A stretch of 64,000 bases of DNA from Cyanosarcina radialis HA8281-LM2 (GTDB lineage Bacteria; Cyanobacteriota; Cyanobacteriia; Cyanobacteriales; CCAP-1448). Each line of letters opens with the position of its first letter. Within the stretch, counting starts at the first letter, position 1. This document shows positions 1 to 64,000 of this stretch, piece after piece. The stretch is taken from contig JAHHHA010000001.1 of NCBI GenBank assembly GCA_019359615.1, positions 248,001 to 312,000 on the forward strand, in the 5' to 3' direction. The position numbers and the translations under genes are program-made. The notes under the pieces were generated by a model. The model worked only from the letters and a program-made list of their open reading frames with translations. It was not told the DNA's origin and searched no databases.

Positions 1-952
1 CTCGCTGGCGCAAATTTTCGATGATTTGCCGAAATTGAGCCGTTACTTCGGCTAGTAATACGGTGTACCCCTTGGATGAAATTGCCCGTTTGAGAATATC
101 CTTACTTTTTTTAAGATTTTCTCGATCTAAATCTTTTTGTGCTTCTAGTTGCTGTCGCCTTAATTGCAACTCCTTAGCAGCACTAAGTTCTCGCAAAAGC
201 TGGTTAGTTTCTTTTTTAATTGTTTGTTGATGTTCGATTTCTAGCTCGATCTCTTTTTGACGGTTGGCGAGGCGATCGCTTTCTTTTTCGATTTTCTGTT
301 GTTCTTTTACCAGTTGCTTAATTTCCAAATCTCCAATCGCCTTCAACTCATTCTCTAAGCTTTTCTTTGCTTCTACTAAATGCTTAATCGAACGATTTAA
401 TACCTCTACCCCCAACAACATTTTAGTCGCTTCCGCGATTTCTGCCTTCTTATCAGCGCGAACTATTTTCTCAATTCGTTCGCCATCAAAGAAGAAATAC
501 TGATGCAAACTTCCCGGCAAAATTTCCCCGATTACTTCTTCTGGGGGTTGCGGAGGTGGATACCATCTACCATCATCGCCAGCGACCTGCATATATAGAT
601 CCGTTTTACCGATATCCACATCAAACTCGTTTTTATAAACCCGACACATTCGCCTAGTGCGATAGCGTTTCCCGTCGTGTTCCCAAGCAACTTCTACCCA
701 ACATTCTACCGGATCGCCAATTTCAGCTTCAGCGATCGCGCGTTTATTCACCAATTGAGTTTCCGAAGCAAAAGCCGCACTAAACTTCTCGTACAACACC
801 CAAGTAAATCCATTGAGCAAACTGGTTTTCCCCGCCCCATTATTGCCATGAATTACTGTCGTGTTGCGTTCGCGATCGCAGGCAAGCTGAATTTCTGGAG
901 TTTTGCCATAAAACTGCCGGAAGTTACAAAGTTTAATCGAAGTTAATTTCAT
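1..952 (-). CDS. DndD/Rad50-like AAA ATPase, 3' end outside window
   Basis: About 317 codons are visible and the frame stays open to the left edge. The product starts MKLTSIKLCNFRQFYG and has a Walker A loop HGNNGAGKTS at residues 35-44, the N-terminal pattern of RecF/SbcC/Rad50-type ATPases and of DndD from phosphorothioation systems. From about residue 180 it becomes a charged Lys/Glu/Gln-rich coiled coil. The ATG overlaps the stop of the upstream 57-aa gene (ATGA), so the two are translationally coupled. These ATPases act in DNA repair or phage defence. Which one applies cannot be decided without the C-terminal half and the following genes, which lie outside the window. The DndD label rests on N-terminal resemblance only. 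Confidence 0.75.
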   Translation of the reverse strand, partial: MKLTSIKLCNFRQFYGKTPEIQLACDRERNTTVIHGNNGAGKTSLLNGFTWVLYEKFSAAFASETQLVNKRAIAEAEIGDPVECWVEVAWEHDGKRYRTRRMCRVYKNEFDVDIGKTDLYMQVAGDDGRWYPPPQPPEEVIGEILPGSLHQYFFFDGERIEKIVRADKKAEIAEATKMLLGVEVLNRSIKHLVEAKKSLENELKAIGDLEIKQLVKEQQKIEKESDRLANRQKEIELEIEHQQTIKKETNQLLRELSAAKELQLRRQQLEAQKDLDRENLKKSKDILKRAISSKGYTVLLAEVTAQFRQIIENLRQR

Positions 953-1122
953 CGGACAACTTCTTTAACTATCCTCAAGATATCGTCATTAATATGAGAA
1001 AAACTCTTTTTATCCAACCGACTCTTTTCTACCTGCCACACCCGTTCGATAATTTGCCGTACCTCTGGCGGGGCAGTTAAAATCGGCTCTTGCACCTCAT
1101 CTACATTAGGATCGTTATTCAT
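949..1122 (-). CDS. 57-aa hypothetical protein coupled to DndD-like ATPase
   Basis: A short ORF of 57 codons, MNNDPNVDEVQEPILTAPPE to IVKEVVR, whose TGA overlaps the ATG of the ATPase gene. A good ribosome-binding site (AAGGAAGG) lies 4-5 bases before the ATG. The protein is acidic at the N-terminus and helical and mixed-charge at the C-terminus, with no membrane segment. It is the first gene of the unit, since about 300 bp of AT-rich non-coding DNA separates it from the gene upstream. I do not recognise a family. The coupling suggests a small partner of the ATPase, by inference only. Confidence 0.6.
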   Translation of the reverse strand: MNNDPNVDEVQEPILTAPPEVRQIIERVWQVEKSRLDKKSFSHINDDILRIVKEVVR

Positions 1123-1419
1123 AACCTTCCTTCGTGTACCTTTGCGTTAAAAAATAAAAGCTATTGGGTAAATTTTTTTTCTCAATACTCTAGATCTCTC
1201 CCTTTTTTTTTGATATGATAGATTCGACGAGGAAGATCTATCTCGGAATATTTTCACATACAAAGATATCGATTATATTAAATATACCATGCAAAAGACT
1301 AATTTGGGCATTTAATAATTACATTTCTTAAATTAACTTGGGAGCGGATGCAGAAAAAGAGCGATCGCTATGAAAAATGAGGAATTGAAACCAGCGATCT
1401 CCCGCTCGTAAGGACGAAA
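1123..1419. other. AT-rich non-coding stretch
   Basis: No reading frame of note. It lies downstream of the ABC-2 permease gene and upstream of the 57-aa gene, both on the minus strand, and must hold the promoter of the latter. It is AT-rich (several A/T runs near 1150-1215 and 1255-1330), with one GCGATCGC near 1362. I see no convincing terminator or operator. Confidence 0.4.
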
Positions 1420-2193
1420 TCAAAATTCCCTTTGCGAATAGATGAGAATCGCGATCGCCAACAACAATACCGTATAAACCAAACCATACAAAGCGTGTCC
1501 GAGTAGCACGTTTGTTGGTGGCAATACCCCATAAACCGCATCATTTTTGAAATCGAGTCGCGATAGATCTGGCAAAAATAAATAAAGCCAGTTAGTCATT
1601 TTTTCAAAGTTAGGATTTTGGGCTAACTTACTCAGCCTTACCATATCTTGACTGAGATGCCCCATTAAATAAACGGCAAACGATAGTAACGTCGCCAATA
1701 TCGAACTAGTAAAAACTCCAAACATCAGCGCCGCTGCCGTCAACAACGATAGTTCGAGAAATAAAAATAACGCCGATACGGCAATGCTTTGTAAGGGATA
1801 AGCAATTCCACTAAAGCTGAGAACGAGAAAATAAATTGCCGTCATTGAGGCGACCAAAACTGCTAAAACCCCTGATAATCCCAAGTGCTTACCAATAATA
1901 AATTCGGCGCGACTAATGGGTTTAGGAATTAATACCAATACAGTTTTTTTCTCAATTTCTTTATTAATCAAACCAGTACCGACAAAGATCGCCACGATAA
2001 CGCTCAAAATGCTAATAGCAGCCAAACCGACATCTGGGAGAATTTTCTTTTCAGTGGAGGCTGCTACCTGCGGTAACAACCTCGACACAATTATCATCAC
2101 CACCGCAAACAAGCCAATTAAATAGAGAATGCGATCGCGGATCGTTTCTCTAAAGCCATTGTGAGCGATCGCCCAAATTCTGCCTAAACTCAC
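1420..2193 (-). CDS. ABC-2 type transporter permease
   Basis: A 257-aa integral membrane protein with about six hydrophobic segments (near residues 25-42, 56-78, 108-130, 135-158, 160-180 and 230-250). After the second segment comes the cytoplasmic stretch NKEIEKKTVLVLIPKPISR, typical of ABC-2/NosY-type permeases, in which a region around EIE..T...L..KPI.R links to the ATPase. It starts with GTG, preceded by GAGGTGG. Its ATPase partner is not next to it. The substrate is unknown. The TnpB gene ends about 45 bp upstream of the start, so this element may have separated the permease from its promoter. Confidence 0.85.
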   Translation of the reverse strand: MSLGRIWAIAHNGFRETIRDRILYLIGLFAVVMIIVSRLLPQVAASTEKKILPDVGLAAISILSVIVAIFVGTGLINKEIEKKTVLVLIPKPISRAEFIIGKHLGLSGVLAVLVASMTAIYFLVLSFSGIAYPLQSIAVSALFLFLELSLLTAAALMFGVFTSSILATLLSFAVYLMGHLSQDMVRLSKLAQNPNFEKMTNWLYLFLPDLSRLDFKNDAVYGVLPPTNVLLGHALYGLVYTVLLLAIAILIYSQREF

Positions 2194-2238
2194 TTGCCAC
2201 CTCTTTCGTCAACTAAGGTATATTTTAATGAACTACTC

Positions 2239-3528
2239 CTAGCTACTACGCTGAGCTAGAAGTTTGTGACGTTTCTTTGCCCCAAGTTGCCTCATACTTC
2301 CGCACGAGGTAGAGCTTGACGACTCCACGCCTGTAGAGGTTCGTTCCAAACCCCTCGCCCAAATCAAATTAACTTGGGCAGCATTAACGTCTCTGTCTTC
2401 GATATGTCCGCAGTGTTGACAAATATGCACTCTGTCGGCCAAAGTTTTGGGCGTTAATTCCCAACATTTGGCGCATCTTTGAGTTGGCTTGAGAGTAGGA
2501 GTTGGAGACTCTACATAAAAACCTCCAGCCTCAGCTAACTTATACTCAAGCATTTGGGAGATCGTGCCAAAAGCAACATCAAGCATGGAACGGTTAAGTC
2601 CTGCTTTTTGCCGTTTTTGTTGCTTGGTGCGGCGACATGGCGAGGAAACCTCGCCGTCGGCGCTCCGCTTTTTGCCCTTGCGGGTCATACCTTTGACATT
2701 GAGCTTTTCTCCAGCCACTAGGCTATTACCGCTAACTATGTGGCTGGTGATTTGATGTAGCCAGTTTTCTCGCTGACGAGCTACCTTTCGCTGTAATTGA
2801 GAAACTCTAGCCCTGGCTTTTTTCCAACGACGCGAAGGCTTAATTTTCTTTTGCCGATTGGGAGCGCGTTTCCGCCTCAGTTTTTTAGAGGCAGATTTGA
2901 CTTTCTGTTGCCCAATCTGAATGAAATCTGGTTTGGAAATTTGTTCTCCTGTGGAAAAGGTTATCGCTTCCTTGCATCCTAAATCGATCCCAACTGCCCC
3001 ATTACCCGTCAAACGTTCTGGCGTGCAGTTGACGGTAATTGAGGCATACCATTTACCATGCCGAAAAATCATGGTGCAAGTGGTGGGTGTTCCCCAAGTT
3101 CTAGCTTGGCCTCGCATCTGGATACTGCCCAAATTAGATAGCTCCAAATAGCCGTTATTCCCTGTCGTCTGTACTTTCCAGCCAGCATTACATGGATACG
3201 TCCAACCGCTATATCGACGCGATGCTTTAAATTTTGGGTAGCCTCCCAATCCTTTAAAAAAGCGGTTGAACGCTAAATCAACTCGCTTGAGTGTCGATTG
3301 CAAGGCATGAGATCCCAAAGGTTTATATTCGGGCCATACTTCTTTAAAACTTGGCAAGCAGTTTTGCTGCTCCAAATAATTAACTGCATGACCGAATTTC
3401 TGATACTGAGTTTTACGGTTGTAGACTGCCGCGTTGTACAACAAACAATGAAGCTTGCGCCAATAGTGTAGAGTGTTTTGCTGTAGCTTTGTTGGATAAA
3501 GTTTAAAAGTAACGCGGCGTGTTATCAT
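2239..3528 (-). CDS. tnpB: TnpB-family RNA-guided nuclease (IS200/IS605 or IS607 type)
   Basis: 429 aa. The RuvC-like core is complete: GIDLG with Asp near residue 178 (RuvC-I), VAGEKLNVKGM with Glu (RuvC-II) and DRDVNAA with Asp (RuvC-III), with a zinc finger CAKC...CQHC before the last motif. The N-terminal helix-turn-helix begins MITRRVTFKLYPTKLQQ. TnpB is an RNA-guided DNA nuclease of IS200/IS605 and IS607 elements. Its guide RNA normally overlaps the 3' end of its own gene, here near 2200-2350. No TnpA transposase gene is nearby, so this is an orphan. Between RuvC-II and RuvC-III the frame runs through a dispersed palindromic repeat (2621-2668) that adds about 16 residues not expected in the family. 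A small ribbon-helix-helix-like gene starts 30 bp away in the opposite direction. Confidence 0.93.
   Translation of the reverse strand: MITRRVTFKLYPTKLQQNTLHYWRKLHCLLYNAAVYNRKTQYQKFGHAVNYLEQQNCLPSFKEVWPEYKPLGSHALQSTLKRVDLAFNRFFKGLGGYPKFKASRRYSGWTYPCNAGWKVQTTGNNGYLELSNLGSIQMRGQARTWGTPTTCTMIFRHGKWYASITVNCTPERLTGNGAVGIDLGCKEAITFSTGEQISKPDFIQIGQQKVKSASKKLRRKRAPNRQKKIKPSRRWKKARARVSQLQRKVARQRENWLHQITSHIVSGNSLVAGEKLNVKGMTRKGKKRSADGEVSSPCRRTKQQKRQKAGLNRSMLDVAFGTISQMLEYKLAEAGGFYVESPTPTLKPTQRCAKCWELTPKTLADRVHICQHCGHIEDRDVNAAQVNLIWARGLERTSTGVESSSSTSCGSMRQLGAKKRHKLLAQRSS
2240..2258. other. hairpin at the tnpB 3' end
   Basis: Inverted repeat TAGCT-9 nt-AGCTA overlapping the tnpB stop codon. In IS200/IS605 elements the right-end hairpin and the 3' end of the omega-RNA scaffold lie here. 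The stem is short, so this assignment is tentative. Confidence 0.3.
2621..2668. repeat. dispersed palindromic repeat inside tnpB, copy 1
   Basis: Contains TGCTTGGTGC, then the palindrome GGCGAGGAAACCTCGCC (2639-2655), then a GC-rich tail. The same order is found on the minus strand at 27441-27493 and on the plus strand at 56800-56849. Here it is translated in frame within TnpB. Confidence 0.75.
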
Positions 3529-3558
3529 AGCAATTATTATAGCATCAAATATAGCACC

Positions 3559-3705
3559 ATGAAAAGATTTAGCTTGAGGTTATCGGAATCCGAACATAAG
3601 GCGATTGCTGCTTATGCAGCTTTTTGGGAAATATCACTGAATGATGCTATTCGTGAAGCAATTAGGGCTTTGGTTGGGAATCAACGCGGCATTGAGACGC
3701 GCTGA
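3559..3705 (+). CDS. 48-aa ribbon-helix-helix-like protein divergent from tnpB
   Basis: ATG at 3559, TGA at 3703-3705. The product begins MKRFSLRLSESEHKAIAAYA and continues with ISLNDAIREAIRAL. That gives a basic beta strand, a helix with S-E-x-E, a turn and a second helix with N-D-A-I-R-E-A, the layout of CopG/Arc-type ribbon-helix-helix DNA-binding proteins. It diverges from tnpB across 30 bp, so any promoter would be shared. Small RHH-like genes next to tnpB are seen in other bacteria. A role in repressing tnpB or binding the element end is an inference. Confidence 0.6.
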   Translation: MKRFSLRLSESEHKAIAAYAAFWEISLNDAIREAIRALVGNQRGIETR

Positions 3706-3722
3706 TTGCCCCGCTATCTGAA

Positions 3723-3748
3723 CCCACTCCGCTGGCGCTGAGAGTGGG
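3723..3748. terminator. possible terminator hairpin after RHH gene
   Basis: Perfect 7-bp stem CCCACTC...GAGTGGG with a 12-nt loop, 17 bp after the RHH stop. It has no T tract, so termination is uncertain. Confidence 0.35.
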
Positions 3749-3808
3749 GACTGACGCAGTTGACAACTTCAGACTCCACACTTCTTGAACTCCTGAACTC
3801 CTAAAGCC

Positions 3809-4942
3809 ATGACGAGAACTGGTATTGGTATTCGCACCGCAGCGGTTCGTTCCGAACGGCTCGTCGGTCAGATTCACGTTTATGATGGTGCTGGCAAGGG
3901 CAAGTCTCAAGCCGCACTAGGGGTGGTTTTGCGCTCGATCGGATTGGGAATCAATACCGGATTCGATACGCGAGTGCTGCTGCTGCGATTTCTCAAAGGT
4001 CCGGGACGCGATTACGATGAAGATGCAGCGATCGAAGCTTTGCGACGCGGTTTTCCCCATCTGATCGACCAAGTACGTACTGGCAGGGCGGAATTTTTTG
4101 GCAAAGACGAAATTACTCGCTTCGACAAAGCTGAGGCTCAAAGGGGTTGGGATATCGCCAAAGGAGCGATCGCCAGCGAGTTGTATTCCGTCATCGTTCT
4201 CGACGAAATTAACCCCGTCCTCGATTTAGGGTTGTTACCCATCGAAGAGATCGTTAACGCCCTCAAACACAAACCAGAACATCTAGAAGTAATTATCACC
4301 GGCCGGGGAACGCCTCAAGCACTGCTAGATATTGCCGATCTCCACTCCGAAATGAAGTCTCACCACCACCCTCTAGCAGCGGAGAAGAAAATTGAAGGGA
4401 TCGAAATTTACGCCGGGGCGGGGAAAGGTAAATCTACTAGCGCCTTGGGCAAAGCCTTACAAGCGATCGGACGGGGAATTAGTACCGATAAGTCGCACCG
4501 CGTCTTAATCGTGCAATGGCTCAAAGGTGGGATTGGGTATACAGAAGATGCAGCGATCGCAGCCTTACAACAAATCTATCCCGATTTGGTAGATCACCAG
4601 CGCTGCGGGCGAGATGCGATCGTCTGGCGCGGACAACAGCAAGAATTAGATTACGTGGAAGCCGAAAGAGGTTGGGAAATTGCCACTAGCGCGATCGCTT
4701 CTGGACTTTACAAAACCATCATCCTTGACGAACTCAATCCTACCGTCGATTTAGAACTCCTAGACGAAAAACCGATTATCGATGCCCTGCTCCGCAAGCC
4801 CAAAGACACCCAAATCATTATTACTGGGCGCTGTCTGAATCAACCAGCCTACTTCGATCTGGCCAGCATCCACTCGGAAATGGTATGTCACAAACACTAC
4901 GCCGATCGAGGTGTAGATTTAAAGCGGGGGGTCGATTTCTGA
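3809..4942 (+). CDS. tandem-duplicated CobO/BtuR-like P-loop protein
   Basis: 377 aa made of two homologous halves. Each has a glycine-rich P-loop (YDGAGKGKS at about residue 26, YAGAGKGKS at about 201), then a Glu-Asp-Ala-Ala-Ile-Ala/Glu-Ala-Leu segment, then a Walker B-like strand VIVLDEINP / TIILDELNP, then IITGR and LHSEM / IHSEM. These are motifs of the cob(I)alamin adenosyltransferase CobO/BtuR family, which transfers 5'-deoxyadenosyl from ATP to cob(I)yrinic acid a,c-diamide. Single-domain members are about 200 aa, so this is a fusion of two copies. The halves have diverged clearly. No other cobalamin gene is near. True enzymatic function is likely for the family but unproven for the fused form. 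Confidence 0.8.
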   Translation: MTRTGIGIRTAAVRSERLVGQIHVYDGAGKGKSQAALGVVLRSIGLGINTGFDTRVLLLRFLKGPGRDYDEDAAIEALRRGFPHLIDQVRTGRAEFFGKDEITRFDKAEAQRGWDIAKGAIASELYSVIVLDEINPVLDLGLLPIEEIVNALKHKPEHLEVIITGRGTPQALLDIADLHSEMKSHHHPLAAEKKIEGIEIYAGAGKGKSTSALGKALQAIGRGISTDKSHRVLIVQWLKGGIGYTEDAAIAALQQIYPDLVDHQRCGRDAIVWRGQQQELDYVEAERGWEIATSAIASGLYKTIILDELNPTVDLELLDEKPIIDALLRKPKDTQIIITGRCLNQPAYFDLASIHSEMVCHKHYADRGVDLKRGVDF

Positions 4943-4956
4943 TGAAATCCTGTCTG

Positions 4957-4984
4957 CATTCATCATTCATCATTCATCATTCAT
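4957..4984. repeat. heptamer tandem repeat, CATTCAT x4
   Basis: Four exact copies of CATTCAT fill the gap just before the start codon at 4988, where a ribosome-binding site would be. One of several unrelated 7-bp tandem repeats in this window. Confidence 0.9.
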
Positions 4985-4987
4985 CTC

Positions 4988-5758
4988 ATGTGTCAGTTGT
5001 TGGGGATGAACTGCAATGTTCCAACGGACATTTGCTTCTCGTTTGAAGGGTTTTGCGCGCGAGGAGGCAAAACCGACGAACATAAAGATGGGTGGGGTAT
5101 TGCCTTTTTTGAAGGGCTAGGCTGTCGGCTGTTTTTAGATGACAAATCATCTATTACTTCCCCCATTGCCGCTTTTATTCGACAATATCCGATTAAATCT
5201 CAGAACGCGATCGCTCATATTCGCAAAGCCACATTCGGCGCGATTAAGTTAGAAAATTGCCACCCATTTAAAAGGGAATTATGGGGACGAAATTGGGTGT
5301 TTGCCCATAACGGCGATCTGCCAAATTTACCGCCAGTCGGCAATAGCATCTATCGTCCAGTAGGGGAAACCGATAGCGAACAAGCTCTTTGCCTGATGCT
5401 CAACACCCTACAGCAGAGGTTTCCTGGCGAGAAACCATCGCTAGAGATGTTGTATCCAGTGCTGCAAGAGATTACCAGCACTATTGCCAGTCATGGTACT
5501 TTCAACTACCTACTTTCAGATGGAGAACGGCTGTTCGCTCACTGCTCCACCAAGCTTTGTTATATCGTGCGACAGGCACCATTTGCTGCTGCCCACTCGA
5601 TCGATGAAGATATCACCGTAGACTTTCAAGCTTTGACCTCACCGAGCGATCGAGTCGCGATCGTAGCCACGACACCTTTAACCGATAACGAAGTTTGGAC
5701 GACCATTCTACCGGGGGAACTGGTGGTGTTTGAGGATGGCCGGCCGTTGAACATATGA
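4988..5758 (+). CDS. class II glutamine amidotransferase (YafJ-like)
   Basis: 256 aa. It starts MCQLLGMNC, so removal of Met exposes Cys2, the N-terminal nucleophile of Ntn-type glutamine amidotransferases. Further family motifs are DGWGIAFFEG, the IAHIRKATFG strand and FAHNGDL, which bind the glutamine. There is no second synthase domain, as in YafJ/EgtC-like stand-alone proteins. It hydrolyses glutamine or a gamma-glutamyl substrate; the natural substrate cannot be read from sequence. The upstream gap consists of a heptamer repeat and no Shine-Dalgarno sequence is visible. The gene converges with the WGxxGxxG gene. Confidence 0.9.
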   Translation: MCQLLGMNCNVPTDICFSFEGFCARGGKTDEHKDGWGIAFFEGLGCRLFLDDKSSITSPIAAFIRQYPIKSQNAIAHIRKATFGAIKLENCHPFKRELWGRNWVFAHNGDLPNLPPVGNSIYRPVGETDSEQALCLMLNTLQQRFPGEKPSLEMLYPVLQEITSTIASHGTFNYLLSDGERLFAHCSTKLCYIVRQAPFAAAHSIDEDITVDFQALTSPSDRVAIVATTPLTDNEVWTTILPGELVVFEDGRPLNI

Positions 5759-5769
5759 TATTAAAACGA

Positions 5770-5794
5770 AAGGTGGACATTTAATGCCCACCTT
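5770..5794. terminator. bidirectional terminator-like hairpin
   Basis: Stem AAGGTGG/CCACCTT, with inner CAT/ATG pairing, lies between the convergent genes ending at 5758 and 5823. On the minus strand it is followed by a T-rich run (TTTCGTTTTAAT), which suits termination of the minus-strand gene. The plus side is less T-rich. Confidence 0.6.
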
Positions 5795-5822
5795 GTTCCC
5801 TACAAATTGACTCATTGGATCT

Positions 5823-6107
5823 TTACTGCCTGTAAGAAGAGGAGCTTACTTCGTTAGGATCGCGGTAACGGGTAGGTTCTTCGCGTTTGCGAGCTAAACC
5901 AGCTAAACCAATTAGACCGAGTAAACCCAACCAGCCCCAATTAAAATCGTTATCGTCTCTATTGACAGCAGTATCCTGAACTGGGGTAGAAGTAGGATCT
6001 TGGCCAGTTCCAGTTTGGGCTGAGGCAGGTAGAGTTAACGGTACTAAGATTAAACTTCCCGCCAGCACTCCTGTAGCCACCAATTTCGACCAATTAGATT
6101 TCTTCAT
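5823..6107 (-). CDS. WGxxGxxG-tail exported small protein
   Basis: 94 aa. A signal peptide (basic MKKSNWSK, hydrophobic core, cleavage near ASA-Q) leads to a short low-complexity acidic segment, then a C-terminal hydrophobic stretch starting WGWLGLLGLIGLAGLA followed by RKREE. This W-G-x-x-G-x-x-G stretch with a basic end is the tail of the WGxxGxxG(-CTERM) family found in many cyanobacteria, thought to anchor or sort the protein in the membrane. Its function is unknown. Two exact 36-bp direct repeats lie in its upstream region. Confidence 0.8.
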   Translation of the reverse strand: MKKSNWSKLVATGVLAGSLILVPLTLPASAQTGTGQDPTSTPVQDTAVNRDDNDFNWGWLGLLGLIGLAGLARKREEPTRYRDPNEVSSSSYRQ

Positions 6108-6133
6108 ATTTCTCCTTCCTAATGTCTTAAACT

Positions 6134-6205
6134 GAGGTTATCTTTTCTCGCTGCCCATCTACTCCCTCTGAGGTTATCTTTTCTCGCTGCCCATCTACTC
6201 CCTCT
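6134..6205. repeat. two perfect 36-bp direct repeats
   Basis: The 36-bp unit beginning GAGGTTATCTTTTCTCGCTG occurs twice head to tail with no mismatch, 27-98 bp upstream of the minus-strand start at 6107. The size is like the 37-bp long tandem repeats (LTRR) described in cyanobacteria. A doubled regulatory site for this gene is an alternative. Confidence 0.9.
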
Positions 6206-6344
6206 GTGGTTGGAAACGCATCAACTCTCAAAACCAAAACTTCTATAACTTTAGAAGTAAAGGTTATAAAAACCTTCGTGTATTTAAGTTTTGTCGAATA
6301 AAGGAATAGACAACAGGCAAGAGTAGTTAGATGCTTATCAGCTT

Positions 6345-7460
6345 ATGAGTCTCAATTTCCGCTTTGGTGTCATTAGCGATCCGCACGTCGCTCTGCCTGA
6401 AACTATCTGGAATCATCCCAATCGCTTTCATTTAGTTGAAGTCAGCATCCCAGCGATCGAAATGGCGTTGGCTTATTTAGAGCAGTACGATCTCGATTTC
6501 CTACTCATACCAGGAGATTTAACCCAAGACGGCGAACCAGAAAATCATGCTTGGTTGCGATCGCGTTTAGCCTTATTACCTTTTCCCGTCTACGTCGTCC
6601 CTGGAAATCATGACGTGCCTAGTTTACTCCCCACCAGTCGAACGATCGGATTGGCAGATTTTCCTCACTATTACCGCCAGTTGGGATACGAAAACGCATC
6701 CCAACTCGATTACAGTCGTCAGATATTGCCTGGAGTGCAGCTAATTGGATTGAATTCTAACCATTTCGATCCTCAAGGCCAACAGTTAGGGCGTTTAGAT
6801 GAAGCTCAGTTGGCGTGGTTAGAACGAGAACTAATAGCTCTCGATCGCCAACTGGTAATGGTAATGGTACATCACAACGTTATCGAACATTTACCAGGTC
6901 AATCCTCCCATTGTCTGGGTCGGCGGTATATGCTCGACAATGCTTCCGAGTTGCTATCGATCCTGCAAAAATTTGGCGTACAGCTAATATTTACCGGGCA
7001 TTTGCACGTTCAAGATGTCGCCTATAAAGATGGAATTTATGATATTACTACTGGTTCTTTAGTCAGCTACCCCCATCCCTACAGAATATTTAATTTTCAC
7101 CTCGACGATCGAGGTAGAAAATGGCTGCAAATTGAATCCGATCGAATCAGCGAAGTTCCTGGATTTTTCGACTTGCCGCAGATGTCTCGTCAATGGATGG
7201 GCGATCGCTCTTTTCCCTTTACCATTAAACTGCTGACTGAAGCTCCCTTAAATCTCCCGCTGGACGAAGCCGAAAAGTTAGCTCCCAGCCTGCGCTATTT
7301 TTGGGCAGATATTGCGAATGGCGATGCTTTATTTGACTTTTCCGAGCTACCACCAGAAGCCAGGGATTATTTTGAAGGTTTTAGCGCCATTTCTCCCGAC
7401 GGCACGCTAACTTTAATCGATAACCATACAACCCTATTACTGGAGCCATTACCTAAGTAG
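6345..7460 (+). CDS. metallophosphoesterase (CpdA-like)
   Basis: 371 aa. The calcineurin-like metal-binding motifs are in order: SDPHV (residues 11-15), GDLTQDG (near 59), GNHD (near 89), HHN (near 174) and GHLHVQD (near 217). The arrangement fits class III cyclic-nucleotide phosphodiesterases and related phosphohydrolases (CpdA/Icc type). The C-terminal 120 residues are a separate, poorly conserved extension. No signal peptide, so cytoplasmic. The substrate is not predictable: cAMP, phospholipid-type diesters and phosphoproteins are all used in this superfamily. Confidence 0.88.
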   Translation: MSLNFRFGVISDPHVALPETIWNHPNRFHLVEVSIPAIEMALAYLEQYDLDFLLIPGDLTQDGEPENHAWLRSRLALLPFPVYVVPGNHDVPSLLPTSRTIGLADFPHYYRQLGYENASQLDYSRQILPGVQLIGLNSNHFDPQGQQLGRLDEAQLAWLERELIALDRQLVMVMVHHNVIEHLPGQSSHCLGRRYMLDNASELLSILQKFGVQLIFTGHLHVQDVAYKDGIYDITTGSLVSYPHPYRIFNFHLDDRGRKWLQIESDRISEVPGFFDLPQMSRQWMGDRSFPFTIKLLTEAPLNLPLDEAEKLAPSLRYFWADIANGDALFDFSELPPEARDYFEGFSAISPDGTLTLIDNHTTLLLEPLPK

Positions 7461-7487
7461 AATCAATAATATAGCTATCCATTCATG

Positions 7488-7548
7488 ACTTGTGGGATAG
7501 CCGTCCCGGCTGTCCCAGCGAGCAGGCTGGAAGCCTACCCCGCAAGAT
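7488..7548. repeat. REP-like imperfect palindrome
   Basis: The GC-rich segment GTGGGATAGCCGTCCCGGCT...GAGCAGGCTGGAAGCCTACCCCGC can fold as an imperfect hairpin in an otherwise AT-rich intergenic region. Such phrases are typical dispersed repeats in cyanobacterial genomes. Confidence 0.55.
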
Positions 7549-7742
7549 TGTTCTTCTCTAAATATTTCTTTGCAATCTGAATTTTTTGTTAATAAAAATC
7601 AGAAATAATAAATATTACGTAAATTTAGTTAATTAGTATCGAGGTATACCTTAAAAGAAATTGCAATTTTTGTTTACTCCGGTCAGAACGCGCTAATCTC
7701 ACAAGAAATAAGTGGCATTTGCATTCTGAAAAGGGGTGACTT

Positions 7743-9797
7743 ATGAGCGAAAAAGGAACGATCGGGACCCGCAATGTGGCTATTGTCGGTCCCTACTTAA
7801 GCGGTAAAACGACGCTGTTAGAAAGCATCTTATCGGTTGCGGGGACAATTTCTCGTAAAGGTACGGTCAAAGAGGGAAATACAGTCGCAGACAGCGCCCA
7901 AGAAGCTCGCGATCGCCATATGAGCGTGGAAATAACGTCGGCTCATACCAATTATGAAGACGTGCATTTCACGTTTTTAGATTGTCCGGGATCGGTGGAA
8001 TTCGCCCAAGAAACATATAACGCTTTAGTGGGAGTAGATGCGGCTGTCGTAGTTTGCGAACCAGTAAGCGATCGCGTTTTGACTTTGGCTCCTTTATTTA
8101 AATTTCTCGATGATTGGGAAATTCCCCACCTCGTTTTTATCAACAAAATGGATCGAGCCAACAACAACTTCATGGACGTGTTGCACGCCCTGAAAAGCGT
8201 TTCCAGTCGCCCCTTAATCCCCCACCAATACCCCATCGGCCAGGGAGAAGAATTAATTGGCTTTATCGATTTAGTCACCGAGCAAGCTTACCACTATCAC
8301 GCCGGAGCGCCAGCCGATCCGGTGCCGTTGCCAGAAGATTTAAAAGAGCAAGAACACGCGGCGCGGGCAGAAATGCTGGAAGAATTAGCCAATTTTGACG
8401 ACCACTTATTAGAAGAATTACTAGAAGATATCGAGCCACCCCAAGAAGAGATCGTTCGAGATTTGAAGATGGAATTAGGGGCAGATTTAATCGTCCCCGT
8501 GTTCCTGGGAGTTGCCGACCAGGATTATGGAGTCAGACCACTGTTGGAAGCATTGGTAAGAGAAGCCCCCAATGCCGATAGCACCGCCGAACGTCGCGGT
8601 ATCGTCCTCCACGCTGAAGCCCCCCTAGCCCAAGTAATTAAAACTTATTACACTCCCCAAGGCGGCAAACTGTCGCTAGTGCGAGTGTGGAATGGCATTT
8701 TAACCGATGGTGCCGTCCTCAATGGCGTGCGGGCTGGTGGTTTGTACCGCCTGATGGGACAACAACAGCAAAGCGTTAACGAAGCTCGCGCTGGCGAAAT
8801 CGTGGCAGTGGGACGTTTAGAAGGAATTAAAACTGGCGATACTTTGAGTAACAATGGCAAGCAAACGGCCGACGAATTGCCCAAAGCCGATCGACTCAAA
8901 CCTGTTTTTGCCCAAGCGATCGCGCCTGAAAAGCGCAACGATGAAGTTAAACTCAGTGGCGCACTCTCGAAATTATTAGAAGAAGATCCTTCCCTGGCAT
9001 GGGAACAGCACGGCGACACCCACGAAGTGATTTTGTGGGGACAAGGCGACATTCATCTGTTAGTCGCCCTCGATCGCTTGCGGCGGAAATATAACTTGCC
9101 GATGACGACTCACTTGCCGCAAGTGCCTTATAAAGAAACGATTCGCAAGCCCGCTGCTGCCGTTCACGGCCGCTACAAGCACCAATCTGGAGGTCACGGG
9201 CAGTTTGGCGATGTCTACCTCGATATCAAGCCGCTCGATCGCGGATCGGGCTTTAAATTCAGCGAAACGATCGTCGGCGGCGTAGTTCCCAAGCAATACA
9301 TTCCTGGGGTCGAAATGGGCGTGCGGGAGTTTTTATCCCACGGGCCTTTGGGTTTCCCAGTAGTTGATGTGTCCGTGACGCTCACTAATGGTTCTTACCA
9401 CACGGTCGATAGTTCGGAACAAGCTTTTAAAAGCGCCGCCCGGTTAGCGATGCAGGCTGGAATGGCCAAGTGCGAACCGACGCTGCTAGAACCGATTTTC
9501 TCGATTCAGGTATACGCCCCGACCGAATTTACCGCTAAAGTCTTGCAACTGCTCAGCGGCCGTCGCGGCCAAATTCTCGGCTACAGCAGCAAATCAGACT
9601 GGCGCGGCTGGGATGAAATTTCTGCTTACTTACCCCAAGCCGAAATGCACGACTTTATCGTCGAGTTGCGATCGCTAACTATGGGTGTCGGTTTCTTCAG
9701 TTGGGAGTACGACCACTTACAAGAAGTTCCAGATAAACTGGCCGAAAGAGTGTTGGCAACTGCTGGCAATAACAACTCTGCCCCTAAAGGCAAGTAA
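7743..9797 (+). CDS. elongation factor G-like GTPase (EF-G paralogue)
   Basis: 684 aa, close to EF-G length. The GTPase motifs are G1 GPYLSGKT (16-23), G3 DCPG (near 81) and G4 NKMD (near 135). Domains II-V follow, ending with a typical EF-G C-terminal fold (VYAPTEFTAKVLQLLSGRRG). G1 lacks the AHIDAGKT form and the switch region is divergent, which marks the EF-G-like paralogue group (FusA2 type) rather than the main translation factor. A strong ribosome-binding site AAGGGGTG precedes the ATG. No str-operon genes are adjacent. The role is unknown; it probably acts on the ribosome under special conditions. Confidence 0.9.
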   Translation: MSEKGTIGTRNVAIVGPYLSGKTTLLESILSVAGTISRKGTVKEGNTVADSAQEARDRHMSVEITSAHTNYEDVHFTFLDCPGSVEFAQETYNALVGVDAAVVVCEPVSDRVLTLAPLFKFLDDWEIPHLVFINKMDRANNNFMDVLHALKSVSSRPLIPHQYPIGQGEELIGFIDLVTEQAYHYHAGAPADPVPLPEDLKEQEHAARAEMLEELANFDDHLLEELLEDIEPPQEEIVRDLKMELGADLIVPVFLGVADQDYGVRPLLEALVREAPNADSTAERRGIVLHAEAPLAQVIKTYYTPQGGKLSLVRVWNGILTDGAVLNGVRAGGLYRLMGQQQQSVNEARAGEIVAVGRLEGIKTGDTLSNNGKQTADELPKADRLKPVFAQAIAPEKRNDEVKLSGALSKLLEEDPSLAWEQHGDTHEVILWGQGDIHLLVALDRLRRKYNLPMTTHLPQVPYKETIRKPAAAVHGRYKHQSGGHGQFGDVYLDIKPLDRGSGFKFSETIVGGVVPKQYIPGVEMGVREFLSHGPLGFPVVDVSVTLTNGSYHTVDSSEQAFKSAARLAMQAGMAKCEPTLLEPIFSIQVYAPTEFTAKVLQLLSGRRGQILGYSSKSDWRGWDEISAYLPQAEMHDFIVELRSLTMGVGFFSWEYDHLQEVPDKLAERVLATAGNNNSAPKGK

Positions 9798-9822
9798 TTT
9801 CAAATCCGGTTCTTAAACACCG

Positions 9823-10150
9823 AGTTGCTGCCCTCACCCCCAACCCCTCTCCCTTGGGAGCTACCGTGTATACATAAGTCCCCCAGAGCTTTGCTAAACG
9901 CGGCTTGCCCTCATCCCCCAACCCCTTCTCCCCAGGGAGAAGGGGAGCCGGAGTCAAGCCAGTTTCCAGTTCAGTCGCCAGCAATTCTCCATGACCTAAT
10001 TCAGGCGGTTAGAGTCTTTCGTCCCTCTCCCGTGGGAGAGGGATTTAGGGTGAGGGCGAGATGTGTATACACCGTAGCCCTTGGGAGAGGGGAGCCGCAG
10101 GCTCCTTTGAGGGTAAACCAACCTTTGCTAAGCGGATTTGATATAGTTCC
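9823..10150. repeat. composite dispersed repeat, copy A
   Basis: No gene. Modules include CCCTCACCCCC..CCTCTCCC, CTACCGTGTATACATAAGTC, CCCCTTCTCCCCAGGGAGAA, GGGAGAGGGATTTAGGGTGA and the end TTTGCTAAGCGGATTTGATA. The same modules in the same order make up 24366-24893, and parts recur at 25990-26070 inside a WD40 gene. Confidence 0.8.
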
Positions 10151-10253
10151 AAATCCAGCCAAAACAACCGCAATAACCAGTAGTGCGAGCATCCACGAGC
10201 AGCAGAACTAGCGAGTGGGAGGCTCGCACTACGTATTAAACGGGTTAGATATA

Positions 10254-10284
10254 GAAACCCAACACTCTTGGTGTGTTGGGTTTC
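10254..10284. repeat. GAAACCCAACAC hairpin repeat
   Basis: Inverted repeat GAAACCCAACAC...GTGTTGGGTTTC in front of the ABC exporter gene. Related GTTGGGTT/AACCCAAC hairpins lie near 20298, 40090, 41383, 60098 and 63666. It overlaps a possible upstream GTG at 10273, which argues against that start codon. Confidence 0.75.
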
Positions 10285-10353
10285 GCTATCGCTCAACTCA
10301 ACCTACAATCTGATACCGTCATACCAGGGAAAAATAGCTTTGGGGATCGCCAC

Positions 10354-12180
10354 TTGAAAAAACGCTCTAATTACTGGCAACTGCTACCTTACATCCACCC
10401 GCAGTGGCAAACGATCGCTCAGGCATTTGCTTGTACGCTAGGGGTGACGGTATTCTGGCCGATCCAAGCCGCCCTTGCAGGTCAATTGATAAGTTCGATC
10501 GGGCAGGGTAATATGCCAGGAATCGGCCCCATAACTGGGAGCCTAGTTCTGGTGTTTTTCGTGCAGAAAATTTTGATGTACGGTCAAGACGCTTTGATGG
10601 CTAAAGGCGCTTTGATGGTGGCTTTTGACTTACGCAAACAGGTGTACGCCCGCTTGCACCGTCTCAACCTGAACTATTTTGAAACCGCTCAAACCGGAGA
10701 TTTAACTTACCGCCTGACAGAAGACATCGATCGCATTGGCGAAGTAGTCAATAAAGTCTTTCACGACTTCGTTCCCTGCGTGCTGCAACTGATCGTCATG
10801 TTAGGCTACATGATTTATCTTAACTGGCAGTTAACTCTAGCCACTTTTATCGTTGCCCCGCTGCTCGGTTTCTTAATTGCTTGGTTTGGGGAACAGATGC
10901 TAAAGTTTTCTCGCCGCAGTCAAAATCGCGTCTCTAATTTATCGGCTTTGCTGACTGAAGTATTCAGTGGCATTCGTTTGGTGCAGGCTTTCGCCGCCCA
11001 AGAGTATGAAACCGCCCGTTTTGCCAAAGAAGCCGAACAAAACCTCAAAGCCAAATATGCAGCCGAACGGTTGAGAGCAATTCAAAATCCCGTAGTCGGA
11101 TTTTTGTATGGCATCAGCGTATTGCTGCTATTTCTGTTAGGCGGGTGGCAAATTTCTATTGGCAACCTCACTGGCGCTCAGTTTGCTACCTTTGTGGCAG
11201 CGGCGCTACTCCTGATCGATCCGATCGCTCATATCACCAGCAATTACAATGACTTCAAACAAGGTGAAGCCTCTGTCGATCGCATATTTGAATTGGTAGC
11301 TATCGAACCGACAGTATTAGAAAAACCAGATGCGATCGCACTTCCTCCCGTCACTGGCAAAGTAGAATTTCGCCACATCCGCTTTGCTTACCCAGGGGGA
11401 GATGGGGAGATGGGGAGAGGGGGAGATGGGGAGATGGGAGAGAATTTTTTACTCCACACTCCACACTCCACACTTAACACTTCCTCCAACACTCCACACT
11501 TTAATTGGGTACTGAGAGAACTGGATTTACTTGCAACTCCAGGAGAAACGATCGCTTTAGTCGGAGAATCTGGGGCGGGAAAAACTACCCTCGTCAATCT
11601 TCTCCCTCGGTTTTACGATCCGCAAGTCGGAGAAATTACGATCGATGGCATCGATATCAAACAGGTGACTCTGCCCAGCCTGAGACGGCAAATCGGCATC
11701 GTCCCTCAAGAGACGATTTTATTTTCTGGGACGATCGCTCAAAATATTGCTTTCGGTCAAGCCCAATTCGATCTAGAAGCCGTCCGAGATGCGGCTAAAA
11801 TTGCCAACGCTGACCAATTTATCACCCAATTCGTCCAAGGATATCAAACTTGGGTAGGAGAACGGGGCGCGAATTTATCTGGAGGGCAAAGACAGCGAAT
11901 TGCGATCGCTCGTGCTGTCATGCTTAACCCCAGAATTCTCATCCTCGATGAAGCTACTTCTGCCCTCGATTCTGAATCTGAAGCTTTGGTGCAGGAAGCT
12001 TTAGAGCGGATTATGCAAGATCGTACCGTCTTCATCATCGCTCACCGCCTCACTACCGTGCGCCGGGCCGATCGAATTTTAGTCTTAGAACGAGGACAAA
12101 TCGTTGAATCTGGCACGCACGAAGAATTGTTGCAGCAAGGTAATAGATATGCTCGTTACTATGCCCAACAGTTCCGCTAA
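10354..12180 (+). CDS. ABC exporter, fused permease and ATPase (MsbA/lipid exporter type)
   Basis: About 608 aa from the TTG at 10354, chosen because it is preceded by GGGGA and because the upstream GTG (10273) lies in a repeat hairpin. Six membrane helices are followed by an ATPase domain with Walker A GESGAGKTT, signature LSGGQ, Walker B ILILDEATSALD and switch His IIAHR. It is a homodimeric exporter of the MsbA/Lmr class; the cargo (lipid, peptide or drug) is unknown. At the start of the ATPase domain, between FAYPGG and WVLRELDL, about 36 residues rich in Gly/Asp/Glu and then Thr/Ser/His are encoded by a dispersed repeat (11394-11511). The frame is kept. Confidence 0.9.
   Translation: MKKRSNYWQLLPYIHPQWQTIAQAFACTLGVTVFWPIQAALAGQLISSIGQGNMPGIGPITGSLVLVFFVQKILMYGQDALMAKGALMVAFDLRKQVYARLHRLNLNYFETAQTGDLTYRLTEDIDRIGEVVNKVFHDFVPCVLQLIVMLGYMIYLNWQLTLATFIVAPLLGFLIAWFGEQMLKFSRRSQNRVSNLSALLTEVFSGIRLVQAFAAQEYETARFAKEAEQNLKAKYAAERLRAIQNPVVGFLYGISVLLLFLLGGWQISIGNLTGAQFATFVAAALLLIDPIAHITSNYNDFKQGEASVDRIFELVAIEPTVLEKPDAIALPPVTGKVEFRHIRFAYPGGDGEMGRGGDGEMGENFLLHTPHSTLNTSSNTPHFNWVLRELDLLATPGETIALVGESGAGKTTLVNLLPRFYDPQVGEITIDGIDIKQVTLPSLRRQIGIVPQETILFSGTIAQNIAFGQAQFDLEAVRDAAKIANADQFITQFVQGYQTWVGERGANLSGGQRQRIAIARAVMLNPRILILDEATSALDSESEALVQEALERIMQDRTVFIIAHRLTTVRRADRILVLERGQIVESGTHEELLQQGNRYARYYAQQFR
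11394..11511. repeat. G-rich plus heptamer composite repeat inside ABC exporter gene
   Basis: GGGGAGAT-type units (8 bp) are followed by AATTTTTTACTCC and then CACACTC/CACTTAACACT-type heptamers. The same two-part structure occurs at 35170-35260 between lysA and cdaA, and the octamer at 44333-44412 in the hybrid kinase gene. Confidence 0.85.
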
Positions 12181-12304
12181 TTTTATCTCAGACTATACCG
12201 AGATTTAAAAAAGAGAATACAGATACTTGTAGAAATGCGACTTGTCTCATAAATCTCTAATAACGGTATAAGAAAAATCGCGGAAAAACCCGATTTACCT
12301 TTTT

Positions 12305-12332
12305 TAAACCTCAGTAATTACACCGAGGTTTA
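12305..12332. other. hairpin between ABC exporter and secreted-protein gene
   Basis: Perfect 8-bp stem TAAACCTC...GAGGTTTA. T runs flank it on the left side, so termination would work better on the minus strand. It may also end the ABC exporter transcript. Confidence 0.35.
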
Positions 12333-12410
12333 GTTTGATGTTGCCCCATTATTCTGGTTAGAAATTTTCCAAGAACGATTTCTAATCTTTAGTAATAGTG
12401 GTGCTCTTTT

Positions 12411-14156
12411 ATGAATCTCGCATGGTTTCGGATAGCAAAAACATTTTCCCAAAATTTTGGTGCAGATAGATCGCGTGCCAAAAAGCTAGCTAGCATTTCT
12501 CCAGTAGCGATCGGGGCATTTTTGATGACATTAAGTCCAGCCGCGATCGCTGCAACCCCTAACGCTAATTCACCTGTAGGTACTAATCTAGCTGGCATTA
12601 ATGCTTTGTCAACTGAATTACCTTTCTTAGATGCTTTTAAGTCTTCTACTCGCTGGTTTACGATGTGTACCAATCGAGATCTAGGTTGTACCAATAGTAA
12701 TATGTGGAATACGGGAGAAGAAGATCTTTTAAACTTAGATCCACAAGGATGGGTAAAGTCTCTACCATCTTCTGAAGATGCCCCGATATACACCCGCGTC
12801 AGCACTTATTTGTTTCAAGGGATGAAAGGTCGCTACCCTTCCGGACAATATGTAGTTCTATATGAGGGTGAAGGTACTATTGAGTATCATGGTGATGCTA
12901 GAAAAAATTTATCTTCTCCCGGACGGGATCTCATTGATATTAATGCCGATAATGGTCGAGGCGTAATGCTGACAATTACCAAAACCGACCCTCAAAAAAC
13001 AGGTAATTATATCCGCAATATTAAGGTAGTAAAACTAGAATATGAAAGCCAATTGAGTCAAGGATTTAACCCTAAATTTATTGAAAAAATCGATAAATTT
13101 AAAGCAATTCGCTTCATGGATTGGATGAAGACAAATAACTCCAAACAGCAAAATTGGCAAGGAAGACCGACCAGAAAAACAGCTTCTTATGCTCTCAGTG
13201 GAGTACCATTAGAAACCATGGTGAGTTTATCTAATAGGATTAGCGCCGATCCGTGGTTCAATATGCCTCACATGGCTAATGATGAATACATCACTAATTT
13301 TGCCAGTACAGTTAAAAGGAGTTTGTCTCCCAAGTTGAAAGTTTATGTAGAATATTCTAACGAAGTTTGGAATCCACAGTTTTCCCAGTATAGCTGGGTG
13401 GGAGAGCAGGCTAATAAAGAATGGCCTATATCGGCACACAATACTTACACAAAAGTAGCTAACTGGCATGGCAAAAGAACGGCACAAATATGTCAGATTT
13501 GGAAGAGATCGTTTGGCACTCAAAGCCATCGAGTAGTTTGCGTTATGGGCGCTCAAGCTACTAGTGAATGGCAGTCTACTCAAGCTTTAGATTGTCCGTT
13601 GTGGATAAATAAACCCTGTTACAAACATGGGATTAATGCCATGGCGATCGCTCCCTACTTTGGCGGTCATATAGGCGCACCCAACAATCAAAGTGAACTA
13701 GAAACTTGGACTTTAGATCGATTGTTTCAAGAACTAGAACAAGGCGGACAATTAATAAGTAGTTCGGCAGGAAGCGTAGCCGACAAATCCTACACTGCGA
13801 TGTTGAGAAATTTCAATATCGCTAGCCAAAGGAACTTAGATATGCTTGCCTATGAAGGCGGACAACATTTAGTCGGTCGCGGTGGAGTAGAAAACAATCA
13901 AACGATTACTAATTTGTTGATTGCTGCCAATCAAGATCCCAGAATGTATAATCTTTATACAAACTATTTGAGCCGCTGGAAAAGTTCTGGAGGTAAGTTA
14001 TTCATGAACTTTAGTTCTGTTGGCGCTTATAGTAAATGGGGAAGCTGGGGCACTCTAGAATATATCGATCAAAATGGCTCGCCCAAATATAATGCCGTGG
14101 TGGATTTCATCAAAACTAATCCTTGTTGGTGGAATAACTGCGCTAGCTCTTTCTAG
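12411..14156 (+). CDS. secreted glycoside-hydrolase-like protein (putative clan GH-A fold)
   Basis: 581 aa. An N-terminal signal region (hydrophobic VAIGAFLMTLSPAAIAA, cleavage after AIAA) leads to GTNLAGINALSTELPFLDAF, the opening of a secreted family often annotated as cellulose-binding protein in bacteria. Residues VYVEYSNEVWN place an Asn-Glu pair (E318) at a strand end, and LAYEGGQH places a second Glu (E482), the spacing expected of the acid/base and nucleophile of clan GH-A retaining glycosidases. The Cys-rich end (CWWNNC) may form a disulfide. Linkage and substrate are unknown. A GT4 glycosyltransferase gene lies downstream. Enzymatic activity is inferred from motif geometry only. Confidence 0.6.
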   Translation: MNLAWFRIAKTFSQNFGADRSRAKKLASISPVAIGAFLMTLSPAAIAATPNANSPVGTNLAGINALSTELPFLDAFKSSTRWFTMCTNRDLGCTNSNMWNTGEEDLLNLDPQGWVKSLPSSEDAPIYTRVSTYLFQGMKGRYPSGQYVVLYEGEGTIEYHGDARKNLSSPGRDLIDINADNGRGVMLTITKTDPQKTGNYIRNIKVVKLEYESQLSQGFNPKFIEKIDKFKAIRFMDWMKTNNSKQQNWQGRPTRKTASYALSGVPLETMVSLSNRISADPWFNMPHMANDEYITNFASTVKRSLSPKLKVYVEYSNEVWNPQFSQYSWVGEQANKEWPISAHNTYTKVANWHGKRTAQICQIWKRSFGTQSHRVVCVMGAQATSEWQSTQALDCPLWINKPCYKHGINAMAIAPYFGGHIGAPNNQSELETWTLDRLFQELEQGGQLISSSAGSVADKSYTAMLRNFNIASQRNLDMLAYEGGQHLVGRGGVENNQTITNLLIAANQDPRMYNLYTNYLSRWKSSGGKLFMNFSSVGAYSKWGSWGTLEYIDQNGSPKYNAVVDFIKTNPCWWNNCASSF

Positions 14157-14169
14157 TTCGATTGTTATA

Positions 14170-14218
14170 GGGCATGGGGCATAGGGCATAGGGCATGGGG
14201 CATAGGGCATGGGGCATC
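14170..14218. repeat. heptamer tandem repeat GGGCATR x7
   Basis: Seven consecutive 7-bp units, alternating GGGCATG and GGGCATA and ending GGGCATC, start 13 bp after the stop of the secreted-protein gene. Confidence 0.9.
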
Positions 14219-14376
14219 GATCGCTTCTTGCCCCCGTCCTAGACTAAATCTGCATTATTCCCATCGCCAACGAGTTACTAGTAACAATTTCGCTCGGGAA
14301 ATGCGATCGCCAAGAAGGAAAAAAGTATGCTGAAAATTAGTTCAGACTCAGACATATAATCAGTTTCAACATCTCC

Positions 14377-15534
14377 ATGAACTATTGTGCGACTAATTCA
14401 GCATCGCTTCTTTGTTTGGGTATGGGATGGTTTCCCGAAACTCCTGGGGGACTAAACCGATATCTTTACGAGCTAGTTCTCCAATTGGCTGCCGCTGGCG
14501 ATACGATCGAACTATGCGGCGTGGGTTTGCCGCCAAAGACTGGAGAATCATCGATTCAACTCACTAACCTAGCTTCACCAGCTAGCTCTTTACCGCAACG
14601 GTTGTGGTCGGTGCGCCAGCAATTTGCCCAGCGCCATTTACTCCTCCCCGATGCGATCGATCTCCACTTTGCTCTCTACAGCTTGCCGCTGTTAGATCGG
14701 CTGCCTAGAAACGTGCCAGTGACATTTAATTTTCACGGCCCGTGGGCGCTAGAAAGCCAGTGGGAGGGCACGAGCAAGGCGAGCGTTTGGTTGAAACATT
14801 GGATCGAACAGAGAGTCTACAATCGCTGCGATCGCTTTATCGTTCTCAGCCAAGCTTTCGGCGAGATCTTGCATCGAGAATACCAAATTCCTGAAAGCAA
14901 AATCCACGTCATTCCTGGTGGAGTCGATATCGAGAGATTTAAGACCAATTTATCTCGTCAGCAGGCCCGCGATCGACTCAATTGGCCTCAAGATCGAGCG
15001 ATCCTATTTACGCCTCGTCGCTTAGTTCAACGGATGGGACTCGACAAACTAATAACAGCCATAGCCCAAATTAAGCCGCAAATTCCCGACATTTGGCTGG
15101 CCATCGCCGGACGCGGCCCGCTGCAAGCATCCTTAGAACGGCAAGTTGAAGAATTAGGACTTACCAGCCACATCAAACTTTTGGGATTTCTACCAGACGA
15201 ACAATTGCCCGTTGCTTACCAGGCAGCCGATCTGACTGTAATGCCCAGTCAGTCTTTAGAAGGATTTGGATTAGTGATTCTAGAATCTCTTGCTTGTGGT
15301 ACTCCAGCCCTTTGCACCCCAGTTGGAGGAATGCCAGAGATTCTAACTCCTTTCTCCCCGGAGTTAATTACCGATTCGACGGATACAAAGGCGATCGCCG
15401 ATCGTTTGCTAGCATTGCTTTTAGGTAAAACATCCCTGCCTTCAAGCACTGCCTGCCGCGAATATGCTGTCGCTAACTTCAATTGGCAGAAAATCGCCCA
15501 GCAGGTTCGAGAAGTTTTGTTGCTAAGGTGTTAA
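14377..15534 (+). CDS. GT4-family glycosyltransferase
   Basis: 385 aa. GT-B fold: the N-terminal half has GMGWFPETPGGLNRYLYELV, the acceptor-side glycine-rich loop of GT4 enzymes. The linker holds VIPGGVDIERF, and the C-terminal half has LEGFGLVILESLACGTPAL, the E-x7-E nucleotide-sugar motif. No signal peptide or membrane span. It transfers a sugar from a nucleotide (or UDP/GDP) donor, probably in glycolipid or exopolysaccharide synthesis. Its acceptor is unknown. It is followed within about 20 bp by the rhodanese gene, so they may share a transcript. Confidence 0.88.
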   Translation: MNYCATNSASLLCLGMGWFPETPGGLNRYLYELVLQLAAAGDTIELCGVGLPPKTGESSIQLTNLASPASSLPQRLWSVRQQFAQRHLLLPDAIDLHFALYSLPLLDRLPRNVPVTFNFHGPWALESQWEGTSKASVWLKHWIEQRVYNRCDRFIVLSQAFGEILHREYQIPESKIHVIPGGVDIERFKTNLSRQQARDRLNWPQDRAILFTPRRLVQRMGLDKLITAIAQIKPQIPDIWLAIAGRGPLQASLERQVEELGLTSHIKLLGFLPDEQLPVAYQAADLTVMPSQSLEGFGLVILESLACGTPALCTPVGGMPEILTPFSPELITDSTDTKAIADRLLALLLGKTSLPSSTACREYAVANFNWQKIAQQVREVLLLRC

Positions 15535-15556
15535 CAAGTTGTCGGTAGTAAAGGTC

Positions 15557-15937
15557 ATGAAACACGAAGATTTTCTCCAGCAGGCTGCGGAAGCTAAAAC
15601 TCGAATCAAACAAGTTTCCCCAGATGAAGCTGAAACAATAGGCGAGCGATCGAACGCTCTAATTCTTGATGTTAGAGAAGAAACCGAATATCAACAGCAG
15701 CACTTGCCCAAAGCTACCAATATCAGTTTAGGCCAACTAGAGGAGACGATCGAGGAAATCGCTATAGATAAATCTACGCCTATTGTCTGTTATTGTGCGG
15801 GCGGCAACCGCAGTGCCATAGCTGCCGATACGCTTAATAAAATGGGATACACGAATGTAGTTTCGATCGCTGGAGGGCTAAATGCTTGGGAGAGTAGCGG
15901 TAAAGATACGATCGACCTAACTCAAGTTAAAAGCTAA
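15557..15937 (+). CDS. single-domain rhodanese-like protein
   Basis: About 126 aa from the ATG at 15557; an in-frame TTG at 15539 with better ribosome-binding spacing is the alternative. The rhodanese fold is shown by ALILDVREETEYQQQHLPKA and the active loop CAGGNRSAIAA with its catalytic Cys. It transfers sulfane sulfur, for example between thiosulfate or persulfides and an acceptor. Cytoplasmic. It sits directly behind the GT4 gene, with no obvious functional link. Confidence 0.87.
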   Translation: MKHEDFLQQAAEAKTRIKQVSPDEAETIGERSNALILDVREETEYQQQHLPKATNISLGQLEETIEEIAIDKSTPIVCYCAGGNRSAIAADTLNKMGYTNVVSIAGGLNAWESSGKDTIDLTQVKS

Positions 15938-15983
15938 CAGTCCCTAAAAATCTTTCTCTCAGTCAGTTTAGAAGAAGTCGAGT

Positions 15984-16640
15984 TTATAATGCTCCTTCCA
16001 GTGCGGCTGCTACCACCCGACGATCTTCATCTTGCCTCAGTTCCATTAAAGCTGCTCTGGCTTCAGGGGTAGCAAATTTTCTCAGGGTGTGGGCAACTCG
16101 AACTCGCGTTCGCCACGAATCTTCATTTTTGCAAGCTAGAACTTGTTGCAGAGCCTCAGTTTCTTTGGTAGTACCGACCAGTAAAGCAAATCCATCGATC
16201 GCAGCTTCTCGAACGCTCAGATCTTCGCCACCTAAGGCCACAATGCAGACATCGAGCAGTTCGTCGGGACAATCCATATCTGCCAAAGCCGCAAGAATGC
16301 TGCGGCGCACCAACCATTGATCGTCTTGGTGAAATGTCTTTACTAAGTGAGAAGCCGATACTTGGCCGAACAGCGACAGGGAATTACAAGCTTCACCTTT
16401 GACGTTGGGATCGCGCTCGAATTCGATCATTTCCAATAAAGCCGCAAACGACTCGGCCGTTTGATGCTTGCCCAGTATCCTCGCCACAAAAGAGCGGACT
16501 AAAAATACTGGATCTTGCAGTTTGCTAATCAATATCGGCACTGCGGTTGAGGCATCATAATTGCCGAGTTGGGCGATTGCCCCCCAGCGCTCGTGCGGTT
16601 CCGCGCTCTGCAAAGCTGCTTCTATTTCATGGAGTTCCAT
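15984..16640 (-). CDS. HEAT-repeat protein
   Basis: 218 aa built of about six paired-helix repeats with the recurring pattern A(V/L)P.L...L.D....VR....ALG and R..A...L..., as in HEAT-like repeats. In cyanobacteria such proteins include phycobilin lyases (CpcE/NblB type) and general scaffold proteins. No catalytic residues can be assigned. The gene converges with the rhodanese gene. It diverges from the WD40 gene at 16803, so the 160-bp gap carries both promoters. Confidence 0.8.
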   Translation of the reverse strand: MELHEIEAALQSAEPHERWGAIAQLGNYDASTAVPILISKLQDPVFLVRSFVARILGKHQTAESFAALLEMIEFERDPNVKGEACNSLSLFGQVSASHLVKTFHQDDQWLVRRSILAALADMDCPDELLDVCIVALGGEDLSVREAAIDGFALLVGTTKETEALQQVLACKNEDSWRTRVRVAHTLRKFATPEARAALMELRQDEDRRVVAAALEGAL

Positions 16641-16708
16641 CTGTCTGTTCGGAAAAATCTTTCTCTACTTTGACATACTCCCACGACTCAAGCTTCGTTT
16701 CCAAATCA

Positions 16709-16751
16709 CTAACTTTTCTGTATCGACTTTTTCCGCCATCAATCCTATAAA
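16709..16751 (+). promoter_or_regulatory. bipartite promoter element, copy 1
   Basis: CTAACTTTTCTGTATCGAC (16709-16727), then exactly 18 bp, then TATAAA (16746-16751), in front of the WD40 gene at 16803. Identical or near-identical elements with the same spacing precede 20649 and 29261. Confidence 0.7.
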
Positions 16752-16802
16752 AGAGAGGAAAGAGAGTTATTTCCATTTCCTCGATCGCAGGAGAGAACTT
16801 CT

Positions 16803-19800
16803 GTGCCCAAACTGATTTCATCCTACAAATATCAGGTCGGTGGCGGACTGCCAGCAGATGCCCCCAGCTATGTCGTGCGGCCAGCAGATGAAGAACTCTA
16901 CCAAGCCCTTAAAGCCGGGGAGTTCTGTTACGTCCTCAACTCTCGCCAAGTGGGGAAATCGAGTTTGCGGGTTCGCGTCACCAAACGATTGCAAGCGGAA
17001 GGATTTGCTTGCGTCAATGTCGATCTCTCTGGCATCGGCAATCGCCACAGCAGCGCCGACCAGTGGTATGCCGATATTATGATGCGACTGGTGCGCGGGT
17101 TGGGGCTGTCTGGGCAAATTAATCTGCGTTATTGGTTGGCAGAACACCAAGCTCTCTCGCCCGTTAATCGCCTGGGAGAATTGCTGCGGGAGGATCTGCT
17201 AGGGGCAATCGATCGACCGATTATCGTTTTCTTTGATGAAATCGACAGCACTTTGAGTTTACCTTTCGATACCGACGACTTTTTTGCCCTTTTACGTTCT
17301 TGCCACGAATGCGAACATCTCACTTTTACTATATTGGGGGTGGCAACACCATCCGATTTAATTACTGACAAAAGCCGTACTCCGTTTAACCTCGGCCGGG
17401 CGATTCAATTAACTGGGTTTCAACTGGAAGAAGCTCGAGCCTTAACTCAGGGATCGATCGGCCAAGCAGACGATCCGCAAGCTGTCCTCAAAGAGATTTT
17501 ATCTTGGACGGGAGGGCAACCATTCCTGACGCAAAAACTTTGTCAGATGGTGGCTGCTAGCGAGGCTCCCAACTCGACAGTTTCCCAAATAGAAGCGATC
17601 GTGCAATCTGGCATTATCGACAACTGGGTAGCGCAAGACGAACCGCCCCATTTAAGAACTATCCGCGATCGCCTACTAATCGACGAACAGCGTGCCAGTC
17701 GGCTGTTGGGACTATATCGACAGGTTTTACAGGATGGAGGTGTAAGTGCTGGTGACTCAGCCGAACAGATCGAATTGCTGTTATCGGGATTGGTAGTCAA
17801 ACAAGCAGGTTACTTGCGTTCCTATAACCGCATCTATCAGGAAGTATTCAACCTGGAGTGGATAGAAAAGCAACTGCAAAAATTGCGTCCCTATGCCCAT
17901 CTCCTCAACGCTTGGGTGGCCTCTAACTACCAGAATGACGCTGTTTTGTTGCGGGGACAAGCTCTCAAGGATGCTGAAAACTGGGCCAAGGGTAAAAGCC
18001 TCAGCAACCAGGATTACCACTTCCTAGCCGCTAGCGAGGAAGCTGACAAACGAGATATGCAGAGTGCTTTAGCTGCATCCGAACGGGCAAACCAGATTCT
18101 ATTTACCGCCGAACAGCAAGCTAAACGTACCATTCGCCAAAGTCTGCTGGGATTATCTGCGGTTTCAGGCATTGCCGTCTTATTGTTAGGAGTATCGAGT
18201 TTATTTGCTTGGCAAACTACACAAAAACAGCAGCAGGTGGCTCTCGGTGAAGTCAGGGCGCTGACGCTTTCATCCCAAAGGCTATCGGCTGACTATCAAC
18301 CCCTGGATGCTCTGGTTAAAAGTTTGGAAGCAGGTACCAAGTTGAAACAAATCGGCTGGAACAAAGCCGATCGAGAGTTGAGAATGCTGGTACAAGACGA
18401 TCTGCGTCAGGCGCTTTACTGGGTGCGGGAGCGCAACCGTTTAGCAGGACATACCGATGCGATCGCGCGGGTGAAATTCAGCCCCGACGGACAAACCATC
18501 GCCAGTGCCAGTTGGGATAAGACGATAAAACTTTGGAGCAGCGACGGGCGGTTGCTGCGTACCTTGCAAGGCCATCAAGATGCGGTTTGGAGCGTGAATT
18601 TTAGCCCCAACGGCCAACTGCTGGCGAGTGCCAGCCGCGATAAAACCGTCAAGATTTGGCGAGTTCGAGACGGGCAAGAAATTACCACATTCCGTGGTTA
18701 CAAAAATTGGGTGGCGTGCGTCAGTTTCAGTCCTGACGGCCAGCGGGTGGCTTCAGTCGGCTGGGATGGAACTCTCAAACTGTGGGATTTGCAAGGGCGG
18801 GAGCTAAAGTCGTTTCCTACCCACGGCGCTCCCGTGATGGCGATTAGTTTTCGTCCTGACGGCAAAGCGATCGCTACTGCTAGTCGAGATGGTACTGCTA
18901 GAGTCTGGAGTTTGGACGGAGAAGAACTCACGGTGCTGCGAGGGCATCAAAATTGGGTGATGTACGTCACCTTCAGTCGCGACGGCCAAACCATTGCCAC
19001 TGCTAGTCGAGATAAAACTGCCAAGCTGTGGAACGCTAAAGGTGAAGAATTACTCGCTCTCAAAGGACATGAGGATGCCGTTACGGGGGTGGTATTAAGT
19101 CGCGACGGCCAAACCATTGCTACCTCTAGCTTAGATCGCAGCTTGCGGCTGTGGAACCGTCAAGGCGATCGCTTGCAAATCCTACAGGGACATACCGATG
19201 GCGTTTCGGCTTTAAACTTCAGTCCCGACAGTCGATTTTTAGCCAGCGGGAGCGACGATCGCACCGTGCGGCTGTGGAGTTTGGAAGGATTAACTGCCCA
19301 GCAGCGATCGAGCGAGAACCATTTTCAGAAAGCGATAATCTGGCACGATCGTTGGGGCAAGGAAGCCATTTGGGGAGTTAGCTTCAGTCCCGATGGCAGA
19401 TCGATCGGCACCACCGGACGTTATACCTTGGCCAAACTTTGGACTCCCATGGGACGAGAACGGGTAACGCTTCAGGGTCACGGAGATACCGTCAGAAGCT
19501 TGCAGTTTAGCCCCGACGGACAAAAAATTTTAACTGCCAGCAAAGACAAAACCGTCAAGCTTTGGAACGCTCGCGGTCAACTGTTGCTAACTTTCAAGGG
19601 ACATCTAGCAGATGTCCGCAGCGCCAGTTTCAGTCCCGACGGCCAAACCATTGCCAGTGCCAGTTGGGATACAACTGCTAAACTTTGGAACCTCAAAGGG
19701 CAAGAACTAGCAACCTTACGCGGACATAAAGGCGGACTCAGAAGCGTGCGGTTCAGTCCCGACGGAGAGATAATTGCCACCACCAGCGAAGATAACACGG

Positions 19801-20294
19801 TCAAACTCTGGAATCGTCAGGGGAAAGAGTTAGCGACATTACAAGGACATCAAGGAGGGGTTCTAGCTTTAACTTTCAGTCCTGACGGGCAGATAATCGC
19901 CACCACCAGCGCCGATAAGACCATCAAACTGTGGAACCGTCAAGGTCAGGCATTGAAAACCCTCACAGGTCATACTGGTGAGGTGAATGCTGCTAGCTTT
20001 AGTCCCGACGGGCAAGTGTTAGCCACCGCTTGCGAAGCTGCCTACATCTACCTCTGGAGTCGCAATGGCGAACTGTTGCAAGTTCTAGGAGGACACCCAT
20101 CTGGAATTAGAAGTTTGAGTTTCAGTCCCGACGGGGAAACCCTCGCCTCCTCTGATGCAACTGGCAATGTCGTTCTTTGGCATCTAGATTTGCACTCCAA
20201 CCTAGACAAATTATTAGATCGAGGTTGTTACTGGGCTAGCGATTACTTAAAGAACGGTAAAGATGGCGATCGACCCGATATTTGCTCTAAGTAA
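16803..20294 (+). CDS. AAA-like domain / membrane helix / 14-blade WD40 protein
   Basis: 1163 aa, GTG start. Residues about 10-370 form an AAA-like NTPase domain of the type seen before WD40 arrays in cyanobacteria, with a P-loop of the form NSRQVGKSS and Walker [10 protein letters not shown]. One membrane helix follows near 450-475 ([17 protein letters not shown]). From about residue 545 there are 14 WD40 repeats ending in KLW or similar, enough for two seven-blade propellers. The C-terminus [15 protein letters not shown] is the usual cap of this family. It is probably a membrane-tethered sensor or scaffold with an NTPase switch; the ligand is unknown. The promoter is the bipartite element at 16709-16751. 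Confidence 0.92.
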
Positions 20295-20563
20295 TAAGGT
20301 TGGGTTGTAGGCGTAGCCTTAAGGCAGGGTACGAAGTGAAACCCAACGAAAGCTTATACCATTTTGGATTTTGGATTTTGGATTTTGGATTGTGAAATGC
20401 CGATCTAGAGACGATCTCAGGAATCAATCTGCCCAATCTGCAATTTAAATTGGTATCAGTTCGATCGAATACGACTTTAAACATAACAAGTGCTGGCAAT
20501 GATGCCAGATAGGATCTGAATGCCTTGATGAAAAGTTAAGCGATCGCTTCCTGCTTTAACTCC
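20295..20563. other. non-coding stretch with dispersed repeats
   Basis: Holds a GGTTGGGTT...GAAACCCAAC repeat (about 20298-20348), then four copies of the heptamer TTTTGGA (20354-20381). The rest is unremarkable. No gene seen. Confidence 0.7.
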
Positions 20564-20606
20564 CTAACTTTTCTGTATCGACGATAGTATTTTCGCAATT
20601 TATAAC
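20564..20606 (+). promoter_or_regulatory. bipartite promoter element, copy 2
   Basis: CTAACTTTTCTGTATCGAC (20564-20582), 18 bp, TATAAC (20601-20606), in front of the DUF4278 gene at 20649. The 19-bp part is identical to copy 1. Confidence 0.7.
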
Positions 20607-20648
20607 TAGGTTATGAAACATTATTCATCGCCTATTGAGGACTAAACC

Positions 20649-20840
20649 ATGCAACTTAATTATCGCGGCAACAAATATGAATTGCCAGCTTTTGCTGTTA
20701 CCAATTATCCCGAAGAAATCATTGGTAAATATCGCGGGATTGCGGTGAAATTACCACAGCAGGAAATGATGCAAGGATACCAAGTAACAGTTGAATTAAA
20801 GTATCGAGGTACAACTTATCAACCTAATTATCAGAACTAG
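20649..20840 (+). CDS. DUF4278 small protein
   Basis: 63 aa. It begins MQLNYRGNKYEL and repeats the same beta-type signature near the end (LKYRGTTYQP), which is the DUF4278 pattern (L-x-Y-R-G-x-x-Y) common in cyanobacteria. No signal peptide. Its function is unknown. It is driven by the shared bipartite promoter and lies 36 bp before the zincin/VCBS gene, probably in one transcript. Confidence 0.85.
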   Translation: MQLNYRGNKYELPAFAVTNYPEEIIGKYRGIAVKLPQQEMMQGYQVTVELKYRGTTYQPNYQN

Positions 20841-20876
20841 ATTGAAATTTTATCGCTCAACTACAGGAGAAAATTA

Positions 20877-22667
20877 ATGGAAAAATTGCCTGTTAAACTC
20901 GCTAATTCACACCCATGGATACGACTATTTTTTGGGTTAATCGCTACCCTGCCCTTATCTCTGACTCCACGAGCAGCCCAAGCCTCTGTTTTTGATAACT
21001 CAGGGCGATGGGTAACATCATACGATGGCTACACCTACGTTCCAGTTTGTATCGATCCGAGTAGTTCCACCACCCAAAGAGGAGACGGGGCAAACGCTGG
21101 ATTGATTCACGCTCCCAATCCCAGCGTGAGCGATGTCATTGGCAAGGTGAGAACTGCCTTGAGCAATAGTTGGGAAAAGTGGAGTTCTGTACGTTTTGTT
21201 GGCTGGCAGTATTGCAATACCCTGAGTGCCACTCAACGACGAGAATACGTCAGTCTGTTCGTTGGACCCGATGCTGAGAATGTCACTAGCAACTCGTCGC
21301 CTTTGGGAGCCAGAATGCACACCCAGTTTGCCGCTTGGGGCAAACAATTCAATCGCTGTATCAGCTACAACTGGAGAACTACCCATGTTGAGTATAGCTT
21401 TGCCTGCGCCGAGCAGTATGCCATTCACGAGTTTGGACACGTCATCGGATTCCAACACGAATGGTTGCATCCCCGAAGACCTGCAAGCTGCCCTCAAAAT
21501 GAAACTACAGTCAATAACTACGGTACGACTTATCCGAATAATTTTTTCTATACCATAGTCAACCCAAGCAGTTACGATTGGGATTCGATTATGAACTACT
21601 GGGATGGCTGCGTAAATCAAACGGGAGTTCGCTTTGGCAGCGAAAATCTTAGTTCGATCGATATTGTAGGCGTTGCTGCCGTGTATCCCACCTCCAGACC
21701 GGAATTAGTTTCGTTCGCTGATGTCAACGGCGATCGCAGGGCAGATCGCTGTCAGTTAGAAGGTCAGGGAGCAACGAAAACGATCGCCTGTCGTCTTACT
21801 AATGAAGAAGGCTTTGCTAAAGGCGCTACCTTCCAAAGCACTCCAGGGATTGATGCTGGTTATCCAGATCTACCCAGAGCCTTTGTTGATGTCAACGGCG
21901 ATCGCAAAGCCGACTTTTGCCGCGTTGTCGGCGATGCTAGTAAATTATTGGCTTGCAATTTAGCTGAAACTACTGGTTTTGGAGCTAATCAATACCAGTT
22001 TCAAAGCATCTCAGGGATCGATCTCGGTTATGGCGATGCCCCCCGCAGCTTTGCTGATGTCAACGGCGATGGCAAAGCTGACTTTTGCCGCACTGTGGGA
22101 GGTGCCAGCCGATTCTTGGCTTGCAATTTGGCTGAAACTACTGGCTTTGGGGCTAACCAGTACCAGTTTCAAAGCATTCAGGCGATCGATCTCGGTTATA
22201 GCGATGCCCCCCGCAGCTTTGCCGATGTCAATGGCGATGGCAAAGCTGACTTTTGCCGCCTCGTCGGAGATACCAACAGATTCTTAGCTTGCAATCTAGC
22301 TGAAGCTAATGGGTTTGGTGCTAATCAGTACCAATTCCAAAGTATTCCAGGTATCGATCTCGGTCATGCGGTTGCCCCTCGTAACTTTGTTGATGTCAAT
22401 GGGGATAAGAAAGCTGATTTTTGTCGGATAGTAGGCAACCCCAAATGGTTCTTGGCTTGCAATCTAGCTGAAACTAATGGTTTTGGCAGCAATCAATATC
22501 TGTTCGCTGGCTACACGGATACCGATTTGGGCTATGCCGATGCCCTGCGAGGATTTGTCGATGCCAACGGTGACAGAAGATCTGACTTTTGCCGGACGGT
22601 AGGATCGCACAGGACTATGAGATGTCAGTTAGCTAATACCAACGGTTTCTCTATAGACGAGTTTTAA
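20877..22667 (+). CDS. secreted zincin metalloprotease with VCBS-like repeats
   Basis: 596 aa. A signal peptide ends near AAQAS. The catalytic domain carries HEFGHVIGFQH (H184-H194), an HExxHxxGxxH zinc site, and a downstream Met-turn SIMNYW, so it is a metzincin. From about residue 280 there are five to six repeats of roughly 60 aa with DVNGDxxADFCR and LACNLAE..GFGANQYQFQS, resembling FG-GAP/VCBS units whose D-x-N-G-D loops bind calcium. A clear ribosome-binding site CAGGAGA precedes the ATG. A paralogue without the protease domain is at 30601. It probably degrades or processes extracellular protein. Confidence 0.87.
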   Translation: MEKLPVKLANSHPWIRLFFGLIATLPLSLTPRAAQASVFDNSGRWVTSYDGYTYVPVCIDPSSSTTQRGDGANAGLIHAPNPSVSDVIGKVRTALSNSWEKWSSVRFVGWQYCNTLSATQRREYVSLFVGPDAENVTSNSSPLGARMHTQFAAWGKQFNRCISYNWRTTHVEYSFACAEQYAIHEFGHVIGFQHEWLHPRRPASCPQNETTVNNYGTTYPNNFFYTIVNPSSYDWDSIMNYWDGCVNQTGVRFGSENLSSIDIVGVAAVYPTSRPELVSFADVNGDRRADRCQLEGQGATKTIACRLTNEEGFAKGATFQSTPGIDAGYPDLPRAFVDVNGDRKADFCRVVGDASKLLACNLAETTGFGANQYQFQSISGIDLGYGDAPRSFADVNGDGKADFCRTVGGASRFLACNLAETTGFGANQYQFQSIQAIDLGYSDAPRSFADVNGDGKADFCRLVGDTNRFLACNLAEANGFGANQYQFQSIPGIDLGHAVAPRNFVDVNGDKKADFCRIVGNPKWFLACNLAETNGFGSNQYLFAGYTDTDLGYADALRGFVDANGDRRSDFCRTVGSHRTMRCQLANTNGFSIDEF

Positions 22668-22708
22668 ATTTCATCCGGTCAGTCGATCGACAAAATTCCC
22701 ATAACAGT

Positions 22709-22735
22709 CAGAGACTACAATCTCTGGCTTTTTTA
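22709..22735 (+). terminator. rho-independent terminator
   Basis: Stem CAGAGA/TCTCTG with loop CTACAA, followed by GGC and six T, 41 bp after the stop of the zincin gene. Confidence 0.8.
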
Positions 22736-22777
22736 CCGTTTCTCAGCCGATCGTTTAACTTTTATTAAATTTAGGCT

Positions 22778-24211
22778 TTAGGGAGATTCTAGGCGATCGC
22801 GAAAATATTGCCGATACAATTGGCAACTAGCGATCGCCTGATTTCCTTGCAAGGTGACTAATCCCATACTGTGAAGCTTAAAAGCAAGAATCTGTTCTAG
22901 TTCGATCGGAGTCGGTGAGTTTAATACCAGTCTGTAGGCAGCTTCTAGTTGGGGATGCTCTTGAAGACTTCGTAAGTGTCGATGCAGATGGTTGGCATAA
23001 ATTCCGGCATCGGTGGTAGCTGTTTGCCAAAGTTGTTCCCATGTCAGTTCTTGTCTGACTAAATAATAAAAAGCTCGTTGGATGAGATAAGGATGTCCGG
23101 CTACTAGTTGCATCAATCGATCGAGTTCGCTGTCAGATAAAGTCAGGGCGTAACGCTGGGCCAACTGGTTGACTTGTTCGGCAGTAAACGGCTGTAACTC
23201 GATCGCCAATCCGACATTAAAAGGAGATTTGTTGATATCTAGCGGGATATAAACTTCGGTCGAGTGAACGATAATCAATCGAAGTTTTTGCCAGAGGGGA
23301 TTGCCGATGTCTCCATAGGCAGCTTCTTCGTACCAAGAACGCAACAGAGTCAAAAAATCGTCAGCAATTTCTGGATATAAAAATATCTCATCCAATCGCT
23401 CTAAAGCCAGCACTAAAGCACCCTTAACTTCTGGCAGGATACAGTCTTCTAAATAAGCGGTGCAGTTGCTTTTGCTGCCAAAGCTATCGCTCCAGTAATC
23501 TTCGACTCTACAGGGCAATTGCAGTTTGCGAGTAATCGACGTACAAAACCAGCGCAAGAATTTATCGATATCGGCAAAAATCGCCCGTTCTGCCTGTTGT
23601 AAACTCAAGACTACGGTAGATGTTGGTTCTCCCTGGTCAGAGTTCTGTTGCTTGGCGCGATCGAGAATTCTCACCATGAGAGAAGTTTTGCCCATTTGAC
23701 TGGGTGCTTTGATCCGAATCAGCGCTCCCGGTCTGCCGATTTCCTGATAACAGCGAGATTCGATCGGCGGGCGTTCGATATAACAGTCGGAGTCTAGCGG
23801 AATTACCCCGCTGGGTGGCTCTAATGTCTGAAAGGCTTCAGGGGAAATAGCAGGCGAGGATTTTTCTCCCTCTTCTACTTGCAGGCTAGTTTGTTGGGCC
23901 AGCACTGACATCAAATTCGTCTTACTGACTTTTTCACCTAAACTCGATGAAAGGGTCTGCCACAATTTAGGGCCGACATCATGCTTGATGTATTCGGGGG
24001 CGTATCCTACGGCTTCAGCAATTTCGTCATATCTCTGACCGAGCCAAGCTCCGCGCAACACGGCAACTTCAATGTTTTTTAAGTGCCTGGACTTCTTAGC
24101 AAAAACCGCCCCATCTGCTATTTTTAAAGCAATTTCAAAGGATATGGGTGGTTCTGCGTAAATATTAGCTATTTCTTTCAACTTAACTTCTGGAGACGCG
24201 ACTTTATACAT
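22778..24211 (-). CDS. vWA-MoxR-associated HTH domain plus AAA-like ATPase protein
   Basis: 477 aa. Residues about 40-105 (IEVAVLRGAWLGQRYDEIAEAVGYAPEYIKHDVGPKLWQ) match the N-terminal helix-turn-helix typical of vWA-MoxR-associated proteins. After a linker comes an AAA-like NTPase with the P-loop form SQMGKTSLM, Walker B ALVLALERLDE and a winged-helix-like C-terminus. The AAA part is of the same broad type as in the WD40 protein at 16803. Such proteins are thought to be regulatory parts of conflict or stress-signalling systems, an inference from comparative genomics. It starts with ATG and converges with the zincin gene. Confidence 0.82.
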   Translation of the reverse strand: MYKVASPEVKLKEIANIYAEPPISFEIALKIADGAVFAKKSRHLKNIEVAVLRGAWLGQRYDEIAEAVGYAPEYIKHDVGPKLWQTLSSSLGEKVSKTNLMSVLAQQTSLQVEEGEKSSPAISPEAFQTLEPPSGVIPLDSDCYIERPPIESRCYQEIGRPGALIRIKAPSQMGKTSLMVRILDRAKQQNSDQGEPTSTVVLSLQQAERAIFADIDKFLRWFCTSITRKLQLPCRVEDYWSDSFGSKSNCTAYLEDCILPEVKGALVLALERLDEIFLYPEIADDFLTLLRSWYEEAAYGDIGNPLWQKLRLIIVHSTEVYIPLDINKSPFNVGLAIELQPFTAEQVNQLAQRYALTLSDSELDRLMQLVAGHPYLIQRAFYYLVRQELTWEQLWQTATTDAGIYANHLHRHLRSLQEHPQLEAAYRLVLNSPTPIELEQILAFKLHSMGLVTLQGNQAIASCQLYRQYFRDRLESP

Positions 24212-24365
24212 ATTGGCATCAAGCAGATTTTTTATGTTTTAAGTATCGCCTAACTAATTGCGATTTTGATAGATCGGTTTGGGGTTTGCTCAATCGATCT
24301 TGTTATTTTTGCAAATTCATGGTAAAGACGATCGTATCAAATCGGGTTATTAAAAGCATGAATCG

Positions 24366-24893
24366 GTGCCCTCACCCCCTTCGGCAGAGCTTCAGGGCAG
24401 CGCCCAACCCCTCTCCCAGCTTGGGCTACCGTGTATACATAAGTCTTTAAGGCTCGCAATACTTGGGAAAGCCCTCATCCCCCAGCCCCTTCTCCCCAGG
24501 GAGAAGGGGACCCGGAGTCAAACTAGTTCGGGCATTAGCCGCCAAGAAGTTTCAATGCTAATTGAGGCGGTTAAAGTCCCTCTCCCGACTCCCTCCTTAC
24601 CAAGGGGGGACACAGGGGGGGGTAGGAGAGGGATTTAGGGTGAGGGCGAGATGTGTATACGCGCCAGCTTGCACCAAGCAGGGGGAAGTTCTCAAAGTCC
24701 CCCTTTTTAAGGGGGATTTAGGGGGATCTACAACGTCCAACTTCAGACCGATAACTTATGTATACACGGTAGCCTTTAGCCTTGTAGGAGAGGGCTTCTT
24801 TGAGGTGGGAGAGAGGTGTCGAAAGCGGGGTGTAGACGCGCAGCGGCTTCCGGCAGGGTGGGCAAACCAACTTTTGCTAAGCGGATTTAATAT
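24366..24893. repeat. composite dispersed repeat, copy B, with nested insertion
   Basis: Same modules and order as 9823-10150, ending in TTTGCTAAGCGGATTTAATA. It is longer because about 98 bp (24661-24758) lie between two TGTATAC heptamers (24654-24660 and 24759-24765), where copy A has a single TGTATAC (10064-10070). The inserted part is itself a dispersed repeat found inverted at 56746-56817. No gene is seen from 24212 to 24903. Confidence 0.85.
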
Positions 24894-24903
24894 CACTAAG
24901 AGT

Positions 24904-27900
24904 TTAAAGAAGTTCAGGATTATTCTGAACTCCTGCATTCTTCTCGATCGATGCCCCCAAAGATTGCAAGGTCAAAATCGTGGCCTCAGTTAATCCTTTG
25001 ACTCTAGTAATATTCATCCCCTCGTAGGGTCTTTTCGCCCGCAACGTCTCGATCGATTTACCTGTTTTGACATCCCACAGCCTGACGGTTTGGTCTTGAG
25101 AACCGCTAGCCACGACTTGGCCATCAGGACTGAAGGCGACAGAAGAGACTAAATGCGTATGTCCAAGGCCAACATGAAGGCATTGCCCAGTGCTGACATC
25201 CCAAAATCTGACGGTGCGATCGTGAGAGGCGCTAGCCAAGGTTTGTCCGTCAGGACTAAAAGCTAGGGCAAATACCCAATTAGTATGTCCGTTCAAGGTT
25301 TTGAGACATTCACCTGTCCTCCAATCCCAGAGTTTCACGGTTTTATCTGTGCTGCCAGTAGCGACGATCTGCCCATCGGGACTAAAGATAGCTGCATATA
25401 CCCGATTATCATGTCCGTGCAAGGTGCTGATGCAACTAGCTGTACGAACATCCCACAGTTTTACCGTACAGTCAGCACTGGCACTAGCTAAGGTTTGCCC
25501 ATCTGGACTCCAAGCAATTCCAAATATTTTATCGGTATGGGTGCTTAAGGTTTGCAGGCATTGACCCGTACTGAGATCCCATAGCTTTAACGTACAGTCG
25601 GCACTACCGCTGGCCAGGATTTTACCTTGGGGATGAAAGGCGACACTGTATACCCAATCGGTATGTCCGAGCAAAATTTGGCAACATTGACCGAAACAAT
25701 TGTCAATTCGCAATTCGCAATAGATGCCTCCGGCACGCTGCGCGAACGCAATTGTTAATTCGGAATTGGTTTGGCTTGTACCAACATTCCACAACCTAAT
25801 TGAAGAATCCGTACTGGCGCTGGCTAAGATTTGTCCATCTGAACTAAAGGCAATGCCATAAATAAAGTCTGTATGTCCTGCCAAGCTTTTCAGGCAACTG
25901 CCGCTTTGCCAATCCCATAGCTTTACGGTTTTGTCGTTGCTGCCACTGGCTAAGATCCCCCCTAGCCCTACTCGAGCCGAAATCTGGTTTGCATAACCTG
26001 GTTTGCCCTCACCCCCTTCCCCTCTCCCAAGCTTGGGAGAGGGGTGTCCGCCAGGACGGTGTGAGGGCAGAGTTTCGGGGTCGATGGAACCGGATTCGAT
26101 CGGATCGGGGAAGGGGTTTGGCAGGATCGGACTAAAAGCGACGGGAAATGCCCAATCGGTATTGCCATACCAAGTTTTCCAGCACTGACCAGTGTGAGAG
26201 TCCCACAGCCTGACGCTTTGATCTAAACTGACGCATACTAGCGTGCGATCGTCTGGACTAAAAGCAACGGCACAAACTTCATTGGTATGACCGTGTAAAG
26301 TTCTAATACAGGTATCGGTTTGACAATCCCAAATTTTCACGGTGCGATCGCCACTGCCGCTAACCAGAATTTGACCGTCGGGACTATAGGCGATCGAGTA
26401 GACGCTGTTAGTATGTCCGCTATAAGTTTTCAGGCATTCTCCGGTACGATAGTTCCAGATTTTGATGGTGCGATCGCTACTGCTGCTAGCAAGGGTTTCC
26501 CCGTCGGGACTAAAGGCGATCGATCGCACCCAGCCTGTATGGGCGTTTAAAGTTCTCTGACACTTACCCTGACGGACATCCCACAGTTTAATTGCACCAT
26601 CAGCACTACTGCTGGCCAAGGTTTGCCCGTCGGGACTAAAAGCGACGCTGCGTACCCAATCTGTATGTCCTGTAAGGGTTTGGCAGCATTTACCATCGTT
26701 AATATCCCACAGTTTAACGGTGCGATCGCCGCTGGCACTAGCCAAGATCCCCCCTATGCCCCCCTGATTCAGAAGGGTTGAGGGGAGCGGATGAAACGCT
26801 AAAGCAAATACCTCATGTCCGTGCCCGGTTAAGGTTTTGATGCAAACACCATCTCGGACGTTCCAAAGTTTAATCTTCTCATCAGCGCCGCAACTGGCCA
26901 GAATTTGACCGTTGGGACTGAAAGCTACAAAGCGCACCCAATTAGTATGCCCTTGACAAATTAGCAATAATTTCCCTGTTTTCACCTCCCACACCCGGAT
27001 CTGGCAATCGGTGTCGCAGGTAGCTAAAAGCTGACCGTCTGGGCTAAAAGCGGCCGATAAAATATTACCTAACGTCTCAGTAAAGACACAGCGAGATAAA
27101 TCTGAATCAGTAAAATCGACATCATGCAAGTTTACGCCCTGAAGATAAGCTTGCCAAACAGTTAAACCGGAAAAATCATAACCGCTGAGGTCAACTTCTG
27201 CTTGATACAGCAAATTCAGCACATTTCCGGCAGCGTAACCAGTTTCTTGGGGCGATCTTCCTCGCAGGCTGGCAAGGATTTGAGTCAGACGACGAGCGAT
27301 ATGTTCTCGACTGCCAAGTTCTGTAATTAATTTATCGATAACGGGCTGAAGAATCAGATTGATTTGAGTTTCTCGCACGTAGTCTTTGGCTTGGGCTTTA
27401 ATGAGGGCATGACTGGTAAATATTTTGGATTTTGGATTTTGCGGATGCGGGTCGCGGCGAGGTTTCCTCGCCATGCAGACCGCACCAAGCAGGATTTTGG
27501 ATTGTTTTTCTATTACCCAGTCAATAATTTCTTCAGTAACTCGATCGATTAAGCGATCGCTGACATACTCCATCACTACGGGCTGTTGAGTAAAACCGCC
27601 AGGACTTTTTTCGATTAGGGAACGCATTTGCAAAGAAGTCAGCGCCTCTAGCAATCCATGAGGTGGGATACGAGCCACGAAATCTGCTTGTAAGTCTGAC
27701 AATGAGACTATTTCGCGCTCGATCGCCAGCCAGTACATAATTTCTTGTTCTAAAACTGTGAGGCGATCGAATTGTTGGTCGAGCAGATCGCGAATATCAT
27801 CGAATAACCATACCCCCTGCCGAGAAATTTCTAGAAATTGGGAAACATCACCCTCAAAAAAATCTCGAATTGAAGACGCTACAATTTTGAGAGCTAAAGG

Positions 27901-28887
27901 GTTGCCGCCATAGCGTGAAATTAAAAGTTGCCATTGGTTTTCGTCGGCTGTGAATTGACCTTTAACATTAAATAATTCCCGCCCTTCTGGTTCTAGTAAA
28001 CCCGTAAGTTGTAAAGAACGCACGGGCAAACTATCCCCTTCATACTTCGCCAATCCTTGAGGTTTTTCTCGCGAAGTGAGAATCAAACAACTTTGATGCG
28101 AGGTTTCTGCCACGCAGCGAAAAAGTTCGCCATAGCCCTCAAATCCAACTCGATAGCGACCAGGGCGTTGGCGATCGCCTGCCGTTAGGGATTCGCCTGG
28201 TTGTAAAATCGACTCGGCATTATCGAGAATTATCAGACAACGCGACGAACGTAAATATTTAAGTAACAGCAAGATTCTGGCATCTAACCGCTCTGGTAAA
28301 TTCGTTTCTTGCTGTTTAGATAAAAATTGAATTAACTCAGCTAATATATCTGCGATCGCTGGAGCCTGACGCAAACTCCGCCAAATAATATATTGCAGAG
28401 GCATTTGATGAACTTGCTCTACAATTTGTCGTGCTACCTTAACCGCCAGCGTAGTTTTGCCAATACCGCCCATGCCTAACAAAGCAATCAGGCGGCAATT
28501 TTCCTCTACAATCCATCGCCGGACAATTTCTATTTCTTCATTTCGACCATAAAAAATAGATACGTCAGGTGCTTCTCCCCAATCTTGGCAAGGATGAGGT
28601 GAATTGCTTTTATTATCCTTTCGATCGACAACTTCTTCCCAATTCAGCCCAAGTATGTGGCAGTAGGTCTTAAACGCTTCAGCGTTAATCGCTTGCTTTC
28701 CAGCTAGGAAACGTTTCCAAGTTCCCTCGGAAATCCCCACAGCCAGAACTCCACGATCTTCCCAACAGATGCCTAAAATCTCGCTGGCTAATTCTATCCA
28801 TCTAAAATCATCGACAGGCCAACCCTTCTGGCTTCTAGCTTGTTTGATTCTTAAGAGTCCTTCTGGAGAAGCTTTGAGCGTAGCCAC
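24904..28887 (-). CDS. NB-ARC / 14-blade WD40 protein (STAND NTPase)
   Basis: 1327 aa, GTG start. The N-terminal region (about 1-95) is HTH-like ([14 protein letters not shown]...). NB-ARC follows at about 105-480 with Walker [12 protein letters not shown] and Walker [12 protein letters not shown] short pentapeptide-like segment (near 575-610) precedes 14 WD40 repeats, two propellers' worth. This is the architecture of STAND signalling NTPases, where ligand binding by the repeats releases the NTPase to oligomerise. No effector domain is evident. Four dispersed repeats lie within the frame (25690-25778, 25954-26127, 26745-26790, 27423-27502) and add residues between or within blades and in the helical region, yet the frame is intact. 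Confidence 0.92.
25690..25778. repeat. dispersed repeat inside WD40 gene (blade 9)
   Basis: CAATTGTCAATTCGCAATTC on one side and GCAATTGTTAATTCGGAATT on the other flank GCCTCCGGCACGCTGCGCGA. The translated extra segment contains [20 protein letters not shown]. Confidence 0.75.
25954..26127. repeat. dispersed repeat inside WD40 gene (blade 8)
   Basis: Begins AAGATCCCCCCTAGCCC and contains CCCTCACCCCC, CCTCTCCCAAGCTTGGGAGA and GTGTGAGGGC, parts of the composite repeat at 9823 and 24366. It encodes about 55 extra residues between FSP and GGILASGS. Confidence 0.85.
26745..26790. repeat. dispersed repeat inside WD40 gene (blade 3)
   Basis: Starts with the same GATCCCCCCTA as the repeat at 25954 and carries CCCCCCTGATTC...AGGGTTGAGGGG. 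It adds about 13 residues between AFHPL and GGILASAS. Confidence 0.75.
27441..27493. repeat. dispersed palindromic repeat inside WD40 gene, copy 2
   Basis: Minus-strand copy of the repeat with TGCTTGGTGC and the palindrome GGCGAGG-AAA-CCTCGCC (27456-27472 on plus reads with TTT). It is flanked by TTTTGGA heptamers on both sides (27423-27440, 27492-27502). Confidence 0.8.
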
Positions 28888-28937
28888 TATGGGTTGAGCA
28901 TCCTGCTTTTAATAGATTTCGATCTGTGAAGTAGATC

Positions 28938-29011
28938 GTAGGGTGGGTTAGGCGCGGGTACGATCTGGACGAAAAAACAGTAAAGAAAGAATCCGTGCCG
29001 TAACCCACCCC
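28938..29011. repeat. GGGTGGGTTA inverted repeat
   Basis: Arms GGGTGGGTTA (28941-28950) and TAACCCACCC (29001-29010) enclose 50 bp. It is a dispersed hairpin-type repeat between two divergent genes. Apart from this and the promoter at 29186, the stretch 28888-29260 shows no gene. Confidence 0.75.
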
Positions 29012-29185
29012 TGGAAGATTTGTCACCAATTATATTGTTTACCTCAAGATGCTCAGAGAGCCATGTCGATCGCGAGCATTCTTAGTTCCTCCATATTTAT
29101 GGTACAGGCAAGATGCCTAACTTAATTAATCTGAGTTTTTGAGAAGTTAAGCGATAGTTAAGTGGTTTTACTTTTCCCAATCTGC

Positions 29186-29228
29186 CTAACTTTTATGTAT
29201 CGACCATAGCATTTTTGAAGCCTATAAA
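29186..29228 (+). promoter_or_regulatory. bipartite promoter element, copy 3
   Basis: CTAACTTTTATGTATCGAC (29186-29204; one mismatch to the other copies), 18 bp, TATAAA (29223-29228), 32 bp before the ATG at 29261. Confidence 0.7.
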
Positions 29229-29260
29229 TGAGACATAAGCCTATTTAGAGGACAACAAAA

Positions 29261-30409
29261 ATGAAAACTTTCACCCTCAAAAAACTTGCTTCTTTAACAA
29301 CTGCAACCGCAGCCACCATGTCACTATCAATGTCGTTTTATGCAGGTGCGGCTTCAGCCCAAGAACCCAGAGGCGCAGTTTATACCATGACTAATTCGAC
29401 CTCTGGAAATAAAGTGCTGATGTACAAACGCGATAACACTGGTCGCTTGGGTACGCCGCTACAGTTTGCGACTGGGGGGACTGGAACTGGAGGCAGTCTG
29501 GGCAACCAGAATGCAGTCATTCTCGATCGGGCAAATAATTGTTTATATGTCGTTAATCCTGGCAGCAATAACATCACATCTTTTCTAGTTAAACCAGATA
29601 CTTTAGTACCCGCTGATAAAGTTAGTTCTGGGGGGAGACAACCAATTAGCGTTACCACCAGAGAGAATCTTTTATACGTGTTAAATGCTGGTGGTAGTGC
29701 GGGTGGCTCGGATAATATCAGCGGTTTTACAGTTAATAGCGATTGCAAAATGTTGCCGATGACCAGTTCCACCCGTCCCTTGAGTGCGGCTAACACCGCA
29801 CCTGCCCAAATCCAATTTACGCCAGATGGCAAGTGGCTGATCGTCACCGAGAAGGCCACCAATAAAATCGATACTTATAGCGTTTTAGTTAGCGGCCGTA
29901 CCGTCGGACCGAGGGTACAAAATTCTGCTGGTACTACTCCTTTTGGGTTTGCCTTTGGCAAGCGCGACCAACTCTACGTGTCTGAAGCCGCCGCTGGTGG
30001 CCCAAATGCTGGTACGGTGTCATCCTACAAGATTAAGTCAAATGGCGATCTTCAGGTACTTACATCCTCGCTGCCAACCACAGAAACGGCTACCTGTTGG
30101 GTGGTAGTCAGCAACGATGGGCGCTTTGCTTACGTCAGCAATACTGGCAGTCAGTCGATTTCGGCTTTGAAAGTTGGTTTCTTTGGAGACTTGAGTTTGC
30201 TTACCCCTGGCGGTCGGAGTGGGGTCACTCCTCCAAATAGCAGCGTCATCGATCTGGCTTTGAGCAACGACGGTTTGAATCTGTATGCCTTAGATAACCG
30301 CGTGGGTACGATTACCGTTTTTGGTGTCAACCTCGTATCGGGCGGGATTCCTAAGTTCCAGGTGGTAACTGGTCTGCCAGTCGGATCTAACGGTCTGGCA
30401 GTACGCTAA
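29261..30409 (+). CDS. secreted lactonase-like beta-propeller protein
   Basis: 382 aa. A signal peptide ends near AASAQ. The mature part has recurring strands such as VILDRANNCLYVVN, ENLLYVLNAGG, FTPDGKWLIVTEK, SNDGRFAYVSN and LSNDGLNLYALD, the blade signatures of YncE/6-phosphogluconolactonase-type seven-blade propellers. It is exported, so not the cytoplasmic Pgl enzyme; its substrate or ligand is unknown. The bipartite promoter precedes it. A fragment of its 3' coding region is repeated at 31714-31794 after the next gene. Confidence 0.85.
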   Translation: MKTFTLKKLASLTTATAATMSLSMSFYAGAASAQEPRGAVYTMTNSTSGNKVLMYKRDNTGRLGTPLQFATGGTGTGGSLGNQNAVILDRANNCLYVVNPGSNNITSFLVKPDTLVPADKVSSGGRQPISVTTRENLLYVLNAGGSAGGSDNISGFTVNSDCKMLPMTSSTRPLSAANTAPAQIQFTPDGKWLIVTEKATNKIDTYSVLVSGRTVGPRVQNSAGTTPFGFAFGKRDQLYVSEAAAGGPNAGTVSSYKIKSNGDLQVLTSSLPTTETATCWVVVSNDGRFAYVSNTGSQSISALKVGFFGDLSLLTPGGRSGVTPPNSSVIDLALSNDGLNLYALDNRVGTITVFGVNLVSGGIPKFQVVTGLPVGSNGLAVR

Positions 30410-30428
30410 AGCGATCGCTCAGCCTAAA

Positions 30429-30502
30429 ATGGTGCGTTACGACGGACTGTGGAATTGAACTCAGAGCCAGGTTTATTGCCGTCTAACGCACTCTACCTAA
30501 TA
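30429..30502. repeat. inverted repeat GGTGCGTTACGACGG
   Basis: Imperfect inverted repeat (GGTGCGTTACGACGG ... CCGTCTAACGCACTCTACC) in the 191-bp gap between the lactonase-like and VCBS-like genes. It is of the dispersed-repeat kind, not a typical terminator. Confidence 0.65.
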
Positions 30503-30600
30503 CTCCTATTCGCGGATGTAGGGCGGGGTTGAGATTGTCAGAAATGGTTTTCATACCAAATCCGGTTTACAAAACAGTCTAGATCTCAAGGAGAAAACCA

Positions 30601-31707
30601 ATGAATAAATTGTTATTTAAACACTCTAATGCAACTCAATGGAGACAATTGTTTCTGGGAGCGATCGCTGCCTTGCCCTTGTCTGCGAATCCATTGGCAG
30701 CCCAAGCTTCTATTTTTGAAGCGCAGCCAACTGCGATCGTAGAATTAACTGCTTTTGCTGATGTCAACGGCGATGGCAAGGCAGATCTTTGTCAGTTAGA
30801 AGTTCGGCCATCGAACAAAATCATCTCGTGTCGTCTTACTACTGATAGTGGCTTTAGTAATGGGAATACTTTTTCAAGCATTCCAGGGATTGATGGCGGC
30901 CGCCGAGATCTACCTAGAGCATTTGTTGATGTCAACGGCGACAAGAAAGCTGACTTTTGCCGATTCGTGGGAGGTCAAACCAGCAGTTTATTGGCTTGCA
31001 ATCTAGCTGAAGCTAATGGCTTTGGCGCTAATCAGTACCAATATCAAAGCGTTCCAGGTATCGATTTAGGTTACTCAGATGCACCTCGTAGCTTTGCTGA
31101 TGTTAACGGCGATGGCAAAGCCGATTTTTGTCGCGTCGTCGGAGATGCTAGTAGATTATTGGCTTGCAATTTAGCTGGAAGTAATGGCTTTGAAGCTAAC
31201 CAGTACCAATATCAAAGCGTTCTAGGTATAGATCTAGGTTACTCAGATGCACCCCGTAGCTTTGCTGATGTTAACGGCGACAGAAGAGCCGACTTTTGCC
31301 GCGTCGTCGGAGATGCCAGGTTTTTGGTTTGCAATCTGGCTGGAATTAATGGCTTTGGGGCTAATCAGTACCAGTTCCGCAGCATTTCAGGTATAGATCT
31401 AGGTTACTCAGATGCACCTCGTAGCTTTGCTGATGTCAACGGAGACAGAAGAGCCGACTTTTGCCGCGTCGTCGGAGATGCTAGCAGATTCTTAGCTTGC
31501 AATCTAGCTGGGGCTGGTGGGTTTGGGACTAATCAATATCGCTTTCAAAGCCTTCCAGGAATCGATCTCGGTTATGCCGATGCCCTCCGAGGTTTTGTCG
31601 ATGCTAACGGCGACAGGAGATCTGAATTTTGTCGAACAGTAGGATTGGATAGAAATATTAGATGCCAGTTAGCTAACAGCAATGGTTTCACTCCAGAAGA
31701 GTTTTAA
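30601..31707 (+). CDS. secreted VCBS-like repeat protein without protease domain
   Basis: 368 aa. The signal peptide and mature start (ALPLSANPLAAQASIFEAQ) parallel those of the zincin at 20877. The protein then goes directly to the repeats LTAFADVNGDGKADLCQLE and on through five units of about 60 aa with DVNGDxxADFCR and LACNLA..NGFGANQYQ. The C-terminus DANGDRRSEFCRTVG..R.IRCQLANSNGF matches that of the zincin. It therefore looks like the zincin with its catalytic domain missing. The ribosome-binding site AAGGAGAAAA is also alike. Possible roles are surface binding or calcium-dependent adhesion. Confidence 0.82.
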   Translation: MNKLLFKHSNATQWRQLFLGAIAALPLSANPLAAQASIFEAQPTAIVELTAFADVNGDGKADLCQLEVRPSNKIISCRLTTDSGFSNGNTFSSIPGIDGGRRDLPRAFVDVNGDKKADFCRFVGGQTSSLLACNLAEANGFGANQYQYQSVPGIDLGYSDAPRSFADVNGDGKADFCRVVGDASRLLACNLAGSNGFEANQYQYQSVLGIDLGYSDAPRSFADVNGDRRADFCRVVGDARFLVCNLAGINGFGANQYQFRSISGIDLGYSDAPRSFADVNGDRRADFCRVVGDASRFLACNLAGAGGFGTNQYRFQSLPGIDLGYADALRGFVDANGDRRSEFCRTVGLDRNIRCQLANSNGFTPEEF

Positions 31708-31713
31708 ATCTGA

Positions 31714-31794
31714 TATCGATTTGGCTTTGAGCAACGACGGTTTGAATCTGTATGCCCTAGAAAACCGCGTGGGCACGATCGCAGTTTTTGGTGC
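31714..31794 (+). pseudogene. fragment of lactonase-like gene
   Basis: About 81 bp nearly identical to 30248-30328 of the lactonase-like gene (shared run GGCTTTGAGCAACGACGGTT). It has no start and stops soon after. It lies directly behind the stop of the VCBS-like gene, so it marks an old duplication or recombination end point. Confidence 0.85.
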
Positions 31795-31905
31795 CATGCG
31801 AGATTTACAGATATCGATGGCGTAAGTCCTAGCTTTGTCGATAAACAATTCATAACCTTTGCCAGCTATTCTCAAGGTTTTGACGAACGGAGCAACAGCA
31901 CCACA

Positions 31906-32277
31906 ATGTTAGAACCAGCTACAGTAGTTAAGATATTTCAAAAGCAGCCCGACCCTCAGACTTTTACCGCAGGTCAAGTCATCTTTGCGCAAGGAGAAGC
32001 AGGCGATCTGATGTATGGCATCTTACAGGGAGAGGTCGAGGTATTAGTCGATGGTAAGGCGATCGAAACCCTAAAAGCGGGTGACATCTTCGGTGTCGGG
32101 GCGCTGGTACATTTAGATAGAACTAGAGAATCGAGCGCAATCGCTAAAACCGACTGTCAGCTAGCGGTACTCGATCGAGAACGGTTTTTATTCGCCGTCC
32201 AAGAGACACCCATGTTTGCCTTAGAGGTGATGCGGAGTTACTCGAATCGACTACAGCAGTTAAAACGTTTGCTTTGA
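31906..32277 (+). CDS. stand-alone cyclic-nucleotide-binding domain protein
   Basis: 123 aa, a single cNMP-binding beta barrel: FTAGQVIFAQGEAGDLMYGILQGEVEVLVDG, then GDIFGVGALVHLDRTRESSAIAKTDCQLAVLDRE. The phosphate-binding cassette (GxxALVHLDRTRESSA in place of GELALL..PRSAT) keeps an Arg and Ser. There is no helix-turn-helix, unlike Crp, so it probably acts by protein contact. It is followed by a strong hairpin and the biliprotein gene. Confidence 0.85.
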   Translation: MLEPATVVKIFQKQPDPQTFTAGQVIFAQGEAGDLMYGILQGEVEVLVDGKAIETLKAGDIFGVGALVHLDRTRESSAIAKTDCQLAVLDRERFLFAVQETPMFALEVMRSYSNRLQQLKRLL

Positions 32278-32298
32278 ATTTAGCTGTAATATCAAATG

Positions 32299-32349
32299 TA
32301 GTGGGAGGATCTCGATCGCGAGCTACAATCGATCGAGATCCTCCCACTA
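32299..32349. terminator. 20-bp perfect hairpin, terminator-like
   Basis: TAGTGGGAGGATCTCGATCG (32299-32318) and its exact reverse complement (32330-32349) with an 11-nt loop, 22 bp after the cNMP-binding gene. There is no immediate T run, so transcription termination, RNA stabilisation or a repeat element are all possible. Confidence 0.65.
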
Positions 32350-32385
32350 GACCGCTCGATCGATTTTTCATAATTCATAATTTAG

Positions 32386-32997
32386 ATGGCTGCTCAATTG
32401 AACGAAAAAGTCAAGGAATTAATAGCTAAAAGCAAAATAGTCAGCTTTGCTACCTGGAAAGATTCCCATTCTCTAGCAACGATTCAAATTTTTCAGCGGG
32501 CTGACGATGAAGGTCGTTACCTCACCGATAGCGATTTAGAAGAAATTCAGTTGCTTTCACCCACCACCTCAACTCTAATAAGCTTAGCTCGCCACTTACG
32601 AGACAACGCCGCTGAAATCGTGTCGGAAGCTAGGGGAAAAGTTTTGGCGCGGTATCCCAACATTACCGAGCCTGGAGGCAGCCTGTACCCGCCTCAAAGA
32701 GCAGAGAATTGTTGGCGAGATTTTTGGCATTTTCTGCGCTGCATGACTTACGGAATTGCTGGTAATAAAACCGCATATACTAGCTCAGAAGGACTGCATT
32801 ATATGGAATTACTCTATCAAGAATTAGCAGTACCTTTAGATGCTATGGTGCTAGGATTAGAAGGAATTAAAGCGGCTAGTTTAAAGCGATACGTTGCTCT
32901 GCAACACGCTGCGCGAACGCCCGATATCGATTCAGCCACTCTAGAACCATACTTCGATCGTCTCATCGACAAAATGAAGCATTTTAAAAATAAGTAA
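32386..32997 (+). CDS. orphan phycobilisome-type (biliprotein-like) protein
   Basis: 203 aa, globin-like phycobilisome fold. Residues RAENCWRDFWHFLRCMTYGIAGN correspond to the chromophore region of phycobiliproteins (usual form C-x-RD-...-FLRY-x-TY) and keep a Cys. After it comes GLHYMELLYQELAVPLDAMVLGLEGIK, the segment preceding the C-terminal helices. It is longer than the usual 160-170 aa and lies away from apc/cpc genes. It may be a divergent core or regulatory biliprotein. Whether it binds a bilin is unknown. Confidence 0.75.
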   Translation: MAAQLNEKVKELIAKSKIVSFATWKDSHSLATIQIFQRADDEGRYLTDSDLEEIQLLSPTTSTLISLARHLRDNAAEIVSEARGKVLARYPNITEPGGSLYPPQRAENCWRDFWHFLRCMTYGIAGNKTAYTSSEGLHYMELLYQELAVPLDAMVLGLEGIKAASLKRYVALQHAARTPDIDSATLEPYFDRLIDKMKHFKNK

Positions 32998-33028
32998 TAA
33001 GTGTTGGCTATCTCACTTATTACTTATT
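32989..33028. terminator. bidirectional hairpin built from heptamer repeats
   Basis: AATAAGTAATAAGTG (32989-33003) pairs with CACTTATTACTTATT (33014-33028), a perfect 15-bp stem with a 10-nt loop, exactly between the convergent ends of the biliprotein gene and rimI. Both arms are runs of the heptamer ATAAGTA, which also occurs five times at 43254-43288. Confidence 0.7.
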
Positions 33029-33550
33029 ACTTATTACTTCTGAAAGCGATCGATCGAAATCTGGTGCTTGCAAGCCGCTACGCCATAGAATCAAAGCATC
33101 TTCATCATTATCTTGATAATATCGCCTGCGCCTGCCAGCTTCCTGAAAGCCAAATTTTTGATACAAAGATAGTGCTGCCTGATTCGAGGGCCGAACTTCT
33201 AATGTAGCTCGTTCGAGTCCTTGCGCCCTAGCTAATTGCAGCAAAGCCGATAACAGCGATCGCCCTAAGCCTTGCCGCTGATAGTCGGGATGAATCGCCA
33301 GCAAGGTAATATGTGCCTCTTCTAAAATCGACCAGAAACAACCAATCCCCACTAAGAGAGAGGGAGAGGGGGAAGCAGTTCGATCTTTGAGGTTCGATCG
33401 AACAGATATGGTGAGGAAATAACTGGAGGAACTTTCTAATTCGCGTTGGTATCCCTCTAGAGTCCAATGACCGCCAAAACAGATTCGATCTAGCTCGACT
33501 ACGGCTGGTAATTGTTCGGCACTCAACGGTTTGATTTCTGAAAAAGTCAC
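33020..33550 (-). CDS. rimI: ribosomal protein S18 alanine N-acetyltransferase (RimI, GNAT)
   Basis: About 176 aa from the GTG at 33550, chosen because the product then starts MTFSEIKPLSAEQLP and has RimI length. The frame stays open upstream but only through repeat DNA. GNAT motifs: LAIHPDYQRQGLGRSLLSALL (acetyl-CoA loop QRQGLG) and RATLEVRPSNQAALSLYQKFGF, characteristic of RimI. It acetylates the N-terminal Ala of ribosomal protein S18. A short repeat-derived insert rich in Ser-Pro (near 33354-33385) sits before VGIGCFW. Divergent from lysA. Confidence 0.85.
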   Translation of the reverse strand: MTFSEIKPLSAEQLPAVVELDRICFGGHWTLEGYQRELESSSSYFLTISVRSNLKDRTASPSPSLLVGIGCFWSILEEAHITLLAIHPDYQRQGLGRSLLSALLQLARAQGLERATLEVRPSNQAALSLYQKFGFQEAGRRRRYYQDNDEDALILWRSGLQAPDFDRSLSEVISNK

Positions 33551-33718
33551 GGAGGATAACTGTAAACTAAAAAAGAGTAAGTTGTATTGTTTATCTTTAA
33601 TCTGGTTATAGATGGCAAGCAGAGGGAGGGGCAAAGAGGGAGACAAGAAGGAATTTCTTAACTCAACACTCCACACTCCACACTCCACACTTCTTAAACT
33701 CCTACACCCAACACTTTT

Positions 33719-35164
33719 ATGGTATCGACTCATCCAGCTAGAGTGCAAAATTCTGCCCGTCAGTATCTTTCTAGCGATCGCCCAGATCGCTCTCCCAACC
33801 AACAACTTTTGCCTCTGACGGCCCGCGCCAACAGCCAGGACTCCCTAGAAATTGGGGGTTGCGAGGTGACAGCTTTGGTGCAGCAATTCGGCTCGCCTCT
33901 CTATATTTTGGATGAAAATACCTTGCGGACGGCCTGCCAGCAATACCGACAAGCTTTAGAGCGCTACTATCCGGGTGCGTTTCAAGTCTTGTATGCCTCC
34001 AAAGCTTGGAGTTGTCTAGCCGTATGCGCGATCGCAGCTAGCGAAGGGTTGGGCATCGACGTGGTATCTGGCGGCGAACTCTACACGGCGCTGCAAGCAG
34101 GCGTAAGCCCAGAAAAAATTTATTTCCACGGCAATAACAAATCGGTAGACGAACTCAACTTCGCGATCGAAGCGGGCTGTAGGATCGTGGTCGATAACTG
34201 GTGGGAGTTGCAAACTTTAGTTAACTTGAGCGCCACGTACCAGCAACAGAAGTCAAATCTAGATGCAGCTTCAGAAACTGCCCTCTGGACATCTACAGAG
34301 ACAAAAACTCAGATTTTGTTGCGGTTCACCCCGGGAATCGAGTGTCATACTCACGAGTACATTCGGACGGGCCATCTAGATAGTAAGTTTGGCTTCGATC
34401 CCAATCAACTCGACGAAGTGTTTACCTTTGTCAGCCAGCAGCCGACGCTGCAATTTCTCGGTTTGCACGCCCACATCGGCTCGCAAATTTTTGAGCGGCA
34501 ACCCCATCGAGATCTGGCACCAGTGATGGTGGAATGGTGTAGCAAAGCCGCCAGTTATGGTTTACCCGTAGCAGAATTGAACGTCGGTGGCGGTTTGGGC
34601 ATTTCTTATACCGAAGCCGACGATCCTCCCAGTATTGAAGAGTGGGTAAAAGAGGTAGCGGAAGCTGTCGCCGCTGCTTGCCAAGAGCGGCAAGTACCTT
34701 TGCCAAAATTACTTTGCGAACCAGGTCGATCGCTAATCGGTCCTGCCTGCGTCACGGCTTATACCGTCGGCAGTCAGAAGGTAGTTCCAGAAATTAGAAC
34801 TTATATCGCTGTTGATGGCGGGATGTCAGACAATCCGAGGCCGATTACCTACCAGTCGCAATATCGGGCCGCGATCGCTAATAAAATGTCTGCGCCTCTC
34901 ACCGAAACTGTCACGATTGCTGGCAAGCACTGCGAATCGGGAGATATTTTAATCAAAGATATTAAGCTGCCTCCAACTGAAGCCGGAGATATCTTAGTGG
35001 TGATGGCAACTGGGGCTTATAACTACAGCATGGCTTCTAATTACAACCGCCTAGCTCGACCCGCAGCGGTTTTAGTCAATAATGGCGAAGCCCATCCGAT
35101 CTTGCAGCGGGAAACTTATCAAGATCTTCTTCGTCAAGATTGTTTGCCTGAAAGATTGATTTAG
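33719..35164 (+). CDS. lysA: diaminopimelate decarboxylase
   Basis: 481 aa. Alanine-racemase-fold PLP enzyme: LYASKAWSCL carries the PLP-binding Lys (near residue 94), LGLHAHIGSQI the His, LNVGGGLGISY the glycine-rich phosphate loop, and CEPGRSLIGPA the E-P-G-R motif. ATGAYNYSMASNYN closes the active site. It makes L-lysine from meso-diaminopimelate. The first 40 residues are low-complexity and may be dispensable. It is followed by cdaA and uppS, linking peptidoglycan precursor supply with c-di-AMP and undecaprenyl phosphate synthesis. Confidence 0.96.
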   Translation: MVSTHPARVQNSARQYLSSDRPDRSPNQQLLPLTARANSQDSLEIGGCEVTALVQQFGSPLYILDENTLRTACQQYRQALERYYPGAFQVLYASKAWSCLAVCAIAASEGLGIDVVSGGELYTALQAGVSPEKIYFHGNNKSVDELNFAIEAGCRIVVDNWWELQTLVNLSATYQQQKSNLDAASETALWTSTETKTQILLRFTPGIECHTHEYIRTGHLDSKFGFDPNQLDEVFTFVSQQPTLQFLGLHAHIGSQIFERQPHRDLAPVMVEWCSKAASYGLPVAELNVGGGLGISYTEADDPPSIEEWVKEVAEAVAAACQERQVPLPKLLCEPGRSLIGPACVTAYTVGSQKVVPEIRTYIAVDGGMSDNPRPITYQSQYRAAIANKMSAPLTETVTIAGKHCESGDILIKDIKLPPTEAGDILVVMATGAYNYSMASNYNRLARPAAVLVNNGEAHPILQRETYQDLLRQDCLPERLI

Positions 35165-35169
35165 TTGGG

Positions 35170-35260
35170 ATGGGGGGATGGGGAGATGGGGAGATGGGGA
35201 GATGGGGAGATGGGGAGAATTTTTCACTCAACACTTAACACTTAACACTCAACACTTCCA
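35170..35260. repeat. composite repeat between lysA and cdaA
   Basis: About five GGGGAGAT octamers, then AATTTTTCACTC, then ACACTTA/ACACTCA heptamer-like units. Same two-part layout as 11394-11511. The rest of the 230-bp gap has a CTTCAAGCT...AAGCTTGAA inverted repeat (near 35283-35311). Confidence 0.85.
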
Positions 35261-35394
35261 AAGCTCCTAAACTCCTGAACTCCTTCAAGCTGAGCGTAGC
35301 CGAAGCTTGAACTTCTGAACTCCTTCATTCATTTGACGACTTAGCAGTTACAATCAAGCCAGTGTTCGGCCAAATTTAGCTCAGTTCTTCTTCA

Positions 35395-36303
35395 ATGCGT
35401 TTGGGCCTCATCCCTGCCTGGACTCAATCCTTGATTAGGCAAAGCATCGATCTGGGATTGGTTCTAGCTCTCACCTATATGCTACTCCTCATCATTGGGG
35501 AGCGGCGCACCCTTTGGTTGGTGAGAGGGTTAATTATTTTAATGCTCGCTACCGTCCTGAGCAAGTACCTCAAGCTCGAACTATTAAGTTTTGTGTTAGA
35601 GAAACTGGCGATCGGAGCAGTGCTGGCGATGGCGGTACTCTTCCAATCGGAATTCCGTCGCTTTTTAGAACAACTAGGACGAGGACAACTTTTAGAGTTA
35701 TTCAAACCATCCCGACGGGCAGTTCCCAAAACCGATAACGTCATCGATGAAATCGTTGATGCCGTCAAAGAACTATCGCAAAACCGGACTGGGGCGCTGA
35801 TGATCTTGGAAACGAGTGGCTCGATCGATGAGGGCGTTTTCGCTGTTCCCGGAGTCAGGCTGAATGCGGAAATTTCTAAAGAACTGCTGCAAACGATTTT
35901 TCAAACTAGTACGTTACTGCACGATGGGGCGGTGTTCATGAGCGGCGATCGATTAGTAGCGGCTGGGGTAATTTTGCCTCTTTCCGAACGCACCGCCTCC
36001 CGGCAATTGGGGACGCGCCATCGAGCCGCCATGGGCATTACCGAACGAGTAGAAAATTGCGTCTGCGTGGTGGTATCGGAAGAAACCGGATCGATTTCTT
36101 TAGCCGAAAGGGGAACACTAAATAGACCCTTGACCAGCAGTAAACTGAAGGAATTGCTAGAAGAGCGCTTTGCTCCTGCCGTGGTACGCGAACCTGGTGC
36201 GCCCAAATTACCCAGTTTGGTGCGACAATTTTTCTCTCAGTTACAACTACTCCGGCCTCGCTTTTTCCGCCTGCCGTCATCGACTTCTAAATCGAAGAAA
36301 TGA
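35395..36303 (+). CDS. cdaA: diadenylate cyclase CdaA
   Basis: 302 aa. Three membrane helices in the first 85 residues are followed by the DisA_N (DAC) domain with the catalytic [11 protein letters not shown] (DGA) and [13 protein letters not shown] (RHR) motifs. It joins two ATP into cyclic di-AMP at the membrane. In cyanobacteria this messenger is tied to osmotic and night-time homeostasis, known for the family. The ATG of uppS overlaps its stop (ATGA). Confidence 0.95.
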
Positions 36304-37049
36304 CTTCTAAACAAACCATTTTCCAAGACTTACCTACCGATCTCGATCGCTACCGTTTGCCCAAGCACGTAGCTGTAATCATGGATGGCAACGGCCGGTG
36401 GGCTAAAAGCCGAGGACTGCCGCGAATTATGGGGCATCGTCGCGGGGTCGATACCCTCAAAGATTTGCTGCGCTGCTGTAAAGATTGGGGCATTCCGGCA
36501 CTAACGGCCTATGCCTTTTCTACCGAAAATTGGGGCCGGCCGTTAGAAGAAGTGGACTTTTTGATGACTTTGTTCGAGCGGGTATTGCGGCGAGAACTCG
36601 ACGAAATGATTCAAGAGAACGTCCAGATTAAGTTTGTGGGCGATTTATCCTCCCTGCCGTCGTCACTGCGAACTGAAATCGAAAGGTCGATGGCTTTAAC
36701 TCAAGATAACCAGGGCACTAGGTTTACCGTAGCGACTAATTACGGCGGTAGACAAGAGATCGTTCAAGCTTGTCAGAAGATCGCCCATCAAGTCCAGCAA
36801 GGGTTAGTGCAACCAGATGAAATTGACGAAGCGCTGTTTGCCCGTCACCTTTACACCGCTCACGTCAGCGATCCAGATTTGTTGATCCGCACCAGCGGCG
36901 AAATGCGAATTAGCAACTTTTTGCTGTGGCAATTAGCTTACGCGGAATTCTACATTACTCAAACTCTCTGGCCCGATTTCGATCGAGCAGAATTTCACCG
37001 GGCCTTGTGTGCTTACCAAAAACGCGATCGACGTTTTGGCAAAGTCTAA
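36300..37049 (+). CDS. uppS: isoprenyl transferase (undecaprenyl diphosphate synthase)
   Basis: 249 aa. The cis-prenyltransferase signature [19 protein letters not shown] contains the catalytic Asp. [13 protein letters not shown], and the C-terminal [35 protein letters not shown], complete the family set. It condenses isopentenyl diphosphate into C55-type carrier lipid for cell-wall and glycan synthesis. It overlaps cdaA by 4 bp, so the two are translationally coupled. Confidence 0.96.
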
Positions 37050-37561
37050 GTGAGCTTTATTCGCCTGTAGATTAGGCAATTTTTCGATCGCGCAGGCAAA
37101 ATCTAGCGAGTCTAGATCGATCTTAATATTTCCTACTCTCCTTCTCTACAGATAAGGGTTGTGGGTAAGAATCTTTTATCGATCGAATAGAGGCGCTATC
37201 TAACTCATACGTGCAAATAGATAGGTGGATTGCATATTTTGGTATTACTGTTAAAAATTATTGGTTCCTGAGTTCGATCGCTAATAATAATTATTTATTT
37301 CATTCTAAAGTAATAAAAGAGAAATATGAAAAAAATCAAAAAAGACATCATTTGTTTCAAATTTGACTATACTATATAAAGATTTTATTTGCCTGCAAAT
37401 GTAAAACTTTGTCAGGTTTAGCTCGGCAAAAAACTAAACTGGCGAGCAGGTAGATTGCTATTGTCACTTTTTGCCAAGTAGCACTACCAAGAATGCTCGA
37501 AAAAATACTCGATTTGGCATGAATAACTACGCCTGCATAGTGCCAAGCCATTTCCAACTCT
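37050..37561. other. AT-rich non-coding stretch
   Basis: About 510 bp without a convincing gene. It becomes strongly AT-rich near 37250-37390. A minus-strand frame of 67 codons at 37372-37575 has one hydrophobic segment but no ribosome-binding site or recognisable family, so it is not called. The promoter of the gene at 37562 must lie here. Confidence 0.4.
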
Positions 37562-38494
37562 TTGGTCAGACACATAGTTATTTCTATGGTTTATTTGCCA
37601 AAATTACATCTACAATTGCGTAACAGAATCTTGAGAGATCTGTTTCGTCTTCCGATTTTTAAAGTTCCAGCCGATCGATCTTATGAAGCAGCGATCGAGC
37701 AACATAACAATCAGCTACCTATACTTTCTGAAAATGACTTCTCTGTAGTAGAGACGCTCAGACGCGAAGGAATTTGTTTTACCTCTTTAGAAGCTTTAGG
37801 CCTTGCTTCTACAGAAAAAGTGATGAAGGCAGTAGCGAAAATATTGCCAAACCTAAAACCAGCTTCGCCCAGCCAAAAAAATCAATTTATCGTTCATGCC
37901 GACCCGGCTGAAATTATCAAATATCCAGCGCTCTTTCTTTGGGGGCTTGAAGAACGATTGCTCGATATTGGCGAAAATTATCTCGGTCTGCCATTAGCCT
38001 ATCATGGTGTATATTTCCGTAAAGATCTCGCTAACGCAGTGAAGATCAAATCGAGGCTATGGCATATAGATGTAGAAGATCGCCGGATGTTCAAAGTTAT
38101 CGTTTACCTAGATGATGTAACTGAGGACGCAGGACCGATGGAATATGTTCCTAAGTTTTTTACGTCTTCGTTGTATAAAGCGCTGAAATATCATTACGGC
38201 TATGTTGCTGATGAAAAAATGGAAGCAGTTATACCCCGATCGAATTGGAGATCTTGCGCGGGACTTTCGGGGACAGTGGTTTTCCTCGACCCTACTAGCA
38301 TTTTCCATCGAGGAAAAGTACCTTTAAACTCCGACAGATTTACGCTGTTTTTTGACTATACCTCCAGACAACCAAAACACCCGTTTTATTGCAAATCTTG
38401 CTTGCCTGAAGCAGATTTACGCCTGCTATCAAAGAATTTCTCCCAACGTCAAAAAGAATGTGTTTTTTGGAGATCGGGAACCAGGAGAGGGTAG
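37562..38494 (+). CDS. phytanoyl-CoA dioxygenase-like 2OG-Fe(II) oxygenase
   Basis: 310 aa (an in-frame ATG at 37586 is an alternative start). RLWHIDVEDRRMFKVIVYLDDVTEDAGPMEYVPK contains the H-x-D iron ligands and the typical strand after them. FHRGKVPLNSDRFTLFFDYTSR gives the distal His and the 2-oxoglutarate-binding Arg in phytanoyl-CoA dioxygenase-like enzymes. It would hydroxylate a small molecule or a lipid-linked substrate using O2 and 2-oxoglutarate; the substrate is unknown. It stands alone, flanked by AT-rich DNA. Confidence 0.75.
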   Translation: MVRHIVISMVYLPKLHLQLRNRILRDLFRLPIFKVPADRSYEAAIEQHNNQLPILSENDFSVVETLRREGICFTSLEALGLASTEKVMKAVAKILPNLKPASPSQKNQFIVHADPAEIIKYPALFLWGLEERLLDIGENYLGLPLAYHGVYFRKDLANAVKIKSRLWHIDVEDRRMFKVIVYLDDVTEDAGPMEYVPKFFTSSLYKALKYHYGYVADEKMEAVIPRSNWRSCAGLSGTVVFLDPTSIFHRGKVPLNSDRFTLFFDYTSRQPKHPFYCKSCLPEADLRLLSKNFSQRQKECVFWRSGTRRG

Positions 38495-38637
38495 GTAGGT
38501 TCGATCGAAAGGAGCAGGGCGAGCTTTGGAGGGCTGAATATTTGGTTTATCGATCGCCCTCTAGAAAATCAGGAGCGATCGGCAGGCATTATGATAGAGA
38601 ACTAAAATGCCTTACCAATCGCTTTTAGGAAACCGCC

Positions 38638-40092
38638 GTGGCACAGGTTGTAATCGAAAACGTCTATAAAAGCTTTTCTAGCCGCCAGGGAGAAAAAACC
38701 GTCGTCCCTATCGCCGCAGAACCTCTAGTTGCCAAAGCTGATGAGGGCGCGTTATTGGCAGAGGGTTCGCCTTCACCGCCAGCGGGTGGAGTCAACGTGT
38801 TGCGCAACATCGATTTAGAGATAAAAGATGGGGAATTCATGGTGCTAGTCGGGCCGTCTGGGTGCGGTAAAAGTACGCTGTTGCGTCTGATTGCAGGCTT
38901 AGAAGAACTCACTGGAGGCAAAATTTGGGTAGGCGATCGCTTGGTAAACGAATTGCCCCCCAAAGAGCGAGATATTGCCATGGTGTTTCAAAGCTATGCC
39001 CTTTACCCGCACATGACGGTTTATGAAAATATTGCCTTTGGGTTGCGGCGAACGAGTCAGGGAGAGAGGGAGAGAACTTCGACAAGCTCAGCTACCGGGA
39101 GAGAGGATGTAGGGGCGGGTTTAAGCGCAGCGAAACCCACCCTGGAGAGAGGGAGAGTTATTAGTAAAGACGATCGATTGGGGCAAGCGACGGGTTTGAT
39201 GCTGGCCATGGCTGGTAAGATTTGGGATGGAGTCGGGCGAGATCTGTTAGTAGCGATGACGCGATCGCTCCCTAGAAAACTTCGCTACCTATCGCCCAAA
39301 GAAAAAGCCATCCAAGAGCAAGTATTGAGAGTAGCGCGGTTATTGCAAATCGAGCCGTTGTTAAACCGATTGCCCAAACAGCTATCTGGCGGACAAAAGC
39401 AGCGGGTAGCATTAGGACGAGCGATCGCTCGTAATCCTCAAGTCTTTTTGATGGACGAGCCTTTGTCTAATTTAGATGCCAAACTGCGAGCAGAAACTCG
39501 CGCTCAAATCGTCAAACTGCAACGACAACTGGGCACGACCACGATTTACGTCACCCACGATCAAACCGAAGCGATGACTATGGGCAGTCGCATTGCGGTG
39601 ATGAATGCCGGACAAATTCAGCAGGTAGACGCACCTCTAGAACTCTACAACCATCCCGCCAACCGCTTCGTGGCTGAATTTATCGGTTCGCCGCCGATGA
39701 ATTTTTTACCAGTTCGGGTAAAAGCGCCTCGGCTGATTACTCACCAAGAGTTTCGCCTGACCTTGCCAGAGGCTTGGGAAGAGGTGTTGCAAAACTACGA
39801 TGGGCGATCGCTGTTTTTAGGCATCAGACCGGAACATTTGAGTATCAGTCTGCCTGCACCCAAAAATCTCTCAGTCGAGGTCGATTTAGTAGAAGCACTA
39901 GGCAACGAAACCTTGCTCTCAGTTCATCTGACGGATGCCCCATCTTCTATTATGCAAGTGCGAATTCCCCCCGATCGCCCCGTAGAAATTGGCGAACGAC
40001 TGTGGTTATCTTTGGCTATAAATAAAATCCATTTGTTTGACGAACAAACGGGTAGAAGCCTTCGAGTTCGGAGTTCGGAATTAAGTCGGTAG
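38638..40092 (+). CDS. sugar-type ABC importer ATPase (UgpC/MsmK family) with insertions
   Basis: 484 aa, GTG start. Walker A GPSGCGKST, Q-loop VFQSYALYPHMTVYENIAFGL, signature LSGGQKQR, Walker B VFLMDEPLSNLDAKLR and a C-terminal TOBE-type domain (LGIRPEHLSI) mark it as the ATPase of carbohydrate/glycerol-phosphate importers (about 360-400 aa usually). Two additions explain the extra length. About 30 residues after position 20 are of unknown origin. About 85 residues after FGLRRT lie in the helical subdomain, where GERERTSTSSATGRE and GAGLSAAKPTL are read from dispersed repeat DNA (39058-39155). No permease genes are adjacent. Confidence 0.9.
   Translation: MAQVVIENVYKSFSSRQGEKTVVPIAAEPLVAKADEGALLAEGSPSPPAGGVNVLRNIDLEIKDGEFMVLVGPSGCGKSTLLRLIAGLEELTGGKIWVGDRLVNELPPKERDIAMVFQSYALYPHMTVYENIAFGLRRTSQGERERTSTSSATGREDVGAGLSAAKPTLERGRVISKDDRLGQATGLMLAMAGKIWDGVGRDLLVAMTRSLPRKLRYLSPKEKAIQEQVLRVARLLQIEPLLNRLPKQLSGGQKQRVALGRAIARNPQVFLMDEPLSNLDAKLRAETRAQIVKLQRQLGTTTIYVTHDQTEAMTMGSRIAVMNAGQIQQVDAPLELYNHPANRFVAEFIGSPPMNFLPVRVKAPRLITHQEFRLTLPEAWEEVLQNYDGRSLFLGIRPEHLSISLPAPKNLSVEVDLVEALGNETLLSVHLTDAPSSIMQVRIPPDRPVEIGERLWLSLAINKIHLFDEQTGRSLRVRSSELSR
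39058..39155. repeat. dispersed repeat inside ABC ATPase gene
   Basis: Three repeat pieces in a row: GGGAGAGAGGGAGAGA, then ACTTCGACAAGCTCAGCTAC (a hairpin repeat type also near 35283), then GGGGCGGGTTTAAGCGCAGC...GAAACCCACCCT, then GGAGAGAGGGAGAG. Translated in frame. Confidence 0.75.
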
Positions 40093-40119
40093 GTTGGGTT
40101 GAGCTTGCGAAACCCAACA
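40090..40119. repeat. GGTTGGGTT/AACCCAAC hairpin repeat
   Basis: Small dispersed hairpin immediately after the ABC ATPase stop; it could serve as a terminator. Same family as 10254, 20298, 41383, 60098 and 63666. Confidence 0.7.
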
Positions 40120-40147
40120 TTTTGTGGTCTATTGGAGAACAGTCTAA

Positions 40148-41335
40148 ATGGAATATAAAGCATCGACAGAAGGGGATTCGATCGAGCGTGTCGATCGCCA
40201 AGGCATGGGAGCGGTTGTGAAAGAAAACACGGCCTTTGGACTCGATCTTTACAAACAATTGCTAAAAACCGCAGGAAACCTCCTCTTTTCTCCATACAGC
40301 ATATCCGTGGCCTTAGCCATGACCTATGCTGGTACTCGTGGAGAGACAGAACGGCAAATGGCTAGAGTTCTTCACTTTTCATCAGAACAACTCCATCCTC
40401 TATTTGCTGCCATAGAAGCAGAATTAAAGTCCGCACGACAAAGCGGTGGAACTTTGGTACGAAGCGCCAACTCCTTGTATCCTGACGCGAAATACCCTTT
40501 TCTCGAAACTTTTTTAACGCTGGTAAAAAAGTATTATGGAGTAGAAATTACAGCGGTTGATTATCGAAATAATCCAGAAGGGGCACGACATACTATCAAC
40601 GAATGGGTTGCCGAAAATACAGAGGGGAAAATCACGGAGTTGATTTCTAAGGGAGTAATAACTGTGTTAACGCGCCTCGTACTTGTCAACGCCATTTATT
40701 TCAAAGGAAACTGGACAAGCCAGTTCGAGCCGAGTTGGACGAAACCTGCACCGTTTTGGGTGGCATCCGATCGCGCTATTCAGGTTCCTATGATGCAGCA
40801 GACGCAGACATTTGGGTACAAGGAAACTGAAGATTTGCAGGTGCTTGAGTTGCCTTATGTCGGAGATGGCCTCTCAATGGTAATTCTGTTACCCCGACAG
40901 AGGGAGGGATTGACTAACCTGGAAAGCAAATTCACCTTAGAAAATGTCGATCGCTGGACAAGTCAGCTTCGGCCCAGGGAGGTTATGGTCTCTCTTCCTA
41001 GATTCACAATTCAATGTCCATTCCGTCTGGATGACACCCTGAAAGCAATGGGTATGAAAGATGCATTTTCATCGGAGAAAGCCAATTTTTCCGGACTAGA
41101 TGGAAGAGTAAACGAGTTGTATATTGGAGCGGTTTGCCATCAGGCTTTTATCGATGTCAACGAGGAGGGCAGCGAGGCTGCCGCTGCAACAGCAGTTGTA
41201 ATAGTGACGAAGAGCTTACCACCGCCACCACGCATTTTTGCAGCCGATCGTCCATTCATTTTTCTAATTCGCGAGCAGCATACCAGGAGCGTATTGTTTT
41301 TAGGTAGGCTGGTCATGCCAGAAGCGATCGCATAG
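40148..41335 (+). CDS. serpin (serine protease inhibitor)
   Basis: 395 aa, full serpin length. Family motifs: NLLFSPYSISVALAMTYAGTRGET at the start, LVLVNAIYFKGNWTSQF in the breach region, and FIDVNEEGSEAAAATAVV as the hinge. After the hinge the reactive loop reads IVTKSLPPPPRIFAADRPFIFLI. The small-residue hinge predicts an inhibitory serpin. Counting from the conserved Glu at P17 places Lys355-Ser356 at P1-P1', which would target a trypsin-like protease. No signal peptide, so it is probably cytoplasmic. Serpins are patchily spread in bacteria, so transfer is possible. Confidence 0.93.
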   Translation: MEYKASTEGDSIERVDRQGMGAVVKENTAFGLDLYKQLLKTAGNLLFSPYSISVALAMTYAGTRGETERQMARVLHFSSEQLHPLFAAIEAELKSARQSGGTLVRSANSLYPDAKYPFLETFLTLVKKYYGVEITAVDYRNNPEGARHTINEWVAENTEGKITELISKGVITVLTRLVLVNAIYFKGNWTSQFEPSWTKPAPFWVASDRAIQVPMMQQTQTFGYKETEDLQVLELPYVGDGLSMVILLPRQREGLTNLESKFTLENVDRWTSQLRPREVMVSLPRFTIQCPFRLDDTLKAMGMKDAFSSEKANFSGLDGRVNELYIGAVCHQAFIDVNEEGSEAAAATAVVIVTKSLPPPPRIFAADRPFIFLIREQHTRSVLFLGRLVMPEAIA

Positions 41336-41382
41336 ACAACTGGTTGCGGGTTTTGTTTGAAAGTTGCTCCCGCGGAATCCAT

Positions 41383-41412
41383 GTTGGGTTTCCTGCCGTC
41401 AACCCAACCTAC
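41383..41412. terminator. GTTGGGTT hairpin between convergent genes
   Basis: GTTGGGTT...AACCCAAC in the 105-bp gap between the serpin gene and the convergent response-regulator gene. It belongs to the dispersed family and is placed where a bidirectional terminator is expected. Confidence 0.5.
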
Positions 41413-41440
41413 ATTCTCCGCTCTCTCGGCTCTATCTCTC

Positions 41441-43243
41441 TCATCCCCTCACCCCTGTAGCTAACAACTTCCTGGCCTCTTTGGCCTCAACTGGTCGGGA
41501 AAACAAAAAACCTTGACCGAATTCGCACCCCAAGGATTTGAGTTGTTCTAACTGTTCTTGAGTTTCTATGCCTTCGGCGATCGCGTTCATGCCCAAATTC
41601 CTAGCCAGCGAGATAATCGTTCGCAGGATTTCGGTATTTTCGCCATTTTTTCCCATGCGGCTGACAAACGAGCGATCGATTTTCAGGGTATCGATCGGCA
41701 ATCGGTGGAGATAGCTTAAAGAAGAATAACCAGTACCAAAATCATCGACGATTAATTCGATCTCTCGCGATTTGAGTTGTTCGATGATTTGACTGGCAAA
41801 TTCGGCATTGACCATAATGTTGCTCTCTGTAATCTCTAGTTTTAAGCTTCTACCGCTGAGTCCCGTAGACTGAAGAATTTTGTCGATCTGTTGGAGCAAT
41901 TTGAGACTAGTAAAATGCTTGGCAGAGAGGTTGACGCTGATAGTGACATAGCGATCGACCGCCCCATTATCTTGCCAGTGGCGCAGTTGGTGGCAGGCTT
42001 GACGGAGAACGCACAGGTCGATAGGCACGATCGAGCCAGTTTCTTCCGCGATGGGAATGAACTTACCGGGAGGTACGAGTCCTTGCTGCGGGTGATTCCA
42101 CCTGACCAAAGCCTCAAAACCGACGATTTGGTTGGCTCTCAAGGAAACGATCGGCTGGTAATAGGGGATTAATTCATCTCTCTCCAATCCTCGCCGCAAA
42201 TCGGTTTCTAACTGCAAACTATCGACAGCGCGATCGTACATGGCTAGATCGAACACCTGATAGCAAGATTTGCCTTTAGCCTTGGCCTGATACATCGCTG
42301 CGTCAGCGTCGCGCAAGAGATGCTCTGGCTGCTCGTAGTTGTCATCGCTGACTACGATGCCAATGCTGACGTTACTAAAAACTTCGTATTCGCTCAGTTG
42401 GAAGGGCGATGTTAATTCCCGATGAATGTTTTCGGCCACCTGGGTGGCTTCATTGACGCTTTTGATGTCTTCCAACAAAATTGAAAATTCATCTCCACCC
42501 AAACGGGCGATCGTACTTCCCGGACGCAAACGCGATTCTAAACGCCGAGCCAAAGAAATCAGCAGTCGATCTCCGACTATATGCCCCAAAGAATCGTTCA
42601 CCGCTCGAAAGCGATCGCAGTCTAAAAACAAGACGGCAAACTTAAATCCTGGCTTTTTCTTGACCTGTTTGAGCAGTTGCTCTAAGCGTTCCATAAACCA
42701 GGTGCGATTGGGAAGACCTGTCAAGACATCGTGTAAAGCCACGTATAACAATTCTTCTTGAGCTTGCTGGCGTTCGAGAATCTCTTGTTCTAGTTGAGCA
42801 GTTCTTTGGCGAACTCGCTCTTCTAATTCGCTATTCAACTGCCGGATCTCTTCCCTAGCAGCTTGCAGGCTTAAGTGATTTTCAATGCGGGCTAAAACTT
42901 CTTCTAGTTGAAAAGGCTTGGTGATATAGTCTACTCCCCCAACTGTAAAAGCTTTCACTTTATCTAATACTTCGTCGAGGGCGCTTAAGAAAATCACCGG
43001 AATTTCACGAGTTTTTTCGTTAGCCTTCAATCGCTGACAGACTTCATAGCCGTCTAAACCTGGCATTTTGATGTCGAGCAAAATCAGATCTGGCAGAGCC
43101 GCCTGCGCTACCGTCAAAGCCATCGAGCCATCTGTCACGCTCCGGATTTTATAGCCGTACTCGGTTAAAGTCGTCGATAAAAACCGCAGGTTATTCGGCG
43201 TATCGTCAACAATCAAAATGTCAGCTTTTTGTTCGCTAGCCAT
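41441..43243 (-). CDS. response regulator with GGDEF and EAL domains
   Basis: 600 aa. The REC domain (1-125) has D57 as phospho-acceptor (LILLDIKMPG). A coiled-coil linker leads to GGDEF with an intact RLGGDEFSILLED; no RxxD inhibitory site stands before it. The EAL domain has intact FEALVRW, the metal ligands LKLEITES, and DDFGTGYSS. Both the diguanylate cyclase and the phosphodiesterase therefore look catalytically complete, so net c-di-GMP output would be set by phosphorylation. It lies behind the hybrid kinase gene in the same direction, its likely partner. Confidence 0.94.
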   Translation of the reverse strand: MASEQKADILIVDDTPNNLRFLSTTLTEYGYKIRSVTDGSMALTVAQAALPDLILLDIKMPGLDGYEVCQRLKANEKTREIPVIFLSALDEVLDKVKAFTVGGVDYITKPFQLEEVLARIENHLSLQAAREEIRQLNSELEERVRQRTAQLEQEILERQQAQEELLYVALHDVLTGLPNRTWFMERLEQLLKQVKKKPGFKFAVLFLDCDRFRAVNDSLGHIVGDRLLISLARRLESRLRPGSTIARLGGDEFSILLEDIKSVNEATQVAENIHRELTSPFQLSEYEVFSNVSIGIVVSDDNYEQPEHLLRDADAAMYQAKAKGKSCYQVFDLAMYDRAVDSLQLETDLRRGLERDELIPYYQPIVSLRANQIVGFEALVRWNHPQQGLVPPGKFIPIAEETGSIVPIDLCVLRQACHQLRHWQDNGAVDRYVTISVNLSAKHFTSLKLLQQIDKILQSTGLSGRSLKLEITESNIMVNAEFASQIIEQLKSREIELIVDDFGTGYSSLSYLHRLPIDTLKIDRSFVSRMGKNGENTEILRTIISLARNLGMNAIAEGIETQEQLEQLKSLGCEFGQGFLFSRPVEAKEARKLLATGVRG

Positions 43244-43253
43244 GAACTTGCAG

Positions 43254-43288
43254 ATAAGTAATAAGTAATAAGTAATAAGTAATAAGTA
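43254..43288. repeat. heptamer tandem repeat ATAAGTA x5
   Basis: Five exact copies, starting 11 bp upstream of the start of the REC-GGDEF-EAL gene, where its ribosome-binding site and leader would be. Confidence 0.9.
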
Positions 43289-43380
43289 GGGGCATTAATA
43301 ATTTCAATCCTCTAAATAATTACTTTTTCACTTCTTCTCTATCTTCTAAACTCCTGAACTCCTCCTCCTCATTCTCATCG

Positions 43381-46300
43381 TTACTCGTCCAAATTTTGAG
43401 TTAATTCCATAAGGTGCTGGTAGCGAAAATCGTCAACTAAACTCAGCAGCGATCGCTTCAAAGCAGCATCAGTAGCAGGAATTTCTTCGATTAGTTTACC
43501 AATTAATTCATTATCGGCTAGGGTGGCAGCTTGATGGAGTCGATCGACCCAGGTATTTGGCATTTGAGATAAATAAAATTTAAGTTTGGCATCAGATATT
43601 GATTCGATCGGGTTGTCTGCTGCTGTAGGATGAGTAATGATTTCCTCTTTGTATAGATAACATACTCCCAAATGTTCTGCTACCTTGTCTAAAATTACCC
43701 CTGCTTGGAAGGGTTTGCGAACAAAATCATCGCAACCTGCCGATAAGACGATCGCTTTTTCTTCTTCCAAGGCACTAGCCGTCAAGGCAATAATTACAGT
43801 AGCTCGCCCTTGAGGGTGCGATTTAATCTGCCTGGTAGCTTCGTAGCCATCCATTACTGGCATTCGCATATCCATCCAAATTAAGTGAGGCTGCCAACTT
43901 TCCCAAATGGCGATCGCTTCGACACCGTTCCTCGCTGCTTGCACCTCAAAGCCCACAGATTCGAGCAATTTCACTAACAACTGCCGACCTTCCCAACGGT
44001 CTTCAACTACTAACAGACGATAATCGGGTTGATTGGGAGCTAAGCCGATGACGCAGCGTTCTGGCGATCGTTCTGAAGAATGGGTGCGATCGCTCAAGCC
44101 AACTCGAACGTGGAATTTAAAGTTCGTTCCCCACCCCATCCGACTGCTGACGGTAATTTCTCCTCCCATCAGTTCGACGAACTTGCGACTGATCGGCAAG
44201 CCTAAACCAGTTCCAGATTGCAACTGTTGACCCAACTCAGTTTGCACGAAGGCTTCAAAAACTTTCTCTAGTTCGCTTTCAGGGATACCAGCACCCGTGT
44301 CTTCTACCTCGAAGAAGAGAGAGGGGGAGAGAGGGGAGATGGGGAGATGGGGAGATGGGGAGATGGGGAGATGGGGAGATGGGGAGATGGGGAGATGGGG
44401 AGATGGGGAGATGGGGAGGAAATTAACTCCTGACTCCTGACTTCTGACTCCTGACTTCTGACTCCTGACTTCTGAACTTCTGACGCGCAGCGTCACGCTC
44501 CCTTCTTGGGTAAATTTGATGGCGTTGTTTAACAGGTTAATTAAAACTTGACGCAGTTTGCTTTCGTCGGCGGTGATGTATTGGGGAACTGCGGGTTCTC
44601 GATCGAAAATCAGTTGCAAGCCCTTGTTATTAGCTTTGAGTCGAAACATTTCGGATAGAGAGTCCAGCAGTCGATCGAGATCGAAGCTAGTTTCATTCAG
44701 GGCGAGCCGCCCGGCTTCGATCCGCGACATTTCTAAAACATCGTTGATTAATTGCAGCAAATGTTCCCCGCTGCGATTGATGATTTGCAGTTGAGATTTT
44801 TGCTCGGCACTCAACGATGAGTTACGCGCCATCAGTTGAGCAAACCCTAAGATAACGTTTAGGGGAGTGCGGAGTTCGTGGCTCATATTGGCCAAAAACT
44901 CGCTTTTAGAGTGATTGGCCGCCTCGGCTGCTTGTTTGGCTAGCTGGAGTTCTTGTTCTGCTTGCTTGCGATCGGTGATCTCGGTGATGATTCCATGTCT
45001 GACGATATCGCCATTACTGCGTCTCTCCGGTCTGGAATGAGCTTGCATCCATTTTACTTTTCCTGAAGGAGTGACGATCCGCCATTCATGCGCCAAAGGT
45101 TCTAAAGTTTGGTTGCTGGTGGCGAGCGATTGGGTAAACTCCGGTCGATCGTCAGGATGAACTAGCTGTAAAACGATTTGGGGAGTTTCGTAGAAGTTTT
45201 CGGGTTCGTATTCGCAAATTTCTCGACTAGCTGCACTGACATACTCCAAACCCAGAGAACCGTCTGTATAGAACAGCAAATCGTAGATTACCCCTGGAAC
45301 GTTAGCAGCTAAGTTTTGGAACCGGGATTCGCTCTGGCGGAGAGCCTCTTCGGCTTGGCGGCGATCGGTAATGTCGCGAGATACCCAAATTACGCTGTCA
45401 GCATCGATGGGAGAAATGTTAGCTTCCGACCAAAGTTCTTTACCTGCAACTTGGATACTATATTCGACACTTAAAGTTTTCTGTGTGTCTAGGGTTTGTC
45501 GAATGTAGCTCAGAAATAGCGCTGCTTGCTCTGGAGGAAAGAATTCATGGAGGGTTTTACCAATAAGCTGGCTGGCAGGTTGAAAGCGAATTTGTCGTTT
45601 GGTGGGGGGAATTTTGAGGACGCGCCCGTTGCGATCGCCCACTAAGATGATTTCATCCATGGCGGCAAATAGGGCGCTCATTTCGGCATTGGCAGCTTGC
45701 AGTTTTTCTTCCGAACGCTTGCGCTCGATTCCCAAAGCGATCGCCGTTGCCACCGAGGCCATTGCTTGAAGAATGGTTTCGGTAAGTGGGTGGCGGGCAA
45801 ATACAGCCATGACTCCGACCACTCGTTCTCTTACTAGCAGGGGATATCCAGCAAACGCCACCATCTGTTCTCGCTCTACCCATTCTCGATCGCCTAACTG
45901 CGGATCGTGCGGTAGATCGTTAGTGAGGTGAGGCTGGCGAGAGCGAACGATCTGGCCGATTTTGTCATCGCCAACTCGAATCCGGCTGCGATCGCCATCT
46001 AAATGGGTATACATTCCGGCGCTGGCTTGCAGTTCTAATACCTCCTCGGCCGCATCAAGCGTCCAAATTCGGGCAAAGGCTACGTTGGCGTGTCGCCATA
46101 AAGCCTCGGCACAGTCTTGAAGCATTTCTGGGATGGTGTCGGCTTGAGTGAGCGCCCTACCGATATCGGCCGTGAGGATAGAGACGTGAACTCTCTCTAA
46201 TAAAGCTGTTTCTATCTGCTTGCGATCGGTAATATCAAATAGCGCCCCATCTAGCCACAACAAGCTACCATCTTCGGCAAAAACTCCTTGGCCCTTGTCA

Positions 46301-48318
46301 TAAAGCCAGCGAATTTGACCCAAAGCGTCGATGATACGATATTCGAGGATATATGGTTGCCTGAGAACTACTGCTTCGTTAACTACCTCTCTGACCATCT
46401 CGTCGTCTTCGGGATAGATAATGCTAGCCCAGGTTCGCACGCGATTTTGAATGAATTCTTCCGCTGGATAGCCCGTTACTTCTAAAACTGCGCCGCCAAC
46501 AAATTCCATCGTCCACTCTGAGTCATCAGCGCCACGATAGACTACTCCTGGAATGTTGGCTACTAAGGTTCTAAATTGCTGTTCGCTTTGTCTTAAAGCT
46601 GCTTCCGCTCGCTGGCGATCGCTAATATCGTTGTTGAGACTAATAATGCAGGGCTGCCCGTTCAGTTCGACGACTTCGGCCGACTGCAAAACCGTACCGA
46701 TATCGCCCGATTTTTTGCGGTAATTAATCTCTATGTTCCTAAAAGAGCCATTATCATCTAATATCTTGCCTATACGGTAAGGATCGTTTGGGTTTGCCCA
46801 CAGAGGTAATTCGATGACATTTTTGCCCACCAACTCTTCTGCCGAATAACCGCTGTATTCTAAGTAGCTTTGATTCACTTCTAGAACCTGTTTGGTGACG
46901 CGGTTGGCGATCGACATCGGCTGCGGAGAAGCCCAGAAAGCTTTGGCAAACTTTTCTTCCGAGGTGCGAAGGGCGGCCGTTCGTTCTTCTATCCGTTGCT
47001 CTAACTCTTGATTGGTCTTTTCCAGTTCGGCGTAAGAATGCTTTAACTGAGCCGCCATCTGGTTGAATGCTTGAGATAAGATATTTAATTCGTTAATTCC
47101 GGCTGGGGGCACAACTCGATCGAGTTCCCCGTTAGCAATAGCTTGGCTGGCTTGAGTTAAACGCCGAATCGGCCTGCTAATGCTGCGGGCAATGAAGATA
47201 CCGAGAGCGCTCGCTCCTCCTATTGCCACCAGCGAGAGCCAAATGGTGGTGCTACGGTTGGCATCAATTTGGGCGGTGAAATCCGATTCTGGTATGACTA
47301 CTACAATTAACCAATCGATCCCGCGTCGATCGTGGAAGGGCAATAATTGCAAAAATTGGCGTTTCCCCTCGATCTCGAATTCCAACTTTTGTTTGATATC
47401 GATGTGGTGGAAATCGCCAAACTTTTGAGTTAGGTAATTGGCAGAAGCACGAATTAGGGGTGCTTGGCTCTCTGTGGCCCGCAAGCGTTTGATTTTATCG
47501 GGATCGCCGTTAGAAATATAGGGTTTCTCTGAGGTCGAGCTAGCTACCAAGAAACCTGAATGCTCGATAATGAATGTTTCGCCAGACTTGCCGATCTTCA
47601 GACTGTTTAAAAAGTCGTTAATATTCGCTAGGTCGAGATCGGCACCAACTACGCCCAATAGTTTACCATCACTGTCGTAGACTGGCAGATTGGCGCTCAC
47701 TAGCAGATAGGGGAGAGAATAAGAGGGATAAATTTGGGTCCATGAAGGCGCACTGGCGGCGATCGCTTTTTGATACCAAGGGCGTTTCCTGGCATCGTAG
47801 AGCTTACCATCTCCCCTAATTCGTTGGCGGCGATTTCCCTGTCCGTCTAGGCTGTAGTAGTATCCTTCGTAACCAGTGGTGCGATCGTTGACGGCTAATT
47901 GCAGCGCTCGTTCCGAGCGGACGACACCGACAAATTCCCCTGTTGGCTCGGTGCCGTAATAGATCCACAAGAGAGAGGGAAAATGCTGGATCTGCTGCCA
48001 CAAATAGCGTTCGCTGGCTCGATCTTGCGTCTTTAATTCTACCCGTCGCACTGCATCGGCATTAAGTTGGTTTATCGTATGAGGAGTTTCTAAGTAAGTA
48101 GCGAGTTTTTCTTCAATGCGATCGCTAATTTCTGCTTGATGTTGGCCCACTAGATTAGCGATCGCTTCTTGTCCGCTGCGCCAAGACAACCACCCCGTTA
48201 GTCCAGCCGTACCCGCAATCAGCAGGACAAATGGTACGACCAAGATCGGGCGCAATGGCAGCTTTCCTGGCTGGAAAGGCAGGCCATGATATTGGGAGTG
48301 GGAGTAGCGATCGCTCAC
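43381..48318 (-). CDS. hybrid sensor histidine kinase (Cache-HAMP-PAS-GAF-PAS-HisKA-HATPase-REC)
   Basis: 1645 aa. Two membrane helices (near 25-46 and 352-372) flank an extracytoplasmic Cache-like sensor. Then come HAMP and coiled coil (to about 455), two PAS domains, a GAF domain (about 715-860) and two more PAS domains. HisKA has LANMSHELRTPLN (His near 1150). HATPase has N-box LINLLNNAIKF, G1 DTGAGIP and G2 GTGLGL. A REC domain has LIWMDMRMPVMDG, and a helical tail ends the protein. Between the N- and G1-boxes about 58 residues, including repeated PISPSPHL, come from repeat DNA (44313-44485). It signals by phosphorelay, probably to the regulator encoded downstream; its ligand is unknown. 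Confidence 0.95.
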   Translation of the reverse strand: MSDRYSHSQYHGLPFQPGKLPLRPILVVPFVLLIAGTAGLTGWLSWRSGQEAIANLVGQHQAEISDRIEEKLATYLETPHTINQLNADAVRRVELKTQDRASERYLWQQIQHFPSLLWIYYGTEPTGEFVGVVRSERALQLAVNDRTTGYEGYYYSLDGQGNRRQRIRGDGKLYDARKRPWYQKAIAASAPSWTQIYPSYSLPYLLVSANLPVYDSDGKLLGVVGADLDLANINDFLNSLKIGKSGETFIIEHSGFLVASSTSEKPYISNGDPDKIKRLRATESQAPLIRASANYLTQKFGDFHHIDIKQKLEFEIEGKRQFLQLLPFHDRRGIDWLIVVVIPESDFTAQIDANRSTTIWLSLVAIGGASALGIFIARSISRPIRRLTQASQAIANGELDRVVPPAGINELNILSQAFNQMAAQLKHSYAELEKTNQELEQRIEERTAALRTSEEKFAKAFWASPQPMSIANRVTKQVLEVNQSYLEYSGYSAEELVGKNVIELPLWANPNDPYRIGKILDDNGSFRNIEINYRKKSGDIGTVLQSAEVVELNGQPCIISLNNDISDRQRAEAALRQSEQQFRTLVANIPGVVYRGADDSEWTMEFVGGAVLEVTGYPAEEFIQNRVRTWASIIYPEDDEMVREVVNEAVVLRQPYILEYRIIDALGQIRWLYDKGQGVFAEDGSLLWLDGALFDITDRKQIETALLERVHVSILTADIGRALTQADTIPEMLQDCAEALWRHANVAFARIWTLDAAEEVLELQASAGMYTHLDGDRSRIRVGDDKIGQIVRSRQPHLTNDLPHDPQLGDREWVEREQMVAFAGYPLLVRERVVGVMAVFARHPLTETILQAMASVATAIALGIERKRSEEKLQAANAEMSALFAAMDEIILVGDRNGRVLKIPPTKRQIRFQPASQLIGKTLHEFFPPEQAALFLSYIRQTLDTQKTLSVEYSIQVAGKELWSEANISPIDADSVIWVSRDITDRRQAEEALRQSESRFQNLAANVPGVIYDLLFYTDGSLGLEYVSAASREICEYEPENFYETPQIVLQLVHPDDRPEFTQSLATSNQTLEPLAHEWRIVTPSGKVKWMQAHSRPERRSNGDIVRHGIITEITDRKQAEQELQLAKQAAEAANHSKSEFLANMSHELRTPLNVILGFAQLMARNSSLSAEQKSQLQIINRSGEHLLQLINDVLEMSRIEAGRLALNETSFDLDRLLDSLSEMFRLKANNKGLQLIFDREPAVPQYITADESKLRQVLINLLNNAIKFTQEGSVTLRVRSSEVRSQKSGVRSQESGVNFLPISPSPHLPISPSPHLPISPSPHLPISPLSPSLFFEVEDTGAGIPESELEKVFEAFVQTELGQQLQSGTGLGLPISRKFVELMGGEITVSSRMGWGTNFKFHVRVGLSDRTHSSERSPERCVIGLAPNQPDYRLLVVEDRWEGRQLLVKLLESVGFEVQAARNGVEAIAIWESWQPHLIWMDMRMPVMDGYEATRQIKSHPQGRATVIIALTASALEEEKAIVLSAGCDDFVRKPFQAGVILDKVAEHLGVCYLYKEEIITHPTAADNPIESISDAKLKFYLSQMPNTWVDRLHQAATLADNELIGKLIEEIPATDAALKRSLLSLVDDFRYQHLMELTQNLDE
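44333..44412. repeat. octamer tandem repeat GGGGAGAT x10 inside kinase gene
   Basis: Ten exact 8-bp units, read on the minus strand as PISPSPHL (24 bp encode 8 aa). Next to it (44430-44480) lie heptamers TGACTCC/TGACTTC. Only gain or loss of units in multiples of three keeps the frame. Confidence 0.95.
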
Positions 48319-48538
48319 ATTTAGTGCCTCTGCTGCTAGTTGCCACCACCCTACGAATTAGTTTATTTTAGCTGTCCTTGGCTATTAGTCATCAGTCATT
48401 AGCCACCAACAAATGACCGTCAAGTGTTTTCAGCTACAGTCTGCTAAGCCGCAAGCAGTCAAAAATAGAATAGGAGTTCAGGAGTCAGGAGTATGCGCCG
48501 AGCGCAGGCTACGCCAACAGAAGTTCAGAAGTTGGGAC

Positions 48539-48566
48539 TTTTGACTTTTGACTTTTGACTTTTGAC
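48539..48566. repeat. heptamer tandem repeat TTTTGAC x4
   Basis: Four copies, ending 20 bp before the start codon at 48586. The upstream part of this 267-bp gap (48470-48535) is a mosaic of other repeat pieces (GGAGTTCAGGAGTCAGGAGT and a GCGCC..GGCTACGCC type). Confidence 0.9.
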
Positions 48567-48585
48567 TTTTCTTCCCCTTCCCTCC

Positions 48586-50283
48586 ATGAAACCTCGAATT
48601 ATCGTCTGCGGCTTAGGCGAAGTTGGATATAAAATCTTTTGCTTGCTCAGAGGGCAAAATGCTAATGTCATCGGGATTCACGATCGCCCGCTGCCCGACG
48701 AACGAGATGATGTAGTTGTAGGCGATTTCCGCGCCCCCCGGACGCTGTTAGCTGCTGGCATCCATACCGCCGATACCCTAGTTTTAGTAACTCAAGATGA
48801 TGCGCTCAATTTAGCCATTCTCACCCAAGCTAGGGTTCTCAATCCTCGAATTCGGATCGTCAATCGCCTGTTCAATAGCAGTTTGGGCGATCGATTAGAT
48901 CGAACGCTACCAGATCACGTCAGCATGAGCGTGGCTTCTTTGGCTGCTCCGGTGTTTGCCTTTGCTGCTCAAGGAAGTCAAGCGATCGGTCAGTTGCTAT
49001 TATTCGATCGCATTTGGCCGATTAAAGAGGAGTACATTCACGAACACCATCCTTGGAAAGGTCGCTTTTTGAGCGAATTGTGGGATGAGATCTCGCGGAT
49101 GCTGATTTACTATCTGCCAGTTAAAGGCGAGATGGATCTAGTTTCTGCCGTGACTGGGGGACAACAGTTGCAAGTAGGCGATCGCTTGATTGTCGGTACT
49201 CAACCCAGTATCCGCGATCGCCGCCCCTCTGGGCTGAACAAACTACTGAAAGTCTTTGGCAATTTGCGGCAATTTCAACCCCACTGTCAGCCAATTGTTT
49301 TAGTTACCCTCTTCTTACTAGTCACGATTTTGATTGCGACTATCACTTATATTTGCTTCGACCTCAATACCTCTTTTACCGATGCCATCTATTTTTCCGT
49401 AGGGATGATTACTGGTGCGGGCGGTAAGGAGGAAGTGGCGGAAAAAGGCTCCGATAGCATTAAATTTTTCACCGCTTTCATGATGTTAGTTGGGGCTGGA
49501 GTAGTCGGGATTTTCTATGCCTTGCTCAACGATTTTGTTTTAGGAACTCGATTCAAACAATTTTGGGATGCTGCCCGCGTTCCCCAAAGAAATCACTACA
49601 TCATCTGCGGCTTAGGGGGAATTGGAGTTAAGATCGCGCAGCAACTCCACGCCCAAGGACACGAAGTTGCGATCGTCGAAAACGATCCTCACAATCGGTT
49701 TCTCACTACCGTTAGGGCTTTAGGGATCTCAGTAATTCAAGGAGATGCCAGTTTATCGGCTACTCTCAAAGCCGCCCATCTGGAGAAGGCAGAGGCGGTG
49801 TTAACCGTGACTAGCAACGATATGGTTAACGTGGAAATTGCCCTCAACGCTAAGGGGATAGCACCGAAATTGCCAGTTGTGGTGCGAATTCAAGATCCGC
49901 ATTTTGCCAGCACCGTGCAACAAGTATTTGAATTTGAGTCCGTACTGAGTCCTCCAGAATTAGCTGCCCCAGCTTTTACGGCGGCGGCTTTAGGGGGGAG
50001 AATTTTAGGCAATGGCATGACGGGCGATACTCTGTGGGTAGCTCTAGCAACGATGATTACCCCCAGACATCCATTCTGCGGCAAACGAGTCGAGGAAGTG
50101 GCTATGGAGGCTGACTTTGTGCCTTTGTATATCGAAACTAAATGCCAAACGCTGCACGGCTGGGATATTCTCAACACTTGTTTGAGTGCGGGCGATATTT
50201 TGTACCTCACCGTACCAGCCAATAAGCTAGAACAACTGTGGCAGGCTACCCCATCTTCAGAGTCGATTGCTATTCGAGCGTGA
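48586..50283 (+). CDS. TrkA-N / ion-channel / TrkA-N protein
   Basis: 565 aa from the ATG at 48586; the TTG at 48562 lies in a heptamer repeat and is rejected. Residues 1-130 form a Rossmann-type TrkA-N domain (IIVCGLGEVGYKI). Membrane helices at about 240-335 contain a pore-like loop YFSVGMITGAGG in place of the canonical TVGYG filter. A second TrkA-N domain (YIICGLGGIGVKI) and a TrkA-C-like part follow. This is the layout of RCK-gated potassium-channel-like proteins, with one nucleotide domain before the pore. Ion selectivity is uncertain because of the atypical filter. Confidence 0.85.
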   Translation: MKPRIIVCGLGEVGYKIFCLLRGQNANVIGIHDRPLPDERDDVVVGDFRAPRTLLAAGIHTADTLVLVTQDDALNLAILTQARVLNPRIRIVNRLFNSSLGDRLDRTLPDHVSMSVASLAAPVFAFAAQGSQAIGQLLLFDRIWPIKEEYIHEHHPWKGRFLSELWDEISRMLIYYLPVKGEMDLVSAVTGGQQLQVGDRLIVGTQPSIRDRRPSGLNKLLKVFGNLRQFQPHCQPIVLVTLFLLVTILIATITYICFDLNTSFTDAIYFSVGMITGAGGKEEVAEKGSDSIKFFTAFMMLVGAGVVGIFYALLNDFVLGTRFKQFWDAARVPQRNHYIICGLGGIGVKIAQQLHAQGHEVAIVENDPHNRFLTTVRALGISVIQGDASLSATLKAAHLEKAEAVLTVTSNDMVNVEIALNAKGIAPKLPVVVRIQDPHFASTVQQVFEFESVLSPPELAAPAFTAAALGGRILGNGMTGDTLWVALATMITPRHPFCGKRVEEVAMEADFVPLYIETKCQTLHGWDILNTCLSAGDILYLTVPANKLEQLWQATPSSESIAIRA

Positions 50284-50316
50284 AAAGGTTGACTGCGATC
50301 GCATTCGATCGAATTC

Positions 50317-50437
50317 CTAATATTCATTGGCGATCGCACCCACACTATTAGCGATAACTTTTTCTAAACTTACCCCAGTTTTGTCAACACTAACAGTTAA
50401 CTTTAATCCCAAAGATTTTAGGCGATCGGCTAATTCA
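50317..50437 (-). pseudogene. 3' fragment of the antitoxin gene
   Basis: Reads YELADRLKSLGLKLTVSVDK..VSLEKVIANSVGAIANEY-stop, matching the C-terminal third of the antitoxin at 51194-51550 (YELANCLKDLGLKLTVSVDK..VNPERVINNSVGAIA). It has no start of its own. Its first bases supply the stop codon of the adjacent protease gene at 50435. Confidence 0.85.
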
Positions 50438-50836
50438 TAAATTGAAAATTACTCTGCTTTCAAATCTACGGAACTCAATAGCAAATCGATCGAAAACATC
50501 TGCTTGTCCCAAAACGCGAGTCATTTGGCTATAAGGTAGAATTCCAATCCGACATGAAAAAGTATGTTCGCCAATAGTCATCTGAATTTGACGATAATAC
50601 ACTCCCGTACCTAATCCCACACCTTCTATATTGTAGAGTTCGCCTGGTGTTGGCGGTTCAAGTCCTAATTGTTGCGCTACCTCCGAATCAACTAAACTGA
50701 TGTCAGCACCTGAATCGATAATTAAGTCTATGATGACTGCATCAGTAGCACTAACCATTCGGACTCTGGCGATCGGGCCCGGTGAATTTCCTAGATATAG
50801 CGTAGGAAAATTTATATAGGGAAATTCAATCCTCAA
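50435..50836 (-). CDS. retropepsin-like (clan AA) aspartic protease
   Basis: 133 aa. LIIDSGADISLVDSEVAQQL has the D-S/T-G-A/x-D active-site loop of retropepsin-like proteases, which work as homodimers. After it come IEGVGLGTGVYYRQIQMTIG and ILPYSQMTRVLGQADVFDRF, where the second glycine-rich (I/V)LGxxD segment is typical. Cytoplasmic. It is the second gene of a two-gene unit, 8 bp after the gene at 50845-51066. Its stop codon lies at the junction with an antitoxin remnant, so its last residues may be recent. The substrate is unknown. Confidence 0.82.
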   Translation of the reverse strand: MRIEFPYINFPTLYLGNSPGPIARVRMVSATDAVIIDLIIDSGADISLVDSEVAQQLGLEPPTPGELYNIEGVGLGTGVYYRQIQMTIGEHTFSCRIGILPYSQMTRVLGQADVFDRFAIEFRRFESRVIFNL

Positions 50837-50844
50837 GGTACTTT

Positions 50845-51066
50845 TTAATTAGCTGGAATGCAAATAATTATTGGCTCTTTGCCTAGCGAACGATAATGCT
50901 GGAAAATGGGACGATAATCAACATCTCCAGCAGCTACAATTTGGTCATCAACCACAATTATGTTATGACCTCTATATTGTTCTAACAGTTCTGGCTGGTT
51001 ATAAGGAAATGCAGATGGGTCAATTTTTAATTTTTCTTGCAGGGATGACAAGTTGCTAATATTCAT
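50845..51066 (-). CDS. small protein paired with aspartic protease (DUF5678-like)
   Basis: About 73 aa from the ATG at 51066 (a TTG at 51084 is possible). PELLEQYRGHNIIVVDDQIVAAGDVDYRPIFQHYRSLGKEPIIICI fits the DUF5678 pattern, in which Y-x-G-x-x-I/V-x-V is followed by a short beta strand and helix. It directly precedes the protease gene, so it may be a regulator or substrate of that protease, by inference. No catalytic residues are apparent. Confidence 0.65.
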   Translation of the reverse strand: MNISNLSSLQEKLKIDPSAFPYNQPELLEQYRGHNIIVVDDQIVAAGDVDYRPIFQHYRSLGKEPIIICIPAN

Positions 51067-51193
51067 GATGCTGAACTGGGTCAATCAAGGTATCTTCGTA
51101 TTGTAAGCTAACGTCACCAGCGATCGAATAGGCTAAAGACCCTGATTAATCGATCGAGGTAAATTGCCATGCGGACGCTGGAGCCAGAGTAGA

Positions 51194-51550
51194 TTATACC
51201 AATTCGCAACCATTAGGACTCTGGCGATCGGGTGCAGTTGCGATCGCTCCAACGCTATTGTTGATAACTCGTTCTGGATTTACTTCATTTTTGTCAACGC
51301 TAACGGTTAACTTTAAACCCAAATCTTTCAGGCAATTGGCTAATTCATAAACAGCATTATTCTGATTAGAAATCATCTCATTGAGTTTATTTTGTTTGCC
51401 CAATGCTTCAGCTACATCTGCAAGTGCGGAGTTTAATAGTTCAGGCTCTGGTTCTTTTTCTTCTAAAATGGCTGTAATAAAAGCAGCAGCGTATTCAGGA
51501 TTTTTTAATCGTGAAATTAGAGATGGATGATAACTGATACTTTTAGGCAT
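51194..51550 (-). CDS. HigA-like antitoxin / transcriptional regulator
   Basis: 118 aa. SLISRLKNPEYAAAFITAILEEKEPEPELLNSALADVAEALG is the typical start of an addiction-module antidote family, in which a predicted HTH follows. It lies 4 bp after the RelE/ParE-type toxin gene, the toxin-first order of HigBA-type modules. The last 13 residues (APDRQSPNGCELV) come from 25 bp almost identical to part of the neighbouring protease gene read in another frame. The normal end is seen in the pseudogene copy (GAIANEY). Confidence 0.75.
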   Translation of the reverse strand: MPKSISYHPSLISRLKNPEYAAAFITAILEEKEPEPELLNSALADVAEALGKQNKLNEMISNQNNAVYELANCLKDLGLKLTVSVDKNEVNPERVINNSVGAIATAPDRQSPNGCELV

Positions 51551-51554
51551 TATC

Positions 51555-51881
51555 TTAACTCCTGTAGTCTTGCCAATATTCTTTTGCTATCTGAATATCT
51601 TGCTTTTGGGTACTCTTATCTCCACCACACAGAAGAAGCACTATTGTTGTTCCGATTTGTCCAAAGTACACTCGATAACCGGGACCATAATCGATCCTGA
51701 ACTCGCAAACACCTTCTCCCAAAGATTTGTAGTCTCCTAAATTGCCAAGAGCAACTCTTTTTAATCTGGTATCTACCTTGACTTTAGCATTCGTATCTGG
51801 CAAAGCATCAAACCACTCATCAAATGGAATTTTGCCATCGGTTGTAACGTAACGTTGAATCTCCCTTGGTTTTGATTCCAT
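51555..51881 (-). CDS. RelE/ParE (HigB)-type toxin
   Basis: 108 aa. IPFDEWFDALPDTNAKVKVDTRLKRVALGNLGDYKSLGEGVCEFRIDYGPGYRVYFGQIGTTIVLLLCGGDKSTQKQDIQIAKEYW follows the phage Gp49/HigB-like subfamily: the helix pair, then the G-V-x-E-x-R strand, G-P-G-Y-R-V-Y and the K...Q..DI..A motif. Such toxins cleave mRNA on the ribosome. It starts with ATG and is the first gene of the pair. Confidence 0.85.
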   Translation of the reverse strand: MESKPREIQRYVTTDGKIPFDEWFDALPDTNAKVKVDTRLKRVALGNLGDYKSLGEGVCEFRIDYGPGYRVYFGQIGTTIVLLLCGGDKSTQKQDIQIAKEYWQDYRS

Positions 51882-51975
51882 AAACTAAGTAAGCTGACAA
51901 AAAGTAAGGGTGAGGCTGAGGCGGGTTTTGCTTGTTTAGCCGCGATTGACAAAGAGAAAGAAAGATAAAGCGAAA

Positions 51976-52384
51976 TTAAGTCCTCTCAGAACTGCACACC
52001 ACACGAAAACCGATAGTTTCGGCAATCCTGTCGCGCGATTTATTGAGGCGGTAAGCAGCACGGCAGTCTTCAGATTGTTCTTGAGTAATGGGATATTTGC
52101 CTAGAAAACATGGCGCTACTGTGACTTGATGCTGCGGGTTTTCCCTGTCAGGTCTTCCTCCCTCATTATCTGACGAACCCATCATAAATGTTCCTTCAGG
52201 AATCGATACCATTTCTAAAATTACACCCACACCCAATTTTTCTGCAAAGTATTCTGCCTGTTTCGGACTAATATCACTTTGAACAACAGCAGCTTTGTGA
52301 AAAAAATTTTCAGTGTAACCTACAATTTTCAAGGTGACTACTTCAAATTCAAAAGTTTGTAATGCTAATTTCTGAGTGGCTACT
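51976..52384 (-). pseudogene. remnant of formylglycine-generating-enzyme-like (SUMF1) domain
   Basis: Frame-shifted from the kinase fragment upstream. It reads LALQTFEFEVVTLKIVGY..., then LEMVSIPEGTFMMGSSDNEGGRPDRENPQHQVTVAPCFLGKYPITQEQ, the N-terminal part of an FGE-sulfatase domain. It jumps directly to CRAAYRLNKSRDRIAETIGFRVV, the extreme C-terminus. About 150-200 residues of the middle, with the substrate site, are missing. A TTG at 52332 could start a short peptide, but the domain is not functional. Confidence 0.85.
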
Positions 52385-52999
52385 TTAGACAGTTGTCCCT
52401 GCTTGAGTTAGTAAAGTCCCAGATCCTTGTTTGGCAACCCCAAAGTCGATTAAAACCAGTTTGCCGTCTACTTGACGACGAATGATATTTTCGGGTTTAA
52501 TGTCGCGGTGAATAACTTGATGTTCGTGGACAAATTCCAGAACTGGTAATAAGTCTTGCAACAACTCTCGAATTTTTTGTTCGTTGAAAATGCCCTGTTC
52601 TTCTAATTCATCGAGTAAGGTTTTTCCTTTAATAAATTGCTGAACTAAATATAAACAACTATTTTCTTCAAAATAATCAAATAATGTAGGAATTTGGGGA
52701 TGTTCGTCGAGTTGCAGCAATCGCTCGCTCTCTTGATAAAACAGTTCGGTGGCTTTTTGCAAAACTTGCGGATTGCTTTGCATTCCTGGGGCGGGGGCAA
52801 ATTGTTTGACGACGCAATTAGCACTGCGCCTGTCGGTATCTGCCGCTAAAAAGGTTTTGCCAAATCCCCCTTGCCCCAAAGGGCGAATAATCTGGTAGCG
52901 ATTTTTTAGTAGGGCGATCGCAGTTCCACAACTTTGACAATATTTGGTTCCAAGTGGGTTTTCTGGTTTCTGGCAGCTAGGGTTGAAACAGTAGCTCAT
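52385..52999 (-). pseudogene. truncated serine/threonine protein kinase
   Basis: 204 aa. A zinc-ribbon start (CFNPSCQKPENPLGTKYCQSCG) is followed by a kinase N-lobe with GQGGFG and CVVKQF, then HRDIKPENI and DFGVAKQGSG. The frame stops right after LLTQAGTTV, just before the GT.GY.APEQ segment that should follow. The whole C-lobe is missing. The rest of the original protein (SUMF1 part) continues after the stop in another frame. It was once a kinase-FGE fusion of a type common in cyanobacteria and is now broken. Confidence 0.88.
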
Positions 53000-53320
53000 C
53001 GGGAAATAACGCTGAGATTTGCATCTATTGTGCCCAATTTCCCTTGAAATTAATAGCAGTTGTCTAGCACCTGGGTGCAGCAGTGGGGTAATTAGATGTA
53101 CGTTCCTGGCAGTGCAAGTGCTGGGGCACCAAGCATGACGGCGACGTGAATGCGGCGATCGCACCACTGGGCAAAGGTTTGATATTCTCTAGCCGATTGC
53201 GATCGCTTCTTGAAAATCATGGGAGTCAGGCGATCGTGTATAACTGCAAGTACAAAAGATCGTGTTAAGAGAACAATAACCATCCCACCGACCATCTTGA
53301 GGCACTGTTAAAATACGCTT
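53000..53320. other. non-coding stretch upstream of two divergent units
   Basis: No accepted gene. A minus-strand frame (53092-53295) reads like a short unrelated fragment (REYQTFAQWCDRR) without a family. The promoter of the kinase remnant and that of the gene at 53321 must lie here. Confidence 0.4.
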
Positions 53321-53788
53321 ATGCAAATAATCCAGCCAAATATTGTTGTGACCAGCCCAGATGAGGATTATCTGATGCTGGTTGAAGTAACCCTTAACGG
53401 CATCGGCGAACTCACTCAAAATCCTGTCGAGCAGCTTAAATATCTCATGGTATCTTACGGTTGTTCGGTTGGACTTGCGATCGCTGGCGAGCGTATCGTT
53501 CTGCTTCGCGATTCCTTCGAGAAGTCCAATGGTGAGTCAATATATGTAGTTGGTGAAGCGAAACTTCCAGATTCTTTACTACCACCCGCAGACGATCGAG
53601 GGCAGGAAGAACGCCTGCTTGAGTTTGAATCGCGAGTTCAGCAGTGGCTTGAGCGCTTAAAACTAACTTCCAGCCTAGAAAACCTGCCAAATGATTTAAG
53701 AAAGCTTCTTGGCGAGCCAATACCTAGCCTTCTCCGACTTGGTGAGGTTAGAGTTTCTGGTCCCAGATGGAGTAAAGTTGCCAAGTGA
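53321..53788 (+). CDS. hypothetical protein with PD-(D/E)XK-like core
   Basis: 155 aa. PNIVVTSPDEDYLMLVEVTLNG followed by QLKYLMVSYGCSVGLAIAGERIVLLRD resembles the nuclease-like core of the HsdR N-terminal type, where D..x9..E-x-K strands precede Q-L-x-x-Y and a strand ending in a G-x-x-x-x-L. Here the E-x-K Lys is Thr (EVT) and no preceding Glu is visible, so it may be inactive. The end overlaps the next gene by 4 bp (GTGA). Function unknown. Confidence 0.65.
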   Translation: MQIIQPNIVVTSPDEDYLMLVEVTLNGIGELTQNPVEQLKYLMVSYGCSVGLAIAGERIVLLRDSFEKSNGESIYVVGEAKLPDSLLPPADDRGQEERLLEFESRVQQWLERLKLTSSLENLPNDLRKLLGEPIPSLLRLGEVRVSGPRWSKVAK

Positions 53789-54354
53789 AGCCCAAGGTAG
53801 TTTTAGTTGAAACCAACTGGGTGGTAACTGTTGTTTTGTTGGCAATGGGACTTTTTATATCTTCTTGTGCAAAGCAAGTCGAAGCTCAAGATAACAGACA
53901 AGTTGAACCAAGTTCTCCTATGAATTCTCAATCTATCGAGCCTGCACCAAATCCTGAAGATGATAAATTTAAACCACCTCATCCAAACACAGGAAGGATA
54001 CAAGAACTGCCTCTTCCAGCCAATCCTAATGCTGATATCGGTAAAGAAGTTTCAGTAAAGAGAGCGCTTAAACTAGCAGAGCTTAATTATAAAACAAGCA
54101 ATGCGAAAGTTATTGATTCAAGTGTGATGAGCTATAGAGATGCTATACAAAAATTATCTGGTTGGCTCGCAGAAGATGATCCAACTGCGAATACATCTGT
54201 TCGACTAATTGAAATATCTGGGAAATTTAATAGGAAAAAACATCCTAGATTCCAGAAGAATGCCTCATCCTCTAGTCCTACTTTTACAAAAGGGTTCATT
54301 ATTATAAGAGCAGCAGATGGTTATCTATTATTTACTCAATTTCTTGTGGAATAG
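53785..54354 (+). CDS. putative lipoprotein, unknown function
   Basis: 189 aa, GTG start overlapping the previous stop. The hydrophobic segment VVTVVLLAMGLFISSC ends in a lipobox-like ISSC (Cys28), so a membrane-anchored lipoprotein is predicted. A Pro/Gln/Glu/Asp-rich linker follows, then a mixed alpha/beta part (KRALKLAELNYKTSNAKVID...) near the end. No family recognised. Co-transcribed with the PD-(D/E)XK-like gene. Confidence 0.65.
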   Translation: MKPKVVLVETNWVVTVVLLAMGLFISSCAKQVEAQDNRQVEPSSPMNSQSIEPAPNPEDDKFKPPHPNTGRIQELPLPANPNADIGKEVSVKRALKLAELNYKTSNAKVIDSSVMSYRDAIQKLSGWLAEDDPTANTSVRLIEISGKFNRKKHPRFQKNASSSSPTFTKGFIIIRAADGYLLFTQFLVE

Positions 54355-54434
54355 TTGAAAATATTATATTCATTTTGTTGATAACTTCAATAATTCTAAG
54401 CTTGCTTGTTGATGAGGTCAATAGCTGGTCCTTG

Positions 54435-54629
54435 GTGACAAGTTAAGCCTGGAGTTCAATTGTCAAGGGGGTTTGAGAAAAAGGTTGGAAAAAGAACTCA
54501 GAGAGACTTCGTTGTCGCTCAGGAAAAGGAGCTACAATCAGCTTAATATTAGGTCTTCGCCTTGGTTTAACAATGCCTAAATCTTGGTTTTCTGGAGTTG
54601 ACAAACGTTACACCACCTTAACTTGTCAC
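54435..54629. mobile_element. MITE-like element with 13-bp terminal inverted repeats
   Basis: GTGACAAGTTAAG (54435-54447) and its exact reverse complement CTTAACTTGTCAC (54617-54629) enclose about 170 bp without a long frame. Size and structure suit a non-autonomous element or an IS remnant. No target duplication could be fixed by eye. The stretch 54355-54727 holds nothing else. Confidence 0.6.
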
Positions 54630-54727
54630 TTACGAAAAACTTCGTTTCGGTTGTCGGTTCCAACGATTAACCCTCGTGCTATTTTTATAGTTTGTAGATA
54701 CGATCGTGTTAAAGCTTGGTTAAAAAG

Positions 54728-55375
54728 ATGGTTGGATCTATATCCCTGAACCGCATAGAAATTCCGGCTGGGCAGAGAATCTACCTGCACGACATTGATT
54801 GGCAGGAATTCGAGCAAATTTTAATCGAATTGGGAGAGAAAAGGGCTACCCGTATTGCCTACTTCGATCGAGAATTAGAGATCCGGATGCCATTGCCAGA
54901 ACACGAACGAGCCAAAGTGCTAATCGGCGATCTTCTGAAAGTTTTACTCGAAGAATTAGATTTATCCTGGGAGTCACTGGGTTCTTCTACCTTCAAGAAA
55001 GAGAGCATGAAAGCCGGAATCGAGCCTGATGATTGTTTTTACATCAAAAACTGTAGAGCCATGATAGGCAAGAAACGTTTAGATCTGACGATCGATCCTC
55101 CTCCCGATCTAGCCATAGAAGTCGATCTTACATCTCCCACTCAAATAAGTGCTTATGAAGCACTAGGAGTGTCAGAAATTTGGCGATATAAAAACGGCAA
55201 ATTAGCAATTTTCATTCTGGCAGACGGACAGTATATTGAGTCTGCCATCAGTCCAACTTTTCCTACTCTGCCAATTATAGAAGGAATTTCACGTCTGTTA
55301 GAACGTAGTAGTGAGATATTGATGAGTGAAGCAAGAAAAGAATTTCGTAAAGAAGTTAAACAATGGCTTAAATAA
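54728..55375 (+). CDS. Uma2-family putative endonuclease
   Basis: About 215 aa from the ATG at 54728 (a TTG at 54716 is the alternative). RLDLTIDPPPDLAIEVDLTSPT contains the D-x-x-x-E-V-D catalytic signature of the Uma2 (DUF820) PD-(D/E)XK nuclease fold, after the N-terminal FEQILIELGEKRATRIAYFDRELEIR. YEALGVSEIWRYKNGKLAIF is the following helix-strand. These genes are very numerous in cyanobacteria and their cellular role is unknown. Next to a MITE-like element. Confidence 0.88.
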   Translation: MVGSISLNRIEIPAGQRIYLHDIDWQEFEQILIELGEKRATRIAYFDRELEIRMPLPEHERAKVLIGDLLKVLLEELDLSWESLGSSTFKKESMKAGIEPDDCFYIKNCRAMIGKKRLDLTIDPPPDLAIEVDLTSPTQISAYEALGVSEIWRYKNGKLAIFILADGQYIESAISPTFPTLPIIEGISRLLERSSEILMSEARKEFRKEVKQWLK

Positions 55376-55478
55376 GTTGCTGTTAGTTTCCTGGGGAACT
55401 ATCGAGTCGTGTTTCAATGTGGATGGAAAATGTGCCATCGCTTCTGGAAAATTAGATATCGAATTAATACATATTCTC

Positions 55479-56492
55479 TTAAGTAGCGATCGCAATATCA
55501 TCGGGATGCAGTCCATGATTTACCCAAGTAATCGCTGCCTCCGCGCTCGTCATATCTGGCGGTACTCGCAGAATATGAATGTGCGCTGTCGATGGGCAGG
55601 TCATCTTCAATAATACCATCGGCTCTTGGTGATGAATATTTCTACTTTGGTCAAAAAACTTTTCTAAATCATCAAGCTTAAGTAAAGTATATTCTCGCCA
55701 ACTATCAAGTTCGATCGCCTCTAATTCCTGACAAAGTTTTTCATATCCTACCTGTTGAACTAATATTCGTCTAATTTCTACATTAGTTTCTTCTAACAAC
55801 CATTGAGGTTTCCATTCACTCAATTTAGTACGAAAACGGGCGGGCAGTCCTACATTCATGAACCAAACTGTTTTTAGCTTTGGTAAAGTTTGGAGAATTG
55901 TTAGATCTTGAAGAGGATTATCGCTGAGATATAATTTGCGCAGTTTAGTAAGATTAGTAATCCATTCTGGGATCTCGGTAATTTTATTTCTACCAATCCC
56001 TAAATATTTGAGATTTATAAGATTGCCCATCGAATTAGGTAATTTAGTTAATTGATTTTTATCTAAATCGAGATGGGTAAGATTGACGAGATTCCCGATT
56101 GAATCAGGTAATTCAGTTAGTTGATTGCGGGCTAAATCTAAATTCCTCAGATTGGTTAAGTTACCGATACTGTCAGGAAGGCGAACTAGATTTCCTTTGC
56201 CAGGTTTACCTTTACAGGGTCTTAACTCTGTCAAATCAGTCAGATTGCCAATACTTTCTGGCAGAGTGACAAACCGATTTCTATATAAATTCAGGACTTT
56301 GAGATTGACGAGATCGCCGATCGATTCTGGTAAAGTAGTCAGCTTATTACCTTCGAGATCTAGAACAGTCAGATTTACTAGATCGCCGATACTATCGGGC
56401 AATACCGATATTTTTTTATTGCTCAAATAGAGTTTCGAGACTCGCTCGCGTTTGGCTGTAGCAATTAGTTCTTCTAATTCTTCCCGTTTCAT
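55479..56492 (-). CDS. leucine-rich-repeat protein with DUF6745-like C-terminus
   Basis: About 337 aa from the ATG at 56492, preceded by GGGGA (a further upstream ATG at 56528 is possible). Nine or ten repeats of the form LP(D/E)SIGNLxNLxxLxLxxNxL form a curved LRR scaffold. From about residue 240 a second region ends with [31 protein letters not shown], which resembles the C-terminal DUF6745-type segment seen after LRRs in cyanobacteria. Possibly a recognition protein; the ligand is unknown. Confidence 0.8.
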
Positions 56493-56745
56493 AATTCCCC
56501 AACCTTCTACCAGAAGCGAGCCATACACTTCTATGGTTCCCCAAAAGCGATCGCTTGTAACTACAATTGCAAAAGTTTTATGGGAAAAATAACGTCTCGA
56601 ACGATCGGTTGCAAGCAGTCAAACAAATTCCTAAGATCTATCGTTAGTTGTCTCCGATCGAACTGTGATGTAGTTAGTAAAGCGAAACTTCTACATTATT
56701 TGCTAAGAGGATGTCTGAGAAGTCTTTTTGGCTACGTTTGCAGCT

Positions 56746-56890
56746 TGTAGATCCCCCTAAATCCCCCTTAAAAAGGGGGACTTTGAAGCTGTTCCCCCCT
56801 GCTTGGTGCAAGCTGTATGGCGAGGTTTCCTCGCCACGCTTGCATCCGCTTTTTAAGGGGGGGGCTAGGGGGGAGAGCGCAAAGCGCACG
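56746..56890. repeat. composite dispersed repeat
   Basis: The first part (56746-56817) is the reverse complement of 24663-24733 (CAGCTTGCACCAAGCAGGGG...CCCCCTTTTTAAGGGGGA...GGATCTACAA). The second part is the GGCGAGGTTTCCTCGCC palindrome repeat, copy 3 (56800-56849), then CTTTTTAAGGGGGGGCTAGG. No gene in 56529-56951. Confidence 0.85.
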
Positions 56891-56951
56891 CTGCGCGAAC
56901 GAGTGCAATGATTTTAACTTTTCAGACAACCTCTAAAACTGTGCCTAGAAA

Positions 56952-57941
56952 CTATCGAGATAGATTAGGCTCGACTGCGGCTGGAAAACTCTCAAAATTG
57001 CGTTTTACCCAATCCATTCCCACTTCATTGTTCAACTTAATTTTTTGTGGTGTATTGGCGTAAATTTTACCTAAAATCTTTGCGTCTTGTTCGACGACAA
57101 CATCGATTAACTTCAATAAATTACCTTTGAGCAAGCGTGCGATCGCTAAATGAGCTTTCATATACATCAACACGAATACGCGAGATCGGCGATCGGCTTC
57201 TGGAACATAGAAATGACATTCTTTGAGGCTCAATAGCTTATCTTCACCGTGCATCAATCCCATGAAGGGGAAAAAGTTCTCTAGATGTGCTTCCAACACC
57301 TTTGGCAACGCCAGTTGAGCGGGATTTTTGAGAATGTCGCGCCAGCTTGGTTGTTTGCGGGGTTGTGACAGGTAAGCATGAGAATGCAGCCCTTCATCGA
57401 TAAACTGCTTTACTTGCACTTCTTCGATCTCGAACAATTCTCGATGAGTGCCGTTTTGATGGTTGTAGTCGTGCATATTGAGCAGCAGGCTCAGAAAGTC
57501 CGTCGGAATGCTACGTTCTCCTGTCACTCCGATAAACTCGTACTCGGCGGCAATCTCATTCATAATCGAGGGAATGGGAATCTTGGGTTCGTGCCCGCCA
57601 TAAGACCAAATAAAGTTCCCTTCAACGAACAATTCCAAGGGTTGCAGGAGAGATTTAGTTTGGTTGTTGGAACCTGGGATGACAGTGCAGCCCGATCGAT
57701 CGAATTCTAAGGCATGAAAGGGACAGGCGATTGCACTGTTGCCATTGGATTGCGTCACGCACCAACCTTCAGATAGCATGGCTCCCATGTGAGGGCAAGC
57801 ATTTGGCAAAGCACTAATCTGGCCTTGGCGATCTTGCCAAAGCACGTAATCATTACCCAGCAGAGAAATTTTTACGGGCCGATTTGGCTTCAACATGGAA
57901 CGATGGGCTAAAAGCCATGGTGCGCCTTGCAATTGCTTCAT
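56952..57941 (-). CDS. Rieske non-heme iron oxygenase, alpha-subunit-like
   Basis: 329 aa. The Rieske cluster CPHMG (near 50) and CPFHAL (near 73) binds [2Fe-2S], and LNMHDYNHQNGTH (near 152-165) supplies the D-x-x-H...H mononuclear iron site of ring-hydroxylating-type oxygenases. No ferredoxin or reductase partner gene is adjacent. It hydroxylates or demethylates an unknown substrate using O2. The start lies 14 bp from a perfect 22-bp palindrome and opposite a TetR-family gene, so it is probably repressed by that protein. Confidence 0.88.
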   Translation of the reverse strand: MKQLQGAPWLLAHRSMLKPNRPVKISLLGNDYVLWQDRQGQISALPNACPHMGAMLSEGWCVTQSNGNSAIACPFHALEFDRSGCTVIPGSNNQTKSLLQPLELFVEGNFIWSYGGHEPKIPIPSIMNEIAAEYEFIGVTGERSIPTDFLSLLLNMHDYNHQNGTHRELFEIEEVQVKQFIDEGLHSHAYLSQPRKQPSWRDILKNPAQLALPKVLEAHLENFFPFMGLMHGEDKLLSLKECHFYVPEADRRSRVFVLMYMKAHLAIARLLKGNLLKLIDVVVEQDAKILGKIYANTPQKIKLNNEVGMDWVKRNFESFPAAVEPNLSR

Positions 57942-57955
57942 AATTGCCAGAAAAT

Positions 57956-57977
57956 ACTTACTAATTAATTAGTAAGT
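57956..57977. promoter_or_regulatory. perfect 22-bp palindrome, TetR operator candidate
   Basis: ACTTACTAATTAATTAGTAAGT is its own reverse complement over 22 bp. It lies between the Rieske gene start (57941) and the divergent TetR gene (58077), where the operator of the local regulator is expected. Confidence 0.75.
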
Positions 57978-58076
57978 TTATCAATTGCTTGCTGTTCTGT
58001 CAATTCAAGGATCGAAGTCTTTTGGATCGATCGGCTCTTTGCTAGGATGGAAAAGTAAATAAGTAATCTAAATAGA

Positions 58077-58727
58077 GTGGTTCCACCCCGCAAACGAGTG
58101 GCGAAATCGGTCCGTCGCGTTCGAGATGCCCAGATGACGCAGCAGCAAATTTTAGATGCCGCCGAGCGAGAATTTTCCCGACATGGCTTGAAGGGAGCGC
58201 GGATGAGTGCAATAGCCAACTCTGCTGAGGTCACGACTGCAACCCTTCACTACTATTTTGAGAATAAGGAAAGCCTCTATAAGGCAGTTTTACAGCGTCC
58301 GATCGATGAAGTTCAAACTACACTTGGGCGCTCGAACTTTGAGGGGTTATCTCCAGAGGAAGCCCTAAAGCAAATCGTTCGGATCGCGATCGCCAATGAA
58401 GCGAAAAATCCTCAACGACAAATGCTGTGGTTTCAAGAGGCCAGCCAAAATCAAGGAATTTACTTCAAAGAGTGCAACGTTTTGAGCCTGCACGAGCATT
58501 TGCTCGAAATTCTAGAGCGAGGGATAGCTGAAGGATATTTTCGGCCGCTCAAACCATTTCTGGCACTGACTCACATCTTAAGCGTTTGCCTGTTCTACTT
58601 CACGGTGCATGAAAACTGGAGACATCTAACGCCAGATCTCGATCGTTTGAGTCCAGAAGCGATCGAAGAACATACAGAAGAGGCGATCGAATTTATCTTG
58701 GCAGGTGTAAGGCGATCGCAAGCATGA
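58077..58727 (+). CDS. TetR/AcrR-family regulator
   Basis: 216 aa, GTG start. After a basic tail comes the HTH (QQQILDAAEREFSRHGLKGARMSAIANSAEVTTATLHYYFENKESLYKAVL), the TetR family hallmark with LYYYF-type recognition helix (here LHYYF). The C-terminal ligand domain has no recognisable ligand. It diverges from the Rieske oxygenase gene, and the palindrome at 57956 is its likely site. An inducer would be a substrate or product of the oxygenase, by inference. Confidence 0.9.
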   Translation: MVPPRKRVAKSVRRVRDAQMTQQQILDAAEREFSRHGLKGARMSAIANSAEVTTATLHYYFENKESLYKAVLQRPIDEVQTTLGRSNFEGLSPEEALKQIVRIAIANEAKNPQRQMLWFQEASQNQGIYFKECNVLSLHEHLLEILERGIAEGYFRPLKPFLALTHILSVCLFYFTVHENWRHLTPDLDRLSPEAIEEHTEEAIEFILAGVRRSQA

Positions 58728-58807
58728 TTCCACAATTCCAGCCTCACCGCTATTGCATCCCAGTCTTCTGGTTTCTACTTTCTTAGCTGTAACATGACAG
58801 ATTGTAA

Positions 58808-59176
58808 TTACAAGATCTCATCGACTAGGACTGTACCGCCCTCGCAGAAGTCTATGCCCAGATGATAATCCTCAAGAAGGGCAGTTCCAACTAACGGACG
58901 ACGACCCATCGCTAGCACTGCAACGTCGCGTTCTACACCATTCCACACAATAGTTGCTAAATAAACATCGGTTTCGACGCTAGAATTATTGGCAAGGTTG
59001 GCGTTGATTTTGATGAGAAACGGTAATCCAAGTCGAGCGATCGCAGCAGGCGGTAAAGTCAATAAACCTTCAAATCCTGTATCGATAACGCACTCAATTT
59101 CTATTTCCGAACCTGCTGGCAGACGAAGAATAACTCCAATTCGCGGCTGGAGGCCAACAACGCTACCATTTATCAT
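58808..59176 (-). CDS. retropepsin-like (clan AA) aspartic protease
   Basis: 122 aa. ECVIDTGFEGLLTLP has the D-T-G active loop; the later strand AVLAMGRRPLVGTALLEDYHLGIDF gives the second glycine-rich region (VGTALL) before the C-terminus. Its ATG overlaps the stop of the upstream gene by 4 bp. It is the second such protease in the window, with a different partner from that at 50435. Substrate unknown. Confidence 0.82.
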   Translation of the reverse strand: MINGSVVGLQPRIGVILRLPAGSEIEIECVIDTGFEGLLTLPPAAIARLGLPFLIKINANLANNSSVETDVYLATIVWNGVERDVAVLAMGRRPLVGTALLEDYHLGIDFCEGGTVLVDEIL

Positions 59177-59445
59177 TCTATAGTTCTGACCAATGTACCA
59201 CCGACAGCATAGACTGCATCAAACCCAATTCTTTCTCCCCAAAGTGCTGCATCGGCTTGCTTAGCTCGCAATCGCATACTTGTGACCACTAGATCGTTGC
59301 CGATCTCGTAGTCACCCGTTTCGACATTAATAGAGATAACTTTGCCGATATTTTCTGGAGTTTCTACTTGGGGACGGATAACCTGTTCGTATAGTTCTCG
59401 GCCCCGTCGGGCTATTTCTTCGCTATCGATCTTAGAGGAGGACAT
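59173..59445 (-). CDS. small protein coupled to aspartic protease
   Basis: 90 aa. The N-terminal helix (IDSEEIARRGRELYEQVIRPQVET) is followed by beta-rich GKVISINVETGDYEIGNDLVV and WGERIGFDAVYAVGGTLV. Such proteins are repeatedly coupled to retropepsin-like genes in cyanobacteria, but I do not know a named function. Overlap of ATG and stop (59173-59176) indicates translational coupling with the protease. Confidence 0.65.
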   Translation of the reverse strand: MSSSKIDSEEIARRGRELYEQVIRPQVETPENIGKVISINVETGDYEIGNDLVVTSMRLRAKQADAALWGERIGFDAVYAVGGTLVRTIE

Positions 59446-59530
59446 ACAGGCGATCTCTTGATGACAAAATACTAGACTCTTGTATCTACTGTAGAATAAA
59501 ACGCAGTATTTTAGGCTCTATTATACTGAG

Positions 59531-60058
59531 CTACTTCTGAGGGATGAAATTTCCTTGATAAAGCAAAACTGCTCGATCGATGCAGCCTTCAGAACACTTC
59601 TCAACTTCTAGATAAACACCGTTCTCATCGCGAATCGGATAAAAAGCTGGTAAGTAGATACCTAATTCAGTAAAAATGCCATCTAAACAATCGCACCAAA
59701 TAAACCAATCATTTTCCAGCATTCTTTCAAATTCATCAATGTCACTGAAGTTATTATTGGATTTTTGTGGCTGATTTGATGCCATTAAAGGCGTTATATC
59801 TGGCATCAGCCAAGATTTAGCGTAAGGCGACAAGATGATTTTTGGTTGCTGAGATTCAGTTACCTTTTTTCCATCTTGTTTTCTAAAATCTAGCTGTGGT
59901 TTTTCTCTCAGCTTCGATTTCCAGAAGAACTTCTCTTCACCGTAGTTATAATTGGCAGTCTCGACCAGTTCGCGCTTATCGAAGAACTCATAACCTAACC
60001 CTCCATCGGTATCTTTGCGAATGAGAGCAATAGCCTTGGCGTTCAGATGTTTAGCCAA
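59531..60058 (-). CDS. hypothetical protein, 175 aa
   Basis: It starts MAKHLNAKAIALIRKDTDGGLGYEF and ends DCLDGIFTELGIYLPAFYPIRDENGVYLEVEKCSEGCIDRAVLLYQGNF. It contains Cys residues (WCDCLDG, KCSEGC) that could bind metal. The middle is low-complexity. No signal peptide or membrane helix. No family recognised. It stands alone between the protease module and the repeat at 60098. Confidence 0.55.
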   Translation of the reverse strand: MAKHLNAKAIALIRKDTDGGLGYEFFDKRELVETANYNYGEEKFFWKSKLREKPQLDFRKQDGKKVTESQQPKIILSPYAKSWLMPDITPLMASNQPQKSNNNFSDIDEFERMLENDWFIWCDCLDGIFTELGIYLPAFYPIRDENGVYLEVEKCSEGCIDRAVLLYQGNFIPQK

Positions 60059-60097
60059 ATCATCTACATCATTAATTCCGTAGTCGCAGATAGATTG

Positions 60098-60130
60098 TAG
60101 GTTGGGTTGAACGGAGTGAAACCCAACACC
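60098..60130. repeat. GTAGGTTGGGTT/AACCCAACACC hairpin repeat
   Basis: Same hairpin family as 10254, 20298, 40090, 41383 and 63666, in the gap between the hypothetical gene and murG. Confidence 0.7.
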
Positions 60131-60258
60131 CCAGGAGTATTGAGTTTCGCTATCACTAGGGCTAGAGTATACATTAATTATCGCCGATCGATCGGATTTG
60201 ATATCAGAAAGTGAAAACCGTCAAACCAGTCCGAGAAATCATCGGGAGAAGTCATTCT

Positions 60259-61338
60259 CTACCTTTTCTGGGAGAAATCTAAAATCGACTTGTGGACTAC
60301 AGCAGCTAATTGTTCCGCACTATCAGCGATCGCAATTTTATCGGCACCTTCAGCCATTTGTGCCAGCAATTCCGGCGATTTTAATAACTTCAACACCTGA
60401 CTTTCTAGCAATTCTGGTGTCAGTTCTGCCTGACGGAAAACTAAACCCGCACCTGCCTCAGCAAAAACTCGCGCGTTGTAAGATTGATGGTCTTCAGCAG
60501 CGTAAGGATAGGGAATCAAAATTGCTGGAGTTTGCGTTACGGCTAATTCAGTCAGCGACATCGCCCCCGCCCGACTGATGGCCAAATTAGCTCGCTGAAA
60601 CAGCCCCGCCATATTGTCATAAAAAGGCATGACTAAATATTGAGGGTGCGACAAACTCCCTGCCTCTGGATCGTTTTCCCCCGTCAGATGGACGATCCAC
60701 GCCCCAGCCTCAAACCAAGCCGGAGCGCACTGACGGACTAAGTTATTGATCGCTACTGCCCCTTGAGAGCCACCAGTGACGACGATTAAAGGCACATTTT
60801 CGGGAATTGGCAGTTCCAGTTTTTGGGGCGTGCGAAATCGATCGCGCACGGGAGTACCCACGTAACTAGTATGGAGGCGAGGGAGGCGATCGCCTGCTGG
60901 TTGAAATCCTACTGCTACCGCACTGCACAACGGCCCTAAATAACGAGTGACTTTACCGGGGAGGGCGTTGGCTTCGTGCAAAATAATCGGCAAGCCTAAA
61001 GAACGGGCAGCCAAAATCGCCGGACTAGCAATATATCCACCCGTGGTAAATACACCATGAAACTTCCTAGTTTTCAATAATTGCCGGACTTGCCAAATCG
61101 AACTGACAAGCTGCCAAGCAATTCGCAAAGTTCCCAAGCCGAAGCGTTCTTGAAAGCCTGCTACTGGAATGGTATGCAAGCGATACTGAGATGGCACTAG
61201 CTGGGTTTCTAGACGATTGGGAACGCCCAGCCACTCTATTTGATAATCGCTCAATTGTTCCGCCAAAGCGATCGCCGGAAATAAATGCCCTCCCGTACCG
61301 CTAGCCGCAATCAGCAATCGAATTCGTTCTTGGTTCAT
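60259..61338 (-). CDS. murG: UDP-GlcNAc:undecaprenyl-PP-MurNAc-pentapeptide GlcNAc transferase MurG
   Basis: 359 aa. ASGTGGHLFPAIALAEQL is the N-terminal G-loop with its conserved His. HEANALPGKVTRYL, TGGSQGAVAINNLV and ISRAGAMSLTELAVTQTPAILIPYPYAAEDHQ are the remaining MurG signatures (UDP-sugar site with E and Q). It makes lipid II at the inner face of the membrane. Standard length. No mur genes adjacent, as often in cyanobacteria. Confidence 0.95.
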   Translation of the reverse strand: MNQERIRLLIAASGTGGHLFPAIALAEQLSDYQIEWLGVPNRLETQLVPSQYRLHTIPVAGFQERFGLGTLRIAWQLVSSIWQVRQLLKTRKFHGVFTTGGYIASPAILAARSLGLPIILHEANALPGKVTRYLGPLCSAVAVGFQPAGDRLPRLHTSYVGTPVRDRFRTPQKLELPIPENVPLIVVTGGSQGAVAINNLVRQCAPAWFEAGAWIVHLTGENDPEAGSLSHPQYLVMPFYDNMAGLFQRANLAISRAGAMSLTELAVTQTPAILIPYPYAAEDHQSYNARVFAEAGAGLVFRQAELTPELLESQVLKLLKSPELLAQMAEGADKIAIADSAEQLAAVVHKSILDFSQKR

Positions 61339-61475
61339 CGTTCGTCGTGTAAAAGCAACAAGCCGCTAGCTCGCCGACGTGTTATCCTGCGTTAAGGCCG
61401 CGCCCGCGTACCGATCGGCAACCATCAGCTAAAATCTAAAAACCACTAGCTTAGCGATTGCTAATTTCAAACTAT

Positions 61476-62309
61476 ATGACTTTACCTACTTTTAAGCGCA
61501 AAGCCAACTCTAAACGGCATTCGGTTTTAGGGATAGGTTCGGTATTTTTCTTGTTAACGCTGGGGTTGACGGTGGCATTTCCCCTAACGCTGCGAGCCGC
61601 CAGCCCCCAAACGGCTCCAGCGCAACTCAAAACCGCCTTGACGCGGATCGATGAAGTAGCGAATAAGCGACAAATCAATGAGTTGATGCAGTTCTACAGT
61701 CCTAAATTTGCGAGCGCTGATGGCTTAACCCGTCAGGATATCCAAAAGGCTTTAACTCAACTTTGGCAGCGCTACCAGCAACTAACTTATCGCACAGTGC
61801 TGCAATCGTGGCGCAAAGAGCGCCAAGCTACAGTAGCCGAAACCACCACCTATATCAGTGGGGTTCAGCAAGTTAACGGCAGAGAATTCAAACTCAATTC
61901 TACGGTGCGATCGCGCCAATACTTTCAAGGCAACAAACTCATCAAACAACAGGTGCTCTCAGAAAATACGCTCTTGACTAGTGGAGCGAAACCCCCGACG
62001 ATCGATGTCAAAATTCCCGAAAAAGTCAACGTCGGTCAAACTTATAACTTTGATGTCATCGTTAAAGAACCCCTGCAAGATGATGTTCTTCTTGGAGCCG
62101 CGATGGAAGAACAAGTCAGAGGTAACGCCTACGTTCAACCTGGGGTTTACAAACTCGATGCGTTGCCCGCTGGCGGACTGTTTAAGCTGGGCAAAGCTCC
62201 CAATAAAGCCGGAAATTACTGGATTTCGGCGATCGTCATCCGGGCTGATGGCATGGTAATGGTGACGCGCCGCTTGCAAGTAGTTGGCAACCGTGCTAAA
62301 CCCCTTTAG
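61476..62309 (+). CDS. exported NTF2-like domain protein
   Basis: 277 aa from the ATG at 61476 (the frame also opens at a TTG at 61458). A hydrophobic N-terminal segment (SVFFLLTLGLTVAFPLTLRAAS) serves as signal or anchor. LKTALTRIDEVANKRQINELMQFYSPKFASADGLTRQDIQKALTQLW fits a NTF2/SnoaL-like cone-shaped fold. The C-terminal 110 residues form a beta-rich Ig-like part (VNVGQTYNFDVIVKEPLQDDVLLGAAMEEQVRG). Function unknown. Confidence 0.7.
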   Translation: MTLPTFKRKANSKRHSVLGIGSVFFLLTLGLTVAFPLTLRAASPQTAPAQLKTALTRIDEVANKRQINELMQFYSPKFASADGLTRQDIQKALTQLWQRYQQLTYRTVLQSWRKERQATVAETTTYISGVQQVNGREFKLNSTVRSRQYFQGNKLIKQQVLSENTLLTSGAKPPTIDVKIPEKVNVGQTYNFDVIVKEPLQDDVLLGAAMEEQVRGNAYVQPGVYKLDALPAGGLFKLGKAPNKAGNYWISAIVIRADGMVMVTRRLQVVGNRAKPL

Positions 62310-62357
62310 GTAGAGAGGGAAGAGAGGGGAGAGGGGGAAACAGAGGAGAATTTTAAC

Positions 62358-62385
62358 TTCTGACTTCTGACTTCTGACTTCTGAC
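62358..62385. repeat. heptamer tandem repeat TTCTGAC x4
   Basis: Four copies after a purine-rich GAGGGGAGAGGGGGAAA stretch, directly behind the NTF2-like gene. The G-rich plus heptamer arrangement is like those at 11394 and 35170. Confidence 0.9.
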
Positions 62386-62569
62386 TTCTGCACTCTTCCC
62401 TCTGCCTTAGATATACTTAATTCAAAGTCAGAAAATCTGTCTGAGGACTTCTTATTTTCTATTTTACAAAAATTATCCAGCGAGAGTAATAAAAATTGTA
62501 GTCATAAAGCTCGATCGCTAGCACTAGAAATTGCTAAAAGATTAGTTTCCATCCAATGAGGAATCGATC

Positions 62570-63631
62570 GTGGTTAAGGTTGGAATATATGGTGCTTCCA
62601 GCTACATAGGGCGAGAGGTTTCACGAATTTTGCTCGAACATCCTCAAGTCGAGATTCTCTGGACGCTCGATAGCAATAAAAACTCAAACCAAAATTTTCA
62701 TCCACATCCAGCTAGCTCTGATAGCGGCAATATTGACTTAGGAGAAGTCGCCGCCTGCGATGTCGTATTTTTAGCTTTGCCTTCAGGTGGAGCCATGAAT
62801 GTAGCGCAATTTCTATTAACAAATGGGGTTAAAATTATCGATTTGGGTACAGATTTTCGCCTCAAAAATCGGCTTAATTGGGAGCGATCGCACGGTCAAA
62901 CCCATTGGTGCTGGCATCTGACAGAAAGAGTCATTTATGGCATTCCAGAATTACACAGAAACGAGATAAAAAAAAGCAAGTTTATTGCTAATCCGGGTGG
63001 CTTTGCTTCAGCTTCAATATTAAGCTTATCGCCATTAATTAAAGCTGACTTAGTAGAGCCAGATAAAATTGTGGTTTATGGTTTATCTGGCACGAGCAAT
63101 ATCGGTAATGAAATCGATGTTAGCCATACCCATCATCCAGAACCTCGAACTAAAGCGGCCGATCGCCGCGAGATCGATCTTCTTGACACTTACGAAATTG
63201 AAGAGCAATTGAGTTCCTTAAGCGATCGCGAGAAAGTATCTGTAAGTTTAACTCCAATTTACGTACCGATTAATCGAGGAATTTTAGCGATCTCTCACTG
63301 CTTTTTGAAGTCTAAAATTCCCCGGCAAGATCTCACTCATTTATATATGGATTTCTTTAAAAACGAATATTTTATCAAATTTCTTTATCTGCCTAAAGAG
63401 TCGAAAAATACCTGGCAATATTTGCCATATTCTTGGATATCGGCTGTCGCTAAAACCAACTTCTGCTATGTGAGTTTCGATCTAGACGAAAACCGCGATC
63501 GAATTACTGTTTTTAGCGTCTTAGATAGTTTAGGTAAAGGCAGCGCCCAATTAGCCGTGCAAAATTTCAATATCTTATTTGAATTAGAAGAAAGCTTAGG
63601 ATTGCCTCGATCGGGATTCGCTCCATATTAG
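62570..63631 (+). CDS. ArgC-like protein without the catalytic cysteine
   Basis: 353 aa, GTG start. VGIYGASSYIGREVSRILLEHP (NADP loop), IIDLGTDFRLKNR, YGIPELHRNEIKKSKFIANPG and SASILSLSPLI are those of N-acetyl-gamma-glutamyl-phosphate reductase (ArgC). The active-site NPGCYPT, however, reads NPGGFAS, with Gly at residue 144 in place of the nucleophilic Cys. The GVSGAG segment reads GLSGTSN, and the catalytic-His region is altered (SHTHHPEPRT). ArgC dehydrogenase chemistry needs the Cys, so this is a divergent paralogue, perhaps with another reaction or a binding role. The host should have a normal argC elsewhere. Confidence 0.85.
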   Translation: MVKVGIYGASSYIGREVSRILLEHPQVEILWTLDSNKNSNQNFHPHPASSDSGNIDLGEVAACDVVFLALPSGGAMNVAQFLLTNGVKIIDLGTDFRLKNRLNWERSHGQTHWCWHLTERVIYGIPELHRNEIKKSKFIANPGGFASASILSLSPLIKADLVEPDKIVVYGLSGTSNIGNEIDVSHTHHPEPRTKAADRREIDLLDTYEIEEQLSSLSDREKVSVSLTPIYVPINRGILAISHCFLKSKIPRQDLTHLYMDFFKNEYFIKFLYLPKESKNTWQYLPYSWISAVAKTNFCYVSFDLDENRDRITVFSVLDSLGKGSAQLAVQNFNILFELEESLGLPRSGFAPY

Positions 63632-63665
63632 ACTTCTTGCAGAAGTCGGGGAAAGGAGTTTGGCT

Positions 63666-63700
63666 GTAGGTTGGGTTGAGTGACAACGAAACCCAACACC
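63666..63700. repeat. GTAGGTTGGGTT hairpin repeat
   Basis: Member of the same dispersed hairpin family, between the convergent ArgC-like and CheW-like genes; a terminator function is possible. Confidence 0.7.
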
Positions 63701-63733
63701 AGATTTAGCTTTAGTTGAGTTTCTACAAGAAGT

Positions 63734-64000
63734 CTACAGTCTAGTCAAGCTCTCAATATCTAACAAAAATAAAGTCATTGAAGTGTTAGCAGGAAAAACG
63801 ACAGCTACATGGCTGGCAATACCTAAAGCGTTAGCTTGACGGAAAGTTTCTGGTAAGACGCGGATATTAGCAAAGGGAATATCCATCAAAACTGGGACTT
63901 TTTCTACTGGAATACCGTAAAGTTCGCCCCGTTGATTTTGGACGACAATTAAATAGCGAATATTCACAGAGTCATTGGTTTGCTCGCTGGGAAACAATCG
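63734..64000 (-). CDS. CheW-like protein, 5' end outside window
   Basis: About 89 codons are visible and the frame runs off the right edge. NIRYLIVVQNQRGELYGIPVEKVPVLMDIPFANIRVLPETFRQANALGIASHVAVVFPANTSMTLFLLDIESL is the C-terminal half of a CheW domain: the G-I-P-V-x-x-V strand, the I-x-x-L-P-x-x-x-R-x loop and a final LFLLDIExL. CheW couples receptors to CheA in chemotaxis or pilus signalling. Which signalling cluster it belongs to cannot be seen. Confidence 0.8.
   Translation of the reverse strand, partial: RLFPSEQTNDSVNIRYLIVVQNQRGELYGIPVEKVPVLMDIPFANIRVLPETFRQANALGIASHVAVVFPANTSMTLFLLDIESLTRL

What the first reader, a model, noticed from the sequence alone, without database searches (positions are those of the whole stretch)
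2621..2668. A palindrome-bearing dispersed repeat is translated inside TnpB and recurs inside a WD40 gene
TGCTTGGTGC followed by the palindrome GGCGAGG-NNN-CCTCGCC occurs at 2621-2668, 27441-27493 (inverted) and 56800-56849. Two copies sit in coding sequence in frame, adding about 16 residues between RuvC-II and RuvC-III of TnpB and a segment in the NB-ARC/WD40 protein. In-frame palindromic elements inside proteins are described for Rickettsia. A counterpart in cyanobacteria with several target genes would be notable.
Basis: partly seen in the sequence, partly recalled or inferred. Interest (0 to 1): 0.75.

Follow-up and report, generated by a model that had tools for sequence, protein, structure and literature searches.

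The report
Gene-tolerant hairpin repeat in cyanobacteria
A 48-51 base hairpin-shaped DNA repeat spreads through several cyanobacterial genomes and often lands inside genes, mostly those of other mobile elements, where it adds 16-17 amino acids without breaking the reading frame.

Summary
All three copies are real, and the window's own genome has 66. The unit is TGCTTGGTGC, a variable stem-loop, then GCATCCGC; 48, 50 and 51 nt are commonest. Its stems covary strongly. It begins with T, ends with C, and sits mostly between C and T or A. Copies are single or abut head to tail. Exact ends, nested insertions and one same-genome pair of sites (48 nt present or absent, no target duplication) show a mobile hairpin element. 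In frame, it adds 16-17 residues to the window TnpB and NB-ARC-like/WD40 proteins, a methyltransferase, an alpha-mannosidase and a tocopherol cyclase. In relatives it lies in many TnpB genes, IS5 transposases and a group II intron reverse transcriptase. Most aligned homologues lack the segment; three TnpB lineages carry it at one linker, apparently gained separately. The best mechanism is single-strand transposition in trans by a Y1/HUH enzyme, as proposed for REPs. The enzyme was not found, and the GTAG/CGTC tag of REPs is absent. It works like REP and Rickettsia palindromic elements but is not shown to belong to either. In-frame palindromes were already known; this is a new variant.

The parts
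2621..2668 (+). Element copy 1, 48 nt, antisense to and in frame within tnpB; encodes residues 287-303 ([17 protein letters not shown])
2239..3528 (-). tnpB gene (RNA-guided endonuclease TnpB family) that carries copy 1; acidic residues D182, E274, D378/D380 and zinc-finger-like CxxC pairs are present
   Evidence: Pfam PF01385 and PF07282, NCBIfam NF040570 245 bits against cut-off 100, positions
27441..27491 (-). Element copy 2, 51 nt, in frame within the P-loop/WD40 gene, nested in an AAAATCC heptamer array
24904..28887 (-). NB-ARC-like P-loop / WD40 protein gene that carries copy 2
   Evidence: WD40 families; [10 protein letters not shown]-loop seen in the translation; NB-ARC itself not listed among the 25 families shown
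56800..56849 (+). Element copy 3, 50 nt, between ORFs, nested in another palindromic repeat at CCCCC^TTTTTAAGGGG
24664..24680 (-). Remnant of an element (TGCTTGGTGCAAGCTGG) cut off by another repeat, beside a host repeat like the one that holds copy 3

Best explanation
It is a non-autonomous mobile DNA hairpin of about 46-53 nt (mostly 48, 50 or 51). Shown by sequence: a 5' tail TGCTT, an outer stem GGTGC/GCATCC with a one-base bulge, an inner stem-loop whose sequence varies but whose pairing is kept, a GC tail, and junctions C^T...C^T or C^A, without target duplication at the one site where empty and filled forms could be compared in one genome. Inferred: a Y1/HUH single-strand transposase of the IS200/IS605 or TnpA_REP kind, acting in trans, recognises the folded single strand, cuts at CT/CA dinucleotides on both sides and joins the unit into other C^TTTT or C^AAAA sites. 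Such sites occur in heptamer arrays, in the CCCCTTTTTAAGGGG repeat, and in lysine-rich linkers of TnpB. Copies that land in a protein linker and keep the frame survive because the unit has few stop codons and linkers tolerate 16-17 extra residues. Landing in IS genes lets the unit be copied and carried along with the IS.
For: 66 own copies with a uniform boundary: base before is C in 62 of 66, first base T in 65, last base C in 66, next base T in 57 and A in 3. 61 copies elsewhere: C before in 46, T or A after in 59. Covariation: 96.1% of cells paired; score 0.491 against 0.127 in shuffles and at most 0.104 when slid. Single-strand DNA folding z-score -3.1 or lower in 7 of 8. Same-genome filled and empty sites: L064 and L068 against L066, 48 nt, no duplication (a sister family with the same C^T junctions). 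Clean 17-residue gaps in homologues of Okeania TnpBs. 16 of 66 own units are followed directly by another unit start. Carriers of the segment at one TnpB linker need three changes on a tree, at least two forced by well-supported branches. TnpA_REP cuts at CT, and in one species also CA, 5' or 3' of a hairpin (PMC8266576, passages). Stop-poor: 42 of 98 distinct copies open in all six frames against 18% for core shuffles and 23% for GC-matched own-genome windows.
Against: No Y1 gene was found flanked by this hairpin as in a REPtron. Of 35 Y1 loci (5 own, 30 from five relatives) the model marks 4: three are copies inside a neighbouring tnpB (L233, L235, L249), and one is a sister-family unit about 0.7 kb upstream of a Y1 gene in G045 (L247), on one side only. 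Two own Y1 genes (L197, L198) are flanked by another hairpin. The GTAG/CGTC foot of REPs is absent. Three 49-nt copies lie in open IS5-type ORFs, so unit length alone does not decide the frame. In G024 nearly all copies outside ORFs also have 3n lengths, so length there is not evidence of selection in genes. One of 8 copies does not fold better than shuffles. No movement was observed, only its outcome.
Confidence: 0.6

Rival explanations
1. The unit is a folded-strand substrate of another recombinase (integron-type tyrosine recombinase acting on one strand), or is inserted through RNA and reverse transcription (a group II intron RT gene is itself a target).
For: Structure is kept while inner sequence varies, which any structure-reading enzyme would give. 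A group II intron RT with two units exists in G024.
Against: The CT/CA junctions fit TnpA_REP. Partner recombinases or RTs were not searched for, so this is weak evidence against.
Confidence: 0.15
2. No transposition: copies are spread by gene conversion and template switching between existing repeats and IS copies.
For: About half of the own copies sit in the same kind of host repeat (34 of 66 preceded by CCC). Several TnpB copies in G024 are one IS multiplied.
Against: Units lie with exact ends in unrelated sequence: heptamers, TnpB linkers, IS5, RT, methyltransferase. The empty site L066 has no trace of a unit. The same TnpB linker holds units with different cores in three lineages.
Confidence: 0.12
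3. The segment was kept because it does something for TnpB or its mRNA, for example as a regulatory hairpin or an RNA-binding basic loop.
For: Repeated occupation of the same linkers in TnpB: the window site in 3 lineages, and sites at or within a few residues of G(F/Y)P in G011, Chamaesiphon, G342 and G024. The encoded residues are often basic.
Against: Most homologues lack it. Unrelated proteins carry it too. Encoded residues change with orientation and frame. Target sites read AAAAG in the gene are about four times denser in TnpB (4.7 against 1.2 per kb).
Confidence: 0.1

Closest known systems
REP elements / REPINs with TnpA_REP (RAYT)
   Same: Short hairpin, bulged stem in some, high copy, sub-families with complementary stem changes, CT/CA at the junctions, intragenic copies known (PMC3733652, PMC8266576, PMC3116915, passages read)
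   Different: 5' foot is TGCTT, not GTAG, GTGG or CGTC; single or head-to-tail, not close inverted pairs; no RAYT flanked by it in the loci checked; inner hairpin far more variable than the ends
Rickettsia palindromic elements (RPE)
   Same: Palindromic, dispersed, in frame inside ORFs of unrelated proteins (described in PMC10969869 and PMC3733652, passages read; the original papers were not read, one of them looked up and not held)
   Different: About 50 nt against the ~150 bp given for RPEs in PMC10969869; cyanobacteria; many hosts are mobile-element genes; a same-genome empty site is in hand. Sequence homology to RPEs was not tested
Small dispersed repeats (SDR) of Nostoc, Elhai et al. 2008
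   Same: Very small, dispersed, possibly mobile repeats (cited in PMC2884548, passage read; paper not held)
   Different: SDRs are about 20 bp by that citation; this unit is mostly 48-51 nt with a two-part stem. Sequences were not compared
REP insertions inside tnpA_REP genes of Y1 subclass 2.4 (PMC6006769, passages read)
   Same: Hairpins inside genes of transposition proteins, in a subclass abundant in Cyanobacteria
   Different: Those lie in tnpA_REP genes and that subclass has canonical long or double-foot REPs; here the hosts are tnpB, IS5, intron RT and cellular genes

Membership tests
REP (GTAG- or CGTC-tagged) | GTAG/GTGG or CGTC tetranucleotide at the foot of the hairpin | tested here: not met
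   Tails TGCTT and GC are invariant in the 35 distinct copies of A1; that set was chosen by those ends or close to them
REP (GTAG- or CGTC-tagged) | Short stem-loop kept by complementary changes | tested here: met
REP (GTAG- or CGTC-tagged) | Cognate RAYT gene flanked by copies | tested here: not met
   35 Y1 loci (5 own, 30 of the 43 matches in five relatives) searched with the model at E <= 0.1: 4 hits, 3 inside adjacent tnpB genes and 1 sister-family unit about 0.7 kb to one side
REPIN / BIME | Inverted pairs of units | tested here: not met
   Among 66 own copies 13 neighbouring pairs abut, all in the same orientation; the closest inverted pair is 569 nt apart
MITE | Terminal inverted repeats and target duplication | tested here: not met
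   Ends TGCTTGGTGC / GCATCCGC are not inverted repeats over their whole length; no duplication at the L064/L066 site
Rickettsia palindromic element | Palindromic repeat in frame inside ORFs | tested here: met
Rickettsia palindromic element | Sequence homology to an RPE family | not tested
   No RPE sequence was fetched or compared
IS200/IS605 ends | Cut by a Y1/HUH transposase at hairpin-guided sites | not testable with these tools
   needs a cleavage assay

The most novel reading that the evidence does not exclude
A hairpin element adapted to live inside genes: mostly 3n in length, poor in stop codons in all six frames, entering lysine-rich linkers, and travelling in the coding sequences of other mobile elements (TnpB, IS5, group II intron RT) so that those elements spread it without being broken.
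Probability: 0.4. Interest if true: 0.75.

Novelty: new variant of a known kind. Interest (0 to 1): 0.58.

Why it matters
It shows protein linkers, above all those of RNA-guided nucleases (TnpB), being filled repeatedly by one small mobile hairpin, with matched empty and filled genes for comparison. That makes two questions testable: how REP-like and RPE-like hairpins move, and whether proteins grow by absorbing such units. The natural TnpB pairs with and without the insert mark places where TnpB may accept extra residues.

Tried and rejected
Cognate enzyme: PF01797 in the own genome (5 loci) and in five carrier relatives (43 matches, 30 loci) gave no gene flanked by this hairpin; the model on those 35 loci gave 4 hits, described under evidence against. 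tblastn with two own Y1 proteins against 26 cyanobacterial loci found one Y1 gene, in L149, beside a tnpB and about 3.9 kb from a copy; a weak model hit (E 0.004) lies at the 3' end of that tnpB and was not followed. Viral contigs: no relative of the window TnpB. Rfam: 0 matches at E <= 0.1 in 6 loci. Structure: AlphaFold2 of the window TnpB with 5 distant homologues was poor (pLDDT 54, pTM 0.39); residues 276-317 are low-confidence, mostly coil, which fits a loop but proves nothing; no fold search was made on it. Length as proof of selection: 20 of 21 TnpB-embedded copies outside the own genome are 3n against 22 of 40 others (Fisher p = 0.001), but copies are related and in G024 nearly all copies outside ORFs are 3n too, so I treat it as weak; in the own genome 4 of 4 coding copies against 32 of 61 others is p = 0.12 (truncated L280 copy left out). 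Phylum sample: 4 of 386 genomes including the own one; of the other three, G354 looks like chance. Literature: seven searches on this theme; none of the papers listed describes this element by title or abstract, but lists are capped (by letters: 178 papers, 20 listed) and subscription papers are not held, so absence from print is not shown. Another search found the TnpA_REP papers. 'Categorically new' was rejected because intragenic REPs and RPEs are in print.

Full report
OBSERVATION. The unit is TGCTTGGTGC, then 30-33 nt in the commonest forms, then GCATCCGC. The own genome holds 49 copies with exact ends and none in the reversed control, and 66 at E <= 0.1 with a covariance model built from 35 distinct copies (150 of 1414 candidates scored). 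The window is cyanobacterial in character (84 HIP1 sites GCGATCGC; the HIP1 link is in PMC4390886, abstract start seen), and named carriers are Okeania, Crocosphaera, Xenococcus and Chamaesiphon (record titles; copies).

ANATOMY. In 35 distinct copies from several genomes the outer ends are constant but for one base missing in 2, while the inner arms change together: 96.1% of cells are standard pairs, all 7 inner pairs show double changes, and the covariation score is 0.491 against 0.127 (sd 0.016) in shuffles and at most 0.104 when slid. As single-stranded DNA, 7 of 8 tested copies fold with z of -3.1 or lower; one Okeania-type copy does not (z -0.58). The outer stem is GGTGC/GCATCC with a bulged T. 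Own lengths: 48 nt 22, 50 nt 20, 51 nt 14, others 10.

ENDS AND MOVEMENT. Of 66 own copies, the base before is C in 62, the first base is T in 65, the last is C in 66, and the next is T in 57, C in 6 and A in 3. Outside the own genome, 61 of 72 model hits were tabulated (dropped: 3 repeats of the same places and 8 weak, partial or other-family hits): C before in 46, T in 11, G in 3, A in 1; next base T in 46, A in 13, C in 2. In 43 further G024/G049 copies: C before in 30, T in 10, G in 3; next base T in 30, A in 13. 16 of 66 own units are followed directly by another unit start; 13 neighbouring pairs of model hits abut, all in one orientation, and the nearest inverted pair is 569 nt apart. 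Units are nested in other repeats: CCCCC^TTTTTAAGGGG, TTTTGAC^TTTTGAC and AATCC^AAAATCC arrays. In genome G024, three tnpB copies of one IS lineage give a direct comparison: L064 and L068 carry a 48-nt sister-family unit at CCAGC^TTTTTCAGC, while L066 has the uninterrupted site; there is no target duplication. The L061 and L072 IS types also recur with their unit in place, so IS that carry the unit have multiplied.

INSIDE GENES, OWN GENOME. In frame: TnpB (48 nt), P-loop/WD40 protein (51), GH38 alpha-mannosidase L024 (51), Methyltransf_28/NDUFAF7-type enzyme L028 (51), and tocopherol cyclase L280 (a 3'-altered copy inside its host repeat). Homologues: 33 distinct WD40-protein homologues and 31 distinct methyltransferase homologues were aligned over the site (34 and 32 rows, one duplicate place each); none has the segment, and several have other low-complexity or repeat inserts there (L302, L361), so the sites are permissive linkers. 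The model run on the 69 loci concerned finds only the two own copies. The mannosidase and cyclase sites were not compared with homologues lacking the unit. For TnpB, 17 homologues of at least 43% identity cover the site: 14 lack it, L205 (G045) and L207 (G024) have family members with different cores, and L203 has a different repeat; an own paralogue, L287, lacks it. On a tree of 18 such TnpBs the three carriers need three changes, at least two forced by well-supported branches, and form one group in 0% of 200 bootstrap trees. One gain with losses is not excluded.

INSIDE GENES, OTHER GENOMES. Of 61 tabulated copies outside the own genome, 21 lie in tnpB (L205 and L207 were found by searching for TnpB and so are biased). 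Okeania TnpBs L085 and L156 have a clean 17-residue gap in homologues at HKK|VAD; a Crocosphaera TnpB, L180, also has the unit in this region. Okeania L122 has a 53-nt version at that site, shifting the frame to a stop. At or within a few residues of G(F/Y)P, TnpBs of G011, Chamaesiphon, G342 and three of G024 (two of them one IS) have units. For G024, 42 of the 45 model hits were read: 23 lie in frame in open ORFs. 18 of these are TnpB (three at the C-terminal tail), 3 IS5-type transposase, 1 a group II intron RT that holds a second, 3'-altered unit and still passes the NCBIfam cut-off (318 against 300 bits), and 1 an AAA ATPase (not every ORF was scanned, relatives of scanned ones were accepted by alignment). 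The other 19 were not assigned to a gene. Copies from one IS are not independent. A copy of 50 nt appears to cut short an ISL3 transposase in G049.

FRAME TOLERANCE. Of 98 distinct units, 42 are open in all six frames (43%), against 18% for core shuffles, 9% for whole shuffles and 23% for GC-matched own-genome windows; mean open frames 5.04 against 4.43 (sd 0.10) for core shuffles; 65 of 98 are 48 or 51 nt. The units are related, so these are descriptions and not tests of independent events. On the coding strand AAAAG sites are denser in 14 TnpB genes (4.7 per kb) than in 26 other window ORFs (1.2) or methyltransferase homologues (2.4), while CTTTT sites are not (0.9 against 1.5 and 1.8). This partly explains the preference for TnpB; tolerance and copying by the IS may explain the rest. 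Of the 14 intragenic placements first noted, 12 are antisense to the gene (my count), and so are the 12 in-frame copies of G024 newly read, as expected from AAAA^G target codons.

DISTRIBUTION. Exact ends: 5 of 59 relatives besides the own genome, three of them with single hits, and 3 of 385 others in a phylum sample, one of them chance-like. Model: 15 of 59 relatives at E <= 0.001, with 45 copies in G024 and 37 in G049, several others with one or two weak hits (100 candidates scored per genome, so counts are lower bounds). The one same-family genome in the sample, G001, has none. The spread is patchy.

MECHANISM. Shown: a defined hairpin unit, exact ends, insertion at C^T or C^A, no duplication at the one site compared directly, in-frame occupation of linkers. 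Inferred: mobilisation by a Y1/HUH single-strand transposase in trans. The cut sites match those measured for TnpA_REP (CT, and CA in Marinomonas; PMC8266576, passages), but no Y1 gene flanked by this hairpin was found. Translation is inferred from intact ORFs and domain matches; no RNA or protein data exist here.

COMPARISON. In-frame palindromic elements are known from Rickettsia, and intragenic GTAG/CGTC REPs from several species, with the suggestion that they sit in flexible linkers (PMC3733652 and PMC10969869, passages). REP insertions within tnpA_REP genes are known in a subclass abundant in Cyanobacteria (PMC6006769, passages). Here the foot is different, the units are not close inverted pairs, many hosts are tnpB and other mobile-element genes, and matched filled and empty genes exist. 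I therefore call it a new variant of a known kind, working like a REP or RPE without proof that it is one.

Noticed in passing
L064 1629-1676, L068 348-395, L247 750-798, L071 1815-1862: A sister hairpin family with ends TTCTTGCTCC...GGTGCGC and the same C^T junctions; the L064/L066 pair gives its empty site. The L247 copy overlaps the end of an ORF and lies about 0.7 kb from a Y1 gene.
   Followed up: partly
L214 3032-3080, L215 1229-1277: A third variant, TCTTGGTCA...TGACCGC, with a changed but still paired outer stem, near a TnpB gene.
   Followed up: no
L197 and L198 (own genome): Two Y1 transposase genes flanked on both sides by another hairpin family (GGGGTTGAAAACCCC and paired arms), a likely REPtron-like arrangement.
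   Followed up: no
window 24904-28887: The WD40 gene seems to hold further translated dispersed repeats between blades (for example [14 protein letters not shown]); the mannosidase L024 has LTPQPPSLQGKGE. Seen by eye.
   Followed up: no
window 24692-24740 and 56738-56786: The larger palindromic repeat (CCCCCTTTTTAAGGGGGATTTAGGGGGATC) that hosts many own copies is itself dispersed.
   Followed up: partly
window 53101-53160: A TnpB-like remnant (KHDGDVNAAIA, read by eye) on the + strand, overlapping a chance GCTTGGTGC match.
   Followed up: no
L274, G000:C28:180001-180098: An own copy interrupted by another repeat, so repeats nest in both directions.
   Followed up: no
L396:1363-3099 (G024): Group II intron reverse transcriptase with two translated units, still above the NCBIfam equivalog cut-off.
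   Followed up: partly
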